A stretch of 64,000 nt of DNA from Planctomycetota bacterium (GCA_016188675.1 JACPHJ010000126.1:1-64000), one strand, 5' to 3'. Shown: positions 1-64,000, counted from the stretch's first letter. Notes: generated by a model from the sequence alone, not told the origin. Numbers and translations are program-made.

Positions 1-149
1 GGAACTGAATGAACTATCAACTGGGCTGGTCTATGGAAACCCTGTCAGTTGGGGTTCCGGATGACGAGACTTAAAAAAACTGACTATATACGTAGAAGCC
101 TATGCTGAAATGTCTAGGGACGCGGGTTCAATTCCCGCCGCCTCCACCA
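1..149 (+). ncRNA. ssrA: tmRNA (ssrA), 3' part, cut by window start
   Basis: The sequence ends in a tRNA-like T-arm and acceptor (GCGGGTTCAATTCCCGC followed by CCTCCACCA), with the CCA encoded and ending at 149. Just upstream, ACGTAGAAGCCTATGC resembles the conserved 3' segment of tmRNA that follows the last pseudoknot. The 5' half, including the tag reading frame, lies outside the window. tmRNA rescues stalled ribosomes by adding a degradation tag. The next gene, on the opposite strand, encodes a CCA-adding enzyme, but the CCA here is already encoded, so the adjacency need not be functional. Confidence 0.93.
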
Positions 150-201
150 TTTCAAGATTATTATTCAAATACGAACACTTGTGGTTTTGACGAAAAATTT
201 G

Positions 202-1539
202 TCATGTTTTCACTTGATAAATTAATGTTTTAACCTTTTCAATAGCGGCCTCTTTAGTGTTTAAATTGCCTTCCAGTTGTTCATCCTCAATCTTAGTTAA
301 AATATCCTTAAATACAGGGCCTGGTTTTAGTCCCATTGCGATGAGGTCGTGACCTGTGATAAGGGGCTTGGGTTTGACCTCTTCGTAAGGCAGTTTACTG
401 AACATCTCCTGGCAGTAGCGATAGTCAGATAGGTCGCCGCTGCTGGCAAGGGCATCGGTTCTGCATAATTCTGCCAGTTCCTGGTAGCCATCCTCTGCAA
501 ATAGCCTTTTCAGTTTGCTCAGCCGCATCTTTTGGGCATCCTTAAAATACAGGTGTTTTAAAACGAGCCAGACAATGCGATCCTTTTCGGCATTAGATGT
601 CTTTAGCCGATCACATATCCTGGCCGTCATATCAGCGCCCACCTTTTCGTGCAAATTAAACCTAATTCGATCAGACTCCTCAAAGGTAACCGTCTTCCCT
701 ATATCGTGCAACAGTACCCCCATTGCTAACGTCCATGAAGGTCTTTCCATCCCCTGTTCAGGGACAGGTGCAAGCTTTGATAGACACAATAGGGTATGTA
801 CAAAGACGTCCCCCTCAGGGTGAAAGTTTTCAGGCTGTCGTACTCCTTTCATATTGGATACCTCTGGTAATATTTCTTGTAACAGATGGAGTTCATCCAG
901 GAGTTTTATGCCGACATGTGGGTTTGTACCCGTTAATATCTTTTCCAGTTCTTCCCGTATACGTTCGGCGCTGACCGCATGAATATCCCGGGCAAGTTGA
1001 ATAATCGCCCGTCGTGTATCTTCATGGATGGGAAAATTAAAACGGCATGCAAAACGTGCGGCTCGTATCATACGCAGCTTGTCCTCTGTAAATCGTTCGA
1101 CGGGATTACCGATCGTACGGATAATACCTTTAGAAATGTCCTCCTGTCCGCCAACATAATCGAGAATCTCATTCTTTTCCGGATCATAGAGCAGACCATT
1201 GATGGTGAAATCTCGGCGTTTTACATCATCTTCCGGGGTGCTAAAGTTTACATAATCAGGGTGACGTCCATCGCTGTATGAGCCTTCCGTACGGAAGGTA
1301 GCCACCTCGAAGTTGTGACCATCTTTGACAACGATGACTACGCCAAACTGCACACCAACAGGGATGGTTATCTCAAAGAGATTTATGATATCCTGGGGGA
1401 GGGCATTGGTGGCAATATCATAATCAGCGGATTCCTTTCCCATAATCATATCGCGCACACACCCGCCGGCAAAGAAGGCTTTATAGCCGTGTTTTTTCAG
1501 GGTTTTTACGATTTCCAGGGCGTTTTGTCTAACTTTCAT
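202..1539 (-). CDS. cca: CCA tRNA nucleotidyltransferase / poly(A) polymerase family
   Basis: A 445-aa protein of the class II nucleotidyltransferase family that adds or repairs the 3' CCA of tRNAs. Visible motifs, N to C: the Gly-rich loop AGGCVRD near residue 25, the catalytic DYD (SADYDIAT) near 40, RRDFTINGL near 108, RMIRAARFA near 157 that belongs to the head/neck nucleotide-binding region, and an HD-domain motif LLHDIGK near 277. Its length and its C-terminal HD domain fit bacterial CCA-adding or A-adding enzymes. Whether it adds the whole CCA or only A or CC cannot be told from motifs alone. It is convergent with tmRNA, with about 50 bases between them. Confidence 0.92.
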   Translation of the reverse strand: MKVRQNALEIVKTLKKHGYKAFFAGGCVRDMIMGKESADYDIATNALPQDIINLFEITIPVGVQFGVVIVVKDGHNFEVATFRTEGSYSDGRHPDYVNFSTPEDDVKRRDFTINGLLYDPEKNEILDYVGGQEDISKGIIRTIGNPVERFTEDKLRMIRAARFACRFNFPIHEDTRRAIIQLARDIHAVSAERIREELEKILTGTNPHVGIKLLDELHLLQEILPEVSNMKGVRQPENFHPEGDVFVHTLLCLSKLAPVPEQGMERPSWTLAMGVLLHDIGKTVTFEESDRIRFNLHEKVGADMTARICDRLKTSNAEKDRIVWLVLKHLYFKDAQKMRLSKLKRLFAEDGYQELAELCRTDALASSGDLSDYRYCQEMFSKLPYEEVKPKPLITGHDLIAMGLKPGPVFKDILTKIEDEQLEGNLNTKEAAIEKVKTLIYQVKT

Positions 1540-1559
1540 TCCGTTTTCTTTTTATAGTC

Positions 1560-1763
1560 TTAGAATTTTCCATCTTTCTGTTTGATCTGCAGGAGGGGAA
1601 GAAGAATTTCCCGCCAGTCTTCGACTGCGCCGTTCACACCGCCAATTTCAAGCCCGTCCTCACCATAGTAAATTTCTATCTTCTCATCACAGCATCCGCA
1701 TTTGAGCAGATATCGTGGTGATTTTCTGCAGGTGCCTTTCCTGTGGAGTGAAATGTTAGCAGG
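1560..1763 (-). pseudogene. small Cys-containing ORF lacking a start codon
   Basis: An open frame of about 67 codons that reads like protein: a KCGCCDEKIEIYYGEDG segment, then a hydrophilic stretch ending in EDWREILLPLL, Lys-rich at the end. It has no ATG, GTG or TTG start. Its frame is bounded upstream by the TGA stop of the antitoxin gene at 1764-1766, so both lie in the same frame. The simplest reading is that the 5' end of a small resident gene was cut off when the antitoxin/restriction block was inserted. An unusual start codon is the alternative. I recognise no family. Confidence 0.4.
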
Positions 1764-2042
1764 TCAACTTTTTGCCTCTATTAGCTTACCGTTAACAAAT
1801 TTATGAATTATGCTGGAAACATATGTCTGATAGGGCAAACCCTCGGCTACTGCTTTTCTCTGCAATTCATTTAAGTCTCTTTCGGAAATCCTGATGTTTA
1901 ATCTTTTATCTTTTTTTAATGTGTTCCGGGCATACTGCATCAACTCTTTTTTTCTTTTAGAAAGGTTTTTTACCGGAACCCATTCTCCTTTTTCAAAACT
2001 GTCGAGGATTTCTTTTTCTTCTTCCGTCAATTTAGTTTTCAT
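1764..2042 (-). CDS. CopG/ribbon-helix-helix family antitoxin, no toxin beside it
   Basis: A 92-aa protein. The N-terminal half is acidic and then Lys-rich (KRKKELMQYARNTLKKDK). The C-terminal half, RLNIRISERDLNELQRKA followed by a short helix to the end, has the look of a ribbon-helix-helix DNA-binding domain of the CopG/BrnA type. Such proteins usually repress their own operon and neutralise a RelE/BrnT-like toxin encoded next door. Here the upstream neighbour on the same strand, 18 bases away, is a restriction endonuclease, and no toxin gene is present. It could be a solitary antitoxin, or it could serve as a regulator of the restriction-modification genes. Confidence 0.75.
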   Translation of the reverse strand: MKTKLTEEEKEILDSFEKGEWVPVKNLSKRKKELMQYARNTLKKDKRLNIRISERDLNELQRKAVAEGLPYQTYVSSIIHKFVNGKLIEAKS

Positions 2043-2060
2043 TGTTTTTGCTTGTCTGAT

Positions 2061-2846
2061 TTACGAGATTACGGTGACTTTTTCGTATAGGGAGGGTAAT
2101 TTGTCCTGCCGTAATCTGAATTTTGTGCCGTGATTGTGACCGGTTCGAGCATCGAAATCTACCAAAATGGTAGCGGATTCAATTGCCTCAAGAAATTTTT
2201 CTAAGCTCAGTTTTTGCAACATCATAATCTTTTCATAGTAGAAATATTCATAAACACCTTCCTTTTTTACTTGAGCCTGAACATAGAAACAATTCAAGAG
2301 CTTTGTTCCAGCTTTGTGAAACAAATCTTCAAATCCCCAATATGGTTGAGGATTCAGTTCACCTAAGCCTACACTTTTTTCTACTGATTTTAGCCATGTG
2401 AAATGTCTTTCCGAAACAGTGGTAGCATCAAAGGAAATCAAGACTTTTCTTTCTTGACGATTTATTATGACCATAAAACCCCTGTCACTTCTTGATTGTC
2501 CATGAATTGTCTGGCGGAAGCTCATTTCCGTGTCTTGATATGTCGTACCTGCTTCCTGATGTGACCAGCCATATTTAGGAAGCAGTATTTGAGGAACAAA
2601 TCTTAATGCTCGTGGTGAAGGCTCCATATGAAACAAGGTCGTTAAAGATGTAGTGTTAAGTCTCTGACATTTTAATTCCCACTCGGCAGCGTTTGGTATT
2701 GGCAAATTGTTCTCTTGAATTCCAAGCAAGTCCTCTAAAGTGTTGCCAACTCCACCGGCATTTCCATGCCGTGCACTTTTAATCCAGCCTTTTTCTTTGA
2801 TTTTGATGAGTTCGCGAATTAATTCTTCTTTGGTGTAAGTTTTCAC
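2061..2846 (-). CDS. MvaI/BcnI-family type II restriction endonuclease
   Basis: A 261-aa protein that fits the MvaI/BcnI restriction endonuclease family in length and sequence. Near residue 30 is GNAGGVGNTLEDLLGI, a signature I associate with this family, followed by a PNAAEWELKCQ stretch (about residues 50-60) carrying the E-x-K part of the PD-(D/E)xK nuclease site. The known family members cut CCWGG or CCSGG as monomers. The recognition site here is inferred only from family membership. The start codon overlaps the stop of the upstream methyltransferase by 4 bases (ATGA), so the two genes are translationally coupled and the methylase is made first. Confidence 0.85.
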   Translation of the reverse strand: MKTYTKEELIRELIKIKEKGWIKSARHGNAGGVGNTLEDLLGIQENNLPIPNAAEWELKCQRLNTTSLTTLFHMEPSPRALRFVPQILLPKYGWSHQEAGTTYQDTEMSFRQTIHGQSRSDRGFMVIINRQERKVLISFDATTVSERHFTWLKSVEKSVGLGELNPQPYWGFEDLFHKAGTKLLNCFYVQAQVKKEGVYEYFYYEKIMMLQKLSLEKFLEAIESATILVDFDARTGHNHGTKFRLRQDKLPSLYEKVTVIS

Positions 2847-3721
2847 TTAGGCGGCCTCCAGAAGTCAAGCAGATACTCAAAGGTAACACCCATTGTTATA
2901 TAGTTGCTTGGCCAGCCAAAAATTCCGATTTGATTTACAAGATTGGTTCTATCCCAAATAATTATATTTCTTAATTCGTATCCTCTTTTTCTTAATTCCT
3001 CAATCAAAGAAACATGAATAGTAATCCTTTGGTTCTCCCACCACATATCAGGAACATTTATTACACAGTGACCCTTGTGTTTAAGTAACGGCAATAATGA
3101 TTCATAAATATTACCCATTGCTTGTGTATAACTATCAAGAGCTAAAGTACCTAAATCTCTCTCGTCTTGTGAATATTGTTCTACTTTTCCAAGTTGTTCA
3201 TTATTTCTGAATCGTCTTGATTTATTTTTTCTTTCTCTGTTCAAAAGATTGGCGTATGGTGGCGATGTCCAAATCAAACTTATAGTTTCTTCTTCAAAAT
3301 ATTGATTAATATTTCTTGCTTCATCCTGAATGGCAATTTGAGTTGATGTGTTGAAGAAATTCCCATTTGTTAGTCTTGACTTTGAAAGTTCAATGTATTT
3401 TTCTTGTAAATCAAAACCTACTGCATTTCTATTGCTATCTTGCGCAGCAACAAGAGTCGTTCCGCTTCCAACAAAGGGGTCAACAACAAGTTCTCCCTCA
3501 TGTGTAAAAAGGTCAATAATTTTTCTTGCTAACGAAATGGGAAAGGTTGCGGGGTGTGCTTGCTTGTCTCTTATGTCCCTTTTCTCATAATTAAATTTCC
3601 AAACTCCCAATTGGCTTTTAAGCCACTCTTTCGCGGACATGCAATTAATATTCGTTGGCTTGCAGTTGCAGGTTCTTTTGAAGTCAATATTTAGGAGGTT
3701 CTTTGTTTCTAATGTCTTCAT
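2843..3721 (-). CDS. DNA cytosine-N4 methyltransferase, partner of the MvaI/BcnI-type nuclease
   Basis: A 292-aa DNA methyltransferase. The AdoMet-binding motif I (DPFVGSGTT) is at residues 81-89 and the catalytic motif IV (TSPPY) near 152-156. SPPY is typical of N4-cytosine enzymes, which matches the modification known for MvaI/BcnI systems. Motif X-like sequence (TFPISLARKIIDLF) lies just before motif I, and motif I precedes motif IV, so the order is X-I-IV rather than the beta-class IV-X-I. The gene overlaps the endonuclease by 4 bases. The R-M pair and the antitoxin are AT-rich relative to guaB, which fits recent acquisition. Confidence 0.88.
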   Translation of the reverse strand: MKTLETKNLLNIDFKRTCNCKPTNINCMSAKEWLKSQLGVWKFNYEKRDIRDKQAHPATFPISLARKIIDLFTHEGELVVDPFVGSGTTLVAAQDSNRNAVGFDLQEKYIELSKSRLTNGNFFNTSTQIAIQDEARNINQYFEEETISLIWTSPPYANLLNRERKNKSRRFRNNEQLGKVEQYSQDERDLGTLALDSYTQAMGNIYESLLPLLKHKGHCVINVPDMWWENQRITIHVSLIEELRKRGYELRNIIIWDRTNLVNQIGIFGWPSNYITMGVTFEYLLDFWRPPK

Positions 3722-3925
3722 ATGAAATTATTATATCACAGAAGCAGGGTAAAGAGGTCTTTATTATTTTATATCGCTCGTGACAAGGAACATGGCCTAA
3801 ATTATCATGCTGTTCCTTTTTATGTCTAACAATTATTTATATCTTTATTCTACAATTGTCAGCATAGCGGCCGTCAAATGGAAATTGCCCGCTAAAACCA
3901 CAGGAATTGATACATAATGCCATTA

Positions 3926-5437
3926 CTACCTCCCCCGCAGCAAGCCCAGGTGAGGCTCCTTGAAGGAATAGAGACTGTGGACGGTGCCTTCCGCCTGGGC
4001 GGATGGCGAGCGCATTTCGAAGCGGAGCGTACCTTCATATATTCCCTTATGAAGTTCCTGAACACTTTTATATCCGAGCTCTTGAAATGAATGTAACAAG
4101 CTTTGCATCAGATATTGAACAAGATGGATGACCGATCCTTTATCTACTACCGTACCCGTAACACCCTGCGCAACCTTTATTCTGTCTTCAACGGAGAGAT
4201 ATCTCTTTCCTCCCCCTTTTTCCATGGCTTCGTGGGATGCCATACCCCTGTATTTTTTAACGCGTACGCCGCCTTCATAAAAATATTCTCCCGGAGATTC
4301 GCTGGTGCCGGCAAGTAAGCCGCCCATCATGACGGTGCTTGCGCCTAGAGATATTGCTTTTACGATATGTCCAATATGGGCTATGCCGCCATCCGCTACA
4401 ACCGGGATATTTGCATATTCCCTGGAAAATTTTGCCGTGTGATAAATTGCCGATCCCTGTGCCCTGCCGACAGAAAGGGTATCTTGTGTGATACAGATCG
4501 AACCGCTCCCCATCCCGATGCGAAGGGCGTCAACGCCGGCATCGATCAATGATTTGCACTGTTTGGCTGTAACGACATTTCCTCCGACTACTTCAAGGTG
4601 TGGGTATGTTTTTTTGATGTATCTGATCGTGTTGATTTGGAAGACGGAATCACCCTGGGACGAATCGATTACGATAACGTCCACACCTGCCTTTACCAGC
4701 TCCGCCAGGCGTTCCTTGTCTTCTTCCCGTGTAGAAAGTGCAGCGCCCACGAGCAGTTGTTTGTCCTTGTTTTTAGAAGCGCATGGGAAGTCCTCATTTT
4801 TCAGCAAATCGGTACGACTCATTAGAGATACGAGACGGCCATGTTTGTCAACAAGCGGAAGTTTCCCCTTTTTGCTTTCCTTGAGTATCTTATTCCCTTC
4901 TGCCAGAGAAATTCCGGCTGGCGCTGTAATCAACTGGGTGGTCATCACCTCTTTTAATAATTTGGTTCGGTCTTCCTCAAAATCAATGTCCCTCTTTGTT
5001 ACGATTCCCACAAGTTTCGAGGTTAACGTACCATCCTCGGTAATGGGAATACCTGAAAAACCATACGTTTCTTTGAAAATATCGACGTCACGAATAGTAT
5101 GGTTTGGGCTGAGCACCACAGGCTCGGTGATAAATCCATTTTCGAATCTTTTGACACGGCGCACTTCTTTCACCTGTTCCTCAATGGTGTTATTGTAATG
5201 GATAATGCCGATACCCCCCAGCAGCGCCATACAGATAGCCATCTTGGCTTCAGTCACAGTATCCATAGGTGAACTGACCAGTGGTCTTTTGATCTTTATA
5301 TTACGGGTAAGGTTGGTTTCGAGGGTGATTGCATCAAGCGCAAAATCGATGTGGCCCGGCAGCAGGATAAAATCATTATAGGTGATCCCCCCTTGTCCTT
5401 CAAAAAATGTCTTCGCATCCAGTCCGTTGGGTGACAT
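3926..5437 (-). CDS. guaB: inosine-5'-monophosphate dehydrogenase
   Basis: A 503-aa IMP dehydrogenase, which converts IMP to XMP with NAD+ in guanine nucleotide synthesis. The N-terminal barrel segment ([13 protein letters not shown]) is followed by a CBS-domain pair from about residue 100 to 215. The catalytic loop is [10 protein letters not shown] with its active-site Cys, then [12 protein letters not shown] phosphate-binding, [14 protein letters not shown] and the flap region [15 protein letters not shown]. All key parts are present and the length is normal. The gene stands alone. The 200 bases downstream hold nothing I recognise. Confidence 0.95.
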
Positions 5438-6376
5438 AACTTTTTTATTACCTCCGATTTTTGTAATCTTTAAACTCTATAATAACTGCCTTGTTTTTCC
5501 CATTTTCATCTACGATGAATATTTCATGTTGTACTTTATACATTTTAATTCTTCACTGTATAAAATTAAAAGCAAATTATAACATCATATAGGGATCAAC
5601 ATCAACTATAATCGCCTTAACTACCTAGTAAATTCAAGGAATTTAAGCATTTGGCACATCTGCGTTACCCCCTCACTGTAGTCAAAATGTAGTCAGGCTC
5701 CAAAACCTGTATCCCGCTCCTTCGTTAATGGAACTGTTCTTGGCTTGCCATTTTTTGATTTCTGCACCACAATCACACGCCGCCACGTTTTATACATTTT
5801 CCGCTCCTTTCCCGTGACCGTCGAATGTGCCTGTTTGACTGCACAAGGCATTATAATTATACCCTCTGACATCATCAAGGATTTTGTTTACAGTCCAACA
5901 CTTCTTTACGGCTTTCTCGTCAATGACATCCAAGCCATCCCTAGCTGCAAAGGAAGTCATATAGCCGATTATGCCATTTTGACATAATATCTTATCACTG
6001 GGAATCCGCACCTTATTTACCTCTCTCGTTACCCCTCTCCTGTGTAAGCGCCATCTAAGAAACTGATCTGCTGAATCATTTCCCATATTTCCCTAAGATA
6101 GTCCTTTTTGAAACTACAATATTGTTCACTTTAAGAACTTTTTTGTATCGTTCTTCTTTGGTGCATGACTATTCTCTCCGAATCGTTAATGAAATAGTGT
6201 CTACCTGTTACCTATAAGAATTTCAGCAGTTAAGGAGAATTATTTATTTTCTTAATGGTTTTTCAATCTCTGGTTTATGCTTTGCAAAGCAAGTTAAAAT
6301 TATAATTGAGCCGTTTCACGTAACTCGTTATTTGTCAGATAAATCGCGCGAAAGAGAAGATTGGAGGTAGATAGAG
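5438..6376. other. gene-poor stretch with decayed recombinase and upstream region of a surface-protein gene
   Basis: About 940 bases between guaB and the first surface-protein gene. On the minus strand are overlapping broken frames, including the integrase-like fragment at 5693-5878. A 98-codon frame at 5790-6086 has no recognisable family and may be the rest of the same decayed element in another frame. The last 290 bases (6087-6376) are AT-rich and carry the ribosome binding site GGAGG at about 6362 for the gene at 6377. I see no convincing sigma-70 promoter and no repeat or RNA gene. Confidence 0.5.
5693..5878 (-). pseudogene. tyrosine recombinase/integrase fragment
   Basis: A 61-codon frame. 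It contains RRVIVVQKSKNGKPRTVPL, which matches the beta-hairpin segment of phage-type tyrosine recombinases after the first catalytic Arg (typical form: R-x-I-x-V-x-x-(T/S)-K-N-G-K-P-R-x-V-P-L). The catalytic Arg, His and Tyr residues that would lie on either side are absent, so this is at most a relic of an integrase. A longer frame in another phase overlaps it upstream, consistent with frameshift decay. It hints that the stretch before the surface-protein genes was once a site-specific integration point. Confidence 0.45.
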
Positions 6377-7957
6377 ATGAAAATGAACATTTTTGTTACG
6401 CTGTTGTTCTTAGTGGCAGTTTCTATTTGCTTGTTATCTGGAAAAGTCAAGGCGGCTGATGTTGAAATAATTTTGGGCGCTTCAAGCGCATTTAATGTCG
6501 TAAGAGGAACGGATGTAAGCTCTGGGACAAAATTATTGTACGTGGGCTCATCAACTGTGAACATCGGAACAACAACACAAAATGTGGCCATGCTTTATGT
6601 AGCAGGTTCCTCCACTTCCAGCAGTGATGCATCACTTAAGGTAAGAAACAGCAGCGGAACCGATGCCCTTTCCGTGAGGAATGACGGCGCCATTCTTATC
6701 GGTACAAACACTTCAACCCTGAATTCCGCATTATACGTGGGTTCTGCTACATCGGGAAGTTTAGGAACAATGACCGCAGGTTTTTTATCTATTGGCACAA
6801 TCAGCGCAAACACAAGTCTCCACGGTACAACAACGGTGCATTTCCTTTCTGATATATTTACAAATGGCACAATTACGGCAACAAAGTTTTCTGGAGATGG
6901 TTCTGTGTTAAGTGGAATAACTGCAACTTCCTTATCAAGTAGTAGTAGTATAAATATTACAGGGACAATAAGTGCAGGTTCGACCACGGTATCGGTATTA
7001 ACGACAACGGGGTCAGCAACTGTGACAGGGACGGTAACGGCGGCAGGCGGCTTATTTACTGTGAATGGGAATACGGGTTCAATGACGGCAGCGGTAGTAA
7101 ATACGGCCACAGGAAATATAACTACGTTAACGACAACCAATGCAACCTTTGGATCACTAACGACAACGACATTAACAACAACGGGATCAACGACGGTGAC
7201 AGGCACTTTAACGGCGGCGGGCGGCTTATTTATTGTGAATGGGAACACTGGTTCGATGACGGCATCAAGCCTGGCGTCAACAGGCACATTGACTGCCGCG
7301 ACAACCGGCGGCAATGTCGGCATTGGCACGACGACCCCTGCAACGCTCCTCACCGTGGGCACAACGACGAATATCCTGAACGTCACAAGCACAGGCAGGG
7401 TAGGCATTGGTACTACAACGCCCAGTACGGCGCTGTATGTAACAGGCACGATGACGGCAACCGGGGACATAATTTCAACAAAGAATGGAGTTGTTAAACT
7501 TGAGTCGCCACCAATGGGCGAGATCTATTTTACTGATAATAATACTAATACAACAATAACAACTGCTACTGTATATTATAAGGTTGCCGGAGTCACAACA
7601 TTTGATTCTAATTCCATGCAATTTGGTACAAGCAACACAAATAATAGATTAGTTTACACAGGCACAGCGACAAAAACATTTCATGTGGCTATGACAGCTT
7701 CATATACTTCTAATGCTGCTAATACTATAGGGCTTATTATCGCAAAGAATGGGACAACCACCGGGATGGAGAAGAGTATAATAAAAGATACTGTTTCACC
7801 CACTGGTGCACTTGAATCCTCAGCTATTCACGTCATGCCAGTGTTAAATCAAAATGATTACATTGAAGTATTTGTAACTAACGTAACTGATACAAACGCA
7901 GTGACAGTGCAAACTCTAAATATGTTTGCTATGGGTATGTCCAGTGGGAATGATTAA
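6377..7957 (+). CDS. secreted Thr/Ser/Gly-rich repeat protein with VGIGTTTP motifs, tail-fibre-like
   Basis: A 526-aa protein with a clear signal peptide (MKMNIFVTLLFLVAVSICLL, cleavage near KVKA-AD). Most of the chain is low-complexity beta-repeat sequence rich in Thr, Ser, Gly and Val. It contains NVGIGTTTP and RVGIGTTTP near residues 315-355, a motif common in fibre-like tail and surface proteins. A DNA-level tandem duplication is visible: 7008-7090 and 7179-7263 are nearly identical. The last 150 residues look like a compact beta-jelly-roll head. The ribosome binding site GGAGG is well placed. A cell-surface or extracellular fibre role is inferred; the export route after Sec is unknown. 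The next gene begins 27 bases downstream. Confidence 0.7.
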   Translation: MKMNIFVTLLFLVAVSICLLSGKVKAADVEIILGASSAFNVVRGTDVSSGTKLLYVGSSTVNIGTTTQNVAMLYVAGSSTSSSDASLKVRNSSGTDALSVRNDGAILIGTNTSTLNSALYVGSATSGSLGTMTAGFLSIGTISANTSLHGTTTVHFLSDIFTNGTITATKFSGDGSVLSGITATSLSSSSSINITGTISAGSTTVSVLTTTGSATVTGTVTAAGGLFTVNGNTGSMTAAVVNTATGNITTLTTTNATFGSLTTTTLTTTGSTTVTGTLTAAGGLFIVNGNTGSMTASSLASTGTLTAATTGGNVGIGTTTPATLLTVGTTTNILNVTSTGRVGIGTTTPSTALYVTGTMTATGDIISTKNGVVKLESPPMGEIYFTDNNTNTTITTATVYYKVAGVTTFDSNSMQFGTSNTNNRLVYTGTATKTFHVAMTASYTSNAANTIGLIIAKNGTTTGMEKSIIKDTVSPTGALESSAIHVMPVLNQNDYIEVFVTNVTDTNAVTVQTLNMFAMGMSSGND

Positions 7958-7983
7958 TAATATTTTATAAAAAAGGCGTTTTA

Positions 7984-8706
7984 ATGTTTCTAAAGATTAT
8001 TGGAATCATATTATTAATTCAGTTCTCCATTCAGAATATGCAGGTGGGGGCAGTTGAATTCAACATTCCTTCGTCTGCTACCGTTAATCTCAATACAGCA
8101 ACCTTAAATGCGCCGGGGACTGTCACCGTTGCAGGTTCGGGAACATTGCAATCCTCTACGGGCACGATTACTGTCAGCGAGAATGGCAACTGGTCAAACT
8201 CAGGCACATTTACCCCGGGCAATAGTACCGTTGAGTTTGCAGGGACGTCTCATGCCATTAATGGGTCGGCTACCTTTTACAATTTAAAATGTACCGTTGC
8301 CGGAGGTCAGCTTACCTTTGAGGCAAATAAGACACAAGCCGTTACCTTTACTCTGACATTGTCGGGGGCGTCGGGGAATTTCCTTCGTTTAAGAAGCTCC
8401 ACTGACGGGACTCAATGGAGCATAAATCCGCAAGGAACGTGGTCTGTTGATTTTCTTGACGTAAAGGATTCCAATAATTTAAGTAGTACCAGTATTTCCG
8501 TAGTCAGTTGGACTGACAGTGGTAATAACACCGCCTGGTCAACCGCTGGAGGAGGAGGCGGCGGAGGCGGCGGTGGAGGCGGAGGCGGCGGTGGAGGCGG
8601 TGGAGGCGGTGGAGGCGGTGGAGGCGGTGGAGGTGGTGGAGGTGGTGGAGGTGGTGGAGGTGGTGGAGGTGGTGGAGGTGGTGGAGACGTCGTACATCAC
8701 GGTTAG
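7984..8706 (+). CDS. secreted protein, N-terminal part before the poly-Gly tract (frameshifted)
   Basis: A 240-codon frame starting with a signal peptide (MFLKIIGIILLIQFSIQN, cleavage near VGA-VEF). A beta-rich domain follows (NIPSSATVNLNTATL to SWTDSGNNTAWS), of the kind seen in surface proteins that end in a Gly linker. From codon 189 the frame runs through 46 consecutive Gly codons and then stops after DVVHHG. The stop is probably an artefact of a one-base frame change. The continuing Ig-like domains lie in the next frame from about 8686. I read 7984-10171 as one original gene. It follows the previous surface protein in what is probably one operon. Confidence 0.65.
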   Translation: MFLKIIGIILLIQFSIQNMQVGAVEFNIPSSATVNLNTATLNAPGTVTVAGSGTLQSSTGTITVSENGNWSNSGTFTPGNSTVEFAGTSHAINGSATFYNLKCTVAGGQLTFEANKTQAVTFTLTLSGASGNFLRLRSSTDGTQWSINPQGTWSVDFLDVKDSNNLSSTSISVVSWTDSGNNTAWSTAGGGGGGGGGGGGGGGGGGGGGGGGGGGGGGGGGGGGGGGGGGGGGGDVVHHG

Positions 8707-10171
8707 CTCCACAAGTCCATCCAGTGGCGCAACCGGTGTTGCGGTAAATACTACCATTTCGGCAACTTTTAGTGACACTTTGAACGGTTCAACCCTCACG
8801 ACAGATACCTTTAAGGTCACGGGAGGCGGGAGCACGCTGAAGGGGTCGGTGAGCGCCAGTGGCAATAAGGCAACATTTACCCCTTCAACTAAATTGGCGT
8901 ATAATACAACGTATACCGCAACAATTACCACAGGCGCAAAGGCAGCAGGTGCAGCAGGAACATCACTAAGTTCTAATTATAGCTGGAGCTTTACCACTGT
9001 TTCTGCCGGGGTAAGCACACCGACACCGACAGCAATTGCCACTGTTACCCTTACGCCAACAGCAATACCATCACCCACAGCAACGCCATCGGCTGCTGTC
9101 GGGCTCAGTCTGAGTAAATACACAGCTTATTTATCCGGTGATACAATCGTTGCAACGGTAATAGATGCAGACAGGAATACAGGCGCAACTTCCGAAGATA
9201 CACTAACGACAGCGATCAAGATAGAAAATACCAGCGATCTCACTAAAAATCTCTTCTTAGATCTTATAGAAAACGGAGTGAATAGCGGTACGTTCCTGGC
9301 AACTATTAAAACGGGCACAACCACAACAGGGGGAGCTACTTCGAGTATCCGGGCAAATAGCGGCACCATAAAGGCAACCCAGGGAGGAACTGCAACGGTT
9401 ATATACACCGATACAACTCCCATTGTTTCTACGCTTACGAAGACATTGTTATTAAGCAGCTTTAATGCAGCGCTTGTCTTTGATGCAGATGCGTATGTTT
9501 TGAATTCTTATGCAAGAATAACCCTGGCAGATGCGGAAAGAAATACAAATCACACCGAGGCTGAATCACTTTTAAGTGACGTGTTTATCGAGACGTCTTC
9601 ATTCAACATTACAAGGACGAGGATGATTGAAACAGGCTCGGATACCGGCATATTTGTGGGTTCAATCCGTATTGTAAGCGGCGGAGGTACGCTCGAATAC
9701 GACCGAATTCAGGCAAGTGAGGGTGATACGTTGAGAACTACTTATATTGATGAAATAAATACAACAGACTCTTTAAGGGTAGTGACAGACTCAGCGGTTG
9801 TTGTGGTTTCTGTATCACCAACACCCGTTGTAACAGCAACCCCAACACCTGCTGTATGTGTTGCAGAGAAGATCAAATTGTCATCAAAAAATCTTAAACT
9901 CAAAAGGAATAAGAGTGCGAATGTGACAATAACGGTAACAGACACAGAAGATTGTCCTGTTGAGGGTACGACGGTTGAGGTAAACATTCAAAAATCTGAT
10001 AGGAAACGAGTTTCTGTTTCACCTTCAAGTGCAGTTACAAATGCCGATGGTCAGGTTGTGTTTACTATTAAAGCCAAGAAAGAAACCGGGAAAGCAAGGA
10101 TTACGTTTGAGACAAATGATTTACAGGGGAGACTAATTGTAAAAGTTACAAAAAGCAAAAAGGAAAAGTAG
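8519..10171 (+). CDS. Ig-like-repeat surface protein, C-terminal part in shifted frame
   Basis: The open frame can only start at a GTG inside the upstream gene and has no signal peptide. Its first 45 codons read the Gly tract in the wrong phase as Glu/Val/Ala repeats, so the genuine protein here begins at about 8686. It then shows a bacterial Ig-like (Big_5/SbsA type) domain starting ITVSSTSPSSGATGVAVN, and a Pro/Thr linker. After these come two related domains of about 110 aa, each with a D-(A/R)-(D/E)-R-N-T motif and an (E)NG-x-NSGTF or GSDTGIF motif. A final Big_1-like Ig domain (VNIQKSDRKRVSVSPS) precedes a Lys-rich tail. It is an adhesin or S-layer-like stalk by architecture. Likely one protein with 7984-8706. 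Confidence 0.65.
   Translation: MVITPPGQPLEEEAAEAAVEAEAAVEAVEAVEAVEAVEVVEVVEVVEVVEVVEVVETSYITVSSTSPSSGATGVAVNTTISATFSDTLNGSTLTTDTFKVTGGGSTLKGSVSASGNKATFTPSTKLAYNTTYTATITTGAKAAGAAGTSLSSNYSWSFTTVSAGVSTPTPTAIATVTLTPTAIPSPTATPSAAVGLSLSKYTAYLSGDTIVATVIDADRNTGATSEDTLTTAIKIENTSDLTKNLFLDLIENGVNSGTFLATIKTGTTTTGGATSSIRANSGTIKATQGGTATVIYTDTTPIVSTLTKTLLLSSFNAALVFDADAYVLNSYARITLADAERNTNHTEAESLLSDVFIETSSFNITRTRMIETGSDTGIFVGSIRIVSGGGTLEYDRIQASEGDTLRTTYIDEINTTDSLRVVTDSAVVVVSVSPTPVVTATPTPAVCVAEKIKLSSKNLKLKRNKSANVTITVTDTEDCPVEGTTVEVNIQKSDRKRVSVSPSSAVTNADGQVVFTIKAKKETGKARITFETNDLQGRLIVKVTKSKKEK
8548..8685 (+). repeat. 138-bp GGN microsatellite coding 46 glycines
   Basis: Uninterrupted GGN codons. They begin as irregular GGA/GGC/GGT, pass into GGTGGAGGC repeats and end as near-perfect GGTGGTGGA repeats. 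The frame of the upstream signal-peptide protein and the frame of the downstream Ig domains differ by one base across this tract. The coding strand has dense G-runs that could fold as a G-quadruplex. The clean 9-bp periodicity at the 3' end points to recent slipped-strand expansion. Confidence 0.9.
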
Positions 10172-10207
10172 GAGTAATAGGGGTATCTATAAATTACAGC
10201 ATAGAAA

Positions 10208-10291
10208 CTAACGTGTTGTCTTCAGTTTTTTAACAACCTCGTCAATAGAAGCTACCAAGCCGTCATCTAAAGTCATTTGAATTGTTCTTAT
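10208..10291 (-). pseudogene. RHH antitoxin N-terminal remnant
   Basis: A 28-codon frame reading RTIQMTLDDGLVASIDEVV and then KKLKTTR before a TAG. This matches the first strand and helix of CopG-type antitoxins, which normally continue SAF.. for 40 more residues. A good ribosome binding site (GGAGG) lies five bases before an ATA codon at the position where the ATG should be, so the start codon appears to have mutated too. No toxin is next to it. It is therefore a decayed toxin-antitoxin locus. Confidence 0.45.
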
Positions 10292-10310
10292 AAAATCCTC
10301 CAAATAAAAA

Positions 10311-10334
10311 AAGCCACTCATTTGTGAGTGGCTT
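10311..10334. terminator. bidirectional rho-independent terminator
   Basis: A perfect 10-bp stem AAGCCACTCA / TGAGTGGCTT with a 4-base loop, preceded by an A-run and followed by a T-rich stretch (TTTTTT at 10339-10344). It can stop transcription from the surface-protein operon on the plus strand, and anything read leftward from the opposite strand. Confidence 0.85.
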
Positions 10335-10647
10335 AATGTTTTTTGACTTTTACGAATGTAAGTGTTTGTTTCCACTTCCATAAGCTGTATGCTGGCAGTC
10401 TATGACAGTGTGTTCCAGTTTATTTATATCTTCCAACCCTTCTACCCTTACACCCCATCTTCCCGTGATTTGCCCTTTTACTTCGCCATGATAGCCTTTG
10501 TCTTCTCTTGTCTCTCATATTACATTACTCCTGTTTAAATCTTAATTAAAAATGAGATTTCTCGTTAAAATCCAACAAAAATTTACGATCTACAAATTAC
10601 GAATTACGATTTTACTAAATCCCAAATCCAAAATCGTAAATCTGAAA

Positions 10648-10872
10648 TTATTTATTATCCTGTTTTGTGGTATCTTTTTCAGTCTCTATCTTCTTCTGCG
10701 TGGTTTTACTGCTTGACTCTTCTACTTCTTCTTCGACTCCCTTGACACCTTTCTTGAACTCCACGATACCCCGACCCAAGGATTTCATTACCTCTGGCAA
10801 TCGTTTACCGAAAATCAGAAGCGCCACAATCAGGATGATGAGCCATTCCCAACCGCCTGGCATACTAAACAT
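10648..10872 (-). CDS. tatA: twin-arginine translocase subunit TatA/TatE family
   Basis: A 74-aa protein with a single N-terminal membrane helix (WLIILIVALLIF) and the family motif FGKRLPEVMKSLGRGIVEFKK of the amphipathic helix. An acidic and Lys-rich tail follows. It forms the pore component of the Tat pathway that exports folded, cofactor-bearing proteins. There is no tatC in the window. A ribosome binding site (AGGAGG) precedes the start. The gene follows the pseudouridine synthase gene on the same strand, about 70 bases away. Confidence 0.93.
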   Translation of the reverse strand: MFSMPGGWEWLIILIVALLIFGKRLPEVMKSLGRGIVEFKKGVKGVEEEVEESSSKTTQKKIETEKDTTKQDNK

Positions 10873-10942
10873 ATTTATGCCTCCTTATGTAAAATTATTA
10901 AACAAAGCAAATTATAGCGTCAAACAGATAAAAATCAATGAA

Positions 10943-11938
10943 TTAATTTCTGTAAGGTCTCACATCCCTTAATGTTTTTACAAGGGCGGAGATATCCTCA
11001 GGCATGTCCACTTGAAATTCCATTTTTCTATTCTGGATGGGGTGGAAAAATTCGATCCTGTGGGCATGAAGCGCCTGTCTCTCAATGATCGGTACTTCTT
11101 CAGGCTCCCTTTCTTTTTCCAATAAGTCTGAAAGATAACACGATTCCTGGCTGCTATACATAAAATCAGCAACGACAGGATGTCCTATCGCCCGCATGTG
11201 TACACGAATTTGATGCGTTCGTCCCGTTTTAGGCATTACCTTTACAAGGGTATACCCGCGGAAACGTTCTACCACTTCATAAATGGACACGGCTTCCTTC
11301 CCAATATCGTGCCTTACTGCCATTTTTTGGGTATCAATCTTATGTCTTGCAATGGGCAAACTAATTTCGTCGGAATCCAGCATCAACTCACCTTCAACCA
11401 CAGCAAGATATTCCTTCTTGACGTATCTTTTTTCAAATTGCATGGCAATGTGTGAATGGACGGCATCGCTCTTGATCGTCAGCATAATCCCGCTCGTATC
11501 CCTGTCCAGCCGATGGACAATCCCCGCCTTTAACGGCCCGTTGACCTGGGAAAGATTCTGGCAGTGGAAGGCCAGCGCATTAACAAGCGTCCCGGAAGGA
11601 TGCCCGCCCGCCGGATGTACAACCATATCATACGGCTTGTTAATGAGCATCAGATAATCATCTTCATAAACAATGTCTATGGGAATATCTTCAGGAACGA
11701 CCTTGCTTTCTTCAAGTACTGGCACACGGACAGAAATAAGGTCTCCCTTTTGTATATCATAACTGCTTTTGACTGTACGTCCATTAACCAGTACATCCCC
11801 CCCTTTTACCAATTTCTGGATAAACGTCCTTGAGTAGTCTGGGAGTCTGGCGGCAAGGTATCTGTCAATCCTTTTGTCGTCGAATACCTTTTTTATATCG
11901 AAGGTCACTTCCTTTATTTGTTGGGCTTCCTGTTGCAT
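10943..11938 (-). CDS. RluA-family 23S rRNA pseudouridine synthase (RluD-like)
   Basis: About 331 aa when started at the ATG at 11938 (MQQEAQQIKEV). A longer frame to 12031 would run inside the upstream gene and is unlikely. An N-terminal S4 RNA-binding domain (RIDRYLAARLPDYSRTFIQK to VNGRTVKSSYDIQ) is followed by the catalytic domain with GIVHRLDRDTSG, whose Asp attacks the uridine, and the closing motif KTGRTHQIRVHM. By architecture it resembles RluD, which modifies helix 69 of 23S rRNA, but the target cannot be read from the sequence. The start lies one base after the stop of the upstream TPR gene. Confidence 0.9.
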   Translation of the reverse strand: MQQEAQQIKEVTFDIKKVFDDKRIDRYLAARLPDYSRTFIQKLVKGGDVLVNGRTVKSSYDIQKGDLISVRVPVLEESKVVPEDIPIDIVYEDDYLMLINKPYDMVVHPAGGHPSGTLVNALAFHCQNLSQVNGPLKAGIVHRLDRDTSGIMLTIKSDAVHSHIAMQFEKRYVKKEYLAVVEGELMLDSDEISLPIARHKIDTQKMAVRHDIGKEAVSIYEVVERFRGYTLVKVMPKTGRTHQIRVHMRAIGHPVVADFMYSSQESCYLSDLLEKEREPEEVPIIERQALHAHRIEFFHPIQNRKMEFQVDMPEDISALVKTLRDVRPYRN

Positions 11939-11939
11939 G

Positions 11940-12593
11940 TTATTTAATCGCAGACAAACGGTATTGCGCCATCGTAGCCCAGTTGCTGTTTGGGGAGAGT
12001 TCCACCACTTTTGTATATAAGCGAACGGCATCGCTTGTTTGGCCTAATTTCTCATAACAACGACCCGCATCCCATCCTTCTTGCGCGGCAAAAAGATTGT
12101 TATTCATAGTCAAAATATCTTCGAATTGTTTAACCGCTTCCTTTAAAAGGCCCTTTTCCTCATAGGCATATCCCAAAGACTGTTTCGCAATAGGCGCAAG
12201 CGAATGACTGCCATATTTATCCAGGAAATCATTATATGCACGGATCGCCTCATCATAATTCTTCAGGCTATAATAAACATTCCCTAGCTGGAACAACACC
12301 CACGGCATAGCGCTGGAAGAAGACATATTATCACGAATATATTTATAAGCATCCGCCGCCGTATTCAAGGCAGAGATTCTTTCTTTCCCTTCCTTATCCT
12401 GTTTCTGTATCGACATTGCGAGGTCATTATTTATTTTCCACAGGCTTTGCCAGACGACTTCGGTCTTTCGGGTATTTGCTGTAACAAAATAAACAGCCCC
12501 CGCGCCAAGTGCAATGGCAACGCCAATACCTATACCGATAATTACCTTATATTTATTCAACGTCCTTATTACATTTAAAGTAGCTTCTTTCAT
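11940..12593 (-). CDS. membrane-anchored TPR protein, YfgM-like
   Basis: A 217-aa protein with one N-terminal transmembrane helix (VIIGIGIGVAIALGAGAVYF, about residues 16-36) and a short cytoplasmic tail before it. The remainder consists of TPR-type helices: WVLFQLGNVYYSLKNYDEAI near 100, APIAKQSLGYAYEEKGLLKEA near 140, and a third unit to the end. The layout resembles YfgM/TPR_21 proteins, which act as envelope chaperone partners of the Sec translocon. That role is inferred only from topology. It is tightly packed between the PHP gene (18 bases) and the RluA-type gene. Confidence 0.7.
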   Translation of the reverse strand: MKEATLNVIRTLNKYKVIIGIGIGVAIALGAGAVYFVTANTRKTEVVWQSLWKINNDLAMSIQKQDKEGKERISALNTAADAYKYIRDNMSSSSAMPWVLFQLGNVYYSLKNYDEAIRAYNDFLDKYGSHSLAPIAKQSLGYAYEEKGLLKEAVKQFEDILTMNNNLFAAQEGWDAGRCYEKLGQTSDAVRLYTKVVELSPNSNWATMAQYRLSAIK

Positions 12594-12611
12594 ATTTCTT
12601 CTTTCTTTTAA

Positions 12612-13253
12612 TTATAAACCAATTAAAGATTCTGCCTCTTTAAAAATTTCCTGAATATCTTTTTCTTCCAAACCCGCTCCACGAGCAATACATTCGGCGC
12701 GATTGCGGTCTAACAAGTCGTCAGGCGTATGGGAATCAGAACCAAATACAAGTTTCGTCCCTGCCTTTTTTGCCGCCTTAACGACGTGCCCATTCGCATA
12801 GGCATGCCCTTTCCTGCCGGAAACCTCCAGTCTGACGCCATTCTCTTTTGCCAATTTTGCATCGGATTCCGTTATGAGGCCAGGATGCACCAGAATATCA
12901 GCGCCAGCCTCTATGGCCGCCCGATTTGTCCCGGGTAACACTGGCTCTGTAATCGTTTCACCGTGAACCAGTACAATAAATGCCCCCAGTTCTCTTGCGC
13001 GTCTCACCATAGATTTTATGTGTTCTGGGCGAAGGTGGGTTAACTCAACCCCCCCATGTACCTTGATTTTTGCAACGGACGCGATCTCTTTGCAGGCATT
13101 TAAAACGTTGGGTATTACAAAATCTATGTTCGAATAATCGACATGATCCGTTATCACCACCCCGCGAAAACCTTTTGCCTCACAGCGACGAATCAATTCT
13201 GCCGGTAAAAGAACGCCGTCCGAAAACAATGTATGCGTATGCAGGTCAATCAC
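12612..13253 (-). CDS. PHP-domain phosphoesterase (histidinol-phosphatase-like)
   Basis: About 213 aa from the GTG at 13253, which gives the usual start VIDLHTHT-LFSDG and has GGTGG five bases upstream. A TTG at 13265 is also possible. The metal-binding motifs of the PHP fold are visible: HTH near residue 5, ITDHVDYSN near 40, GVELTH near 75, LVHGET near 100, VHPGLI near 130 and FGSDSHTPDD near 190. This short form hydrolyses small phosphoesters in known cases, but the substrate is not evident. It is the first gene of the PHP-TPR-RluA run and follows a tRNA gene on the same strand. Confidence 0.85.
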   Translation of the reverse strand: MIDLHTHTLFSDGVLLPAELIRRCEAKGFRGVVITDHVDYSNIDFVIPNVLNACKEIASVAKIKVHGGVELTHLRPEHIKSMVRRARELGAFIVLVHGETITEPVLPGTNRAAIEAGADILVHPGLITESDAKLAKENGVRLEVSGRKGHAYANGHVVKAAKKAGTKLVFGSDSHTPDDLLDRNRAECIARGAGLEEKDIQEIFKEAESLIGL

Positions 13254-13272
13254 ATTAACCACCAAATTTTAA

Positions 13273-13346
<74 letters not shown>

Positions 13347-13485
13347 ATTGAATTATGCAAATATTTATAAAGTCGGATTAAATTATAGCCATAATATGAA
13401 AAAAATCAACATCATTCCACAGCGCAGCGAACCGTAACCAGAGAGTGGTAAATAAAGTCAAGTAACGCGTGGTATGTGACGTGTG

Positions 13486-13735
13486 ATGGTTGGTGAGTGG
13501 CAGGTGGCGAGTGGCGGGTAACGATTCATCCGTCACTCGTAACCGTTTCTAACAATTGCAAAAGAGAATTAGATTGAAGTAAAGGAAGTAAGATATTACA
13601 ATGAAAAACCATAAATAGGCCTGGTTTAAGTCAGATGGGATTTTAAAATACAAAAACCAAACGACTTTTTACCCACCCCAATATCCCCTCCCGAGAGGGG
13701 ACTTCTCAAATGCCCCTCTTGAGAGGGGTAGGGGT
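13486..13735. repeat. two dispersed repeat modules: GTGRCGAGTG element and CCCCTC..GAGGGG palindromes
   Basis: The gap between tRNA-Arg and the next gene (13347-13777) has no gene. At 13486-13550 is a GTGGCGAGTGGCGGGTAACG segment facing GTCACTCGTAACC, a partial inverted pair also present at 14555-14615 and 44850-44915. At 13685-13730 are two CCCCTCnnGAGAGGGG palindromes in tandem, related to those at 56940-57070 and 58135-58270. Both families sit only between genes. Confidence 0.7.
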
Positions 13736-13777
13736 GTGTTTAGTAATTGCTTGAATAAAAAAGAGGATAAAAACAGT

Positions 13778-14479
13778 ATGCGTGTTATTTTGTTTCCCAG
13801 ATATATTCCATTATTACTTCTTTTGATTATATCCTTTATTGGAGGTTGCGGAGTACAAGACCCCGATTACTTCAACCGGTTGGGCGTCTTTTTGGACAGT
13901 CAGGGCAAGGTTGACGAAGCCGTTAAAAAGTATAAAAAAGCGCTGAGGATTGACCCAACTAACAGGGAAGCGCATTACAATCTCGCCGTAGCCTACCACA
14001 AAAAGGGACTGTTTAACGAGGCTATCCAGGAATACAAAACCGTGTTGGAACTCTACCCGAATGACCCGGAAACACTTTATAATCTGGGTGCGATATATGC
14101 AAGAAGCAACATGCAGGACGCCGCCGTTTTTGCCTGGGAAAAGGCCGTTGAACTGAAACCCGATTTTGCAGAAGCACATTATGCCTTAGGATTTGCATAT
14201 GCACAGAAAAAGCAATTTGATGATGCCATTAAGGAATATCTCAAGGTCATTGAAAAAAGGCCAGACGATGCGATTACCCGCAACAACCTCGGCGTAGCAT
14301 ACTCGGAAAAGGGCATGTTTGATGCGGCCATTGATGAATTAAAGAAATCTATCAAAATTAATTCAACCATGGCAATGACCCACAAAAATCTTGAGTTCGC
14401 ATACCGGAAAAAAGGGATGGAAGAAGAGGCAAACAACGAACTGAAACTATACGAAGAATTATCGAAAAAGACGAATTAG
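13778..14479 (+). CDS. TPR lipoprotein
   Basis: A 233-aa protein when started at the ATG at 13778 (MRVILFPRYIPLLLL), which follows AAGAGGA. The longer frame from 13736 adds 14 residues ahead of a good signal peptide and is unlikely. The lipobox is FIGGC, so the mature protein is attached to a membrane by Cys. About five TPR units follow, with the canonical spacing of 34 (for example EAHYNLAVAYHKKGLFNEAI, ETLYNLGAIYARSNMQDAAV, EAHYALGFAYAQKKQFDDAI). TPRs mediate protein contacts, and no partner can be named. The gene stands alone between repeats. Confidence 0.85.
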   Translation: MRVILFPRYIPLLLLLIISFIGGCGVQDPDYFNRLGVFLDSQGKVDEAVKKYKKALRIDPTNREAHYNLAVAYHKKGLFNEAIQEYKTVLELYPNDPETLYNLGAIYARSNMQDAAVFAWEKAVELKPDFAEAHYALGFAYAQKKQFDDAIKEYLKVIEKRPDDAITRNNLGVAYSEKGMFDAAIDELKKSIKINSTMAMTHKNLEFAYRKKGMEEEANNELKLYEELSKKTN

Positions 14480-14515
14480 ACAAAATCGATACACGATTTC
14501 ACAATTATCCTCTAA

Positions 14516-14615
14516 AGTATTACTCTGTAAAAACTTCTTTTTTTGTAAGTTTTTAGAAACAGTGACGAGTGACGCAAAAATCGTCACCCGTAACATGCCA
14601 CTCGTCACCTGTCTT
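14516..14615. repeat. copy of the GTGACGAGTGACG dispersed element
   Basis: Reads GTATTACTCTGTAAAAACTT, T-run, AGAAACAGTGACGAGTGACG, then an inverted echo (CCACTCGTCACC). The same order occurs in reverse at 44870-44945, and its outer part again near 61190 (GCTCTGTAAAAACTTCTTTT). It lies after the TPR lipoprotein gene and could also act as a weak transcription end. No coding content. Confidence 0.65.
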
Positions 14616-14677
14616 CGTCTTTCACCCTCTGGTTGCGGTGAAGCTGCGCCAGGTGTATATTAGAGGTAAATCTGTGC

Positions 14678-14887
14678 CTATTTCACAGGATCATACCCGG
14701 AACCCCCAAAAGGATTGCACCTCAGTACACGCCACATTCCAAGGCAAACGCCCCACAGTATACCCTTCTTTTCTACCGCATCAATCATGTACTGAGAACA
14801 GGTAGGATCATAACGGCAGGAAGGGTGCATCAGGGGAGAAATAATAAATTGATAGACCTTGAGTAGTTTAACGACGATGAACTTCAT
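14678..14887 (-). CDS. yidD: membrane protein insertion efficiency factor YidD
   Basis: A small protein (69 aa from the ATG at 14887; in-frame starts also exist at 14902 and, as TTG with GGCGG before it, at 14926). The family core is plain: YQFIISPLMHPSCRYDPTCS, then YMIDAVEKKGILWG and RCNPFGGSGYDPV. The conserved Cys residues are present. YidD assists membrane protein insertion together with YidC. It overlaps the end of rnpA, the usual order rnpA-yidD. The following yidC is not in the window. Confidence 0.93.
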   Translation of the reverse strand: MKFIVVKLLKVYQFIISPLMHPSCRYDPTCSQYMIDAVEKKGILWGVCLGMWRVLRCNPFGGSGYDPVK

Positions 14888-15239
14888 GGGTAAAGGTTTC
14901 ATTAATTTGGAGTAATAATTTTTCAAATCCGCCTTCGACTTCCGAAAGTTTCAGGTCTGACGAAAAAGGGTGTCGCGGAATAGCGATAATGTCGACATGC
15001 ATTTTAAGTAAATGTTTATTCAGCCTGTATGCCTCTCTTAGCAACCGTTTGGCGCGATTGCGCCGCACGGCGTTCCCCACCTTTTTACTTACTACAAGCC
15101 CCAGGCGCGATTGCTGAAAATCATTTGGGGCAACATAAAAAACGACCTTATCGTTTTTCAATACCTTGCCTTCCTCGAAGACCCTTTCGAACTCCTTTTT
15201 TCGGGTCAGCCGTTCTGCCTTTGTAAATTGGAAATCCAT
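14868..15239 (-). CDS. rnpA: ribonuclease P protein component
   Basis: About 123 aa from the ATG at 15239 (MDFQFTKAERLTRKKEF); a TTG 12 codons upstream is less likely. The family motif is seen as RLGLVVSKKVGNAVRRNRAK and RLLREAYR, which bind the RNase P RNA and the tRNA leader. It processes 5' ends of tRNAs. The usual upstream neighbour rpmH is not found in the 190 bases upstream, where only an alpha/beta hydrolase gene begins to be read, so the rpmH-rnpA linkage is broken here. Confidence 0.95.
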   Translation of the reverse strand: MDFQFTKAERLTRKKEFERVFEEGKVLKNDKVVFYVAPNDFQQSRLGLVVSKKVGNAVRRNRAKRLLREAYRLNKHLLKMHVDIIAIPRHPFSSDLKLSEVEGGFEKLLLQINETFTHEVHRR

Positions 15240-15425
15240 TGCCCATAGGTTAGCAGAAGACCAAGATGCTGTCAATGGTTGAGAAAAAAACGTCTCAAAA
15301 ACCTACCATTCCTTCTTTGCCGTCTGACAAATATTCCAACCCCAATACCCGCTTGCACCAGTAACAAGCAGTATTAATAGATTAACTTTAAAACTCTTTT
15401 AAAATCACTTCCCAAGTGTTACACT

Positions 15426-17012
15426 TCAATATTGAATATGCCCATTCCACCCTGACACCACAAACCGCAGATTGCCGCTGATACCGGGTGTTGTGCCGCT
15501 ATCAAAAGGAATAAGTGACTCCATCTTTCCACTCTTGAGTACGTTAATATCCAGCGACTTACTGGCCTGTCCGAGATTGTCGCTTTGCCAGTCATAAACA
15601 ATTCGCCAATCTTTCTCTGGCGGCTGCGGCTGAAATAATTCTATAACCACAGAATCCCTGAATAGATATCCACCCTCGTAGTGTTTGTCCCACCATAATA
15701 AACGGTCTACTTCGTAATCCGGTACACGCACACCTAATGTAACACTGTAAGCAAGGGAGAAACGCTGTGGGTCAACACGTTGGCGGTCATCTAAAAAAAC
15801 GGTAGAAAGATAAATACTTCGTTTCGATGCATCCATCAAATCCTTATGGCTGCGGCACGCAACCGAATCCTCTTCCGCCGTGCGTCGTGTAAGATACCAC
15901 CGCTTGCCGCGGGGTGAAGCGAGTATCTCGAATTGATACAGCGCATTCACCTCCTTGTTTTTGCTGATCTTCTGAAGTTCCTGTGGCAAGCTAATGTCTG
16001 TCACATCAACCCAAACATCCGTGCGGACGCTGCCAAAGAGGAACCTGGTTAAGTTTTGATACGACTCTTCACCATTGACAATCCCAAAATATCCCGAATG
16101 TGACCGATAAGTATACGCTGTAGCACACGGTGCGGATACTTCCCCATTATCATTTACGCCCCAGACCGAGGCATTCTCGATTCTGACCAACCCGTCACTT
16201 CCGTGTCCGGCAAACATACGCGCAATACCCATAGCTGCTTCATAATCTCCCCGGTTGGTTCCAATCATGCAGAAAAATCTTTCAGATGGGAAATACTTTT
16301 CCGGCAACCAATCTACCCTTTCTGTTTTTTTGTAAACATCAAGATTACTCAGGTTTAAATACCCGGACATCTCTTTTCGATTAAAAGTGTCGACTCCGAA
16401 CAGTTTTAGCCAATCAGGCACGTTCATGCCGAACACCTCGATCCCGTTATGAGGCGTGGCGTAGGTGAAAACCTTATCTACACATTGCCTGGTCTGATTA
16501 TCACCAAAAGCAGGATTTTGCAAAAACGCACGGCACACAAGACCGCCCATAGAGTGGGCGACCAGGTAGCACCGGAAATCTTCAGGTTTTACCCGATTCT
16601 CTGTATCCATACAGACCAAGTCCCTCACCCTGAGAATAAGTTTTTTTAAACCACTGGCAAACTCATCAATCTTAGGGGTAACTCCTGTACCCAGCAAGGT
16701 TGATGCCTGATCATAATAATGGTAAACAACAATTGACTTGTTAGGAATACCGCCGTTCCAATTCGGGTCTGTTATATCAAGCCCATTCTTAAAGACGTCT
16801 GCATACCCATAGTCTGACATCAGGCGTACTACAGGGGACTCAAATACAAATTTATTGGCGGGCTTCTTCTTGTCTGTCGTGGCGCGATAAACGGTGGAAC
16901 CCAGATTAAATCCACAAAAGGGGTCGGCTGTAGTTTCATCAATCTCTCCCCGCGTCATCGCATATCCGCGTACATAGATGATCGGATAAAATGGGGCATG
17001 TGGGTTAGGCAT
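15426..17012 (-). CDS. alpha/beta hydrolase, PGAP1/lipase-like
   Basis: A 528-aa protein with no signal peptide. Near residue 10 it has PIIYVRGYA, the usual first strand of lipase-like hydrolases. The nucleophile elbow is YLVAHSMGGL (Ser near residue 157), followed by VFTYATPHNG and later HGSDGLVRIENASVW, which probably carries the acidic and His residues of the triad. The C-terminal 180 residues form a beta-rich extension of unknown family. It probably cleaves an ester or lipid, substrate unknown. It is encoded in the same direction as the two lipoprotein genes and the DUF900 hydrolase upstream, with a stem-loop between. Confidence 0.75.
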   Translation of the reverse strand: MPNPHAPFYPIIYVRGYAMTRGEIDETTADPFCGFNLGSTVYRATTDKKKPANKFVFESPVVRLMSDYGYADVFKNGLDITDPNWNGGIPNKSIVVYHYYDQASTLLGTGVTPKIDEFASGLKKLILRVRDLVCMDTENRVKPEDFRCYLVAHSMGGLVCRAFLQNPAFGDNQTRQCVDKVFTYATPHNGIEVFGMNVPDWLKLFGVDTFNRKEMSGYLNLSNLDVYKKTERVDWLPEKYFPSERFFCMIGTNRGDYEAAMGIARMFAGHGSDGLVRIENASVWGVNDNGEVSAPCATAYTYRSHSGYFGIVNGEESYQNLTRFLFGSVRTDVWVDVTDISLPQELQKISKNKEVNALYQFEILASPRGKRWYLTRRTAEEDSVACRSHKDLMDASKRSIYLSTVFLDDRQRVDPQRFSLAYSVTLGVRVPDYEVDRLLWWDKHYEGGYLFRDSVVIELFQPQPPEKDWRIVYDWQSDNLGQASKSLDINVLKSGKMESLIPFDSGTTPGISGNLRFVVSGWNGHIQY

Positions 17013-17242
17013 TTTACACCTCCAAGACTAGAAAGGTAAATTAAATAAAGACCAATTTTATGTGAGTGTTTAGAAACCCTTGAGAAATTTTTCAGGGCAA
17101 ATAGTAAAAATTCCTGCTGTCAGCATGATACATATCCCCATCAGTGACATGTTAAAAGTGTGCCAACATACGCAACACAGTCGTCACGCCATAGGGATAA
17201 TGGCGCTATTAGTAAGTTCGTAACACAGAGGGTTTAAATCTT

Positions 17243-17268
17243 CGGGAGCCGGTTGTAACCTGCTCCCG
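17243..17268. terminator. stem-loop downstream of the 48-aa peptide gene
   Basis: CGGGAGCCGGTT pairs with AACCTGCTCCCG (12 bp, one mismatch) around a 2-base loop. On the minus strand it lies 30 bases after the stop of the small gene at 17298 but has no T-run after it. On the plus strand an A-rich stretch follows. It could be a processing or attenuation hairpin. Confidence 0.55.
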
Positions 17269-17297
17269 CAAAAAAGAAATTTTTCTTATTTGGCTTT

Positions 17298-17444
17298 TTA
17301 CCATTCCGTACACAGTATCCATTTGTCTGGTTCTTCTTCTATCCAGCACTTTTTAGCACCACCGTTAAGCTTCATCATTTTTCGCTCTTCAACTTGTTCC
17401 TTTGTTACTTCACTTTTTTTAAATTCTTCTTTTAGGATAGCCAT
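17298..17444 (-). CDS. 48-aa peptide with Gly-Gly motif and Cys/Trp-rich tail
   Basis: A short gene with a strong ribosome binding site (AAGGAAGGA, 8 bases before ATG). The peptide has a charged helical N-terminal part (MAILKEEFKKSEVTKEQVEE), then RKMMKLNGG, then a short tail with two Cys and three Trp (AKKCWIEEEPDKWILCTEW). The layout of a charged leader, GG site and short aromatic/Cys tail resembles precursor peptides of bacteriocins or RiPPs, but no modifying enzyme or peptidase-transporter is next to it. It follows the lipoprotein gene at 17501 by 57 bases. Function unknown. Confidence 0.6.
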   Translation of the reverse strand: MAILKEEFKKSEVTKEQVEERKMMKLNGGAKKCWIEEEPDKWILCTEW

Positions 17445-17500
17445 AATTATTCCTTCCTTTTGATTTTAATATGAAATAAAAGATATACAGACATTTCACA

Positions 17501-18304
17501 TCATTCAGTCGTTTTAATACCTAATGCATTCTCCCATGCTTCCAGATTGGCATCACTTGGTTCGCCTTCCGATACCAAAATTAGTAATACCTTTTTTGCC
17601 ATTTCAGGATCGGATTCACGAGTTTTATTAGGATCTATCTTTTCATTCACAAAATCCATGCCCGCTTTTTCTTGAACCGGTGGATTCTTGGCAAGCTCTT
17701 TTAGCCTATCAGCATCAAGTCCTTTAATTTTGCCCTGTATTATCCTTACTCGGTCCAGTCGTGTTTTTTCAACGTATATTGGTGTTCGTACAATTACTTC
17801 TTGTTTATTAGCAGCCGCGACTGTTTCAGGTGAAGGTGTTAAATTAACATTGCTTGCCTGCACTAAAGAAGCGCCACCAACCTCTGCCAGTTTTCTTGCT
17901 GCCATGCCTGTAGCAAAGTATTGTGCGATCCCACCACCACCAGCAGCCCCAGATGCCTTAAAATTAGCACCAAAACTTGCCAGCACTGAATACGTATCTT
18001 CTTTCCCGGTCGGTTCTTTTCCTAAATATTTCAGATCCTGTGCACTAGCCGTTCCTACCTTAGTTTGTATTACAGAGTCTGCGCCATTAGCAACCAATGG
18101 CATCCATACGAATTCCTGACGCTTATACCCAACGTTTATGTGGGGTGTGCTTTCCGGTTGGTCCATGGCAATTGAAAGGCCATATTTTGTGTTTGTCCCA
18201 AACAACATAACATCTGAGTGTTTAATGGCGCATCCCGACATCATTAAAACAACTGACACGACCCCAAAAACAATCGCTATTTGTTTTCGTCCACAGTTAT
18301 GCAT
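17501..18304 (-). CDS. putative lipoprotein, unknown family
   Basis: A 267-aa protein. Hydrophobic signal segment IAIVFGVVSVVLMMSGC ending in a lipobox Cys near residue 25. The mature part has a beta-like first half (GLSIAMDQPESTPHINVGYK), a Gly/Ala stretch (KASGAAGGGGIAQYFATGMAARKLAEVG) near 115-145 that might insert in or lie on a membrane, and a charged helical C-terminal third. I recognise no family. Its start overlaps the 3' end of the upstream lipoprotein gene by 28 bases, so the two are probably co-expressed and act together in the envelope. Confidence 0.65.
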   Translation of the reverse strand: MHNCGRKQIAIVFGVVSVVLMMSGCAIKHSDVMLFGTNTKYGLSIAMDQPESTPHINVGYKRQEFVWMPLVANGADSVIQTKVGTASAQDLKYLGKEPTGKEDTYSVLASFGANFKASGAAGGGGIAQYFATGMAARKLAEVGGASLVQASNVNLTPSPETVAAANKQEVIVRTPIYVEKTRLDRVRIIQGKIKGLDADRLKELAKNPPVQEKAGMDFVNEKIDPNKTRESDPEMAKKVLLILVSEGEPSDANLEAWENALGIKTTE

Positions 18305-18693
18305 ATTCCCTCCTTTTCTAAATTCTTTATTAGATTCTGTGTTTTCTCCATCTGTTCCTCATTTGTGACACGGATTACCAAACGACAATCATACGGAATA
18401 TATTCGTTGCGTTCACGGGAATATCCTATGCCAACGCCCCTGCTTATCCGTATCCCCCAAGTACGAATATCATTTACTTTGAAATCCCCCTCTGTATTTT
18501 TGCAGGCAGATGGAGGAGCTTCAAAACGGGTATATCCAAAGTGGTGTGATATAACGTGTCCTTTTTTATCTTTTGTTTTAAAACTGAAACACGAGCATAA
18601 AAAAGTAGCACAAAAAAACATTAAGAGAACAATCCTAAAAGTGTAACTACATGCGTGTACAATCAAGGAATGGGAAGCATTTTTTCTCTTCAT
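18277..18693 (-). CDS. small putative lipoprotein, unknown family
   Basis: A 138-aa protein with a signal segment (TFRIVLLMFFCATFLCSC) and lipobox Cys at about residue 34. The mature part contains SHHFGYTRFEAPP and a motif TWGIRISRGVGIGYSRERNEY, then a C-terminal helix. It overlaps the next lipoprotein gene by 28 bases. No known domain is recognised. The two lipoproteins may form a complex, which is an inference from the overlap alone. Confidence 0.6.
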   Translation of the reverse strand: MKRKNASHSLIVHACSYTFRIVLLMFFCATFLCSCFSFKTKDKKGHVISHHFGYTRFEAPPSACKNTEGDFKVNDIRTWGIRISRGVGIGYSRERNEYIPYDCRLVIRVTNEEQMEKTQNLIKNLEKEGICITVDENK

Positions 18694-18868
18694 TTACTTA
18701 ATAAAACAAATTGTCTCTATAGATAAATCCATCAATACTATCCTAGTCTTGAAAAACCGGAAGTACTTTGAAACCCAAGCTTGGACGTATTTCTAGCCAC
18801 TTGTTTAGTACAATGGCCAAGACGACAGTTTCTATGCATTCTTCCCTCCCAGACTCCCTTTCCCCCTT

Positions 18869-20044
18869 TTAAACCTTTGGAAGTGGAAGTTTTTCTTTGA
18901 TATAATCAAATATACCTAATGTCCTTCTTATAAAAAGCCCAAGCGCAAAAGATATGCCCAGGGTTAAATATATTGAACCCCTGACCTCTTCTTCTGCAAT
19001 TCCTGTCATGAATGCTCCAACAAACTGTCTTAATAAGAAAAAGACTGCTACAACAATAATTGGCCCTGTAACTATCTCTGCAATATACCAGGATTTCTCT
19101 CTATCATACATCCCTTTTGTATACTTCCCCGCCTCTGCCTGTGTACAAACCCATACAAGAACTCCAACTATCACCCCAAATTCCCCCCAAAATAAAATCT
19201 CCAACCACCTCCAAAAACCAGCAATCCAGAAAAATCCATCATTCTTTGAAAATCCTACGGCATCTTTCTCTATTTTTTCAATCTCTTCCTTTATTATACT
19301 AACTATCTGACTTCGCACAGTAACCGTACCGGTATCTTTATTAAAGGCTGATATAAAACCATTGATTAAGCTAATTCTCTCTGCAAACTCTAAGGTCAAT
19401 GCATCGTCTCTTTCCTTATTATCAGAATCGGTCGAATTCTGTTTAGACTGATTCTGCACTGGAGAATTCTGTGGTTTTTCACCCAGCTTTGCTTTCGTTG
19501 TGTCTACTTTATCCCTCAAAATACTGCAATCCGAAAAATCTTGTGGTATTTCATCTAGCTTCACATCTGAATTTAAAATAGATGCCTTGAGTATCCCGAT
19601 CGCCTTAAATAATTTTTTTCCAGTTTCTTTTTTGTAAGTCGGGTTTTCAATGTATATATGAAGCGCGATATAACCTCCTATCATTAGTAATAAAATCGTA
19701 ATGCCAATTATTGTCAACCTTTTTGGTTTCTTTGTATCAATAACCAGTACATTACCTACCTGTTCAATGCTATCATTTATTGTTTCTGACCTATCTGGTA
19801 GTTCCTTACGAATTTTTTTGATTACATCGGTCTTTCCAGGATCCATTTCCCATGCTTGCTTAGAAGCTAATGGGCCAGCTAAAAGGTTATTAAGCTCTAC
19901 CCCTAGCCTATCGAGTTCGGCCTCCGTATCCGCTGCATATCTATCATAATTTTGTCTGACGGTTTCCAACTTCTCCCGGTGTCTACTTATGTCAGCTCAT
20001 AGTCTCTCTATACCAGTTTTTAAATCCTCAAATCCAACTGCCAT
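18869..20044 (-). pseudogene. multi-helix membrane protein gene with in-frame TGA at codon 16
   Basis: The gene most likely starts at the ATG at 20044, preceded by GGAGGGG, and reads MAVGFEDLKTGIERL, then TGA (19999-19997), then continues in frame as ADISRHREKLETVRQNYDR for another 375 codons. The uninterrupted remainder alone would start only at a TTG at 19969 with no ribosome binding site. The encoded protein has an N-terminal coiled-coil-like helix, one membrane helix near residue 85-105 of the long frame, a charged middle region, and three helices in the last 120 residues. Family unknown. A single CGA to TGA change would explain the stop. Sequencing error is also possible. Confidence 0.6.
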
Positions 20045-20111
20045 TTCTCTCCCCTCCAAAATGTAATTAATTAAGAAAAAATCCCTCCCCAATAATTTTG
20101 GGAATGAATCG

Positions 20112-20262
20112 TCAAATTCTCTTTTCTACCAATTGTCCCATATCAACACCCTCTCTTACGGCAGTTGCCAAATCTATTTTAAAAATATCAGAAAACCTTC
20201 TGTATGTTTCTGCCTGTTTGAAGTAACTAACTAACGCTTTACCGCCCAGTATCTCCCTCCTT
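20112..20262 (-). pseudogene. small ORF without start codon after the DUF900 gene
   Basis: An open frame of about 49 codons in a different phase, overlapping the 3' end of the hydrolase gene. It reads VSYFKQAETYRRFSDIF and ends AVREGVDMGQLVEKRI, which looks like helical protein. There is no standard start codon near its beginning, although GGAGGGAG is placed as a ribosome binding site just before ATA-CTG. Either it uses a rare start codon or it is a relic. Confidence 0.3.
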
Positions 20263-21553
20263 CAACTTCCATCGGCAAAAGATTACGTTTGTCGGGCGGT
20301 AATTTTAAATTTACAAGTAAATACATATCAGAGATGATTGACCTGTTATCACCATAGTAGGAATGGCCAACAAGACTGGTATCTACTAAAGAGGCATCAA
20401 TAGTATCAATTCCAGGAACAGTGATAATTCCGTTCTCCGCATCGCCTGCCCGCGGTGCGCCGTGTATCTTTTTGGATACCAGAAGCGCCTTATCGTTTGA
20501 TGAAGCATAGAGTGTCACTCGTTCTGCAGTCTTCTGAATACGCGGGGCAATATCTCTCTTGAAAATTTCAGCGTCCATGTCCGGCGCCGCAAGTACTACC
20601 TGGTTAAACAAAGGGGCACTTCCTGCTGTGTAGGTATCGGCCAGGTCTTTCAAAGCATTGGTCATTGCCCGATTCCCCATGCTGTGGGCAATCAGATGCA
20701 CCTTTTGTGCGCCGGATTCTGCAGCAACCATAGATAAAAACTCTTTCAAATGAGGAACTGTCCACTCTATGCTAGTTTCGTCGACGGTGTAGTCTGCAAT
20801 CTCACCCTGAGACGGCCAACTGTAAAAAATCGGCGCTCCACCGAAACCCAAATCATACGCCATCTGGGCTGTCCTGCGCGCCGCATCTTCAAAAGTTACA
20901 CTGTATCCATGAATAAAAACAAAAGCCTCTTTGTCGGATGATTTACCTATGTGAGACCGGAGTTCAGTAAAGAAATATTCCGATGAAAGTTCCTGTACCT
21001 TTAGCAGGACTACATGTTTGTTGGGATTTTCGTTGAATTCTAATTTCCACCATTTTGGCGATTCAAGTTCACCCATCTTGTGGTCCGGTGGAATACTCAC
21101 CTCACAGATGCCAAGTCGGAGATCGCCACGCTGATTTCCATAAAACTTTTGCGGCTGTGTCGGATCGTTCTCTTTTCGGTCTGTGCCGTAGAAAACCTGC
21201 TTTACTAGATATTTTTTACCGTTAGCTACCGTTGGTTCAGCCATTCTCGCTGCAGGCACTGCGTCAGAGGTATGCGGTTCTGCTGATTCTGCTGTAGGCT
21301 CCTCCGTTAGCATTGCTACTTCTGGTGGAGCAGCGGCTTCAGGAGCGGCCGCTTCCGGCGCGGGTGCTTCGGGTACTGCGGCCTCTTCCACAGAAGCAGC
21401 AGGCGGCGCCGATTCTTGTTTCATTTCTTCTGTTGGAGGTTCCGCACATACCTCCACCTTTAATTCAGGTACCATCGCTGTCCGGGTAGCGACGCAGGAA
21501 CTCAAAAAGGTCATAAGAATTACCACGCCTACACTTAACAATTCCTTTCCCAT
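20231..21553 (-). CDS. DUF900-type alpha/beta hydrolase, lipoprotein
   Basis: A 440-aa protein from the ATG at 21553 (MGKELLSVGVVILMTF), which has GGAGGAAG as its ribosome binding site; an upstream in-frame ATG at 21595 lacks one. The lipobox is LSSC. A Pro/Ala/Glu-rich spacer follows (about residues 45-110), then the hydrolase domain with VKQVFYGTDRKEN, typical of the DUF900 family, FVFIHGYSVTFEDAARR, and the nucleophile elbow LIAHSMGNRAM. Members are predicted esterases or lipases; the substrate is unknown. The linker suggests the domain reaches away from the membrane. It is the first gene of the block running down to 15.4 kb. Confidence 0.8.
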   Translation of the reverse strand: MGKELLSVGVVILMTFLSSCVATRTAMVPELKVEVCAEPPTEEMKQESAPPAASVEEAAVPEAPAPEAAAPEAAAPPEVAMLTEEPTAESAEPHTSDAVPAARMAEPTVANGKKYLVKQVFYGTDRKENDPTQPQKFYGNQRGDLRLGICEVSIPPDHKMGELESPKWWKLEFNENPNKHVVLLKVQELSSEYFFTELRSHIGKSSDKEAFVFIHGYSVTFEDAARRTAQMAYDLGFGGAPIFYSWPSQGEIADYTVDETSIEWTVPHLKEFLSMVAAESGAQKVHLIAHSMGNRAMTNALKDLADTYTAGSAPLFNQVVLAAPDMDAEIFKRDIAPRIQKTAERVTLYASSNDKALLVSKKIHGAPRAGDAENGIITVPGIDTIDASLVDTSLVGHSYYGDNRSIISDMYLLVNLKLPPDKRNLLPMEVEGGRYWAVKR

Positions 21554-21688
21554 GTCTTCCTCCCTTACCATAATTTCCGTATTGTTAAAATACAATATAA
21601 GTCGACAGGAACAGAGATCGATACCGCATCAATAAACTCATCAGAAACCTCTGCGTTTGTTTGCACTGAACCGTACATGAAGATGGAT

Positions 21689-21959
21689 TTATTTCACGAT
21701 TTCTCGTTTCTGTACTGGCACGGTGTGATACCATTTTAGAAATTGAAGAAGTGTGTGGTGTGGAATTCCATGAAATGGCGCTTCCGTTCCAGATGCGTAC
21801 TTTTGCTCCTTCGCCTGCGTTTCTTTCTTCCTTAAGTACTTCTGTGGTTGAATCCCTCTTTGCCAATAATAAATAACGTCCTTGCTTTGGCATAGATACC
21901 TCGGGATAGCGTGTTTCCTTTTACTTTCAAGGTATTCTGTTGAAGTACCTATCGTAAAA
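21689..21959 (-). pseudogene. start-less open frame, decayed gene
   Basis: A 90-codon frame with no ATG/GTG/TTG at its start, bounded by a TGA. The translation looks protein-like (STEYLESKRKHAIPRYL near the start, HHTLLQFLKWYHTVPVQKRE at the end). A 102-codon frame in another phase at 21585-21893 does have an ATG, but its composition is poorer. I recognise no family. Probably the tail of a lost gene upstream of the DUF900 hydrolase. Confidence 0.3.
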
Positions 21960-22433
21960 AATCAAATAAGATGCCACAATTGAGGGAAAAATAATTTACT
22001 GTATCATTTGGCTGTAAAAGCGCGGAAGTCAACCTGTTAGATTACTTGAAAATGCGGAATAAACTATTCATGTGAAACAAGAAATATGTGTCATGGCACA
22101 AAAATGTGCCATACCATTGTGTCGCATGGCACACCATATGACAAATGTAACTTGATTGTATAGACATTCACAATATTTAAGCGGTTTGTAGAGCGAAGAG
22201 ACTCTTCGCTCTACATTTAAAAGTCGCCGAATGCCTGATTTCAGATGCAACGTTCTTTCTGAGAATCGTGTTATAAATCAATTGCCGGATTAAGCACGTA
22301 ATCTGATTTTGTCCCGTTCTCCGTTTACTCCATTTTCCTTGACTGTCCCGGCATTACTGATAAAATGGGTAAACTTTTGAGTTATTTTATTTTAAATCGT
22401 ATTTATATTTATACTTTTTGAGATATAAAACAC
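21960..22433. other. upstream region of lysS with palindromes and a dispersed repeat
   Basis: No gene. At about 22088-22110 is ATGGCACAaaaaTGTGCCAT, an 8-bp perfect inverted repeat, with a further ATGGCACA half-site at 22128. Similar TGTGNCA-type palindromes occur at 51265-51305. At 22176-22214 lies a copy of the AAGCGGTTTGTAGAGCGAAG palindrome family. The last 100 bases are AT-rich and hold the lysS promoter presumably, without a clear sigma-70 match. Confidence 0.5.
22176..22214. repeat. 39-bp dispersed palindromic element, copy 1
   Basis: TTTAAGCGGTTTGTAGAGCG followed by AAGAGACTCTTCGCTCTAC contains the palindrome GTAGAGCGAAGAG/CTCTTCGCTCTAC. The reverse complement of the whole element recurs with one or two changes at 41344-41382. 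Sequence beyond it (CCGCTTAAATATTGTGAATG on the other strand) also resembles the 57150 and 58350 regions. Confidence 0.8.
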
Positions 22434-23864
22434 ATGGATAAATTCGAACAGGAACGTCTTGATAAACTCCAAAAACTACGCGAAATGGGAATGGAACCCT
22501 ACGGTAAACGCTACGACAATACTCAATCTATCAAGGCTATTTTAGACGGCTTTGTACCCGAACAGAACGATGTAAAGGTCAAAGCTGCCGGACGCATCTC
22601 GACTATACGCCCGCACGGGAAAACAGCCTTTCTGGATATCAGGGATTGGACAGGAAAGATACAGGCATACATAAAGCTCGATAAGGTGGGTACAGAAAAG
22701 TTTGAGTTATCAAAATTACTGGATCTAGGCGATATTATTGGTGTAGAGGGGGTACTCTTTAAGACCAGAACCGGCGAAATCACCATTTATGCGGATGATT
22801 TTACTCTTTTGGCGAAATCCCTGTTAACCCCGCCGGAGAAATGGCATGGTCTCAAGGACGTGGAGTTGAGACACCGTCAACGTTACGTAGATTTGTTTAC
22901 CAATTCCGAGGTGATGGATACCTTTCTGAAACGCATCAAGATTTTAAAGTACATCCGAAAATTTCTGGATGACCGCGGTTTTGTGGAGGTGGAAACGCCC
23001 ATGATGCAATCCATTCCCGGCGGCGCCGTTGCAAGACCTTTTATTACCCATCACAATGCCCTCGACATTGATTTATATTTGAGAATCGCACCTGAACTTT
23101 ATCTGAAAAGACTGCTTGTGGGTGGAATGGAGCGGGTATACGAGATTAACCGCAATTTCAGGAATGAAGGTATTTCCACGCGACACAACCCCGAATTCAC
23201 CATGATGGAATTGTACCAGGCCTATAGTGATTATAACGGCATGATGGAACTTACCGAGAGTCTCGCAGCATCGCTGGTTAAAGAACTGTACGGTGGATAT
23301 GAGATCCCTTTTGGTGAACGAAAGATTGATATGACCCCGCCCTGGCGTCGTGCCACCTTCTGTGAATTGTTGAAAGAACACGGCGGTGTGAGTTACGAAG
23401 ATGAGGCAGGTCTGAGGAGAAAATCAAAGGAGCTTGGGCTTGAGACCGAAGGTGTGGATCGTGACAACATGGCTAACAATATTTTTGAGCAGGTGGTAGA
23501 GCAGGCATTAAATAACCCAACCTTTGTGCTGGATTATCCCACCTCGATTTGTCCGCTCACGAAGGTGTGTGAACACGACCCACATTTTGCACAACGGTTC
23601 GAGTTATACATTGCATCTATGGAAGTGGCCAATTCCTATTCAGAACTCAATGACGCCCCGGAGCAGGATAAGCGATTCCGTGAACAACTTGGAACGGAAG
23701 CCGATATTGCCGGTAAGGTAGATGAAGACTTTTTGACTGCCTTAAAATACGGCATGCCGCCTGCCGGTGGGCTTGGGATTGGTATCGACAGACTTATTAT
23801 GATTCTGACAAACAACGTCTCCATCAGAGAGGTCATCCTCTTCCCTCTCCTCAAGCCAAAATAA
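22434..23864 (+). CDS. lysS: lysyl-tRNA synthetase (class II)
   Basis: A 476-aa class II lysyl-tRNA synthetase. The N-terminal OB-fold anticodon-binding domain ([20 protein letters not shown], residues 48-150) is followed by the catalytic domain: motif 1 [22 protein letters not shown], motif 2 [23 protein letters not shown], and motif 3 [16 protein letters not shown] near the C-terminus. It charges tRNA-Lys with lysine. Length and motifs are normal. It stands alone on this strand, followed by a 30-bp palindrome. Confidence 0.96.
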
Positions 23865-23900
23865 TTTTACTCATAATTCAACGGTTAGGAATTTCAATGT

Positions 23901-23930
23901 TGTAGGGGCAATTCATGAATTGCCCCTACA
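23901..23930. repeat. 30-bp perfect palindrome after lysS
   Basis: TGTAGGGGCAATTCATGAAT followed by TGCCCCTACA is perfectly self-complementary over 30 bases. It lies 37 bases after lysS with no T-run, so it is better read as a dispersed palindromic repeat than as a terminator, though it may stop transcripts. Confidence 0.8.
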
Positions 23931-23988
23931 TGCAAAATTTATTCTTTGTGCACTTTGCGTCTTTGCGGTGATCTAAACTGTAACAACA

Positions 23989-24864
23989 ATGACAAATATT
24001 GATGAATCATTATATATAGCAATATCCCTGGATATAGACCCGGATGCCAACAGCGCTGTCAAGGGACGACATGACGCACTCTCTCCTCCCATAGAGCATG
24101 GCGAGATACTTATAGCAGCCTGCAAAAAAGGGTTACAAAAAATATTCGGGTTATTGGAAAAATATGATATAGACGCCACGCTGTTTTACGAAGCAAGAAC
24201 GGCTCAAATGCTCGTTTCAGGAGGAATGGATTTACCCAAATTGTCCGAAAGACATGAAATTGCCTGTCATTCTCTGAAACACGAGGATTTTTTAGGTAAG
24301 GTATCCGGCCTGCCAATGGATGAAAAATCTATCGAAAAAACCATCTCGGAGGCAAAGGATATTCTGGAAAAAATATTTGAAAGAGATACGAAAGGATTCA
24401 GGGCGCCTTACACGAGAATCAACCGCTCGGTTGTGAAAGTTTTGGAACGATTAGGATTTCAATACGATTCCTCAGAAACAGTAACCCTTGGCAATGGTTG
24501 GGCAGGCAATCCTTATCCGTTAGAGGCTTTTGATTCAGGTCTTTTAGAACTTGCATTACCTTCTTTTCTTGATGCAAAGGGAAAGAAGATGTCATCCTAT
24601 TTATGGGCTATCTTCGAAGACCGGAGGATTTCAAGTGAATATATCGATGTGGTTTTGCAGGCAAGAGACGTAGCCAATGGAGGACTGTTTATTTTTTCAA
24701 TCCATCCCTGGCATTTATACGTAGATTGCCTGGGAAATCAATTTAGCAATACTCAAGTAGGTAAAAATTTAGAAAGTTTGGAATCTATACTTTCTCAATT
24801 AAAACACATGGGCGGAATTCAAATAACCCGTCAGGACAGGTATTTGGAAAATTGGGTTAAATAG
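23989..24864 (+). CDS. polysaccharide deacetylase (NodB-homology) family
   Basis: A 291-aa protein. ISLDIDPD near residue 12 is the first metal-binding Asp motif of carbohydrate esterase family 4; ACHSLKHEDF near 90 gives the HxxxH-like metal motif; FRAPYTRIN near 137 matches motif 3; and FSIHPWHL near 245 carries the catalytic His motif. There is no signal peptide, so it acts in the cytoplasm or on lipid-linked sugars at the inner face. The family removes N-acetyl groups from sugars. No surrounding sugar-synthesis genes identify the substrate. Confidence 0.85.
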   Translation: MTNIDESLYIAISLDIDPDANSAVKGRHDALSPPIEHGEILIAACKKGLQKIFGLLEKYDIDATLFYEARTAQMLVSGGMDLPKLSERHEIACHSLKHEDFLGKVSGLPMDEKSIEKTISEAKDILEKIFERDTKGFRAPYTRINRSVVKVLERLGFQYDSSETVTLGNGWAGNPYPLEAFDSGLLELALPSFLDAKGKKMSSYLWAIFEDRRISSEYIDVVLQARDVANGGLFIFSIHPWHLYVDCLGNQFSNTQVGKNLESLESILSQLKHMGGIQITRQDRYLENWVK

Positions 24865-24896
24865 GCTGGCTATTCGAAATGAAATATACAATTCAA

Positions 24897-25271
24897 TTAT
24901 CCAAACTTCTCGATAAAAACCTTTGCTGATTTAAATGCTTCCTTAACTATACCAACGGAATGCAACATTCCTCTGTAATATCCTGCTATATGCAGTTCGT
25001 CGTACAGGTCTTCAAATTGATTTAAAAGCTTCCCATTTCGAACTGCCAGATACTTTTGCAAAGCCTTTCTATAAGCATCTACTGACCGTGGAAGTTCTTT
25101 TTTGCTGAGTCCTTTACTCAATAAATACACATCTATTGCTTTTAGTATTGCAAGATATGCAGTACCACAAGCCTCCTGAACATATTTTACGTCGGCATAC
25201 CTGTTATCTTCAATAGGAGCTTTTTTTAATATTTCCTTTGCGTTCTGTAAATATCTCAATGCCTCTTTCAT
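24897..25271 (-). CDS. DUF5618-like (HEPN-type) protein
   Basis: A 124-aa all-helical protein: ALRYLQNAKEILKKAPIEDN at the start, a central helix with EACGTAYLAILKAIDVYLL, and GYYRGMLHSVGIVKEAFKSA near the end. The layout and length fit DUF5618, a HEPN-related family often found in small accessory loci. No nucleotidyltransferase or toxin partner is adjacent. Function unknown. Confidence 0.65.
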   Translation of the reverse strand: MKEALRYLQNAKEILKKAPIEDNRYADVKYVQEACGTAYLAILKAIDVYLLSKGLSKKELPRSVDAYRKALQKYLAVRNGKLLNQFEDLYDELHIAGYYRGMLHSVGIVKEAFKSAKVFIEKFG

Positions 25272-25440
25272 TAAATCACCTTGATGAAAAGTTTATACAT
25301 CCAAAACGCTGTTGTCAATATAAATTGAAAGGAAGAGAAGGTGAAAAGTTGTTGGCAGTAGTGGAAATAGAGGAAAAAAATCGAAGAGTTTATCTGATAT
25401 TTGTGTATCTCTGGAAAATCTGCGTCCTAATTTGTAATCG

Positions 25441-26775
25441 CTAAGCCACACCAACTCCGCAAGTTTCACGCTGTGGAACGGCAGATTTCCTCCCGCGTAT
25501 CATCTCCAGGAAACCTTCTATCCTTGTGGAAAACTGTCCCGGCATGTAGTTGTGGTCGTCGACGCAATCACCATCGAGACTCAGGAGTGGATATCCTATC
25601 TTGTTCAATTCCCTTTTTAGAGTAGGTACGGCAGCATTATTTCTTCTGCAACCCCACGAGGAAAACACAACAACGCCATCCACCTGATATTCCCTGGCAA
25701 GCATCTTGGTTATCTCAACGCGTCGTTCCAGCGGACCGTTGTAATGGCTGGTAATAAGTTTCCTGGCAAGGCTTTCGTAAGGTTTCTGCGGATCAAGCTT
25801 ATCCCAGTAAACGTAATTTGTCTCTTCAAATACAATCTTTACCCCCTGCTCTTCCTCTAATTTCGTCAGAAAATCAATATTGAAATATGGTTTTAGTTCC
25901 AGCCAGAGAATTTTGATCAAATCTTTTGGGGGCGTTCTATTCGCCTTTTTATTTTCTTCAATCTTCTCGCGCAGTTCGGCAGCGAGACTGGAGAAAAACT
26001 CCACGGATAATTCCGAGCCGATTAATAAATACGCCGGAAACATAAACCCCAGGGCTTTACTGCCTGGAAGGGGACAGTATGGGTCTTTTCTTAATTCATT
26101 GATTTCCAGCATTTTTGCCCGCGTCTGATTTGAGTATTCAATTGCCCGTTCAAACGACGCTTGTCTCATCTTCCTTCCCGTCACTTCTTCAAGTCGTTTC
26201 GCGAAATCTTCCAGTTGTTTCACCAGATAGCTGACAGAATAATCATCTTCCTCATACGGAACATCAATGACAATGGTCTCTTTCCCCGTCACTGTTTCAC
26301 ATATCTTTGTTGTCTTTGTGTTATTATCGCATAATGTAGTGGTGGCTACCTGAAGTATATTCCTGGGAAACAAGTTTCTGAACGCATGACCAATTGCAGA
26401 GCGGTGAAAGGTACATATATCCGTAGGAACTCCGTACGATTCTGCCTCCATAAGCCCCTTAGAACTTTGACCTAAACCTGCAAAGAGCGCTGCGCCGATT
26501 TCAAGACAAAAGGGATAGAGTCCCATTGCAAACAGGATTTCCGAGGGAACGAACATCGTCGTCCAAATGGTTCTTTTGGGGTTGGCGTAAACGTTGTATA
26601 AATGCCTGACGCCGACGCGTGTCTGCACGTGTAAGGATACCAACTCTTTCTTTCTATTTCCACGCCAGAAGAAATGGTATATCCTCATAAACCGCAAAAG
26701 TTCTCTAAATAAGAGCGGGGAAATACGCTGCAGGAATGGCGCTGCCCACTCCTTAAATTTTCGAATAGATATCAT
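25441..26775 (-). CDS. 2-hydroxyacyl-CoA dehydratase / double-cubane family subunit
   Basis: A 444-aa member of the HgdB/BcrB-type family (2-hydroxyglutaryl-CoA dehydratase D-component). Conserved parts: MFVPSEILFAMGLYPFCLEI near residue 75, DICTFHRSAIGHA near 118, TTTLCDNNTKT near 147, and VVFSSWGCRRNNAA near 385, whose Cys residues are placed to bind an Fe-S cluster. The family performs ATP-activated, low-potential reductions or dehydrations. It starts 8 bases after the fused activator gene, so the two form an operon and probably a complex. The substrate is unknown. Confidence 0.82.
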   Translation of the reverse strand: MISIRKFKEWAAPFLQRISPLLFRELLRFMRIYHFFWRGNRKKELVSLHVQTRVGVRHLYNVYANPKRTIWTTMFVPSEILFAMGLYPFCLEIGAALFAGLGQSSKGLMEAESYGVPTDICTFHRSAIGHAFRNLFPRNILQVATTTLCDNNTKTTKICETVTGKETIVIDVPYEEDDYSVSYLVKQLEDFAKRLEEVTGRKMRQASFERAIEYSNQTRAKMLEINELRKDPYCPLPGSKALGFMFPAYLLIGSELSVEFFSSLAAELREKIEENKKANRTPPKDLIKILWLELKPYFNIDFLTKLEEEQGVKIVFEETNYVYWDKLDPQKPYESLARKLITSHYNGPLERRVEITKMLAREYQVDGVVVFSSWGCRRNNAAVPTLKRELNKIGYPLLSLDGDCVDDHNYMPGQFSTRIEGFLEMIRGRKSAVPQRETCGVGVA

Positions 26776-26782
26776 GTTTTAT

Positions 26783-28696
26783 TTACTTCTTATTCGAAGT
26801 ACCGGTAAGTTGTTCAAGAAATGCCTCGACCCTTGTCTTGATTTGACCTTCACTGCTCAGGGTATAGTCGCAATTCAGATGAAGGAGTGGAATATTTTTT
26901 TCCTGGAATGTCTTTTTGATCACAGGGTAATCCAGGAGATTATGGTCACAGAATTTTAAGGTATGATAAATTGCGCCATGAATCGATTTTTCCTGCATAA
27001 TGGACAGCACGTTGTTGACCCTCTCGATGATATTAACCATTCTGGAGCAAGGCGCCCGCTTGATATATCTTCTGGCAATTGACAGAATGGGGTCACTGCT
27101 GATATTGATCTGGGCATCAAAGTAGCGGCTGCCATTACACAAGTCCTCCGCAACAACCTTGGCGCCCGCATCTTCAACAACTTTCATAATCCTCTCATTT
27201 TCCATGATACTGCCCCAGACAAACAGCCGTGGTATATCCCGCGTATCACGGACGCCCTCTTTTTGTTTCATGACGTGACTTAAGTATTCATGGAATTTTT
27301 CGGGAAGGACATTGGCGCCCTTCTTTAACAGAGAAAATATCTCATATCCGGATTGTCCAATATACCCGCTCCAGTATTTTTGTAGAAATAATTGCACTCT
27401 TTCCCGAACTGCATTATATACGGAAATACTGTGATTGATATCATCATGGTGAATCTTTAAGGTAAAATATGATTCCAGTTTTTCTTTAAGTTTCTTGAGC
27501 AGGTTTGCGTAATAGTAAACCGCGGCATCATCAGTGTTTTTCGGTATATCCAGGATATAATTAAATCTCTTCTTGCCTTCATCCAATTTGATCCATGCGT
27601 CATACAACCTGCGCATGCCGTCACACGAGTTGACGAATACCATCCCTTTAAAATCTTCCAGGTTGCCATTGATTTTCTGGTCTACTACGGCCTTGATATA
27701 AGGGCAGATATTGCCGCAAAGCATTTCGTTTGCGGAACTCGATTCCTTTTCAGAACCCTTGATCCTGACCGGATGAAATCCAGCAGCACGAATAAGTTCT
27801 ACCGGGGTATACGAACAAAAATATCCGATTTTAGGCAAGGAGTTTTCTTCTACAGAAAACTCGGCGATGGACGCTCCCGTGGAAGAATTTACAGAAACAG
27901 ATACGGAAGTCTGAGTCTTTGACTGCGCCTTTTCCAGAGCGATTAATGCCGCACCAAGCGCCCCGTTGATTTGAGGTTCCTCTGAAATCTTGATCTTACA
28001 ATCGAGACTACTCTCCAGTTCCGCTACAACGCCGATATTCTTTGCGACGCCGCCCGTCATGACAATTTCTTCTTCCAGCCCAATTCTCTTTAGCTGAGCG
28101 GTGATACGTTTGGCGATTGAGAGATGCAATCCCTTGCAAATATCTGCTGTTTTATGGTCGGCGCCAATAAGAGATACCACCTCGGACTCGGCAAAAACCG
28201 TACAGAGACTACTGACGGAAACAGAATTCTTCCCATTCAGTGAAATCGGCCCCATTTCTTCCAGGTCTATTTCCAGAGTTCTGGCCATGACTTCCAGAAA
28301 TCTGCCTGTTCCTGCAGCGCACTTGTCATTCATAACGAAGTCGAGGACGTTCCCATTTGCATCAACCTTAATGACCTTGCTGTCCTGTCCGCCAATATCA
28401 ATAATAGTCCTGGCCTTGGGGAAATAATAGTTTGCACCCTTGGCGTGGCAGGTGATTTCCGTTACGACCTCATTGGCAAATGGCACCTTTATACGCCCAT
28501 AGCCGGTAGCCACAATATAATCAATGTCTTTTTCGGTTAATTTATGTTCAGTAAGTATCTGTTGAAAAGTCTTATCCGCCGCTTTTTTACTGCTGGCGCC
28601 AGTCGGAATGATTATAGAAGAAAGAATCTCCTTTTTCTCATTCAACAAAACTCCGTTCGTTGACATGGAACCAATATCGATTCCTATTGTATACAT
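26783..28696 (-). CDS. fusion of BadF/HgdC-type activator ATPase with dehydratase-family subunit
   Basis: A 637-aa protein with two parts. Residues 1-260 are an ASKHA-fold activator: the phosphate loop GIDIGSMSTNGV, IIDIGGQDSKVI near 100, and the two Cys that bridge a [4Fe-4S] cluster in the activator dimer (NDKCAAGTG at 126, SSLCTVFAESE at 165), with TGGVAKN near 213. Residues 285-637 are a HgdB-like subunit with IGYFCSYTPVELIRAAGF, CGNICPYIK, NSCDGMRRLYDA and LKFCDHNLLDYP. In most bacteria the activator is a separate gene. Fusion should tie ATP-driven electron delivery to one subunit. Its operon partner is the next gene. Confidence 0.85.
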   Translation of the reverse strand: MYTIGIDIGSMSTNGVLLNEKKEILSSIIIPTGASSKKAADKTFQQILTEHKLTEKDIDYIVATGYGRIKVPFANEVVTEITCHAKGANYYFPKARTIIDIGGQDSKVIKVDANGNVLDFVMNDKCAAGTGRFLEVMARTLEIDLEEMGPISLNGKNSVSVSSLCTVFAESEVVSLIGADHKTADICKGLHLSIAKRITAQLKRIGLEEEIVMTGGVAKNIGVVAELESSLDCKIKISEEPQINGALGAALIALEKAQSKTQTSVSVSVNSSTGASIAEFSVEENSLPKIGYFCSYTPVELIRAAGFHPVRIKGSEKESSSANEMLCGNICPYIKAVVDQKINGNLEDFKGMVFVNSCDGMRRLYDAWIKLDEGKKRFNYILDIPKNTDDAAVYYYANLLKKLKEKLESYFTLKIHHDDINHSISVYNAVRERVQLFLQKYWSGYIGQSGYEIFSLLKKGANVLPEKFHEYLSHVMKQKEGVRDTRDIPRLFVWGSIMENERIMKVVEDAGAKVVAEDLCNGSRYFDAQINISSDPILSIARRYIKRAPCSRMVNIIERVNNVLSIMQEKSIHGAIYHTLKFCDHNLLDYPVIKKTFQEKNIPLLHLNCDYTLSSEGQIKTRVEAFLEQLTGTSNKK

Positions 28697-28733
28697 TCTA
28701 TAAAATCTCCTTAGTTATTATGATATAAATTTG

Positions 28734-29123
28734 TTATTCGGCTTCTGGTTTGGGCGGTATCATGCTCATCCAGATATTGAATACAAACAAACCTACAGAA
28801 ACAACCTGCAGACTTGCAAAGATTTCAGCGACTGGATGGATAGGACGGAAACATACTAATCCTACAAGACCAATGTTTGCAATATAGAATTGAAGATTGC
28901 CCAGCTTGGGATAGGCTAACGGTGTTCCGGAAAATCTGGGCAAGATATGGTATCCGACCCCAAAAATCATCATCGACATCCACCCTAGAAGATTTAAGTG
29001 AACGTGGGTGAAGAGTAGCTGGGCCGGGTAGCTTTTCATCGAGATCATTATCGTGCCAAGTATGGCTGCAATAAAGAAATACACCAGACTCGCACGCACA
29101 AAATTTTTAGAGAGAGGGTTCAT
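28734..29123 (-). CDS. small membrane protein resembling part of cytochrome oxidase/NOR subunit I
   Basis: A 129-aa protein with four predicted membrane helices. The segment THVHLNLLGWMSMMIFGVGY followed by HILPRF matches the HxHLNxxG helix of cbb3-type/NorB-like subunit I, where His ligates haem. Only one third of a full subunit I (about 450 aa) is present, and this short form occurs as a stand-alone protein in other bacteria. It may bind haem, but no oxidase partner is nearby. The gene lies 37 bases upstream-coding of the fused dehydratase gene on the same strand. Confidence 0.65.
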   Translation of the reverse strand: MNPLSKNFVRASLVYFFIAAILGTIMISMKSYPAQLLFTHVHLNLLGWMSMMIFGVGYHILPRFSGTPLAYPKLGNLQFYIANIGLVGLVCFRPIHPVAEIFASLQVVSVGLFVFNIWMSMIPPKPEAE

Positions 29124-29264
29124 GCAATATCAGCTCCTTTTTAACACTAAGTGGTTTAACAATGTTCCAACAAAATTACACTCACACGAAAAAAACAATT
29201 AAATCGTAAGGATATATTAAAAATATAGATTGTCAAATGAAAAAACTCTTCCGACTCGTTCGGG

Positions 29265-29546
29265 TTAGGTTTGATTGGCTTCAATTTCTACTCCTACTAA
29301 CCTCGATAAAACTTTTGGAGTTAATTGTTTCACTCTCACATAGAGCACTTTTCCCCCTCCTGCTTCAATCTCCTTTGCCATAATGAGATTAAACTCTTTC
29401 AATTCATGGTCAAATTCAGGCAGGAATATAATCAATTTTTCTTCTGTCAAAACTTCATTCATCTCAGGATGTTCTAGAACATATTTACTAAACTCCATAC
29501 TCAATTCAGAATTCTTCATAAAGAAATAGTCACTCTTTTTTTTCAT
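29265..29546 (-). CDS. DUF5647-like small protein
   Basis: About 93 aa from the ATG at 29546 (MKKKSDYFFMKNSELSMEFS). A helical N-terminal half with YVLEHPEMNEVL, then strand-like segments (KLIIFLPEFDHELKEFN, KVLYVRVKQLTPKVLS). The pattern fits DUF5647, as I remember it. It overlaps the upstream gene by 17 bases, so the two are made together. Such a tight, small, AT-rich pair is reminiscent of toxin-antitoxin modules, but no function is established. Confidence 0.6.
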   Translation of the reverse strand: MKKKSDYFFMKNSELSMEFSKYVLEHPEMNEVLTEEKLIIFLPEFDHELKEFNLIMAKEIEAGGGKVLYVRVKQLTPKVLSRLVGVEIEANQT

Positions 29547-29865
29547 TTTCAATGTCCCCCAAAAATATTTGTTTGTACATTTTCCAATTTGACTTAATAT
29601 CGTATTCAGCAAAGGTCAAAGCCTCATTATAATCTCTGGAAAATATTGGTGTTTTTTGTTTGTTGCCCTTCCTGTCGAATAAATCACGATGAGCAAAACC
29701 ATGTTCGGTATCATATCTTACCACGGGAAGCCACTTACCTTTGAGGTTTGTCTCGTATTGTATAATAAAGCTGATTACCTGTCTTTTGAATCTTATGTGT
29801 GTATGGCGAAACCTGTCTTCTGGTGTGAGTATAACGATAAATTTTATCTCTTTAACGGTAGTCAT
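29530..29865 (-). CDS. DUF7718-like small protein, partner of the DUF5647-like gene
   Basis: A 111-aa beta-rich protein (KEIKFIVILTPEDRFRHTHI, IIQYETNLKGKWLPVVRYD, HGFAHRDLFDRKG). The His/Arg-rich middle (EHGFAHRDLF) could form an active site. Its 3' end overlaps the next gene. It faces the radical SAM island across a 230-base AT-rich gap. Assignment to a named DUF is from memory and moderate. A toxin or nuclease role is possible but unproven. Confidence 0.55.
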   Translation of the reverse strand: MTTVKEIKFIVILTPEDRFRHTHIRFKRQVISFIIQYETNLKGKWLPVVRYDTEHGFAHRDLFDRKGNKQKTPIFSRDYNEALTFAEYDIKSNWKMYKQIFLGDIENEKKE

Positions 29866-30097
29866 ATCCCATCTGCTAACAAATCCTAAAATTTCGCAAT
29901 TTTATTGAAAATGCCTTACATAATAATTTGTTGATATTTGAAATTGACCGTGGTTATTTAGATCAATTAGTTTTTCGTTTTGTAATTCAGAAAAAATAAG
30001 TTTATAGATATTTTTAAAATATTTCGTTAAAATCACACCAATCTTGTAATAAAACATTTATTTTACTTGAATTAAACATAGATTATTAGGTATTAAT

Positions 30098-31198
30098 ATG
30101 TCAACAAAAATTAACAAAGAATCTAAGAATGAAATAATGAAATACAGAGGAGAACCTCATTTTACCCTTCAATGGCATATCACCGCAAAATGTGATCAGG
30201 ATTGTATGCATTGTTATCGTTATGCTAAACCTACTTATGAACAAGAACTGAAAAACGAACTAAGTTATGAGGATTGCTGTAAAATTATAGATGATTTCAG
30301 TAACACTTTTAACACTTATGGAATGCCAACAAGAATTAATTTTACAGGTGGTGACCCTCTATTAAGGAAGGATATTTTTGATTTAATAGTATATGCTCGA
30401 AAAAAAGAAATAGATGTTGGTATATTGGGCAATCCCAATTACCTAGATTATGAGACCACAAAAAAATTAAAAGATATAGGTGTATCTAGCTATCAGGTAA
30501 GTATTGATGGCTTGGAAGAAACCCATGATAGATTAAGAGGAAGAAAAGGATTATTTAAGGATACTATTAGAGCCATTCATGCATTAGAAAATGTAGGTAT
30601 AAGATCTGTCGTAATGTTTACTTTAAGCAGGGAAAATGCAAATGAACTTATAGGAGTTATACATACAGTAGCAAAAGAGGGTGTATCAATATTTGATTTT
30701 GCTCGGATAGTATCAATCGGCGCTGGTGAGCAATTCAGAGAACAAACGTTAACTTCGCAAGAATACAAAAGACTTTTACTTCAAGTATTAGAAGAATATA
30801 GATGTTTACAGGAAAATGGGAACAAAACTTATTTTGGTAGAAAAGATCATCTCTGGAAATTGTTATATCAAGAATTAGGATTGCTTAAACCCTTTCCGAA
30901 AGATAAAGAAACGATATATAGTGGTTGTGGAATAGGCTCAAGTATTCTAACTATTTTAGCAGATGGTACAGTGTATGCCTGTAGAAGGCTGCCCGTAGAG
31001 ATAGGTAAAGTTCCTGAGCAAAGTATCAGAGACATATTTATAAATTCATCTGAACATAATAAAATGCGGCAAGTGGAAAAGATGCGAAAATGCAGTAAAT
31101 GTGAATTGGTACAGTTTTGTAGAGGTTGTCCCGCAGTTGCTTATGCAACTCATAGAGATTATATGGCACCAGATCCACAATGCTGGAAGGAGATTTAA
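30098..31198 (+). CDS. radical SAM/SPASM peptide-maturase-like protein
   Basis: A 366-aa radical SAM enzyme. The cluster motif is C32-x3-C36-x2-C39 (AKCDQDCMHCYRY), with FTGGDPLLRKDI near 87 as the GGE-like AdoMet motif and YQVSIDGLEETHDRLRG near 147. The C-terminus is a SPASM domain with seven Cys: SGCGIGS, GTVYACRR, CSKCELVQFCRGC and a last QC near 362, enough for two auxiliary [4Fe-4S] clusters. SPASM enzymes often form thioether or C-C crosslinks in ribosomal peptides. The Cys/Gly/Ser-rich peptide encoded 1.15 kb downstream is the natural substrate candidate. First gene of an AT-rich island; its promoter should lie in 29866-30097. Confidence 0.88.
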   Translation: MSTKINKESKNEIMKYRGEPHFTLQWHITAKCDQDCMHCYRYAKPTYEQELKNELSYEDCCKIIDDFSNTFNTYGMPTRINFTGGDPLLRKDIFDLIVYARKKEIDVGILGNPNYLDYETTKKLKDIGVSSYQVSIDGLEETHDRLRGRKGLFKDTIRAIHALENVGIRSVVMFTLSRENANELIGVIHTVAKEGVSIFDFARIVSIGAGEQFREQTLTSQEYKRLLLQVLEEYRCLQENGNKTYFGRKDHLWKLLYQELGLLKPFPKDKETIYSGCGIGSSILTILADGTVYACRRLPVEIGKVPEQSIRDIFINSSEHNKMRQVEKMRKCSKCELVQFCRGCPAVAYATHRDYMAPDPQCWKEI

Positions 31199-31249
31199 GG
31201 TATGGAAGATTATAAAAAAGAAGTGTTAAATAATTAATAACAGAAAAAT

Positions 31250-32071
31250 ATGAAGACTACCGAGATAATTAAGATATTATCAGCTCCCATAGTATTTGCT
31301 ATAGCACTTGTTGTTGCTTATATTATAAAATTTGAGGTTTTGAAATGCACTAAACATGAATTAATATGTTTAGTCATAATTATCGGTTGTCCTTTATTGA
31401 TTGCGACACTTGCATTTTTATACTTTGCGAGTTTATCTGGACATGGAGGTATTGAAGATTGGAAAAAAGTTTCAAATGAGTTGAGTATTTTAAAACGAGA
31501 AGATATACAAAAATCGCTCTCTGAACTAAACAATTTATCGATTATTACTGAGAGATATAGAAAAACAACCCCAGTAATGGCAATCATTGATGATTATAGT
31601 GATTATCTAAAACATAAAAAAATAGAATCTGTATGGATATTTGGTGTTTCATTAGGCCATACTTCAGGAAACATTGATAAGGTTCTTTTGCCTTATCTCG
31701 AGAAAGGGATAAAATATCAATATTTATGTACTGGAGATATAGATAAAATAAGGGTTCGTGCAAAAAATATTGCAAAATATTTATGGCAGAAAAATCTTCA
31801 ATACATAAGTGCAAAACATATAAGAATAAATCATGTAGAGTCACAACTTGTTCCATTACCCATAAGAATTTATAATTTGGAAGAAGGAAATTCTGAAATC
31901 TTTCTTTCTTTTCCTTCTGAAATTGAAAATACTTTGGCTAAAAAATATGGAATATTGTTAACTAATGAAGACTTAGTCGAAACCATCAAAGAAGACTTTA
32001 TTATTCTTTGGGATAAAAATAAGAATAATGAATTAACTTTAGAAAATTTTTGTTCAAAAGAAAATCTTTAA
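31250..32071 (+). CDS. membrane-anchored protein of unknown family in the RiPP-like island
   Basis: A 273-aa protein. Two membrane helices occupy residues 10-28 and 38-64 (IFAIALVV-type and LICLVIIIGCPLLIATLAFL). A linker helix follows, then a soluble alpha/beta domain (SVWIFGVSLGHTSGNIDKVL, YQYLCTGDIDKIRVRAKNIA, RIYNLEEGNSEIFLSFPSE). The domain recalls PLD-like or nucleotide-sensing folds only in its strand pattern; no catalytic HKD motif is present. It follows the radical SAM gene by 51 bases and is probably in the same transcript. It could anchor the maturation complex, sense something, or give immunity. Function unknown. Confidence 0.6.
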   Translation: MKTTEIIKILSAPIVFAIALVVAYIIKFEVLKCTKHELICLVIIIGCPLLIATLAFLYFASLSGHGGIEDWKKVSNELSILKREDIQKSLSELNNLSIITERYRKTTPVMAIIDDYSDYLKHKKIESVWIFGVSLGHTSGNIDKVLLPYLEKGIKYQYLCTGDIDKIRVRAKNIAKYLWQKNLQYISAKHIRINHVESQLVPLPIRIYNLEEGNSEIFLSFPSEIENTLAKKYGILLTNEDLVETIKEDFIILWDKNKNNELTLENFCSKENL

Positions 32072-32119
32072 TTTAGGTATTTATTATACTGCATTAGTTC
32101 CATTACCCTTAAATAATTA

Positions 32120-32345
32120 TTGTCCCATTCGGGGAATGGGAGAAAAACCCTCGCCTTTAGGCGAAGACTTTAGTATGCCACGAAGTGGCCAAATTTGGAT
32201 GTTCTCCGACCAAAGTCAGGGACTTTAGTATATTAGATTGAACTACTACCGTCTGAAAGCGGTGGTTTCTGCAGGCTGCCGAGTCGAATTTATTCGGCAA
32301 GGCGTTGTTGGTCAGCCAAGTTATCGGCTTTAGCCGAAGGAGTTG
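32120..32345 (+). mobile_element. IS200/IS605-type end sequence, remnant without transposase
   Basis: The interval 32072-32353 has no gene but several small hairpins: CCCATTCGGGGAATGGG, CTCGCCTTTAGGCGAAG followed by ACTTTAGTAT, a second GACTTTAGTAT, CCGAGTCGAATTTATTCGG, and CGGCTTTAGCCG at 32328-32339. GCCTTTAGGC and GGCTTTAGCCG hairpins with ACTTTAGT spacers are the style of IS200/IS605 ends and of the guide-RNA scaffold at the tnpB 3' end. No tnpA or tnpB remains. The last hairpin ends in AAGGAG, which then serves as the ribosome binding site of the precursor gene. Confidence 0.5.
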
Positions 32346-32353
32346 CAAAGCTT

Positions 32354-32635
32354 ATGATTAAACAAGAAAAAGAGATGTTAGGAAAATATGCTATTTGGCA
32401 AGAATTATTTTTTCATCAGGATAATTGTATAAATAATGTAATTAAAGATCATAAGACAACCTATCGTGTTGGTTGCCAAGAAGGTGGATCTTGCAGTGAA
32501 GGTGGATGTAGTGGCTGTAGTAGTTGTAGCCCTAGCCATAGACTTGGCAATTCGGGATATGATGATGTTAGCAATTTAAATAGTAGTACTTGTAGTGGAG
32601 GTGGATGTAGTAGCTGTAAAGGTTGTAGTTCTTAG
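32354..32635 (+). CDS. Cys/Gly/Ser-rich precursor-like peptide with duplicated Cys module
   Basis: A 93-aa peptide. Residues 1-40 form a helical leader-like part (MIKQEKEMLGKYAIWQELFF..). The C-terminal part holds nine of ten Cys. Two modules have identical spacing: C47-x4-C52-x2-C55-x2-C58-S and C80-x4-C85-x2-C88-x2-C91-S, separated by a 21-residue polar loop; C41 and C25 lie outside. This is typical of radical-SAM-modified peptides (sactipeptide/ranthipeptide-like), where Cys sulfur is joined to other residues. It is flanked by a SPASM enzyme gene upstream and a glycosyltransferase downstream, so crosslinking and glycosylation are both possible. No export gene is seen. Confidence 0.75.
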   Translation: MIKQEKEMLGKYAIWQELFFHQDNCINNVIKDHKTTYRVGCQEGGSCSEGGCSGCSSCSPSHRLGNSGYDDVSNLNSSTCSGGGCSSCKGCSS

Positions 32636-32710
32636 TGATATGTTGTATAAATTCAAATATTTAGCAATTTTCAGTAAAAGTTGTGGTAAGGATCGTTTAG
32701 TATTTATCTT

Positions 32711-33910
32711 ATGAATAATACTTTGAGGATTTGCTTTATATCTAAATATCCCCCTATTGAAGGTGGTGAATCTGCAAAGGCATATTGGCTAGCTAAAGCA
32801 CTTGGTGAAAAGGGTCACGAAGTTCATATAGTCACAAACGCTTGGGAGGTAGAGAGTAGCTATAGGGAGCAGATAGATGCCGAAGATTTAAGTTTTAACT
32901 TCCAACCTAAAAATGTACATGTTCATAATACAGATCCCTTCATAGAGCCTGCATATATCCCTTATTCAAAACCTTATACCGAGAAGATAGCCAGTCTTGC
33001 TATCGATATCATCAAAGAATATGATCTGCAATTGATAGATTCATGGTATATACTTCCATACGTTATCTCTGGCTTTCTCGCTAAAACATTAACTGGTAAA
33101 CCCCAAATTATGCGTCATGCAGGAAGTGATATGAGCAGGCTTTTATCCTCCCCATATCTTGGAACATTGTTTACTTCTATATTTGGAAAAGTTGATAAAA
33201 TTGTTACTTATCCAAGTATGAGGGAACGATTTCTAAGCCTTGGTATTCCAGAAGAAAAACTGTTTTATAATACTAAAGTAAGTATTGATACCAAAGCCTT
33301 TAATCCAGAAGTTAAACCAATTGATTTATCGCTCTATACCAATAGAAATATCAATTTACCGATAATCACTTATATAGGGAAAACAGGAATAACCAAAGGA
33401 ATATATGAGTTAGCAGAAGCATCTAGCAAGATAAAAGATGATTTTTTATTATTGTTTGTTTCTAAAGGTCGAGATTTAGATAAATTTAAAGAAACTATTA
33501 AAAAATTAGGATTACAAGATAAGACACTTTTTATTGATTTTGTGCCTCCCTGGAAGATACCATCTATTATTAAAAGATCAACTTGTGTACTAATTCCAGA
33601 GCGTGATTTTCCTGTAATACAACATACACCGATATTGCCGAGAGAGGTAATGGCTGTTGGTAAATGCATGATATTAAGTAACGAACTTTACGCTAAAAGG
33701 CGATCTCCTGATATGCAAGATGAAGGTAATTTAATTACAGTTGACCCAAAAAATATCGAGGAATTTAAAGGAAAATTAGAGAAAGTGATAAAACAACCTG
33801 AATATGCTGAGAGAATAGGGAAAGCAGCTTCGGTTGTATCAAAGAAAATAGAGCGTTTCGATGAATATGTTGAAGATATAATAAATTTGTATAAAGAAAT
33901 TATCCAATAA
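32711..33910 (+). CDS. GT4-family glycosyltransferase
   Basis: A 399-aa GT-B-fold glycosyltransferase. The N-terminal domain starts ICFISKYPPIEGGESAKAYW, the acceptor-side Gly loop of GT4 enzymes. The C-terminal domain has ITYIGKTGITKGIYELAEA near 220 and, near 300, PERDFPVIQHTPILPREVMA in the place of the family E-x7-E donor motif. No membrane segment. It lies 75 bases after the Cys-rich peptide gene in the same AT-rich island. The acceptor may be the peptide, as in glycocins, or an unrelated sugar. The donor is unknown. Confidence 0.82.
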   Translation: MNNTLRICFISKYPPIEGGESAKAYWLAKALGEKGHEVHIVTNAWEVESSYREQIDAEDLSFNFQPKNVHVHNTDPFIEPAYIPYSKPYTEKIASLAIDIIKEYDLQLIDSWYILPYVISGFLAKTLTGKPQIMRHAGSDMSRLLSSPYLGTLFTSIFGKVDKIVTYPSMRERFLSLGIPEEKLFYNTKVSIDTKAFNPEVKPIDLSLYTNRNINLPIITYIGKTGITKGIYELAEASSKIKDDFLLLFVSKGRDLDKFKETIKKLGLQDKTLFIDFVPPWKIPSIIKRSTCVLIPERDFPVIQHTPILPREVMAVGKCMILSNELYAKRRSPDMQDEGNLITVDPKNIEEFKGKLEKVIKQPEYAERIGKAASVVSKKIERFDEYVEDIINLYKEIIQ

Positions 33911-34001
33911 AGATGCTACCTTATTTCATTTTAAAGTTGCCTTTAGCTCTAACCCTTTTTTGTACAAGAAACATTAAAATCATAAAACAAATATTATAAA
34001 C

Positions 34002-34125
34002 CTATAAAGATGATTTAAAATCCTCGTCTTTGTCTGCCTTCTCAGGTTTTGCATCTTTTGATAATTTCTTTTTCTTGATTTCTTCTGATTTTAACTCTGG
34101 CACCTTGATTCTGTATTTCTTCTCT
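34002..34125 (-). pseudogene. duplicated 3' end of cvpA
   Basis: The frame reads KSEEIKKKKLSKDAKPEKAD and KDEDFKSSL-stop. The intact cvpA at 34971 ends with EEIRKKKLSKDAKPEKPNKDEDFKPSL, so this is a diverged copy of its last 30 codons. It begins directly after the stop of the methyltransferase-like gene and ends where the AT-rich island starts. It probably records a duplication or recombination at the island border. Confidence 0.75.
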
Positions 34126-34917
34126 CTAGCGTATATACCATGCGCCTACGTCTAGCTCTTTTGAGTGAAACATGGATTCCTCCCCTTTCGGCGCAATGTT
34201 CCATATCCAGGAATCGTCCGGTTCAGGCATGGATATTCCATACAGGGTTGTGCCTTGAGAGATGATTTTGCCCTCGCGGTCGCGTTTTGTATATTGGTGG
34301 TCGGCAATGAGGCAAACATTGCACGGTAGAGACATAAGGAAGGCATAATGAGACTCTATGATTTGCCTGCACCATGCCTCGACACGATCCTTAGCTACTT
34401 CTGTCAGTTTCTTAATCGCATACTTGCGCAGGACAACGGTAAGCTGCGAAAGAATATTCAGGGAAATTATCATGCCAGTGTCTTTATCAATCTCTGGTAA
34501 AACAGGACCGGCATAGGGAAGCTCGTGCCGACCGTATAGGACGTTTTGATAAAGCGTCTCTGCAATATTCGTCACATCCTGCCGGAGGAATCTTACATTG
34601 TCATATCCTTTTATACGCCTGTGTACTTCCGGTAAACACACGATATCTATCAGGACAACCTCCCGGAACATTGACGAGAGCGTCTCAAGCGGCACATCCA
34701 ATAAAAGTCCGGAACCGAGAATGACAACTTTTCCTCGTCCCTGGCTTTTACCAGCAGCGGACAAGACAAATTGCCGCGTTTTTTCAAGATGATTTTGCCA
34801 GGATGCCGGATTACGTTTGTATCTGCACTTCAGACCGATCGCCTCGTACAGGTAGCCCATGCGGCGAATGTAGCGCGGACACTGTGTTGTTACATATGTA
34901 AATAGTTCAAGAAGCAT
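34126..34917 (-). CDS. possible SAM-dependent methyltransferase-like protein
   Basis: A 263-aa protein. KVVILGSGLLLDVPLETLS near residue 63 matches a Rossmann AdoMet-binding loop (GxGxxLD), followed 18 residues later by VVLIDIV, the acidic end of strand 2, and DNVRFLRQDV, typical for the third motif. No substrate-binding signature follows. C-terminal WNIAPKGEESMFHSKELDVG is distinctive but unassigned. It lies between cvpA and the copied cvpA tail. Probably a methyltransferase of unknown target; a non-catalytic Rossmann protein is the alternative. Confidence 0.55.
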   Translation of the reverse strand: MLLELFTYVTTQCPRYIRRMGYLYEAIGLKCRYKRNPASWQNHLEKTRQFVLSAAGKSQGRGKVVILGSGLLLDVPLETLSSMFREVVLIDIVCLPEVHRRIKGYDNVRFLRQDVTNIAETLYQNVLYGRHELPYAGPVLPEIDKDTGMIISLNILSQLTVVLRKYAIKKLTEVAKDRVEAWCRQIIESHYAFLMSLPCNVCLIADHQYTKRDREGKIISQGTTLYGISMPEPDDSWIWNIAPKGEESMFHSKELDVGAWYIR

Positions 34918-34970
34918 GAGAAATAAGGTTCTTTTGGGTCAGTAGCCATTTGGATAATTAGGTGTGTAGA

Positions 34971-35546
34971 TTACAGAGACGGCTTAAAATCCTCGTCTTT
35001 GTTTGGCTTTTCCGGCTTTGCATCCTTTGACAATTTCTTTTTCCTGATTTCTTCTGCGTAACCTCTCACCTTATTCGATACACTTTCAGGAACGACAGAG
35101 ACTATCGTCTGCATGCCTTTCCCAATCTGGCTTGCAATCTTTGAGGCATTGACCGTGTCACACGTCGGCCTGGTGCAAAATAACAGGACGCCAAAGATTA
35201 TTACGCCGCAAAAGACAAGCCCCTTCAGAATCCCTAATAATGCGCCAAACAGCCGGAGACCAAACCCCATCTTCCACCTGCCCATTATCCTCTTCAGAAC
35301 GTCTGTGATGATGTACGTGGCAATGAATGCAACGCCAAAGACGACAAAATAACTTAACAAGCTTGCAGTGGAGGGCGTGAAAATGCCCTTCATGAAATTA
35401 CCCAAAATACTATGGAAGAAGATTGCAGCGAAAAAGGAGACCAATAAACAACCGATGCGGAGGAGTTGAAGTACCGGACCGCTGGCAAGCCCCAGTGCCG
35501 TGGCGAAGAACAGGACGACAAAGATTGTGTAATCAATCCAATTCAT
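34971..35546 (-). CDS. CvpA family membrane protein
   Basis: A 191-aa protein with four membrane helices (IDYTIFVVLFFATALGLASG at the start, then LRIGCLLVSFFAAIFFHSIL, LLSYFVVFGVAFIATYIITD and LFGALLGILKGLVFCGVIIF) and a charged C-terminal tail. The layout fits CvpA/colicin-V-production family proteins, which are widespread and linked to envelope maintenance. Its exact activity is not known. The gene follows the AsmA-like gene by 17 bases on the same strand. Confidence 0.85.
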   Translation of the reverse strand: MNWIDYTIFVVLFFATALGLASGPVLQLLRIGCLLVSFFAAIFFHSILGNFMKGIFTPSTASLLSYFVVFGVAFIATYIITDVLKRIMGRWKMGFGLRLFGALLGILKGLVFCGVIIFGVLLFCTRPTCDTVNASKIASQIGKGMQTIVSVVPESVSNKVRGYAEEIRKKKLSKDAKPEKPNKDEDFKPSL

Positions 35547-35562
35547 TTTTTAAATTACTATC

Positions 35563-36690
35563 TTAGTTGTTTTTCTTTTCCTTCTTATGTTTCTCTTTTG
35601 GCTTCGATAAAAAATCATTTACCAATCCCTTGACGAGATTTTCCAAATTCTCCTTGGGAAGTTTTACCGAAACCTTCGGGTCTTTGGTCGTGCCCCGTAT
35701 TTCTATTGGTAACGCATCTTCCTTTAAAAGCAACCCTGCGATTTTTTCCACATCCTTTCCCATGTGTTCTTTATTAAATTTAACTGCGGCATCGTAAGAG
35801 ATTGAACCGTCTAATTTGGTCATACCAGATGCATTCAGGCTCAGGAGTGGGCTCTGAATATCCATTTTTGGTGTAGAAATCTTGCCGTCTTTGATCTGGA
35901 TTACGGCTTCCATCAAATCAAATGAATACGCATCCTTAACCCCTATAATTTCCAATATGGAAGATAATAACTTATTGCCTTTAATATATCCATTTTTTAC
36001 TTCCAGTTTCATATCGGCAACAAGCTTCTTGTTGAGGATTTCCCTGCCCAGACCGTTTCCACGGAGATACCCTTTGAGACTTAGAATTCCTCCCACTTCT
36101 CCATCTCTTGTTGCAAATATCGGCAGTATGCTGAGGAATGGAATATCCTGGGTAATGTGAATGTCTTTTGCTTCTATCGAAAGATCGAACGTCGGTTTTT
36201 TTTGACGGAAATCAATCACTCCTTTGACGGCAGCAGGCCCTTCATTCACGCTTAATCGTACACGGCTGGAAACAACACGATTCGTAAATGAAAATTTGTC
36301 TGTAACGATGTCTTTGATCAATAACCGATTTTCATAATTAATCTCTCGTATAGAAATTTTTTTTACAACAATATTTTTAAAGAGCAACGGGAGTAATTTT
36401 AAATTACCCTGAATCTCCTCGAATCTTATTGGCTCCTCTCTGCTTTCTTCCCGCTTCTGGATGGTGATATAAGAGATAGTAATCCGATTGGGCCAATGAA
36501 AAGAAAACGCCCCAACCTGATTGACGGACGGGAATCTGTCATCTAGTATCTGGACAACCTTTTGTCTTATGAAATTTCCAGAAATAAACGCCGGGATAAT
36601 TAAAATCACGACTAAAGCTACAGCGAGAATTATGCTGCAAGGAACTACTACCCATTTTAACCACGTTCCTTTATTTGTTTGCATTTGCAT
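35563..36690 (-). CDS. AsmA-like / DUF748-type envelope protein
   Basis: About 375 aa from the ATG at 36690 (MQMQTNKGTWLKWVV). One N-terminal membrane helix (VPCSIILAVALVVILIIPAF) anchors a long beta-rich chain ending in a basic tail. Repeating strand patterns such as ITISYITIQKREES and LKGYLRGNGLG are those of the AsmA/YhdP chain, which forms bridges for lipid transport between membranes. Length is short for the group. It begins inside the 3' end of the original apgM frame (20-base overlap), so these genes were coupled before apgM was interrupted. Confidence 0.7.
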   Translation of the reverse strand: MQMQTNKGTWLKWVVVPCSIILAVALVVILIIPAFISGNFIRQKVVQILDDRFPSVNQVGAFSFHWPNRITISYITIQKREESREEPIRFEEIQGNLKLLPLLFKNIVVKKISIREINYENRLLIKDIVTDKFSFTNRVVSSRVRLSVNEGPAAVKGVIDFRQKKPTFDLSIEAKDIHITQDIPFLSILPIFATRDGEVGGILSLKGYLRGNGLGREILNKKLVADMKLEVKNGYIKGNKLLSSILEIIGVKDAYSFDLMEAVIQIKDGKISTPKMDIQSPLLSLNASGMTKLDGSISYDAAVKFNKEHMGKDVEKIAGLLLKEDALPIEIRGTTKDPKVSVKLPKENLENLVKGLVNDFLSKPKEKHKKEKKNN

Positions 36691-37975
36691 ATTTGACCAG
36701 GAGCGGCATAAGCTGAGTGCCATTGATCTTTCCGATTTTTCCGGCTAAACAGGATTTTTCTGAGAAGGACTTTGTCGTGTCATGTTTAACGTTTCCACCG
36801 CTAATCAGCAACGGGACAGGGTCATCGGAATGAGATTTTAACCGGCAAGGTGTCTAATGTTCGTCTGTAGTCGCAACGATGGTTTCGTCAAGGTCTATAC
36901 TGTTTATTAAGGGCGTAAGATAATATTGGTCAATCGCTTCAATAATGGACTTTTTCTTGACTGCGTCGCCATCATGGCCAGGCACGTCCGGTCCCTTAAT
37001 GTGGATATAAAGCCCATCGTAGTTTTTCATATGCTTGATGGTCATATTGGCACGCAGGGTATAATCCTTCTGTAGATCTTTTGTGGGCGGCGGTATGGGA
37101 ACTATCTTCATACCTGTCAGCAAGGCAATGCCCTCCTCGGTAGGCATCTCCACAAAACACCCGAAATTTTTCTTAAATTTGTTTTTTATCGTGGGAAGTT
37201 TGGGCAGGTGATCACCCGCATCCCTCAATAATACAAGGTTTGCCGGGAGGTATCCCTTCTTAATGCGCTTTTTATTAACCTCGGATTGATCCAGCACCTC
37301 GCAACTCTTTAAAGTAAACTCGTTCACAAGTAGCGCAGAACGATAAGCGGCATCAACGTCCGGGGAATCGTGTACGGGCATACAATACTCGACGATATTC
37401 TCAAAAGTGCCCGTTTCTTTTGCAACACCCAAGAGGCCGTGTTTTGTATAAGCCGGATCGGTGTTCGTTACGTATCCGGAGAGTTTTTTCTTAATACCAC
37501 GGACAACCAATACACCTCTGTATTCGAGGGTATTTTTAAAAATAAATTTGGCAGGTACGGAATCTAATTTTACCTTCTTATTAATCTCTTCACAGAGTTG
37601 CGCGGCCTCCTCAGTAGAAAGATTCCTTCCGACACGGCGATCCTTTATTTGTCTTCCCGTCCCCCGTGTGGCAAGGTTTGCGCGGAAGGCGAGGTCGCCG
37701 TCGTTAATTTTTATTCCAGTAGCGAGCGCTTCGAGCGGACCACGACCCGTATAATACTTCATTGCGTCATATCCCAGGATGCTGATCACCGCAATGTCAG
37801 ATTCAGGCGCTATGCCTTTTCCTACAGTGTACATCAGCCCCGTCTGCCCTTCCCGTGCCAACATATCCATTGTCGGTGTGGCTGCCGCCTCAAGAGGAGT
37901 GCGATTACCAAGTTCTTTGCAAGGATAGCGCCCGTCACCCAGTCCGTCCAACACAATATATAAAATTTTTTTCAT
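36671..37975 (-). pseudogene. apgM: cofactor-independent phosphoglycerate mutase (ApgM) with in-frame TAG
   Basis: An archaeal-type phosphoglycerate mutase of the alkaline phosphatase superfamily. The chain starts ILYIVLDGLGDGRY (metal and Asp), with PESDIAVISILGYD at about 57, and IHIKGPDVPGHDGD near 327. It stops after VATTDEH with TAG at 36856-36854, but the same frame continues TPCRLKSHSDDPVPLLISGG and beyond for another 60 codons to TAA at 36671. Intact enzymes read DHSTPC here, so the TAG sits exactly on the Ser codon. The truncated form (373 aa) keeps the metal His but loses the C-terminus. Mutation, error or readthrough are open. Confidence 0.85.
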
Positions 37976-38190
37976 GTCTTATTAACCTTTTCTATTTTAG
38001 TTTTTAAACAGCGTATAAAACAATTTTTAGAATTTATGTACTAACGATAATCAATAGTAACATGTTGCTGAACTACGTCAGCCTTGCAAAAATAACATTT
38101 ATCAAGCATGTCTAACCCCCTTCTTTCTCGTTTTCCAATCTGCCTCCCATTCTTGGGGATTGGGTTCATAGGCAGTTATTATAAGTATCT

Positions 38191-38748
38191 TCATTTTCTT
38201 TCATACTTTGCAACCCCTTCCCTGAATAAATCGTTCCCATATATATCATTGGCAACCACAACGGGAAAATCTTCCACCTCCAGCCGCATAATGGCCTCTG
38301 CTCCCAGGTCTTCATACGCCACAATTTCCGCCTTTTTTACGGCCTTTGCCAGCAATGCAGCAGCGCCACCCGTTGCGGCAAAATAAACTGCCTTATATTT
38401 CTTCATAGCCTCGATAACGGACTCAGAGCGATTCCCCTTGCCAATACTGGCCTTCAGCCCTCTTGCCAGCAATTTGGGAGTATACACATCCATGCGATAG
38501 CTCGTAGTGGGTCCACAAGACCCAATAGGTCTGCCAGGTCGCGCCGGGCTAGGACCTACATAATAGATGATTTGATCCCGAATATCAAAAGGTAATTCCT
38601 TGCCATCGTCTATAAGTTCCACAAGCCGTTTATGCGCTGCATCCCTGGCCGTGTAAATAATTCCACTGACCAGAACCCTGTCTCCAATCCTGAGGTTTGC
38701 AACGTCATTGTCAGTTAAGGGTGTTTTTAGGTGTATTACATTTGACAT
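38191..38748 (-). CDS. class I fumarate hydratase, beta subunit
   Basis: A 185-aa protein matching the C-terminal (beta) domain of [4Fe-4S] class I fumarases. It has LRIGDRVLVSGIIYTARDAA near 20, GPSPARPGRPIGSCGPTTSYRM near 65-85 and FAATGGAAALLAKAV near 123. Together with the alpha subunit it interconverts malate and fumarate. In two-subunit fumarases the genes are usually adjacent. Here a four-helix-bundle gene of about 500 bases separates them. Confidence 0.9.
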   Translation of the reverse strand: MSNVIHLKTPLTDNDVANLRIGDRVLVSGIIYTARDAAHKRLVELIDDGKELPFDIRDQIIYYVGPSPARPGRPIGSCGPTTSYRMDVYTPKLLARGLKASIGKGNRSESVIEAMKKYKAVYFAATGGAAALLAKAVKKAEIVAYEDLGAEAIMRLEVEDFPVVVANDIYGNDLFREGVAKYERK

Positions 38749-38781
38749 ACAATTTACAAATTATCAAAACTTAGGAAGAAA

Positions 38782-38817
38782 AAAAATGGCTCTATGGTTA
38801 AATGGTTTTATGGTTGT
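38782..38817. repeat. ATGGTTAAATGG repeat, left flank of the four-helix-bundle insert
   Basis: ATGGCTCTATGGTTAAATGG followed by TTTTATGGTTG is a run of ATGG(C/T)T units. The reverse complement of the same units occurs at 39203-39240 on the other side of the four-helix-bundle gene, so the gene is bounded by inverted copies. Confidence 0.7.
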
Positions 38818-38825
38818 TTCTGGAT

Positions 38826-39203
38826 TTATTTTTCTAACTTGTTGTTGGTTATTTTGATTAATTGATTAATTTCTTTTGGAAGTTTCTTCAACTCATTAAA
38901 AGTATGTTGATATTCATCCTTGCTTATAAGATTTCTAACTTTTGCTTTTTCATTCCAATCAAATGATTCTTTTACTGAACCACTACTGTATCGGTAAAAA
39001 TTTATTTTATCTTTTTTAAAATATCTGCCAAAGCCTTCAGCAATATTTGCCGAAATAGAGTCAACAGCCTTAACAAATTGTTTACCTACTGTGTCTTTTG
39101 CAAAGTAATCCCATTTTACAACAATATCCCAGACATAGTTACTCAGATTAAATGCAGTTTTATATGGCTGTACATCGTTCAATCGTAAAAATATTTTTTC
39201 CAT
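38826..39203 (-). CDS. four-helix bundle protein (S23/IVS type)
   Basis: About 125 aa from the ATG at 39203 (MEKIFLRLNDVQPYKTAFNL). All-helical and matching the four-helix bundle family (ribosomal-protein-S23-like), whose signature is seen as AVDSISANIAEGFGRYFKKD. The family was first noted in 23S rRNA intervening sequences and is also found as lone genes in many genomes. It interrupts the fumarase operon and is AT-rich, with ATGGTTAAATGG-type repeats at both ends. Function unknown. Confidence 0.85.
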   Translation of the reverse strand: MEKIFLRLNDVQPYKTAFNLSNYVWDIVVKWDYFAKDTVGKQFVKAVDSISANIAEGFGRYFKKDKINFYRYSSGSVKESFDWNEKAKVRNLISKDEYQHTFNELKKLPKEINQLIKITNNKLEK

Positions 39204-39240
39204 AACAAACCATTCAACCATCTAGCCATTTAACCATTCA
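39203..39240. repeat. right flank repeat of the four-helix-bundle insert
   Basis: Reads AACCATTCAACCATCTAGCC then ATTTAACCATTC, the inverted counterpart of the left flank. Unit CCATTTAACCAT is exactly complementary to ATGGTTAAATGG at the other side. Confidence 0.7.
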
Positions 39241-39277
39241 GCAAAACACGTTTTCTGTAAATTTAACCAATAAGAGT

Positions 39278-40135
39278 TCAAGCACCTAATACGACTGTTT
39301 TAACCCTGTGCGCATGACACTCAATATTAACGGCAACAGGAAGGCTTGCTATGTGGCAGGGATAGCGTTCCACATGGACGGCCATAGCCGTGATCCATCC
39401 GCCCAGCCCCTGAGCGCCAATGCCTGAATTGTTGATCCTTTCCAGCATCTCTTTTTCTAAATCAGCGGTATCAGGATCGGCGTGCTTAGTTCCCAAAGGC
39501 CTCAAAAGGGACTTCTTGGCCAAAAAGGCTGCATAATCAAATGTGCCGCCTATCCCAACACCTACGATAATGGGTGGACATGGATTAGCCCTCGCTATCT
39601 TCACGGTTTCTACAACGAAATTAATGACACCCGCTTTTCCGTCAGCCGGCGTCAGCATCGCAATACGGCTCATATTTTCACATCCGCCACCCTTGGCCAT
39701 GAAGGTAATCTTCAAATAATTTTCAGAGGTAAATTCTGTATGGATAATAGCCGGGGTGTTATCACCCGTGTTAATCCGGTTGAGCGGGTCTTTAACCATG
39801 GACTTTCTCAGAAACCCCTTTTTATATCCCTCACGGACGCCTTCATTGATAGCATCATAAAGACGACCGCCAACAATTTCTATATTCTCCCCTATCTCGA
39901 CAAAAACAACCGCAACTCCTGTATCCTGGCATACAGGCATCTGGCATTCACGGGCAATCTTTGCATTTTCCAGCAACTCCGCAAATATCTCCTTTGCAAC
40001 CGGAGAACCTTCCTCCTCATAAGAATCTCTCAGGGCGTCGAGAACGTCTTCATTCAGATTAAAGTTGGCATCCATGCAGAGATGCGATACCTTCTCCGTT
40101 ATTTCAGATGCACTAATCCTGGTAGGTGTAGCCAT
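39278..40135 (-). CDS. class I fumarate hydratase, alpha subunit
   Basis: A 285-aa protein matching the N-terminal (alpha) domain of oxygen-sensitive [4Fe-4S] fumarase. Cluster Cys are seen in QMPVCQDTGVAVVF near 64, KGGGCENMSRIAML near 183 and ANPCPPIIVGVGIGGTFD near 210. Its start overlaps the end of the upstream GNAT/KorC fusion gene by 23 bases, so the three metabolic genes were one operon: oxidoreductase gamma, fumarase alpha, fumarase beta. This suits a reductive TCA-type branch. Confidence 0.92.
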   Translation of the reverse strand: MATPTRISASEITEKVSHLCMDANFNLNEDVLDALRDSYEEEGSPVAKEIFAELLENAKIARECQMPVCQDTGVAVVFVEIGENIEIVGGRLYDAINEGVREGYKKGFLRKSMVKDPLNRINTGDNTPAIIHTEFTSENYLKITFMAKGGGCENMSRIAMLTPADGKAGVINFVVETVKIARANPCPPIIVGVGIGGTFDYAAFLAKKSLLRPLGTKHADPDTADLEKEMLERINNSGIGAQGLGGWITAMAVHVERYPCHIASLPVAVNIECHAHRVKTVVLGA

Positions 40136-41126
40136 AGCGTATCGCCTTTATGTTCTCGTCAAGAAATTGTGATGGAAATTCGGAGGCAAAGTTTACCGTT
40201 TCGATATTGATACCGATCTTGCTCAACAACCTGCCCAGGGCGATCATATTGACAAAGATAGGACTGCTAAACTGCTCTGTGGCGAGTTTTTCGAAAGGAA
40301 TGCGGTCGCTTACAGGACAGCGGATATCGCACTTTTTACATGCTGCGTCACAGGCGGACGCCTCGATGAGTACGTGTTTGGCCCGAACCGTCGGGTCCGG
40401 CGTCTTTGAGAGTTGAAGCCCGATATCGGCTTCTTCAAAAAAAGGAACGTCTATCGGATCGTCAGAATACACAATCTCCGCCCGGATGTTACCCCCGCGG
40501 ACAGTGGCGTCGTAGACAAGGTTCATGGCAACCTCTTTTCCTAATTTTGCCAGGATGTCAGCCAACACATGGGACATGAGTTTAATGCCCTGACCCGCCT
40601 CGCCTGCCAGCACAATTTTTTTAGCGCGATGTTCTTCCGGAATCGGAGTAATTTTCCGTACCATGAGAATGACTCCCATCCCAAAAAATCTGCGGTCAAT
40701 GAAAGCTACTTCTTTAAATCCATGCTTTTGAAAGAGGCGATATGCGACTTTCTCGGAAGGATAGGTAAACAGCTTTGCCTCATGGCAGCCCTTTTCCATA
40801 AAAACCTTTATCGTCTCTTCCAGGAGTTTATCTCCGTATCCCTTCTTTCTGTAACCCGGCGATAAACCCATCCAGTGTAAATTTCCCACGCCCTCTGAGA
40901 CCCAGGCAAACACAAAACCCACGACCTTGCCGTCTTCCTTACCAGCAAGATACACACAATCCTTGTTATCCAGACGCTTTTTGACTTCTTCTACGGGGTA
41001 AATATCCTTGAAGTGCAGTCGTTCTACCTCCAGGCTCCTGGCGTGCAACTCATCAATGATGAAATGATAGATGCTCACAACCGCCTCGACGTCTGCTTCT
41101 TTAAGGTTTTCAATGATAAAAGTCAT
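40113..41126 (-). CDS. fusion of GNAT acetyltransferase and 2-oxoacid:ferredoxin oxidoreductase gamma subunit
   Basis: A 337-aa two-domain protein. Residues 1-150 are a GNAT domain (VVGFVFAWVSEGVGNLHWMG, then GYRKKGYGDKLLEETI, the acetyl-CoA loop). From about 168 it is a KorC/PorC-type gamma subunit: KIVLAGEAGQGIKLMSHVLA, then VYDATVRGGNIRAEIVYSDD. A Cys-rich insert CDAACKKCDIRCPVSD near 260 could bind an Fe-S cluster. The alpha and beta subunits of the oxidoreductase are not in the window. The fusion suggests that acetyl-CoA or acetylation is linked to the 2-oxoacid step. It overlaps fumarase alpha. Confidence 0.82.
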   Translation of the reverse strand: MTFIIENLKEADVEAVVSIYHFIIDELHARSLEVERLHFKDIYPVEEVKKRLDNKDCVYLAGKEDGKVVGFVFAWVSEGVGNLHWMGLSPGYRKKGYGDKLLEETIKVFMEKGCHEAKLFTYPSEKVAYRLFQKHGFKEVAFIDRRFFGMGVILMVRKITPIPEEHRAKKIVLAGEAGQGIKLMSHVLADILAKLGKEVAMNLVYDATVRGGNIRAEIVYSDDPIDVPFFEEADIGLQLSKTPDPTVRAKHVLIEASACDAACKKCDIRCPVSDRIPFEKLATEQFSSPIFVNMIALGRLLSKIGINIETVNFASEFPSQFLDENIKAIRYGYTYQD

Positions 41127-41614
41127 AAGAGAGAATCAGGTTACAATTCGGTTATTAAAATATTTTACATTAAATTCGGCTGCCTTTGGCAGCGACTTTT
41201 TAGATACACTTCAAATGCCGGTGAAAAACAACCCCCTCACCCCCTTTATTAAGGGGGATTTCCTCAAATCCCCCTTAGCAAAGGGGGATTCAGGGGGTTG
41301 TCAGGCACGCAACAACAAAGATTGAAATTCCTATACATTCGAGGTAGGGCGAAGAGCCTCTTCGCTCTACAAACCGCTTAAACAAAATGAAAATTCCTAT
41401 GCAATTAAATTATCCAAACAGTAATAAAAATGCAAGGTTAAATTTAATGAAACGGATTTGCTCCTGGGGGGTATGTGTTTTTGTGATTGACAGCTTTTAA
41501 CACATGGTGTAAATTAAAGAACAATTGCTTTGATTCCCTCCGGGAACTGCATGCATAGAACTCCATTCACAATACGATCTAAGACTTGCGCCGGGAAGTA
41601 AGGGGTTATTCACC
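41127..41614. repeat. intergenic repeat cluster before the TonB receptor
   Basis: No gene in 488 bases. At 41227-41301 is a set of CCCCCT..AGGGGG palindromes (CCCCCTTTATTAAGGGGG, then CCCCCTTAGCAAAGGGGG). At 41344-41382 is copy 2 of the GTAGRGCGAAGAG palindrome, continuing at 41383-41413 into AAAATGAAAATTCCTATGCA, the sequence that also precedes the cyclophilin gene at 57150-57190. The 150 bases before the receptor ATG hold no riboswitch that I recognise. Confidence 0.7.
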
Positions 41615-43825
41615 ATGATTAAACGGACAACACATAGACCACTTCTGTTTTTCCTGTCCATGTGTGTTTTGCAAACCATTTTTTCTCTCAATCTGTCTCA
41701 CACTTTTGGAGAGGGAACAGTAACGACTCGTCTTGAAGACACGTCTTTCGATACTGATAGTGAGAAGAATCTGCCTATGGACACTGCGGTGGCAGATGGG
41801 ATTTCGACCGAGGCTATTTGGTTTGGATTTAGCGAAGAAGTAACCATAGCCACAAGGCGTGAGACGCAGATCAGTAAGGCGCCAAGCATTGTTACGGTAA
41901 TTACAGATGAGGAAATTAAGAATCTGGGTTACCGTACCTTTGCCGAGATTTTGAGGACGGTACCCGGGTTTGAAATTTTGAAGAAGGCGGACTTCGGGGA
42001 TGTAGTGCCTGCAGTGCGGGGTCTTGAGAGCGCAAACAGGGTAAGGGTAATGCTCAACGGGCACCTGGTAAATAATCCCTTAAGGGGCGGAGCATTTGGC
42101 AATTTTGATGATTTTCCGGTAGAAAGTATAAAGAGGATAGAAATCATCCGGGGACCAGGTTCTGCCATGTATGGTGAAAATGCATTTACAGCGGTTATTA
42201 ATATTATCACCAAAGACGCAAAAGATATTGACGGTGTAAAGGTGAGCAGCGGCTATGGAAGTTTTGATACATACGATGAAAATGTAGTATTTGGGAAGAC
42301 ATATGGGAAGGTTAGCGTCTCAGGAATGGCGCATTACAGGCAGTCAGATGGTTTTGACGGCATCGTTGAGAGTGATAATCAAACAAGGATTGATAACGCC
42401 CTTTCTTCTTTTGGTTTTTCCCGGTCATCGCAGGCCCCGGGGAGTGTGGAGGATGGGCGCCAGGAATACGACCTGAACCTGAAGGCGGTTTACAAAGATG
42501 TTTATTTTGAGGGATGGTATAGTAATAGGAATAGAGGGCCTTTTATTGGTCCACAGTATGCATTAAACGACGAATCTGACGTAGAAAGTAACTACGTATT
42601 CGGTGAGGTAGGGTATAAGAAGACCTTTGAGGAAAGACTTACTTTTAAGCCCAGGGTCTATTACGACCAGTTTGACCATAACACCTACATCGAATCATTC
42701 TCAGAGGGTGTAACGTTACCTTTGGATACGGATGGGGACGGGAATTATGACAAGCTTAATACCTATCCCGATGGGTTCATTGGCAACGGCAAGGTGATTC
42801 AAAAGATTGTCGGTACGGAAATTCCATTTGATTACGAACTGTTTGATGGAAATGTAATCACCCTTGGTTTGGAATATCGCCTGATCAGCCAAACTAACGT
42901 CCATTTTTTAAGCAACTTTAATCCCGCAACATACGATTCATTGGATTCTATCCAGAACTTTTCAGACACGTATCCTTATTTAAAAGAAGCCACGCGAAGG
43001 ATGTGGTCTGTTTATCTGCAGGATACGTGGGATATTACCGATACCGTAACCCTTACCTTAGGGGCAAGGCACGACCATTATAATGATTTTGGCGGCGCAA
43101 CCAGTCCACGATCAGGCTTGACATGGGCATTCATGAAGGATGCATCGTTAAAATTCCTTTACGGAGAGGCATTTCGTGCGCCCAGTTTTATGGAAATGTT
43201 TTCCGCCAATCAGCCTGCCATCCAGGGAAATGAAGACTTAGACCCTGAAACCATTAGAACATACGAGTTGGGATTAAGCTACAAGTTTAACAAACATGTT
43301 TCGAGCAGCGTGAATTATTTCTTCAACGACGTAAAAGACCTCATTGTCTTGCGCACCCTGGAATCTGCGCAGAATACGTCACGGTATGAAAATTTTGGAG
43401 ATGCTCGTATTCAGGGTGTAGAAACGGAAACGAAGGTGGACATAACCAAAGGTAATTACGTTTTTATGAACTACACCTTCCAGAGCCCGGAAGATGACGA
43501 TGGGGATGACATGCCGTTTGTTGCAAAACACAAGGGCAATTTAGGGGTAAACGTGCATTACTGGAAATATATCAATACCAACCTGAGTACCTTTGTCAGT
43601 GGCAGCCGTTCCAGGGAAGACGATGACGCAAGGGGTGACCTCCCTGCTTACGCCTTACTGAATCTTTCGGTTATCGGGAAAGAATTCTTTAAGACCATGG
43701 AGGTGCAGGGTACCGTATATAACCTGCTGGACAAGGACTACAGCGACCCGGGGCCAACTTCCGTACCGGAAGACCTTCCGAGGCCGGGAAGGACGTTTTT
43801 TATTGGACTAAGCTACCAGTTTTAG
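41615..43825 (+). CDS. TonB-dependent outer membrane receptor
   Basis: A 736-aa outer-membrane receptor. Signal peptide LLFFLSMCVLQTIFSLNLS. The plug domain starts near EEVTIATRRETQISKAPSIV, with IKNLGYRTFAEILRTVPGFE and RIEIIRGPGSAMYGENAFTA, the typical RGPGSxxYG motif. The barrel follows and ends with a Phe (GLSYQF), as needed for BAM recognition. The TonB-box region is the EEVTIATR segment, similar to vitamin B12/siderophore receptors. The substrate is unknown. It is followed after 3 bases by a substrate-binding protein gene and then by an HD-GYP gene. Confidence 0.92.
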   Translation: MIKRTTHRPLLFFLSMCVLQTIFSLNLSHTFGEGTVTTRLEDTSFDTDSEKNLPMDTAVADGISTEAIWFGFSEEVTIATRRETQISKAPSIVTVITDEEIKNLGYRTFAEILRTVPGFEILKKADFGDVVPAVRGLESANRVRVMLNGHLVNNPLRGGAFGNFDDFPVESIKRIEIIRGPGSAMYGENAFTAVINIITKDAKDIDGVKVSSGYGSFDTYDENVVFGKTYGKVSVSGMAHYRQSDGFDGIVESDNQTRIDNALSSFGFSRSSQAPGSVEDGRQEYDLNLKAVYKDVYFEGWYSNRNRGPFIGPQYALNDESDVESNYVFGEVGYKKTFEERLTFKPRVYYDQFDHNTYIESFSEGVTLPLDTDGDGNYDKLNTYPDGFIGNGKVIQKIVGTEIPFDYELFDGNVITLGLEYRLISQTNVHFLSNFNPATYDSLDSIQNFSDTYPYLKEATRRMWSVYLQDTWDITDTVTLTLGARHDHYNDFGGATSPRSGLTWAFMKDASLKFLYGEAFRAPSFMEMFSANQPAIQGNEDLDPETIRTYELGLSYKFNKHVSSSVNYFFNDVKDLIVLRTLESAQNTSRYENFGDARIQGVETETKVDITKGNYVFMNYTFQSPEDDDGDDMPFVAKHKGNLGVNVHYWKYINTNLSTFVSGSRSREDDDARGDLPAYALLNLSVIGKEFFKTMEVQGTVYNLLDKDYSDPGPTSVPEDLPRPGRTFFIGLSYQF

Positions 43826-43828
43826 CGA

Positions 43829-44833
43829 ATGAAAAATATCCGTATAATAACGATAATCTATACATATCTCCGTACACCGCTCTGTAATCTTTGGAAGACC
43901 GTATCATTTTCTTTTATCCTCACCTTTCTTTTGCATGCCTCATTTCCTGATGCTTCCGTGTTTGCCGCAGGCCATACGGCCATCGTTATACAAAGTCAGA
44001 CAATTGTCGCCTATAGCGAGGCGATTAAGGGGTTTGAAGAAGGATGCAAGGAGAAAGGCATCTCTATAAAGGCAATCTATGACATGAAAGGAGATGTAGA
44101 CGAAGGTAAAAGAGTCATTAAGAATATTAAAAACAGTCAAATCAGCCCCGACCTTATCCTTGCCGTGGGTGTGCTTGCTACGACCCTAGCAAAAGAAGAA
44201 TTTGCGGATATCCCCGTTATTTTTTGTATGGTCATCAATCATGAGCGTTTCAATTTAGAGGGAGCAAATATATCCGGTATTTCTTCGGAGGCGTCAATAG
44301 GTAATCAATTTGACGTTCTCAGGGAGCTTATTGGAACACCGAGGAACGTGGGGGTCGTTTATGACCCCATGAAGACGGGAAAGATTGTTGCAGAAGCTGG
44401 CCTTGTGGCAAAAAGGCTTGCATTTAACTTTATCAAGACAGAGGTTGCATCGGAAGGTGAGGTTGCGTCTGCGCTGAATAGCATGATTGGCAAAATTGAT
44501 GCATTTTGGATAATACCTGACGGCACGGTAGTTACAAAAGAATCCCTGGAAACTATCCTGAAGATGAGTCTGAAACACCGCCTGCCGGTATTTTGTACTT
44601 CAAGCGCCATAGTGAAGGCAGGGGCGCTGGTTTCCATATCGCCGGATTACAGGCAGACGGGCATTCAGGCGGCACAGATGGCACAGACGCTGTTAAGCAG
44701 TCCGACGGTTATTTCATTAGGCGTCAAACAGCCTGACAAACAGAAGATAACAGTAAACACCCAGACGGCAGGAATAATCAGGGTAGATATATCATCTTTA
44801 CGGCCGCGGCCGGACGTAGTGTTATATCCATAG
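43829..44833 (+). CDS. ABC-type substrate-binding protein (PF04392 family), no transporter genes
   Basis: A 334-aa protein with a long signal anchor (SFSFILTFLLHASFPDASVFA, cleavage near residue 46). The remainder is a two-lobed binding-protein fold: AIVIQSQTIVAYSEAIKGFE at the start, NIKNSQISPDLILAVGVLAT near 100, GVVYDPMKTG near 180, and IDAFWIIPDGTVV near 230. This matches the ABC transporter substrate-binding family PF04392. No permease or ATPase is adjacent. It is 3 bases after the receptor gene, so it probably receives the ligand in the periplasm and passes it to a sensor. Confidence 0.85.
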   Translation: MKNIRIITIIYTYLRTPLCNLWKTVSFSFILTFLLHASFPDASVFAAGHTAIVIQSQTIVAYSEAIKGFEEGCKEKGISIKAIYDMKGDVDEGKRVIKNIKNSQISPDLILAVGVLATTLAKEEFADIPVIFCMVINHERFNLEGANISGISSEASIGNQFDVLRELIGTPRNVGVVYDPMKTGKIVAEAGLVAKRLAFNFIKTEVASEGEVASALNSMIGKIDAFWIIPDGTVVTKESLETILKMSLKHRLPVFCTSSAIVKAGALVSISPDYRQTGIQAAQMAQTLLSSPTVISLGVKQPDKQKITVNTQTAGIIRVDISSLRPRPDVVLYP

Positions 44834-44849
44834 CATAGCCAAAGTGAGT

Positions 44850-44945
44850 AAAGGTGACGAGTGACAAGTGGCGGGTAGCGGTTTTCGCGTCACTCGTCAC
44901 TCGCCACCGTTTCTAAAAAAAGATGTTTTTACAAAGTAATACATT
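44850..44945. repeat. copy of the GTGACGAGTGAC dispersed element
   Basis: GTGACGAGTGACAAGTGGCG faces GCGTCACTCGTCACTCGCCA, forming a large hairpin; then AAAAAAAGATGTTTTTACAA and AGTAATACATT follow. It is the reverse of the arrangement at 14516-14615. It separates the binding-protein gene from the HD-GYP gene. Confidence 0.75.
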
Positions 44946-44964
44946 TAATGCATTTTGAAATTAT

Positions 44965-47505
44965 ATGATTAGTATTCGCACAAGGCTTATTGTTTTGATT
45001 TGTCTGTTGATAACCGTTATCGACGCCCTCAGTTGTCTATTCTTTTTTATTCATACAAAAAGGGTGCAGGAGACGGTATTCAAGAAACTGGGCATGTCTC
45101 TCGTTACTATGCTTGCACAGGACAATGAGGTTGAGCTTGCCCTTGGCCATGCACAGCCGGCATTTCTGGACGCCCCCATCAAGAGGATTTTGGCGTTTGA
45201 CAGGGACAAGGAAATAGGCTATTGGCGAATAATGAATACGCAAGCCGTTTTTATCGAAGAAAAACCTACCCGGGTGGATGTTGATATGAAAGAAATTCCG
45301 GCGGGAGCATACCCACAGGATTCGGATATATCGCTCACCAATCAAATATGGACAAGAGGCGGTATCCCTAATGTGGCATTTTCCAAAATGCCAGATACTC
45401 CATTCGTCAATACCATAGCTACAGCATCGGGGGAGGTATTTTATGACTTTTCGTTGCCGGTCTTTGAGAAGCAGGCATTCTCAGAAGAGGCATTTGCCAC
45501 GCAGATACTGGGCGAGGACAAGATTCTTGCAGAAACAAAACACAGGGTATTGGGCTCTGTGCAAATTGGCTTGTCCACACGCAAGCTTAACGAAAAGATT
45601 CGTGAGGTCATATTATACGGCATTATTCCGCTGGGCCTGGGTATTATTGTGGGGGGAGTAGTCATTACCTTTTTTCTTACCAAACAAATTGTTTCACCTC
45701 TGAAACACCTGGCGAACGTCACCCTGGACATTGCCAGAGGGAATCTCAGCCGTACGGTAGACGTTCGTTCCGGAGACGAGATTGGGCAGTTATCAATGAA
45801 TTTTAACCAGATGACACAGTCGCTGGAAAAGTCGTATGCAGACCTGAAGCTGGAAATCGTCGGACATAAACATACTGAGGAATTGTTAAAGTATCGGTTA
45901 AAAATTGAAGAATTGATAGCTGCCATATCAGCGAATTTCATTAATCTGGCATCCCAAGAGGTTGACGCGGGGATAAATCGTGCATTGAAAATAATCGGGG
46001 GGTTTGCCGGTGTTGACCGCAGTTATGTGTTTCAGTATGCAGACGCTGAAAGAAAGAAGTGGGATAACACGCATGAGTGGTGTGCGGAAGGAATTGAGCC
46101 GCAGCTTGATAAGCTTAAAGGGCTGTCGGCAGATCAATTCCCGTGGGGGATGGAGAGGCTGGGGCGATTCGAGAGTATTCATGTCCCGCGGGTGGCGGAT
46201 ATGCCTGAGAGTGCAAAGGCAGAAAAAGAACTCCAGGAGTTGCAGTCCGTCCAGTCGTTTGTGATCGTTCCCATGGTGTATGGAGGGATACTTGTTGGAT
46301 TTTTGGGATTCGATTCGGTACGTTCGGAAAAGACATGGACAGAGGAAGATATTGCCCTGCTCAAAATGATTGGAGAAATTTTTGTAAATACCCTGGAACG
46401 AAAGCGGGCTGAGGAACGGATTAATCACCATGTTCAGCGCCTGACTACCTTACACACGATTGATCAAGCCATCATTAGCAGCCTGGATCTGCACGTTATC
46501 TTAGGCATCTTTCTTGAGCAGGTAACAACAAAACTGGGCGCAGATGCTGCAAATATATTGTTGCTAAATCCACAAACGCAAAAACTCGAATGCACAGCCT
46601 CTCACGGCTTTCATCCTGATACCATAGCCTCCATATCTGTGCAGATGGAAAAATATCATGCCTCTCGCGCCGTGCATGAACGCCGTATTATTTATGTCTC
46701 CAAACTGTCCGAAACCATCATTTCCCCTTCGTTTGCCGAAATATTAAAAGATGAGAAATTTATTTCCTACTACGGTGTACCGCTTATTACCAAAGGACAG
46801 GTAAAAGGCGTGCTTGAAATTTTCCATCGTTCCCCACTTAATCCGGACCAGGAGTGGCTGGGTTTTTTGGAGGCTATCGGGGCGCTGGCAGCCATAGCGA
46901 TTGACAATGCATCCTTATTTGAAGGCATGCAACACACTCAGGAGGAACTGATGCTTGCTTACGACGTCACGATCGAAGGTTGGTCCCGCGCCCTCGATCT
47001 TCGTGACAAAGAGACCGAAGGACATTCACAGCGCGTTACCGAGATGACCCTGGAACTGGCTCGGGCATTTGGCGTAAAGGAAGAGGATATCCCGCATATT
47101 CGACGAGGCGCCCTTCTGCACGATATCGGCAAAATGGCCATACCGGATAATATACTGCTTAAGCCGGGTCCGCTTACGGAAGAAGAGTGGGCAATCATGC
47201 GCAAACATCCTGAGTATGCCCATCAGCTACTTTCACCTATAGCATATCTGCACAATGCACTTGATATTCCTTACTGCCACCATGAAAGATGGAATGGCAT
47301 CGGTTATCCACAAGGACTAAAGGGAGAACAAATCCCTCTGGCAGCACGTATCTTTGCAGTGGTAGACGTATATGATGCACTGAGCTTCGCTCGTCCATAC
47401 CGGCCTGCCTGGCAAAAAGACAAAGTTATCGAATACATCAGGTCACTGTCCGGCATACTTTTTGATCCACGGATAGTAGAGTTGTTTCTAAAAGTGAAAA
47501 TGTAA
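44965..47505 (+). CDS. membrane HAMP-GAF-GAF-HD-GYP cyclic-di-GMP phosphodiesterase
   Basis: An 846-aa protein. A membrane helix (residues 8-30), a periplasmic sensor part of about 180 residues, and a second helix (IPLGLGIIVGGVVITFFL) are followed by a HAMP domain (KQIVSPLKHLANVTLDIARG). Two GAF domains follow (about 320-480 and 500-650) and a C-terminal HD-GYP domain with ALLHDIGKMAIPDNILLKPG, then HHERWNGIGYPQGL containing the GYP motif. All metal and GYP residues needed for c-di-GMP hydrolysis are present. It probably lowers c-di-GMP in response to the ligand bound by the upstream periplasmic protein. Confidence 0.9.
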   Translation: MISIRTRLIVLICLLITVIDALSCLFFFIHTKRVQETVFKKLGMSLVTMLAQDNEVELALGHAQPAFLDAPIKRILAFDRDKEIGYWRIMNTQAVFIEEKPTRVDVDMKEIPAGAYPQDSDISLTNQIWTRGGIPNVAFSKMPDTPFVNTIATASGEVFYDFSLPVFEKQAFSEEAFATQILGEDKILAETKHRVLGSVQIGLSTRKLNEKIREVILYGIIPLGLGIIVGGVVITFFLTKQIVSPLKHLANVTLDIARGNLSRTVDVRSGDEIGQLSMNFNQMTQSLEKSYADLKLEIVGHKHTEELLKYRLKIEELIAAISANFINLASQEVDAGINRALKIIGGFAGVDRSYVFQYADAERKKWDNTHEWCAEGIEPQLDKLKGLSADQFPWGMERLGRFESIHVPRVADMPESAKAEKELQELQSVQSFVIVPMVYGGILVGFLGFDSVRSEKTWTEEDIALLKMIGEIFVNTLERKRAEERINHHVQRLTTLHTIDQAIISSLDLHVILGIFLEQVTTKLGADAANILLLNPQTQKLECTASHGFHPDTIASISVQMEKYHASRAVHERRIIYVSKLSETIISPSFAEILKDEKFISYYGVPLITKGQVKGVLEIFHRSPLNPDQEWLGFLEAIGALAAIAIDNASLFEGMQHTQEELMLAYDVTIEGWSRALDLRDKETEGHSQRVTEMTLELARAFGVKEEDIPHIRRGALLHDIGKMAIPDNILLKPGPLTEEEWAIMRKHPEYAHQLLSPIAYLHNALDIPYCHHERWNGIGYPQGLKGEQIPLAARIFAVVDVYDALSFARPYRPAWQKDKVIEYIRSLSGILFDPRIVELFLKVKM

Positions 47506-47870
47506 AAATATGTTGAATTGCAGTAATTATTATGGTAATTAAAACCGCTAATAAACATAGAAGCAGATGCATTTTTTATATTCGGTTCGCTATACAATAG
47601 ACAAGGAGGTGATTATCTATAAAGATTCTTAATTTTTAGCCGATAATAATACTAAGGAATCCAATATTCCTTAGCAAGTTTCAAGTGCAGTTTGACAATA
47701 CGAATAATATCTCTTAAAATAATAACGTTGTGTTTATTATAAAAATTATTTAGATAATGGCAGCCACCACTGATTGTGTGTTCGCAGCTAGGAAGTCTGC
47801 GGTAAGCAACGTCAGTTGTATAGAGTAATTAATCTCAATTTCACTCTATTAAGAAAGGTGGGTAATAAGT
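47506..47870. other. gap with a hairpin upstream of the transglutaminase-like gene
   Basis: 365 bases with no gene that I can support. CTAAGGAAT-ccaat-ATTCCTTAG at 47652-47674 is a perfect 9-bp hairpin. AAGGAGGTGAT at about 47604 looks like a strong ribosome binding site but no start codon follows it. GCAGCCACCACTG and later GCGGTAAGC at 47760-47806 hint at a structured leader. I could not match it to any riboswitch class. The gene at 47871 has AAAGGTGGG as its ribosome binding site. Confidence 0.45.
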
Positions 47871-48635
47871 ATGAGATATTTAGTAGTCGTTGTTACCTCA
47901 ATAATCCTGGCGAGTGTCTATTGCGTGGAGGCATTTGCCGACGTTTCATATGCCGACCTGTTTCTGGCAGGAAGGGGTTACAAGCCTGTCGAAGAGTCAT
48001 GGCCGGTAAAACCATCGTTCACATATCCTACCGATAGTAATGACATGCCCGATAATCAGCTTTATAGAGAATGGTGTGTAAATACCTTCAGAAATGGCGA
48101 ACAAATCTACGAGGCGTATAAGGAAATAGCCTTTGGGATAAACTACCGGGCAGAACCGTCAAAAACAGATTACTGGCAGACGCCGGTGGAAACAAGACGG
48201 ACTAAACAGGGAGATTGCGAGGATTCTGTGTTCTTATTCTTCTCCAAGCTGTCTGAGCTGGATATAGACGGAGACATCATATGGGGCTGGGTTGTAGACA
48301 AGGAGAATTCGGTTGCATTTGCCCATGTGTGGTATCAATTATTTGATAAGCGGGGGAGGCCTTATATAGTGGAAGGTTTTTCGAAGGAGTGGAATGGAAT
48401 TATACCTGTGGAGATGATTACAGAAGGAGAGAGACGCGTGCCGACGCTGATGTTAAGACATAATCAGGTAAACCGTGTGGTAGATGAAATGACGCCGAGG
48501 TTTTCGGAAGCCTTCGAAGAAGATCAATTTACCTGGGCTGTCTATATGAACAATGCCACTTTGGTTAAGGAAATCTTTCAAAAACTTCAGGTCATGTTTA
48601 GCCGGTACAGGGAACAAATGCACCAGCCGTCCTAG
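47871..48635 (+). CDS. secreted transglutaminase-like cysteine protease
   Basis: A 254-aa protein with a signal peptide (MRYLVVVVTSIILASVYCVE, cleavage near AFA). The catalytic pattern of the transglutaminase-like (BTLCP-type) fold is visible: TKQGDCEDSVFLFFSKL near residue 115 with the nucleophilic Cys, and AHVWYQLFD near 157 with His; the Asp is likely in RPYIVEG. Such proteins are periplasmic peptidases or modifiers. Target unknown. It stands alone and converges on the propeller gene with a strong terminator between. Confidence 0.78.
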   Translation: MRYLVVVVTSIILASVYCVEAFADVSYADLFLAGRGYKPVEESWPVKPSFTYPTDSNDMPDNQLYREWCVNTFRNGEQIYEAYKEIAFGINYRAEPSKTDYWQTPVETRRTKQGDCEDSVFLFFSKLSELDIDGDIIWGWVVDKENSVAFAHVWYQLFDKRGRPYIVEGFSKEWNGIIPVEMITEGERRVPTLMLRHNQVNRVVDEMTPRFSEAFEEDQFTWAVYMNNATLVKEIFQKLQVMFSRYREQMHQPS

Positions 48636-48647
48636 CAAGGTATTGCT

Positions 48648-48692
48648 TTAAATTAGGTTGGGTTTTAAAAAACAAAACCCAACCTAATTTAA
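48648..48692. terminator. bidirectional terminator, 19-bp perfect stem
   Basis: TTAAATTAGGTTGGGTTTT pairs perfectly with AAAACCCAACCTAATTTAA around a 7-base loop. It lies between two convergent genes and gives U-rich ends on both strands. Confidence 0.92.
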
Positions 48693-48746
48693 CAAATAAA
48701 TACCAAAAGAATCAACCCAGAAGAGGTGAAAGAGGAAAGGAATTTA

Positions 48747-50186
48747 TTAATCTCCCGGAGAACCCTGACCGTTGATCTTTTGGGCATAAACGTCCCAATA
48801 ATTCTTATCCGTATCACGGCCATCCTGCCAGACGATAATTGCCCCACCTGTTCCGTCATTAACCACTACAGGAAAACATTGAGTATCTGATGCCGTAGAG
48901 ACAGCGACACCGTTGTTGCTCCATTTGGCCAGTCCTTTTGGATCAATCCACTGGACATACACATCAAAAGCAGAAACACGGTTGTCGTTCCATGCGATTA
49001 TTGCACCGCCGGAACCGTCGCTGCCTATAGATACGCAATTTTGGATACCCGTCTCGACACACACAGCCAGGCCGTCCGTTACCCATACGGCGTTACCGGT
49101 GAGATCAATACTTTGCGCATAGATATTGAAATCGCCGCTGCGCATATCCCACCACGCAAGAATAGCGCCGCCTGCGCCGTCACCGGTAATCATTGGATAG
49201 TTCTGATTCCCGGATACGGTGCACACGGGAACGCCGTTGGCCAACCATTGCACCGCCCCATTCCCATCCACCTGCTGCGCAAAAACGTCGTTATTGCCGT
49301 TGCGCGTATCGACCCATGCCACAATTGCCCCTTCAGCTCCGTTACCGGTAATAACGGGAAAACTTTCGTGTCCAATGGCATTACACAGGGCAACCCCGCT
49401 TCTTTCCCATAGTATTTTGCCGCTCCCGTCAACTCGCTGGGCATAGATGTCGGCATAAGTTCTTCTAAAATCCTGCCATGTTACTATAACGCCTCCTGCG
49501 CCGTCATCCACGGCCACCGGTGCGCCTTGTGCGCCGGAAGTCCCGCAAACGATCACGCCATTATTTACCCATTGCAGTTCTCCGCTCTTATTAATACGCT
49601 GTGCATAAAGGTCTGCATAATTTGTCCGAAAATCCTGCCAGATAACAACAGCGCCTCCTGCGCCATCCGTAACAATGCAGGGGCTATTCTGTGCGTTGGC
49701 TTCAGTACAGACAGGTATACCGTCTTTCGTCCATAGTGGATTTCCGTCTGCATCAATGCGCTGGGCATAAATATCGGAGTTGCTGACGCCACCCCGTATA
49801 TCCTGCCATGTAATAAAAGCTCCCCCGGCGCCATCACTGACAATCCTTGGGCGACTCTGGTTTTCCGGAGCTGCACAAATAGAAACGCCGTCCTTCTTCC
49901 ATAAAACATTCCCATGCGCATCGATTCGTTGCGCATAGATATCGAAATGAACGTTTCGCGCGTCTTCCCATGCAATAATTGCCCCACCGGCGCCATCGCT
50001 GATTATCTGGAGCGTGCTTTGTTGCCCGGACACCGTGCAAATAGCCGTATTCTCACGCACACTGGAAGACCATGCGGCAATTGCGAAGTGCTGCGGGTTC
50101 ACTGAAACTAAAAAACCGGTTGCAATATAAATGGGAATCGTTTGAAATATTTTTCTTAAGGTGTTTTTCATGGTATCCTTTTTCAA
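48747..50186 (-). CDS. secreted propeller-like repeat protein
   Basis: A 479-aa protein with signal peptide (about residues 1-38). The rest is seven repeats of about 54 residues plus halves at both ends. Each has DIYAQRIDAxGNxLW, then a Cys segment (GVSICAAP-like), then DGAGGAIIAWxDxR. The N-terminal half-unit (GQQSTLQIISDGAGGAI) and the C-terminal half-unit (DVYAQKINGQGSPGD) would complete one another, so an eight-bladed propeller with velcro closure is likely. Many repeats carry a Cys at the same place. Probably an extracellular or periplasmic scaffold. Confidence 0.75.
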   Translation of the reverse strand: MKKDTMKNTLRKIFQTIPIYIATGFLVSVNPQHFAIAAWSSSVRENTAICTVSGQQSTLQIISDGAGGAIIAWEDARNVHFDIYAQRIDAHGNVLWKKDGVSICAAPENQSRPRIVSDGAGGAFITWQDIRGGVSNSDIYAQRIDADGNPLWTKDGIPVCTEANAQNSPCIVTDGAGGAVVIWQDFRTNYADLYAQRINKSGELQWVNNGVIVCGTSGAQGAPVAVDDGAGGVIVTWQDFRRTYADIYAQRVDGSGKILWERSGVALCNAIGHESFPVITGNGAEGAIVAWVDTRNGNNDVFAQQVDGNGAVQWLANGVPVCTVSGNQNYPMITGDGAGGAILAWWDMRSGDFNIYAQSIDLTGNAVWVTDGLAVCVETGIQNCVSIGSDGSGGAIIAWNDNRVSAFDVYVQWIDPKGLAKWSNNGVAVSTASDTQCFPVVVNDGTGGAIIVWQDGRDTDKNYWDVYAQKINGQGSPGD

Positions 50187-50191
50187 ACAAA

Positions 50192-51079
50192 TTATTTTTT
50201 AATACCTGCATATAAAAGAGGGTCTAATTCCATCGCTTTGTTATAAGTCCTCATAGATTCTTCGTATTTACCTAAGTTGTACAGGGTGTTTGCTTTATTA
50301 TGCCACGCCCTCGCACTCTTTGGATTGCTCTCGATAGCCTTGTCAAAAGCCTTAATTGCGTCATCGTACATTCGCAACTTGTCCAGGGTAATTCCCATGT
50401 TGTTCCATGCCCATGCCCTTTCCGGATTTATCTGGATTGCCTTGCTAAAGAGTTGAAGGGCAGCGTCATATTGCTCAAACAAAATTAAAATGTAGCCTTT
50501 CCCGTGCCAGGCAAGGTCTTCCTGGGGATTGATCTCGATGGCCTTTTCAAATGCCTGCATCGCCTCCTGATGCCTGCCCAATGCAATGAGTGTAACTCCT
50601 TTATTATACCATGTTGTTGCAAACCTGGGATCGGATTCAAGGGCCTTATCGTATAATTTTAATGCCTCTTCATAACTGCCTTTTTTATACAAGGCAATCC
50701 CCTTATTTACCCATGTTGCATTATGATTCGGATCAATACTCAGCGCCTTATCATAGGCTTGAACTGCCATATCGTAGTTTCCCAGGCAATATAAGGCATT
50801 TCCCAACCCGTCCCACGCTTCGAAGTAATCAGGATAGCTTGCAATGGCTTTGTTATACGCCTTAACGGCGTGTTCAAACTTTGCCCGTTTATATTTCGAT
50901 TGCCCGTTTTTAATCCACTTCTTTGCGCTGTATTTTTTTGATGAGGTTTGATAAACGTTACTGCGCAGGGAAACAGCCGAAGTAATTTGAGAACTTAAGC
51001 AAATGGAAAGCGGCAAAATAAAAGGCAGCGCCTTTTTAAGGTGTTTCCGGAATAAAGCTGCAAACATAAAAAAAGCCAT
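50192..51079 (-). CDS. TPR-repeat protein with N-terminal signal or anchor
   Basis: About 295 aa from the ATG at 51079 (MAFFMFAALFRKH), giving a signal or anchor segment KALPFILPLSICLSSQITSA; longer starts up to 51289 read through sequence without protein character. The mature part has about seven canonical 34-residue TPRs, for example EAWDGLGNALYCLGNYDMAV, ATWYNKGVTLIALGRHQEAM and WAWNNMGITLDKLRMYDDAI. It ends 5 bases before the propeller gene begins on the same strand, so the two form an operon and could be a scaffold pair. Confidence 0.8.
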   Translation of the reverse strand: MAFFMFAALFRKHLKKALPFILPLSICLSSQITSAVSLRSNVYQTSSKKYSAKKWIKNGQSKYKRAKFEHAVKAYNKAIASYPDYFEAWDGLGNALYCLGNYDMAVQAYDKALSIDPNHNATWVNKGIALYKKGSYEEALKLYDKALESDPRFATTWYNKGVTLIALGRHQEAMQAFEKAIEINPQEDLAWHGKGYILILFEQYDAALQLFSKAIQINPERAWAWNNMGITLDKLRMYDDAIKAFDKAIESNPKSARAWHNKANTLYNLGKYEESMRTYNKAMELDPLLYAGIKK

Positions 51080-51569
51080 CCTGTGATCGGGATACATATC
51101 CTTCAATTGACACATGTACTTTGATGTATTCAAAATTAAAGCGTTACAATATCCCAAAATCTTATAAAAATCACTCTGTAAAATCAAATTAATTATAATT
51201 GGCAAATCGTAATTTAATGCGCGCTTTAAAAAAAGTCTATTAGAACGTATACCGCAAATACAACAAATGTCACACTTCTGTGCCGTCACACATGTGTGAC
51301 ATGTGCCACGCTATAGTCACCTTAATCCAAGTAATAGGTTCATTTTTTCCCCCTGACTGGCCTGTTTTTACTGTCAAAACACTAAAACTACACTAGTTTT
51401 TATTCACGGTATGTTTTTTGATGATTTATAGGTCATTCTAAATTTTTAGAATTTTAATGTCTGTACTGAATAAATTCAGTATTGACATTCTTCAGTTGTT
51501 CCCCCGATAGTTCGTAATTCGTAATATAAATTAGTCTAAATAAGCGAAAGGCACGACTCGGCGGTACTT
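51080..51569. promoter_or_regulatory. divergent upstream region with a 16-bp palindrome
   Basis: A region between divergent genes with no ORF I support. At 51285-51300 is the perfect palindrome GTCACACATGTGTGAC, next to half-sites TGTCACACTTCTGTGCC and ATGTGCCAC. These resemble the TGGCACA/TGTGCC palindromes upstream of lysS at 22.1 kb. A CRP/FNR-like regulator is one possible binder, which is an inference. Confidence 0.5.
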
Positions 51570-52673
51570 ATGAGCAACAGCCATACTATCATTGTCAATT
51601 TCAACCGTAATTTTTTCTTACATTCACTCAAGTGGTTATTTGTTTGTTTAATACTCGGATTGGCCATTACGCTCCTAGTTGTAATAAAAACCTTGCTGTT
51701 TACGTGTATTATTTCAGTCCTCCTGGCATTTCTTCTGGAGCCGGTTGTACGTTTTGCTGAAAACTACGATATCAAACGCACCACGGCTATTGTCATTGTC
51801 TTTGTTTCCATTGCAATTATTATCACGTTCGGCGTCGCCCTCTTTTTACCGGTTGTTACAACTGAAATTCAGTCCATATCTGCAAATCTTCAATTAAAGC
51901 ATCCTTCCGTACTCACTGACGAGTTCAAGACGACGATTGAGGAAAAGTTCCCCCTTATGAAGCAACGCGGCTTATCAGAGGAACTGGCCTCGTATCTCCG
52001 TAATACCCTCGATAACTTAATAGAGAAAAGCATGGAGATTCTCTTTGAATTTGTCCATATCGTCTCAATGATGTTTACAGTACCCGTATTCACTTTTTTC
52101 CTCCTGAAAGACGGGCAACGAATAAAAAAATCTTTAATACAGTTAGTGCCTAACCGGTACTTTGAGATGACGCTGAGCCTGGTTCACAAAATTAGCCATC
52201 AGATGGGATCGTACATACGCGGACGGCTTCTCGATGCCCTTATTGTTGGCATTCTCTGCACTATCACCCTTTACTTACTGAATATTCCCTATGCCTTTCT
52301 CATTGGTTCCCTTGCGGGCTGCGCCAACATTATTCCACATTTTGGACCAGTTGTTGGCGCTATTCCTGCCATCGTTATGGCGCTGATGAAGACGGGTTCT
52401 TTTGCATCAGTTTTGGTCATTACAATCTCCTTTGTTGCAATCCAGTTGTTTGACCATTTGGTTATTTCGCATATGTTCGTGTTAAAGAACATCCATATGC
52501 ACCCCATTATTGTATTTATCGTTATTTTTATTGGCGGTTACCTGATGGGCGCCCTGGGCATGTTTATCGGTGTGTTATTTGCTAGTGTTTTAAAAGTGAC
52601 CATTGACGAGTTACTATGGAGTTTTAAACATTATCGCATATTTGGACATACACCTCATTCAGCGCCTCATTAA
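51570..52673 (+). CDS. AI-2E family transporter (PF01594)
   Basis: A 367-aa protein with seven to eight membrane helices. The family features are the N-terminal hairpin SLKWLFVCLILGLAITLLVV, the central PVFTFFLLKDGQRIKKSLIQ, the conserved GRLLDALIVGILCTITLYLL, FLIGSLAGCANIIPHFGPVV (typical I-P-x-x-G motif) and the C-terminal YLMGALGMFIGVLFASVLKV. Members export small molecules, including autoinducer-2 in one case, or act in Na+/H+ exchange. The substrate is not evident. The TPR-kinase gene follows about 75 bases downstream. Confidence 0.88.
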   Translation: MSNSHTIIVNFNRNFFLHSLKWLFVCLILGLAITLLVVIKTLLFTCIISVLLAFLLEPVVRFAENYDIKRTTAIVIVFVSIAIIITFGVALFLPVVTTEIQSISANLQLKHPSVLTDEFKTTIEEKFPLMKQRGLSEELASYLRNTLDNLIEKSMEILFEFVHIVSMMFTVPVFTFFLLKDGQRIKKSLIQLVPNRYFEMTLSLVHKISHQMGSYIRGRLLDALIVGILCTITLYLLNIPYAFLIGSLAGCANIIPHFGPVVGAIPAIVMALMKTGSFASVLVITISFVAIQLFDHLVISHMFVLKNIHMHPIIVFIVIFIGGYLMGALGMFIGVLFASVLKVTIDELLWSFKHYRIFGHTPHSAPH

Positions 52674-52747
52674 AAATAGGGTATTTTTATAAAAGACCAG
52701 TATCAAACTTGGTCTATTTTTCAAAAATCGATGACAATTAAACACAT

Positions 52748-55141
52748 ATGTTTGATATCGTTAAAAAGTTAGATAAGTTGTACGAAAAGGAAAACTGGGG
52801 CGAAATAATCAGGATAGTGGAAAAACTGTTTCTTGACGGAACAGAGGATGTCAAAATCCTCAACGATCTGGCCGTTGCTTATCGAAGAAAACAAATGATA
52901 GACGATGCCTTTAAAGTATGCGAGAGAATTTACTTTTTAAACCCTGAATCCGATATTATAAAACAGAGTATCAATCTTGGGATTCGCTATATGCGGTATC
53001 ATCAGATCATGGGCGAAATCCTCTATAGGAATGGTGAATATGAGAAAGCCTTAAAAATCTTTGACAGCTTAAAATCTCTGGGAAGTCATTTTTCAGATAA
53101 ATTTTATCTGGCGGCGAAGATTTATACCGGGCAAAAAAAATATGACCTTGCCTTAAATGAATACCAAAACCTGATAAAGAAATGCCCTCATCGTATTGAT
53201 GATGCCATTGAAGGCCTGCTGGAATTAATAAGGGCAGACGCTGCCAACGAAAGGGCATATAATATTTTATATGAAACATACCGTGCAGAGGGAATTCTTC
53301 AGAAAGAAATATCTTTATACGAACAGGCTGTGGAAAATAACAAAGATATTTTTGATGTTTATATCTTGGGAAACTTTTATCGCTGTTCAAATCAAGCGGA
53401 TAAAGCAGTGTCCCTTTTTTTTGAATATACGGATTCCGATCCAAATATACCACTGTTTTTGGGAAGTATATATCTTGCCAAAGGTGAATATCAAAAAGCA
53501 GTTGTCGGATATAAACTCTTTTGCGAAAGAAATCAGGAGAATAAGGGAATTGCCTTAAAATGTCTTGAAAAGGCGCTGAATTTAAAAAAGAATGACGAGG
53601 AACTTATCAACGATATGGTAAATTTCTATTTCGTAGAAGGAAATTTTAAAGCAGCAGAAGAAAAACTTAAATCATTGATAAACTTAAAGCCGGCAAACAC
53701 AGCATACCAGTCAAGATTAGAAGATTTACTTTTGAAAGACGCGGACCAATCATTTATGGACGGAAACCTGGAAATTGCCAAAGAAAAACTAAAAGAACTA
53801 ATAAAACTAAACCCGGGCAAAAGCGAATACCATAAAAGGATCAACGATATCGAGAATTTTATCATCCAGAATAAGATCGGCGAATATGAGGAACGCCTGA
53901 AGAGGAATAACCTTCCAGAAGAGGAGGCAAACAAGATTCGTTTTGAGCTGGGAGAACTGTATTTTAAGAGGAATCCCGATAAAGAAAACGCTATATCACT
54001 TTTTCAAAAGGTAGCTAAATCCGAGACTCCATATAAATCTGAGGCGCTATGCCGGATAGGACTTTCTTTTCTATCCAAGGGGATGGTTGAACTGGCTGAT
54101 GAAAATTTTAATAGGATCAGAGAGTCAAATATTTCCGAAGATAAAAAGGTTGAAATGCTTTACCAGATTGGAAATGCTTATGAGGAAAAAGGCATTTGCG
54201 ATAAGGCAAGGGATGCATACAGACAAATACTCTCTTATGATATTAAATACAAAGATGTGGCACAGAGAATAGAGCGGTTACCCTCAAATCCCCTGATTAA
54301 CAAAAAGGATAAAAATCAACGGAAGTTGGAAGACCGTTACGACCAAATCGAAAAGATCGGTGCAGGTGGAATGGGTTCGATCTTCAGGGCCAAAGACAAG
54401 ATTCTTGGGCGGTTTGTTGCCTTGAAGGTAATTCGCGAGGATTTTATGAGTAACACAGAGGCAACTCATCGGTTCATCCGTGAGGCACAGTCAGCAAGCG
54501 CACTCCAACACCCCGGCATAGTCACAATCTTTGACATCTGCGTTGGAGAACCGATGTACATTGCCATGGAGTATGTCGATGGCGGAAATCTCAGAGATAA
54601 ACTGAACAAAAGGCCGATGTCTGTTCAAGAATTTTTAGGGATCGCAATCGAAATCTGCGATGCGCTGGATGCGGCACACTCAAAAGGAATCATTCATCGT
54701 GACATCAAACCAGAAAATATCATGCTGACAAAAGACGGACAGATCAAAATCACTGACTTTGGCCTTGCATGTATAAACAACGCCTCTAAAATGACCATGG
54801 CCGGACAGATTTTAGGCACACCCCTTTACATGTCCCCTGAGCAAATCAAGGGTAGACCTGTTGATAACCGGAGCGACATCTATTCTTTAGGCATTGTCTT
54901 TTACGAGTCCTTGACGGGAAGAGTCCCGTTTCCTCATGGAGATATTGGATATTGTCATATCCATGAAACCCCAACACTTCCCTCTCTTCTCAACCCCGAT
55001 ATTCCCAATGAACTTGAAAAGATTATCATAAAATCTATTGAAAAGAATCCGGAAGATCGCTACCATAACGTACGTGAAATACTGGAAGACATCAACATGT
55101 GTCGGAATCCAATTCACAATGAAAATATAGTTAAAATATGA
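52748..55141 (+). CDS. TPR protein with C-terminal Ser/Thr protein kinase
   Basis: A 797-aa protein. Residues 1-510 are helical TPR-type repeats (KALKIFDSLKSLGSHFSDKF, ELYFKRNPDKENAISLFQKV). The kinase covers about 525-790: IGAGGMGSIFRAKDK Gly loop, VALKVIRED with the ATP-anchoring Lys, GIIHRDIKPENIML catalytic loop, ITDFGLA, and LGTPLYMSPEQIKG activation segment end. All key residues are present, so it should be active. Having TPRs at the N-terminus rather than as a C-terminal sensor is unusual. Its last 4 bases overlap the adenylate cyclase gene, so the kinase and the cyclase are made together. Confidence 0.9.
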   Translation: MFDIVKKLDKLYEKENWGEIIRIVEKLFLDGTEDVKILNDLAVAYRRKQMIDDAFKVCERIYFLNPESDIIKQSINLGIRYMRYHQIMGEILYRNGEYEKALKIFDSLKSLGSHFSDKFYLAAKIYTGQKKYDLALNEYQNLIKKCPHRIDDAIEGLLELIRADAANERAYNILYETYRAEGILQKEISLYEQAVENNKDIFDVYILGNFYRCSNQADKAVSLFFEYTDSDPNIPLFLGSIYLAKGEYQKAVVGYKLFCERNQENKGIALKCLEKALNLKKNDEELINDMVNFYFVEGNFKAAEEKLKSLINLKPANTAYQSRLEDLLLKDADQSFMDGNLEIAKEKLKELIKLNPGKSEYHKRINDIENFIIQNKIGEYEERLKRNNLPEEEANKIRFELGELYFKRNPDKENAISLFQKVAKSETPYKSEALCRIGLSFLSKGMVELADENFNRIRESNISEDKKVEMLYQIGNAYEEKGICDKARDAYRQILSYDIKYKDVAQRIERLPSNPLINKKDKNQRKLEDRYDQIEKIGAGGMGSIFRAKDKILGRFVALKVIREDFMSNTEATHRFIREAQSASALQHPGIVTIFDICVGEPMYIAMEYVDGGNLRDKLNKRPMSVQEFLGIAIEICDALDAAHSKGIIHRDIKPENIMLTKDGQIKITDFGLACINNASKMTMAGQILGTPLYMSPEQIKGRPVDNRSDIYSLGIVFYESLTGRVPFPHGDIGYCHIHETPTLPSLLNPDIPNELEKIIIKSIEKNPEDRYHNVREILEDINMCRNPIHNENIVKI

Positions 55142-56850
55142 ATACACCCATTCAGAATCCATTCATAATATTCGAAACACATCTCAAAAATATTCATAAG
55201 TTACTCTCCGGGAATGAAGTGTCTCAGGATAATCTTTCCGTGATCCAGAATACTTTTTGGGAGTTGCTTAAATCATATCAGGCGTTAAAAAATGAGACTG
55301 CCAGGATAGAGAAATCAAAAAAAGAGATGGAAACGTTAGTAAAAATAGGAAAGACAATCAATTCGATCCTCGATATGGACCGTCTTCTCAACCTGATTAT
55401 GGATATGGTGATTAAAGTAGTTGGCGCCGAACGCGGCTTTCTCATGCTCAAGGACAAGGAAACCGGCGAACTGCTCGTTAAAGTGGCAAGAAACATGGAA
55501 GAGGAACTGAAAGATAAGACACTATTTACCATCAGCAGCGGCATCACAAGCCGTGTGGCAAGGGAGGGAAAAGCAATTCTATCCACAGATGCACAGACCG
55601 ACGAACGGTTCTACGCACAGGCAAGTGTGATGGATCACAACCTGCGGTCATTAATGTGCGTACCGCTGAAGATAAAGGAGGAAGTAATCGGAATTATTTA
55701 TGCCGATAACCGGATGGTTTCTGGGGTATTTACTGAGGAGTCAATCGAACTCCTCACCACGTTTGCCAATCAGGCTGCAATTTCTATCGAAAATGCCCGT
55801 TTATACGAGAACGTCGTTAACGAGACAAAGATACGGATGAACCTCCAGAGATATCTTTCTCCAAACATCGTCAACGACATTATAACCAAAAGGGAGAATA
55901 TCGTTTTGGGGGGAGAACGGGTAGAGTGCAGCATCTTATTCGCGGACATTTGCGGTTTCACTTCAATATCTGCAAAATTTCCTCCCGAAAGAATCGTTCA
56001 AACGCTCAACGAATATTTTTCTGCCATGGCTAAAATAATCTTCGGAAACCAGGGAACGCTTGACAAGTTTATTGGAGATTGCGTAATGGCAGTCTTTGGG
56101 GCGCCCATCTTTACTCCTTATTCTGCGCGGAATGCCGTGAAAACGGGACTCGAAATGCTCAGAAAACTTGAAGAACTTCAGAAAAAATGGGAATCCGAGG
56201 GAAATCCATCCTTCAGCGTTCGTATCGGGGTCAACACCGGCGAAGTTATCGCCGGAAATATTGGTTCTCCAAATAGGATGGACTACACGGTAGTCGGAGA
56301 TAATGTCAATCTGGCTTCTCGAATCGAATCCTACGCCAGACCGATGACAGTCCTGGTCAGTGAATCTACTTACGTTAAGATTAAGGACATGGTGGTTGCA
56401 AAAAAAATGAAGCCTACTTTGGTGAAAGGAAAATCCTGGCCAATTACAACTTACGAAATAACCGGTATCCAGGCGCCTGAAGAAAAAGGAAAAAACAAAA
56501 GACGGTTTGTGAGAAAAAACGTATCAATATTCGCAACATTCAAAATCACCGGCAATTCTAAAACGAATCAATGTATCATCCAGAATATCAGCGCGGGCGG
56601 TTTGCTTATCAGTTCACGCATGGGTGTGCCTGTCGGAAAAAAAATTCTTCTCGATTTTATCCTCCAGGACAATAATATTTTTGGCGGTATCGAAGGAAAA
56701 GTCGTCCAATCCAGTCCTTTAAAGGATAAACAATCTTCTTATTGTAAAATGGGTATTGAATTTACCTCTCTTGATAATACACACATCGAAAAAATTTCTC
56801 ATTTTACGGTAAACCAAACACAGTCTCAGGAAACGTATGTTAATCTATAG
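55138..56850 (+). CDS. GAF-class III adenylate cyclase-PilZ fusion
   Basis: A 570-aa protein. A helical N-terminus precedes a GAF domain (about 65-225: LLNLIMDMVIKVVGAERGFL, MCVPLKIKEEVIGIIYADN). The cyclase domain spans about 255-440, with ILFADICGFTSISAKF and FIGDCVMAVFGAP (metal Asp residues) and MDYTVVGDNVNLASR (adenine-selective and transition-state residues). The C-terminal PilZ-type domain (about 460-560) has RRFVR (RxxxR) and IQNISAGGL (NxSxxG), the two c-di-GMP-binding motifs. It should make cAMP under control of GAF input and c-di-GMP. It overlaps the upstream kinase gene by 4 bases. Confidence 0.9.
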   Translation: MNTPIQNPFIIFETHLKNIHKLLSGNEVSQDNLSVIQNTFWELLKSYQALKNETARIEKSKKEMETLVKIGKTINSILDMDRLLNLIMDMVIKVVGAERGFLMLKDKETGELLVKVARNMEEELKDKTLFTISSGITSRVAREGKAILSTDAQTDERFYAQASVMDHNLRSLMCVPLKIKEEVIGIIYADNRMVSGVFTEESIELLTTFANQAAISIENARLYENVVNETKIRMNLQRYLSPNIVNDIITKRENIVLGGERVECSILFADICGFTSISAKFPPERIVQTLNEYFSAMAKIIFGNQGTLDKFIGDCVMAVFGAPIFTPYSARNAVKTGLEMLRKLEELQKKWESEGNPSFSVRIGVNTGEVIAGNIGSPNRMDYTVVGDNVNLASRIESYARPMTVLVSESTYVKIKDMVVAKKMKPTLVKGKSWPITTYEITGIQAPEEKGKNKRRFVRKNVSIFATFKITGNSKTNQCIIQNISAGGLLISSRMGVPVGKKILLDFILQDNNIFGGIEGKVVQSSPLKDKQSSYCKMGIEFTSLDNTHIEKISHFTVNQTQSQETYVNL

Positions 56851-56930
56851 TATGCTTGAAAAGAAAGTTATTATTGAGAACTGTGTAAGCACGAAACATC
56901 TCTAAATCCATTTCCCCCTCCTTCTCAAGT

Positions 56931-57180
56931 TAGAAAGTCCCCTCTTGGGAGGGGATTTAGGGGTGGGTAAGTCGGTAATTCGTGAAATATTCACTGAGAT
57001 TTCACGACCAAGGGATCCACCCCTAACCCCTCCCAAGAGGGGAATTGCTGAGTCTCCTACCAAGAGGGGAATAATTTGTGCCATTATAAAATATGTGGAT
57101 TTAAGTTAAACACGGACAACCGAAGTTTGTCAGTGTCTCCCCAAAACCCGCATAAATAAAATGAAAATTCCTATACAATT
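56931..57180. repeat. 250-bp direct repeat, copy A
   Basis: Starts TAGAAAGTCCCCTCTTGGGA, contains two CCCCTCnnGAGGGG palindromes and GGTAATTCGTGAAATATTCA, and ends ATGAAAATTCCTATACAATT. Copy B at 58127-58380 has the same order with few changes. The two are about 950 bases apart and enclose the cyclophilin gene and a GAF/GGDEF remnant. The gap 56851-57274 contains no gene. Confidence 0.9.
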
Positions 57181-57274
57181 AAATTATCATTATCACATAG
57201 CGGATAATTGTGATATAATCTTTTTTTTAAATGTCCCAATTATTTTAAGAACCTTACGTGAAAAGGAATTATTC

Positions 57275-57760
57275 ATGAACAAAAATCAATGGAGCAGCCC
57301 GCCGGCAATGCAAATCGATCCCAAGAAAACTTATCAGGCAACGATTGAGACGAACAGGGGTACAATCCAGATACAATTTTATCCTCAAAGCGCCCCGAAA
57401 ACGGTCAATAACTTCGTATTTCTGGCCAAAGAAGGCTTCTATGACGGTATTACCTTTCACCGGGTAATCAGCAACTTTATGATTCAGGGGGGAGACCCCA
57501 CAGGCACTGGCAGAGGCGGTCCCGGTTACAAGTTCGAGGACGAAGTAAAAGGCAACCCTCTGACTCACGATACCTGTGTCATTTCGATGGCCAACGCAGG
57601 GCCGAATACCAATGGCAGTCAGTTCTTCATCACGCACTCACCGCAGCCACACCTTAACGGCAAGCACACAGTCTTTGGTAAAGTAACCAGCGGACAGGAT
57701 GTCGTCAACTCAATTCGACAGGGTGATACGATGACAAAAGTAACGATCAGCGAGGGATAA
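57275..57760 (+). CDS. cyclophilin-type peptidyl-prolyl isomerase
   Basis: A 161-aa protein from the ATG at 57275 (MNKNQWSSPPAMQID), which has AAAAGGAATT before it; a longer frame from 57161 would read through repeat sequence. The cyclophilin fold is clear: GITFHRVISNFMIQGGDPTG (active-site R and F-M-x-Q), YKFEDEVKG, ISMANAGPNTNGSQFFITHS and PHLNGKHTVFGKV. It isomerises X-Pro bonds. No signal peptide, so it is probably cytoplasmic. It lies between the two long direct repeats. Confidence 0.93.
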   Translation: MNKNQWSSPPAMQIDPKKTYQATIETNRGTIQIQFYPQSAPKTVNNFVFLAKEGFYDGITFHRVISNFMIQGGDPTGTGRGGPGYKFEDEVKGNPLTHDTCVISMANAGPNTNGSQFFITHSPQPHLNGKHTVFGKVTSGQDVVNSIRQGDTMTKVTISEG

Positions 57761-57818
57761 TGGAATCTCCTTCATTACCATTACGCAATAGTGGTTGAAT
57801 GCAAAGTGATTTTGAAAT

Positions 57819-58124
57819 TTGCATTTTAGCCCGCGCGTAGACCAACTCCTGGGATTTATTACGCGGTCGGTGGTCTGTGTCCCACTCCTGAACGGTAACA
57901 ACCGTATTGTGGGCGCTATCGAACTCATAAACAAAGTAGCGCCCTCATCGATGGCCTCTGGTGAAGGAACAATCCCGACAAGCACAGCCTTCACCGAAAT
58001 GGATAGGGTAATTCTGTCCTCAATTGGGGTATTTACGGGGATTGCAGCGGAGAATGTGGATAATCTTATTACGATGGCCGATCAAGAGCTTTATCAATGC
58101 AAAAATCTTGGAAAAACCAGTTAA
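57819..58124 (+). pseudogene. GAF/GGDEF-protein remnant
   Basis: A 101-codon frame without a good start (TTG, no ribosome binding site). The first 75 residues match the C-terminal half of a GAF domain (SVVCVPLLNGNNRIVGAIEL and the following helix). The last 15 (ADQELYQCKNLGKTS) match the very end of a GGDEF diguanylate cyclase domain. The GGDEF core is missing, so most of the gene was deleted internally. Copy B of the 250-bp direct repeat begins 3 bases after the stop, suggesting recombination between repeats. Confidence 0.7.
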
Positions 58125-58126
58125 GC

Positions 58127-58380
58127 TAGAAATTCCCCTCTTGGGAGGGGATTTAGGGGTGGGTGGGTAAGTCGGTAATTCGTGAAATATTCACTGAGAT
58201 TTCACGCCCAAGGAACCCACCACTAACCCCTCCCAAGAGGGGAATTGTGGAGTCTCCCTCCCAAGAGGGGAATAATTTGTGCCATTATAAAATATGTGGA
58301 TTTAAGTTAAACACGGACAACCGAAGTTTGTCAGTGTCTCCCTAATAACCGCATAAATAAAATGAAATTCCCTATACAAT
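58127..58380. repeat. 250-bp direct repeat, copy B
   Basis: Same order as copy A: CCCCTCTTGGGAGGGG, GTAAGTCGGTAATTCGTGAA, CCCTCCCAAGAGGGG, GTGCCATTATAAAATATGTG and ACGGACAACCGAAGTTTG, ending in AAATTCCCTATACAATCAAG. It abuts the stop codon of the MutY-like gene on the other strand. Confidence 0.9.
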
Positions 58381-59261
58381 CAAGCTATGGTAAATTTTTT
58401 CCGTTCCCTTTTAATAAAACCTTCCTTCTGCAACTGCATAACATTGCCTCTTAGTATTTCCGAACCCATCTGAAGTTTTCGCATAATTTCACGTTCGGAG
58501 AGGTATGATTCACGAGTAAGCACTTTCAGGATCATTCCCCGAACCTGCCTATCAGAGCCTTGAAACGGGGACTGCTTTTGGTAGTGAGCGCTCCTCCTGT
58601 TTGGATTTTCATACTCATTTTTAATCATTGCCCCGTAATCCATAAGGGCATAATACCACTCCCGGGGACTGGAAGTATCAAGGGTCTTTTCTACAAGGGG
58701 AAGAATTTCGGTATCCTTGATATTACTCTTATCATGAAAAAAGCTGTGGATAAATACCCTTCGGATATTCGTCTCAATAAAAACCGTAGGCTCATGAAAT
58801 GCAAAGGCAGCGATTGAGGATGCTGTCGCCCTGCCGATTCCGGGAAAAATCATTAACGTCTCTACTGAAGCTGGAAGATTTCCACGAAATTCTTTCATAA
58901 CTTTTTGTGCAATCCGTTTCAAGGCCAGCGCCCGGCGATTGTAGCCCAGCCCCTGCCATTCCTTGAGTATAAGACGCAGCGGGGCGCTGGCAAGTGAATG
59001 GAAACCCGGAAATTTCCTGATAAATGGTTCGTACTTTCCCATAACCCGCTGTACCTGTGTCTGCTGAAGCATGATCTCCGAAACAAGGATGTGATATGGA
59101 TCAGATGTCAGCCGCCACGGGAGATTACGACGGTGTTTCCGGTAGTAACGGTAGATCATGTTTCGGAATTTTCGCACTTCATTTAAAGTTAGGTTTCTTT
59201 CTTGCCCTGTCGGTTCAGGCTTCAAACTTTTACTTCTCTGTTTTTGTGAACGTGTCATCAT
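58380..59261 (-). CDS. MutY-like adenine DNA glycosylase without Fe-S cluster
   Basis: A 293-aa HhH-GPD protein. NLPWRLTSDPYHILVSEIML and QQTQVQRV match MutY, with the catalytic Glu in SEIML; the HhH region is MIFPGIGRATASSIAAFAF; and the catalytic Asp is in LMDYGAMI. MutY normally continues with four Cys that bind [4Fe-4S]. Here the segment KNEYENPNRRSAHYQKQSPF has none. A basic N-terminal tail and a winged-helix-like C-terminus (YLSEREIMRKLQMGSEILRG) replace the usual 8-oxoG-recognising domain. Activity is likely but altered. Confidence 0.8.
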   Translation of the reverse strand: MMTRSQKQRSKSLKPEPTGQERNLTLNEVRKFRNMIYRYYRKHRRNLPWRLTSDPYHILVSEIMLQQTQVQRVMGKYEPFIRKFPGFHSLASAPLRLILKEWQGLGYNRRALALKRIAQKVMKEFRGNLPASVETLMIFPGIGRATASSIAAFAFHEPTVFIETNIRRVFIHSFFHDKSNIKDTEILPLVEKTLDTSSPREWYYALMDYGAMIKNEYENPNRRSAHYQKQSPFQGSDRQVRGMILKVLTRESYLSEREIMRKLQMGSEILRGNVMQLQKEGFIKRERKKFTIA

Positions 59262-59393
59262 AAAATTTTACCTGAAAAAGAATAAGTTGTCATTTGATTT
59301 TGTTATTGTTTAATGTTAATAATATCGCAGGGTTTTCATAAACATGAGACTTGAAATTGGAATCTAACCAGTATCTGAAAGGGTGGTCTGCGT

Positions 59394-61088
59394 ATGATTA
59401 TGACCGTTGTCGTCGTCTCGATATTGCTATTACTTCTAGGGTATATTTTTTATGGCAGATTCCTTGCAAACCGTTTGCAGTTGAATGATTCGAATCCAAC
59501 TCCCGCAAGCACGATAAACGACGGGGTTGACTACGTTCCTGCAAAACCTGTCTTACTGCTGGGACAACACTTATCCGCAATTTCCGCGGCAGGCCCGATC
59601 GTAGGGCCCATTCTTGCTGCGCTCTGGTTCGGGTGGCTGCCGGCGCTCATCTGGATAGTCATTGGCTCAATCTTTATCGGCGGCGTGCATGATTTTTCAA
59701 GCCTCGTCGTTTCAATACGACACAAAGCAGCCTCGATAGGCCAGATTGTCAAAGAGTATATGTCACGGACTTCGTATATACTTTTTCTCTCCTTTGTGTG
59801 GCTTGCCCTTGTCTACGTCATCATCGCCTTTACCGACATAACCGCTCAGACGTTTAAAACCATGTCAGCAGAAGTTGCCTTTGGCCCCGGAGTCGCCGCT
59901 TCATCAGTTCTTTACATTATGCTGTCAATTCTCATGGGAGTTTTGCTTTACCGGTTCAATATGAACCTGACAACGGTAACCGCCGTCTTTGTCCCCCTGA
60001 TATTATTTGTTGTATGGCTCGGTCCGCACATGCCGGCGTCTCTTTTGAATTTTTTGGCGCGTATTACGGTAAAGCAGTGGGATGTTATGTTGCTCGTTTA
60101 CTGTTTTGCTGCGTCGATTATGCCGATGTGGTTATTGCTCCAGCCGCGCGGTTATCTCGGAGGCTGGCTGCTGTATTTGACGATCTTTATCGGGATAATT
60201 GGCGCGCTGTTCGGAGGATTCGAAGTGCAGTATCCCGCCATCAATACCGAAGGGATAAAAAGTATCGTTAATGGCAAACCGTTATTCCCGATTTTGTTTA
60301 TCACGATTGCCTGCGGCGCATGTTCAGGGTTTCATGCAATTGTAAACTCCGGCACGACTTCAAAACAGTTACGGCGGGAGTCCGATGCGAAACCCGTTGG
60401 CTACGGCGCAATGATCCTTGAAGGTCTTCTGGCAGTGCTGGCTCTGGCGACGGTCATGATGCTGCCGAAAGGCTCGGATATCCTCAAAGAAGACCCGAAC
60501 CTCATATACGCCAACGGTATTGCCAAATATTTAGACCTGATGGGGATAAATTTCAGCATGGCATTTCCTTTTGCATTGCTTGCGTTTTCCACATTTGTAT
60601 ATGATACCCTTGATGTAAGCACCCGCTTAGCACGATACATACTGCAGGAGCTTTTGGGGTTACAAACAAAAATCGGCGGGATTATAGCAACAGTAATTAC
60701 CCTTGCCGTGCCGTTAGCATTCCTTCTGCTTACCAAAGAGAAGGGATACATGCTGGCATGGCCAATCTTCGGCATAAGCAATCAACTCCTGGCAAGCCTG
60801 GCGCTCCTTGCAATTTCCGTATGGTTGATAAAAACAGGAAAGAAGTCGTTCTACGTGATAATACCCATGATATTCATGATGGCTGTGACGCTCTGGTCGC
60901 TTATCCATCATGTATTGCACTCCTTGTCGAACATGCTTGGAGGACCATCTATTAAGCCTGACATGATAATATCCGCAATCTTTGGCGTAGTTCTGTTTGC
61001 CCTCAGCATGTGGTTAATTTGGGAGGCAGTTCGAGTGCTTGTGCTCAAACCGTCAAGAAGTAAGGAATCGGCTGAAATTGCCGGTTAA
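59394..61088 (+). CDS. CstA-type carbon starvation / peptide transporter
   Basis: A 564-aa membrane protein with about 15-16 helices. The family signature is plain: DYVPAKPVLLLGQHLSAISA and AGPIVGPILAALWFGWLPAL near residues 45-85, GGVHDFSSLVVSIRHKAASI near 95, GACSGFHAIVNSGTTSKQL near 305, and FVYDTLDVSTRLARYILQEL near 405. Members take up pyruvate or peptides. At 564 aa it lacks the long C-terminal part of E. coli CstA (about 700 aa), as in other short CstA homologs. It stands alone before a MITE-like element. Confidence 0.92.
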   Translation: MIMTVVVVSILLLLLGYIFYGRFLANRLQLNDSNPTPASTINDGVDYVPAKPVLLLGQHLSAISAAGPIVGPILAALWFGWLPALIWIVIGSIFIGGVHDFSSLVVSIRHKAASIGQIVKEYMSRTSYILFLSFVWLALVYVIIAFTDITAQTFKTMSAEVAFGPGVAASSVLYIMLSILMGVLLYRFNMNLTTVTAVFVPLILFVVWLGPHMPASLLNFLARITVKQWDVMLLVYCFAASIMPMWLLLQPRGYLGGWLLYLTIFIGIIGALFGGFEVQYPAINTEGIKSIVNGKPLFPILFITIACGACSGFHAIVNSGTTSKQLRRESDAKPVGYGAMILEGLLAVLALATVMMLPKGSDILKEDPNLIYANGIAKYLDLMGINFSMAFPFALLAFSTFVYDTLDVSTRLARYILQELLGLQTKIGGIIATVITLAVPLAFLLLTKEKGYMLAWPIFGISNQLLASLALLAISVWLIKTGKKSFYVIIPMIFMMAVTLWSLIHHVLHSLSNMLGGPSIKPDMIISAIFGVVLFALSMWLIWEAVRVLVLKPSRSKESAEIAG

Positions 61089-61277
61089 CAGGCTTTTATA
61101 TCTTTTTTTACGCAGTATATGTGTTAATTTTTTGTGTAAATATACTTTACATTTAGCCGTCTAAATGTAAAACACAGTTATTATAGAATTGCTCTGTAAA
61201 AACTTCTTTTCCCCATTTACATGAGGACAAGTTTTTGTTCATTAAAGGCTGCTAAATCCGAAACAATTTCAAAATTA

Positions 61278-61442
61278 GTAACAATTCAGCTCTTTGAAAA
61301 ATCCGTACATTTGAATTTAATCCGAACAAAATATAATACGTAGCGCGGGTGGTTTATCCCCCGCCCCCGTATCTAGTACGGGGCAGGCCAATGCCGACCA
61401 CAAGGAATCGGCGCTACCTTTTTCAAAGAGCCAAATTGTTAC
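61278..61442. mobile_element. 165-bp MITE-like element with 24-bp inverted ends
   Basis: Left end GTAACAATTCAGCTCTTTGA and right end TCAAAGAGCCAAATTGTTAC are inverse copies with two mismatches. Inside is a second inverted pair GTAGCGC (61340) / GCGCTAC (61417). No reading frame is inside. It lies in the 480-base gap between the CstA-type and Nramp-type genes. A 9-bp hairpin-like ACATTTAGccgtCTAAATGT lies at about 61149, outside the element. Confidence 0.7.
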
Positions 61443-61568
61443 AAAAATTACAAATTCAGATGTTCCAACCCTCGTTTCCAGCTTGTCAGTTTTTTGTTTC
61501 GGATTTGGTGCTTAAGATTTAATCGTTTTCAACAAATAGAAACCTGCAAAATTGAATATTGGATTAAT

Positions 61569-63020
61569 ATGATACGAGAAAAAGAAATAGCGAAAAAAAA
61601 TAACTTGTCTTCTCTCGGACGCAAATCGGTGCCGCGCTTCCCCGGATGGTGGGCTGCACTCGGCCCTGGGGTCGTCTGGATGGCGCTTGCGCAGGGCAGC
61701 GGCGAACTGATCTGGTGGCCTTATATCGTTGCGAAATATGGCCTAACCTTTCTGTTCCTGTTGATTCCCGCGTGCCTGCTGCAATATCCCGTTACCGTAG
61801 AGATCGGACGTTACACCCTCCTTACCGGCGAGAGTATTTTCCATGGTTTTATCCGCCTGAACCGCTGGTTCGGCATATTCCTCTGGGTGCTGATGACGCT
61901 CTCGTTCCTGTGGTTCGGGGCATTCGCCTCGGCAGGCGGAACGGCGATGGCGGCGTTGACAAACTTTCCTTCAGGGTGGAGTCAGCGCGGTCAAACGTTA
62001 TTCTGGGGTTACGCATCTATTGCGGTATTCCTCGCCGCTATCCTTTTGAGCAAAGTGGTTTATACACTTATAGAACGGTTTATGAAGGCAGTGGCGGTAA
62101 TCACCGTTGCCGGACTGCTCTGGGCATGTCTTCAGCCTGAGGTGTTGCACTCTGCGCCCTCGTTCCTGAAAGGACTTTTTGGACCACATAGTCCAATGCC
62201 GCATCCATGGGATAATCACGATGCTACCAAGCTTCTTACCGCCATTACCTTCGCAGGGCTAGGAGGTTTCTGGATTCTCTTTTATTCTTATTGGATACGT
62301 GACAAGGGCAGCGCCATGGCGGACCATATGGGTCGCATCACCGGCCCCATCAAGGGTAAACCCGAAACAATCACCAGCGACGGGCATCTGCCGGACGCAT
62401 CTCCGGAAAGCTCAAAACGATGGAATTCCTGGAGACGTTATCTCGCCGTTGACTCCCTGACCGGCATCTGTGGAAACCTGTTTACTACCCTCATGACTTG
62501 TCTGCTGGCCTATGCCCTGCTTTTTCCTAAAGGTCTCCTGCCCAATGAATATGAACTGGCTGTGGTACAGAGCAGATTTTTCGAAGTAAGCTGGGGCTAC
62601 GCAGGCCGCATTTTATTTCTTATCGTGGCCGCTGCCTTTCTGACGGATACCTGGCTGGCCACTGCAGACGCCGTCAGCCGGATGCAGGCAGACATCGTGC
62701 ATATCCTCTTCCCCAAAAGCCGCCGTTTTGAACAGCGCCACTGGTATTATTTCTTTTTGGGTGTATTGACCGTGATTACATCTTTTACCATGCTGCTCGA
62801 TGCGCCTGGTACACTCATTCTGACCAGCGCTGTTATCGGTTTTATCGGCACGGTAATTTTCCCCGTGGCCCTCTATCTCCTGAACCACCGGATGCTAGCG
62901 CCAAACCTACCGCTCTGGGCGCGCCCCCGGAAGATATCGCTATGTCTCCTTGCCGTATCTTTTCTGGCTTACCTGGCGCTGGCCGTTGCCTATCTCTGGG
63001 TAATATTATCCCCAAAGTGA
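61569..63020 (+). CDS. Nramp-family divalent metal transporter-like protein
   Basis: A 483-aa membrane protein from the ATG at 61569 (MIREKEIAKKNNLSSLGRKS); a longer frame from 61494 has no ribosome binding site. It has about 11 helices. ALGPGVVWMALAQGSGELIW near residue 30 is the N-terminal signature, but where true Nramp has DPGN in helix 1, this shows A-Q-G-S-G-E. The C-terminal half includes FLTDTWLATADAVSRMQAD. A large polar loop sits near 265-300. This divergent Nramp group is of unknown substrate, and Mn2+/Fe2+ transport should not be assumed. Confidence 0.8.
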   Translation: MIREKEIAKKNNLSSLGRKSVPRFPGWWAALGPGVVWMALAQGSGELIWWPYIVAKYGLTFLFLLIPACLLQYPVTVEIGRYTLLTGESIFHGFIRLNRWFGIFLWVLMTLSFLWFGAFASAGGTAMAALTNFPSGWSQRGQTLFWGYASIAVFLAAILLSKVVYTLIERFMKAVAVITVAGLLWACLQPEVLHSAPSFLKGLFGPHSPMPHPWDNHDATKLLTAITFAGLGGFWILFYSYWIRDKGSAMADHMGRITGPIKGKPETITSDGHLPDASPESSKRWNSWRRYLAVDSLTGICGNLFTTLMTCLLAYALLFPKGLLPNEYELAVVQSRFFEVSWGYAGRILFLIVAAAFLTDTWLATADAVSRMQADIVHILFPKSRRFEQRHWYYFFLGVLTVITSFTMLLDAPGTLILTSAVIGFIGTVIFPVALYLLNHRMLAPNLPLWARPRKISLCLLAVSFLAYLALAVAYLWVILSPK

Positions 63021-63235
63021 GTCAGTATCTTCTCGTATTATTATCTACACAATCCACAGGCACATCGATTCAAACACTTTTGGGTGATTTATAAATTATA
63101 GGTTTGTAGTTTTTCAGATTTGATAATGAGGAGAGGACGATTCTCTATGCGGGGATTTTTAATACAGGAAACAGTGTTATTTTGTCAATAACGCAAGTAT
63201 GAATTAGAAGGTCTTGAGATTAGTATATATTTCCA
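63021..63235. other. gap without recognised feature
   Basis: AT-rich, with no ORF, no repeat family and no clear terminator for the Nramp-type gene. The adjacent 126 bases (63236-63361) carry the attC-like site described separately. Confidence 0.4.
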
Positions 63236-63361
63236 GTGTAACGAGCAAGTTAACCTGCGCCGAAACGATTAATAAAACTCAACTTACTCAATTAGTTTTA
63301 GGATGAAAATAATTCTAAAATCGCCTGAGTATGAAGCGACAGGTTGAACGTATTGTTAGCT
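63236..63361 (-). other. attC-like integron recombination site
   Basis: Read on the minus strand the element begins GCTAACAATACGTTCAACCT followed by GTCGC and ends GGCGCAGGTTAACTTGCTCGTTAC. The outer TAAC/GTTA and the inner GTTCAACCTG / CAGGTTAAC are inverted with a one-base bulge, separated by about 80 bases of partly self-complementary DNA. This is the architecture of attC sites (R''-L''...L'-R'). It lies directly downstream of the toxin-antitoxin genes in the sense direction, the place of attC in a gene cassette. Confidence 0.6.
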
Positions 63362-63450
63362 GCATGAATTTGTTTTAATTTTTTCGTTTAAATTGGTTTT
63401 TTGAAGTACTTGGAAATTTATACAAATATGGAGTTGATTATTCATTCTCT

Positions 63451-63798
63451 TCAAAGTGGCAAATATTGTACTCTGTTCAGCAAGTCTTCTGGTTCACCAG
63501 CTTTTGCAATGATTTCCAAATCACGAATGCAATCTCCAATTGAAATACGCAATTGGTGAGCATAGATAATTCCATGGAATGATATCCCAGCCCTTTGACG
63601 CTTTGTGGCTTCTTGCAAGAGATTATAATCCCTTGTAAATAACACGCGTCCCAAGTTACTTACACGATCCAATAATTCTGGATCATCCACTTCTGTTGTG
63701 CCATCTTCAAGTGCAGTGATAATGTCTACCCCACGTACCTTCAACCCGTCGGTTATCGATCGGGGTACATTATGATCCATGTAAAGCTGGATAGCCAT
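63451..63798 (-). CDS. DUF5615 PIN-like protein (probable toxin)
   Basis: A 115-aa protein matching DUF5615, PIN-like proteins. MAIQLYMDHNVPRSITDGLK carries the first Asp of the PIN acidic site; DDPELLDRVSNLGRVLFTRD provides further acidic residues, the last just after strand 4 (FTRDYN). These are the metal-binding residues of PIN ribonucleases. The start overlaps the stop of the upstream DUF433 gene by one base (TAATG), the usual antitoxin-toxin arrangement. Probably an mRNA- or tRNA-cleaving toxin, by family. Confidence 0.85.
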   Translation of the reverse strand: MAIQLYMDHNVPRSITDGLKVRGVDIITALEDGTTEVDDPELLDRVSNLGRVLFTRDYNLLQEATKRQRAGISFHGIIYAHQLRISIGDCIRDLEIIAKAGEPEDLLNRVQYLPL

Positions 63799-64000
63799 TA
63801 TATTAGCTTCTTGGCTTTTAGCCTGACAATGAGTGGTGTTGGCTTCGCTTCCTTTCTCATTTGATCCACTTGCTTTAATTGCGTTTCGATCTCCTGGTCA
63901 AATATTTCCTGATGATCGGAGTAATAAGCCAAAGCTGAGTATATTTGACCTAATGTGAGACGAGGATGCTGATATTGGAGTTCTTCAGGACTCCAACCAT
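63798..64000 (-). CDS. DUF433 family protein (probable antitoxin), cut by window end
   Basis: The visible 66 codons read GWSPEELQYQHPRLTLGQIY then a helical charged tail ending RLKAKKLI. The GxSPEEL..PxLTxxxIYxALAYY motif is the DUF433 C-terminal helix-turn-helix signature. DUF433 and DUF5615 genes typically pair as toxin-antitoxin. The first part lies outside the window. It shares one base with the downstream toxin gene. Confidence 0.88.
   Translation of the reverse strand, partial: GWSPEELQYQHPRLTLGQIYSALAYYSDHQEIFDQEIETQLKQVDQMRKEAKPTPLIVRLKAKKLI

Follow-up and report, generated by a model that had tools for sequence, protein, structure and literature searches.

Our results suggest that a radical SAM/SPASM enzyme (rSAM) and a Cys-rich 93-aa peptide, both encoded in an AT-rich island of an anammox Planctomycetota genome, form a maturase and precursor pair. 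The window, i.e. the whole stretch of DNA analysed here, is 64,000 nt long, and the island genes lie between positions 30,098 and 33,910. With moderate confidence, we consider the rSAM to be the maturase of the 93-aa peptide, which would modify its core repeatedly under the guidance of a leader, the likeliest products being thioethers. The architecture of the enzyme, a leader motif present across lineages, a duplicated core module and the composition of the island are observed directly. The features are as follows.

29265-29865, minus strand: small DUF5647 and DUF7718 genes, left edge of the AT-rich segment (GC3 0.33-0.37)
30098-31198, plus strand: putative rSAM/SPASM peptide maturase, 366 aa, seven-Cys SPASM domain, predicted to have no fused RRE
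31250-32071, plus strand: 273-aa orphan protein, two predicted N-terminal TM helices and a soluble domain; pathway role doubtful
32117-32350, plus strand: IS200-type remnant, left end 32117-32178, tnpA lost; right limit inferred from hairpins
32354-32635, plus strand: candidate precursor peptide, 93 aa; leader motif LGKYAIW at aa 9-15, Cys/Gly/Ser core at aa 39-93
32492-32527, plus strand: core module 1, CSEGGCSGCSSC, Cx4Cx2Cx2C, aa 47-58
32591-32626, plus strand: core module 2, CSGGGCSSCKGC, Cx4Cx2Cx2C, aa 80-91
32711-33910, plus strand: GT4-family glycosyltransferase, distantly BshA-like, with island composition; pathway role doubtful
34118, no strand: right boundary of the island, where identity to a same-genus genome begins (95% over 2.3 kb)

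The preliminary description of this DNA had named a radical SAM/SPASM enzyme with a full Cys set and a Cys/Gly/Ser-rich peptide, and both were borne out. The enzyme matched the Pfam families Radical_SAM (75 bits) and SPASM (37 bits). Its CxxxCxxC motif (C32/C36/C39) and the seven SPASM cysteines (C277, C295, C332, C335, C341, C344 and C362) were all invariant in an alignment of 10 sequences. The best NCBIfam family was TIGR04340, rSAM_ACGX (338 bits, E 6e-101, cut-off 400), followed by SbtM (TIGR04082; 205 bits, cut-off 350). The scores against the SkfB, StsB and PapB models were 92, 88 and 83 bits, with cut-offs of 300, 625 and 340, respectively. The predicted structure consisted of a confident rSAM core and a SPASM domain, and its nearest solved structures were SkfB, BlsE, SuiB and PqqE. 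Only about 20 residues, predicted to be disordered, precede the rSAM barrel and leave no room for a fused RRE. Two standalone PqqD-like genes (L134, L135) were observed on other contigs of the same genome.

No other ORF of 60-150 aa in the window is as rich in Cys as that of the 93-aa peptide (10 Cys). In 300 shuffles of the island with dinucleotides preserved, no ORF of 50 aa or longer reached 10 Cys at 10%. The core (55 residues) holds 9 Cys, 12 Gly and 16 Ser. Its two modules share the same Cys spacing at a distance of 33 residues and repeat each other in the DNA as well (85%); a two-module core was found in 1.8e-4 of the shuffled cores. The peptide matched no NCBIfam family, TIGR04341 included. 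It is encoded 1.15 kb downstream of the rSAM gene, whereas the peptides of related loci lie directly upstream of theirs, and a small Cys peptide looked for directly upstream of the window rSAM was absent.

A leader motif, L-x2-[YF]-x-[FYI]-W, was found near the N-terminus of the window peptide (LGKYAIW) and of the peptides at four related loci, L023 (LEMYGFW), L026 (LSCYAFW), L028 (LSKYAYW) and L114 (LQKFNYW). With the window included, the leader-bearing non-ACGX loci number five in total. The four related peptides are 52-60 aa long (that of L114 counted from an internal ATG), are encoded directly upstream of the rSAM and carry Cys near the C-terminus. The motif appeared at 1e-4 to 1e-3 per peptide in composition shuffles and in 7 of 4252 background ORFs, and the only matches with at least 3 Cys were the rSAM-linked peptides. 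Among ACGX peptides, 53 of 62 showed the spacing L-x2-Phi-x2-[WF] (Phi, hydrophobic; a criterion defined in this analysis) before the first ACG, versus 1.45 expected, a count over related peptides and hence not over independent events. Because the leader motif is common to four independent relatives and the ACGX peptides, there is strong evidence, from sequence comparison, that the 93-aa peptide is a substrate of the rSAM. The simplest reading is that the leader would be recognised by this rSAM family while the core is free to vary.

Relatives of the enzyme were collected by a one-genome-per-species scan and whole-genome searches, and they were of three kinds. The first comprises true ACGX loci, such as L005 from the same bacterial family, where a TIGR04341 peptide lies directly upstream of the rSAM gene. 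L005 served as the positive control (enzyme, 608 bits to TIGR04340; peptide, 77 bits to TIGR04341). The second comprises non-ACGX enzymes, namely L023, L026 and L028 (44-50% identity), L029 (42-43%) and L114 (377 bits to the group profile). L114 was the only non-ACGX locus added when whole phyla were searched, namely Planctomycetota, Patescibacteria and those of L023 and L026. The third kind is clostridial (L024, L025 and L027); these rSAMs are 47-50% identical to that of the window, among the closest by identity, and adjoin agrB, an agrD-like gene and a histidine kinase, with no Cys-rich peptide. The same rSAM-agrB-agrD arrangement is present in C. thermocellum (Cthe_1309/Cthe_1310/Cthe_3348), where the rSAM and agrB genes respond jointly to substrate (PMC3880215). 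The agr-linked rSAM of these clostridia may act on an Agr-type signal.

At L029:572-1705, from the anammox bacterium Anammoxibacter, the rSAM follows a 377-aa protein which ends in SSCSSCSSCASCSSCS and has no leader motif; this suggests that a larger protein with a Cys tail is the substrate there. A search of viral contigs with the rSAM gave L112, an ACGX locus, and L113, a giant-phage-like contig. The latter, 504 kb long, encodes an ACGX-related rSAM at L113:4941-6026 and no recognisable Cys-rich peptide nearby. A nitroreductase-like gene was seen downstream of several ACGX rSAM genes (L104, L105 and L112). It was rejected as a family trait, since the motif occurred in 20 of 85 loci and in none of the non-ACGX loci L023-L029 and L114.

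In a tree rooted with four heme-type rSAMs, the ACGX crown was supported at 100/99, and the window enzyme fell outside it together with L028, L023, L026, L029 and L114. Outward from the crown, the order was L114, L029, L023 with L026 and L028, the window, and the agr-linked clade. This order is a working hypothesis, because several branches are long and the root branch is very long. As such, it would place the window enzyme in an early-branching, undescribed non-ACGX relative of the predicted ACGX systems.

The locus had earlier been thought to match no described class. This has to be qualified: the nearest system is the predicted ACGX system (TIGR04340/TIGR04341), although the locus fails the cut-offs of both models. 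Like ACGX systems, it combines an rSAM/SPASM enzyme predicted to lack an RRE with a small Cys-rich candidate precursor, a repeated core and the leader spacing L-x2-Phi-x2-W. In contrast, its rSAM scores below the cut-off and lies outside the ACGX crown, and its peptide has neither ACGX repeats nor a TIGR04341 match and is downstream of and separated from the rSAM. Ranthipeptides (SCIFF; CteB, PapB) share a SPASM maturase with a Cys-rich peptide and, by analogy, the likely thioether chemistry. However, CteB has an N-terminal RRE (PMC8326336), which is predicted to be absent here, SCIFF precursors have 6 Cys in 45 residues rather than 10 in 93, and the PapB score is below its cut-off. Among sactipeptide enzymes, SkfB is the nearest solved structure both by fold and by profile, but an RRE and a twitch-type C-terminal domain set it apart, and the window enzyme stays below the cut-offs of both sactisynthase models, SkfB and StsB. 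The clostridial agr loci differ in that AgrB and an AgrD-like peptide adjoin the rSAM, with no Cys-rich precursor and no leader motif. The thio(seleno)oxazole maturase SbtM is the second-best match, yet it also remains below its cut-off.

ACGX systems are widespread in gut Clostridia and Methanobrevibacter; they are predicted and uncharacterised, and no description of the chemistry of ACGX enzymes was found in the literature searched. ACGX rSAM-peptide systems are already known, by prediction only, and the non-ACGX variant locus is new here. Judging from this locus and its relatives, ACGX may form the crown of a larger family whose hallmark is the leader motif instead of the repeat, with differing Cys-rich cores in anammox bacteria, Patescibacteria and others. 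The leader motif can itself serve as a search motif. For anammox bacteria, the locus would represent a rare, horizontally acquired peptide pathway.

The substrate pairing, the leader recognition and the modification are what we infer from these comparisons. The rSAM would bind the precursor directly through the short N-terminal motif, with no fused RRE. 5'-Deoxyadenosyl radicals derived from SAM would then activate carbons in the Cys/Gly/Ser core, and Cys sulfurs would close Cys-S-to-carbon thioethers with the help of two auxiliary [4Fe-4S] clusters. Such modifications would be repeated across the core holding the two modules. Thioether closure with auxiliary clusters has been proposed for SkfB, CteB and related enzymes (PMC8326336). 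The chemistry is the weakest step of the proposal, as C-C bonds, epimers and cyclopropanes are likewise products of related enzymes (PMC8326336, PMC9062424). The maturase and precursor reading as a whole has against it the position of the window peptide, the larger protein of L029, the agr-linked loci L024/L025/L027 and the number of loci, five only.

The peptide might instead be modified by another chemistry, such as Gly or Ser oxidation, epimerisation, or C-C or cyclopropane formation. Several of these reactions are done by SPASM or related rSAM enzymes of similar fold, SbtM is the second-best family, and repetitive cores can bear unexpected products, for example the cyclopropylglycines of TvgB (PMC9062424). 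However, Cys is the residue common to all cores of the group, and in the window its spacing occurs twice; we regard this alternative as a real possibility but a rather unlikely one.

Alternatively, the peptide could stay unmodified, as a Cys-rich protein of metallothionein-like or other kind that simply neighbours the rSAM; this would fit its CxxC-rich composition and a gene order unlike that of the relatives. We hold this to be improbable, since metal binding does not predict a leader motif common to the rSAM-adjacent peptides of other phyla and to ACGX.

All four genes were found as intact ORFs on the plus strand, in the one direction reported before. The gaps are 51 and 75 nt, with about 45 nt between the 273-aa gene and the IS remnant. 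The GC content of the island is 0.30-0.37 versus about 0.43 in the surroundings, and the GC3 of its four genes is 0.18-0.24 versus 0.48-0.57 in the flanking genes; the preliminary description was therefore right in calling the island more AT-rich than its surroundings. The four genes probably arrived together, because they share this unusual GC3. Of seven genomes of the genus that were searched, only one contained the locus. The mobile-element scar noted earlier could be assigned to an IS200-type element: in other genomes of the order, positions 32117-32178 recur with up to 98% identity immediately ahead of a gene which, judged from its sequence, we take to be an IS200-like tnpA. The remaining 170 nt of the remnant, hairpin-rich (z -3.5) and ending beside the peptide start, probably represent the right end of the element. 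Since the remnant abuts the peptide start, expression of the peptide may be altered.

An IS200 insertion may even have upset the operon, leaving a decaying system that is no longer functional after its acquisition. Besides the place of the remnant and the rarity of the locus within the genus, the lack of a dedicated peptidase or exporter, reported before and seen again among the four genes, would agree with decay. Yet none of the four ORFs is interrupted, no catalytic or SPASM cysteine has been lost, and the remnant itself carries a ribosome-binding-like AAGGAG (32337-32342) 11 nt ahead of the peptide start. We consider loss of function improbable.

The other two proteins were as described before: a GT4 glycosyltransferase, whose nearest solved relatives include the small-molecule enzyme BshA, and a protein with two predicted TM helices and no accepted Pfam or NCBIfam family. 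A PDB match of the latter (E 0.01) was discarded as meaningless, and a single-sequence structure model (pLDDT 40) was too poor for use. A single pathway of all four genes, with crosslinking by the rSAM, attachment of a sugar at Ser or Cys by the GT4 enzyme and anchoring or export of the product by the 2-TM protein, would be in line with the common strand, the short gaps, the shared GC3 and a core rich in possible acceptors (Ser and Cys). However, neither a glycosyltransferase nor a 273-aa homolog adjoined the rSAM at the non-ACGX related loci inspected. Neither protein had a close homolog in 59 related genomes, and plasmids and viral contigs gave no homolog of the 273-aa protein either. To our knowledge, the characterised S-glycosyltransferases of glycocins belong to family GT2, not GT4, and the BshA-like window enzyme has no link to related rSAM loci. 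We consider the single pathway quite improbable. Very improbable, too, is a RiPP type with no described counterpart: a glycosylated, radical-crosslinked and Cys-rich product of a non-ACGX maturase, with completion and display left to the GT4 enzyme and the membrane protein.

Of the RiPP pathway first proposed, the rSAM and Cys-rich peptide pair in an acquired island stood, with the leader motif in four relatives and ACGX, while the glycosylation and the role of the 2-TM protein were not supported. Glycosylation of the peptide is possible with low probability. The GT4 and 273-aa genes probably came with the island, because they have the same composition, and they are more likely co-acquired cargo than pathway enzymes.

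An Rfam scan of 29-36 kb matched nothing. At the left, the DUF5647 and DUF7718 genes adjoin the island and are AT-rich, with GC3 intermediate between island and host. A clean empty site could not be demonstrated, as the same-genus genome aligns to the right flank only. Near the right boundary, an 85-nt direct repeat (85%) was observed at 34003-34087 and 34972-35056. In this repeat, the 3' end of a CvpA-like gene has a copy beyond a 263-aa gene, which is possibly a trace of the insertion event.
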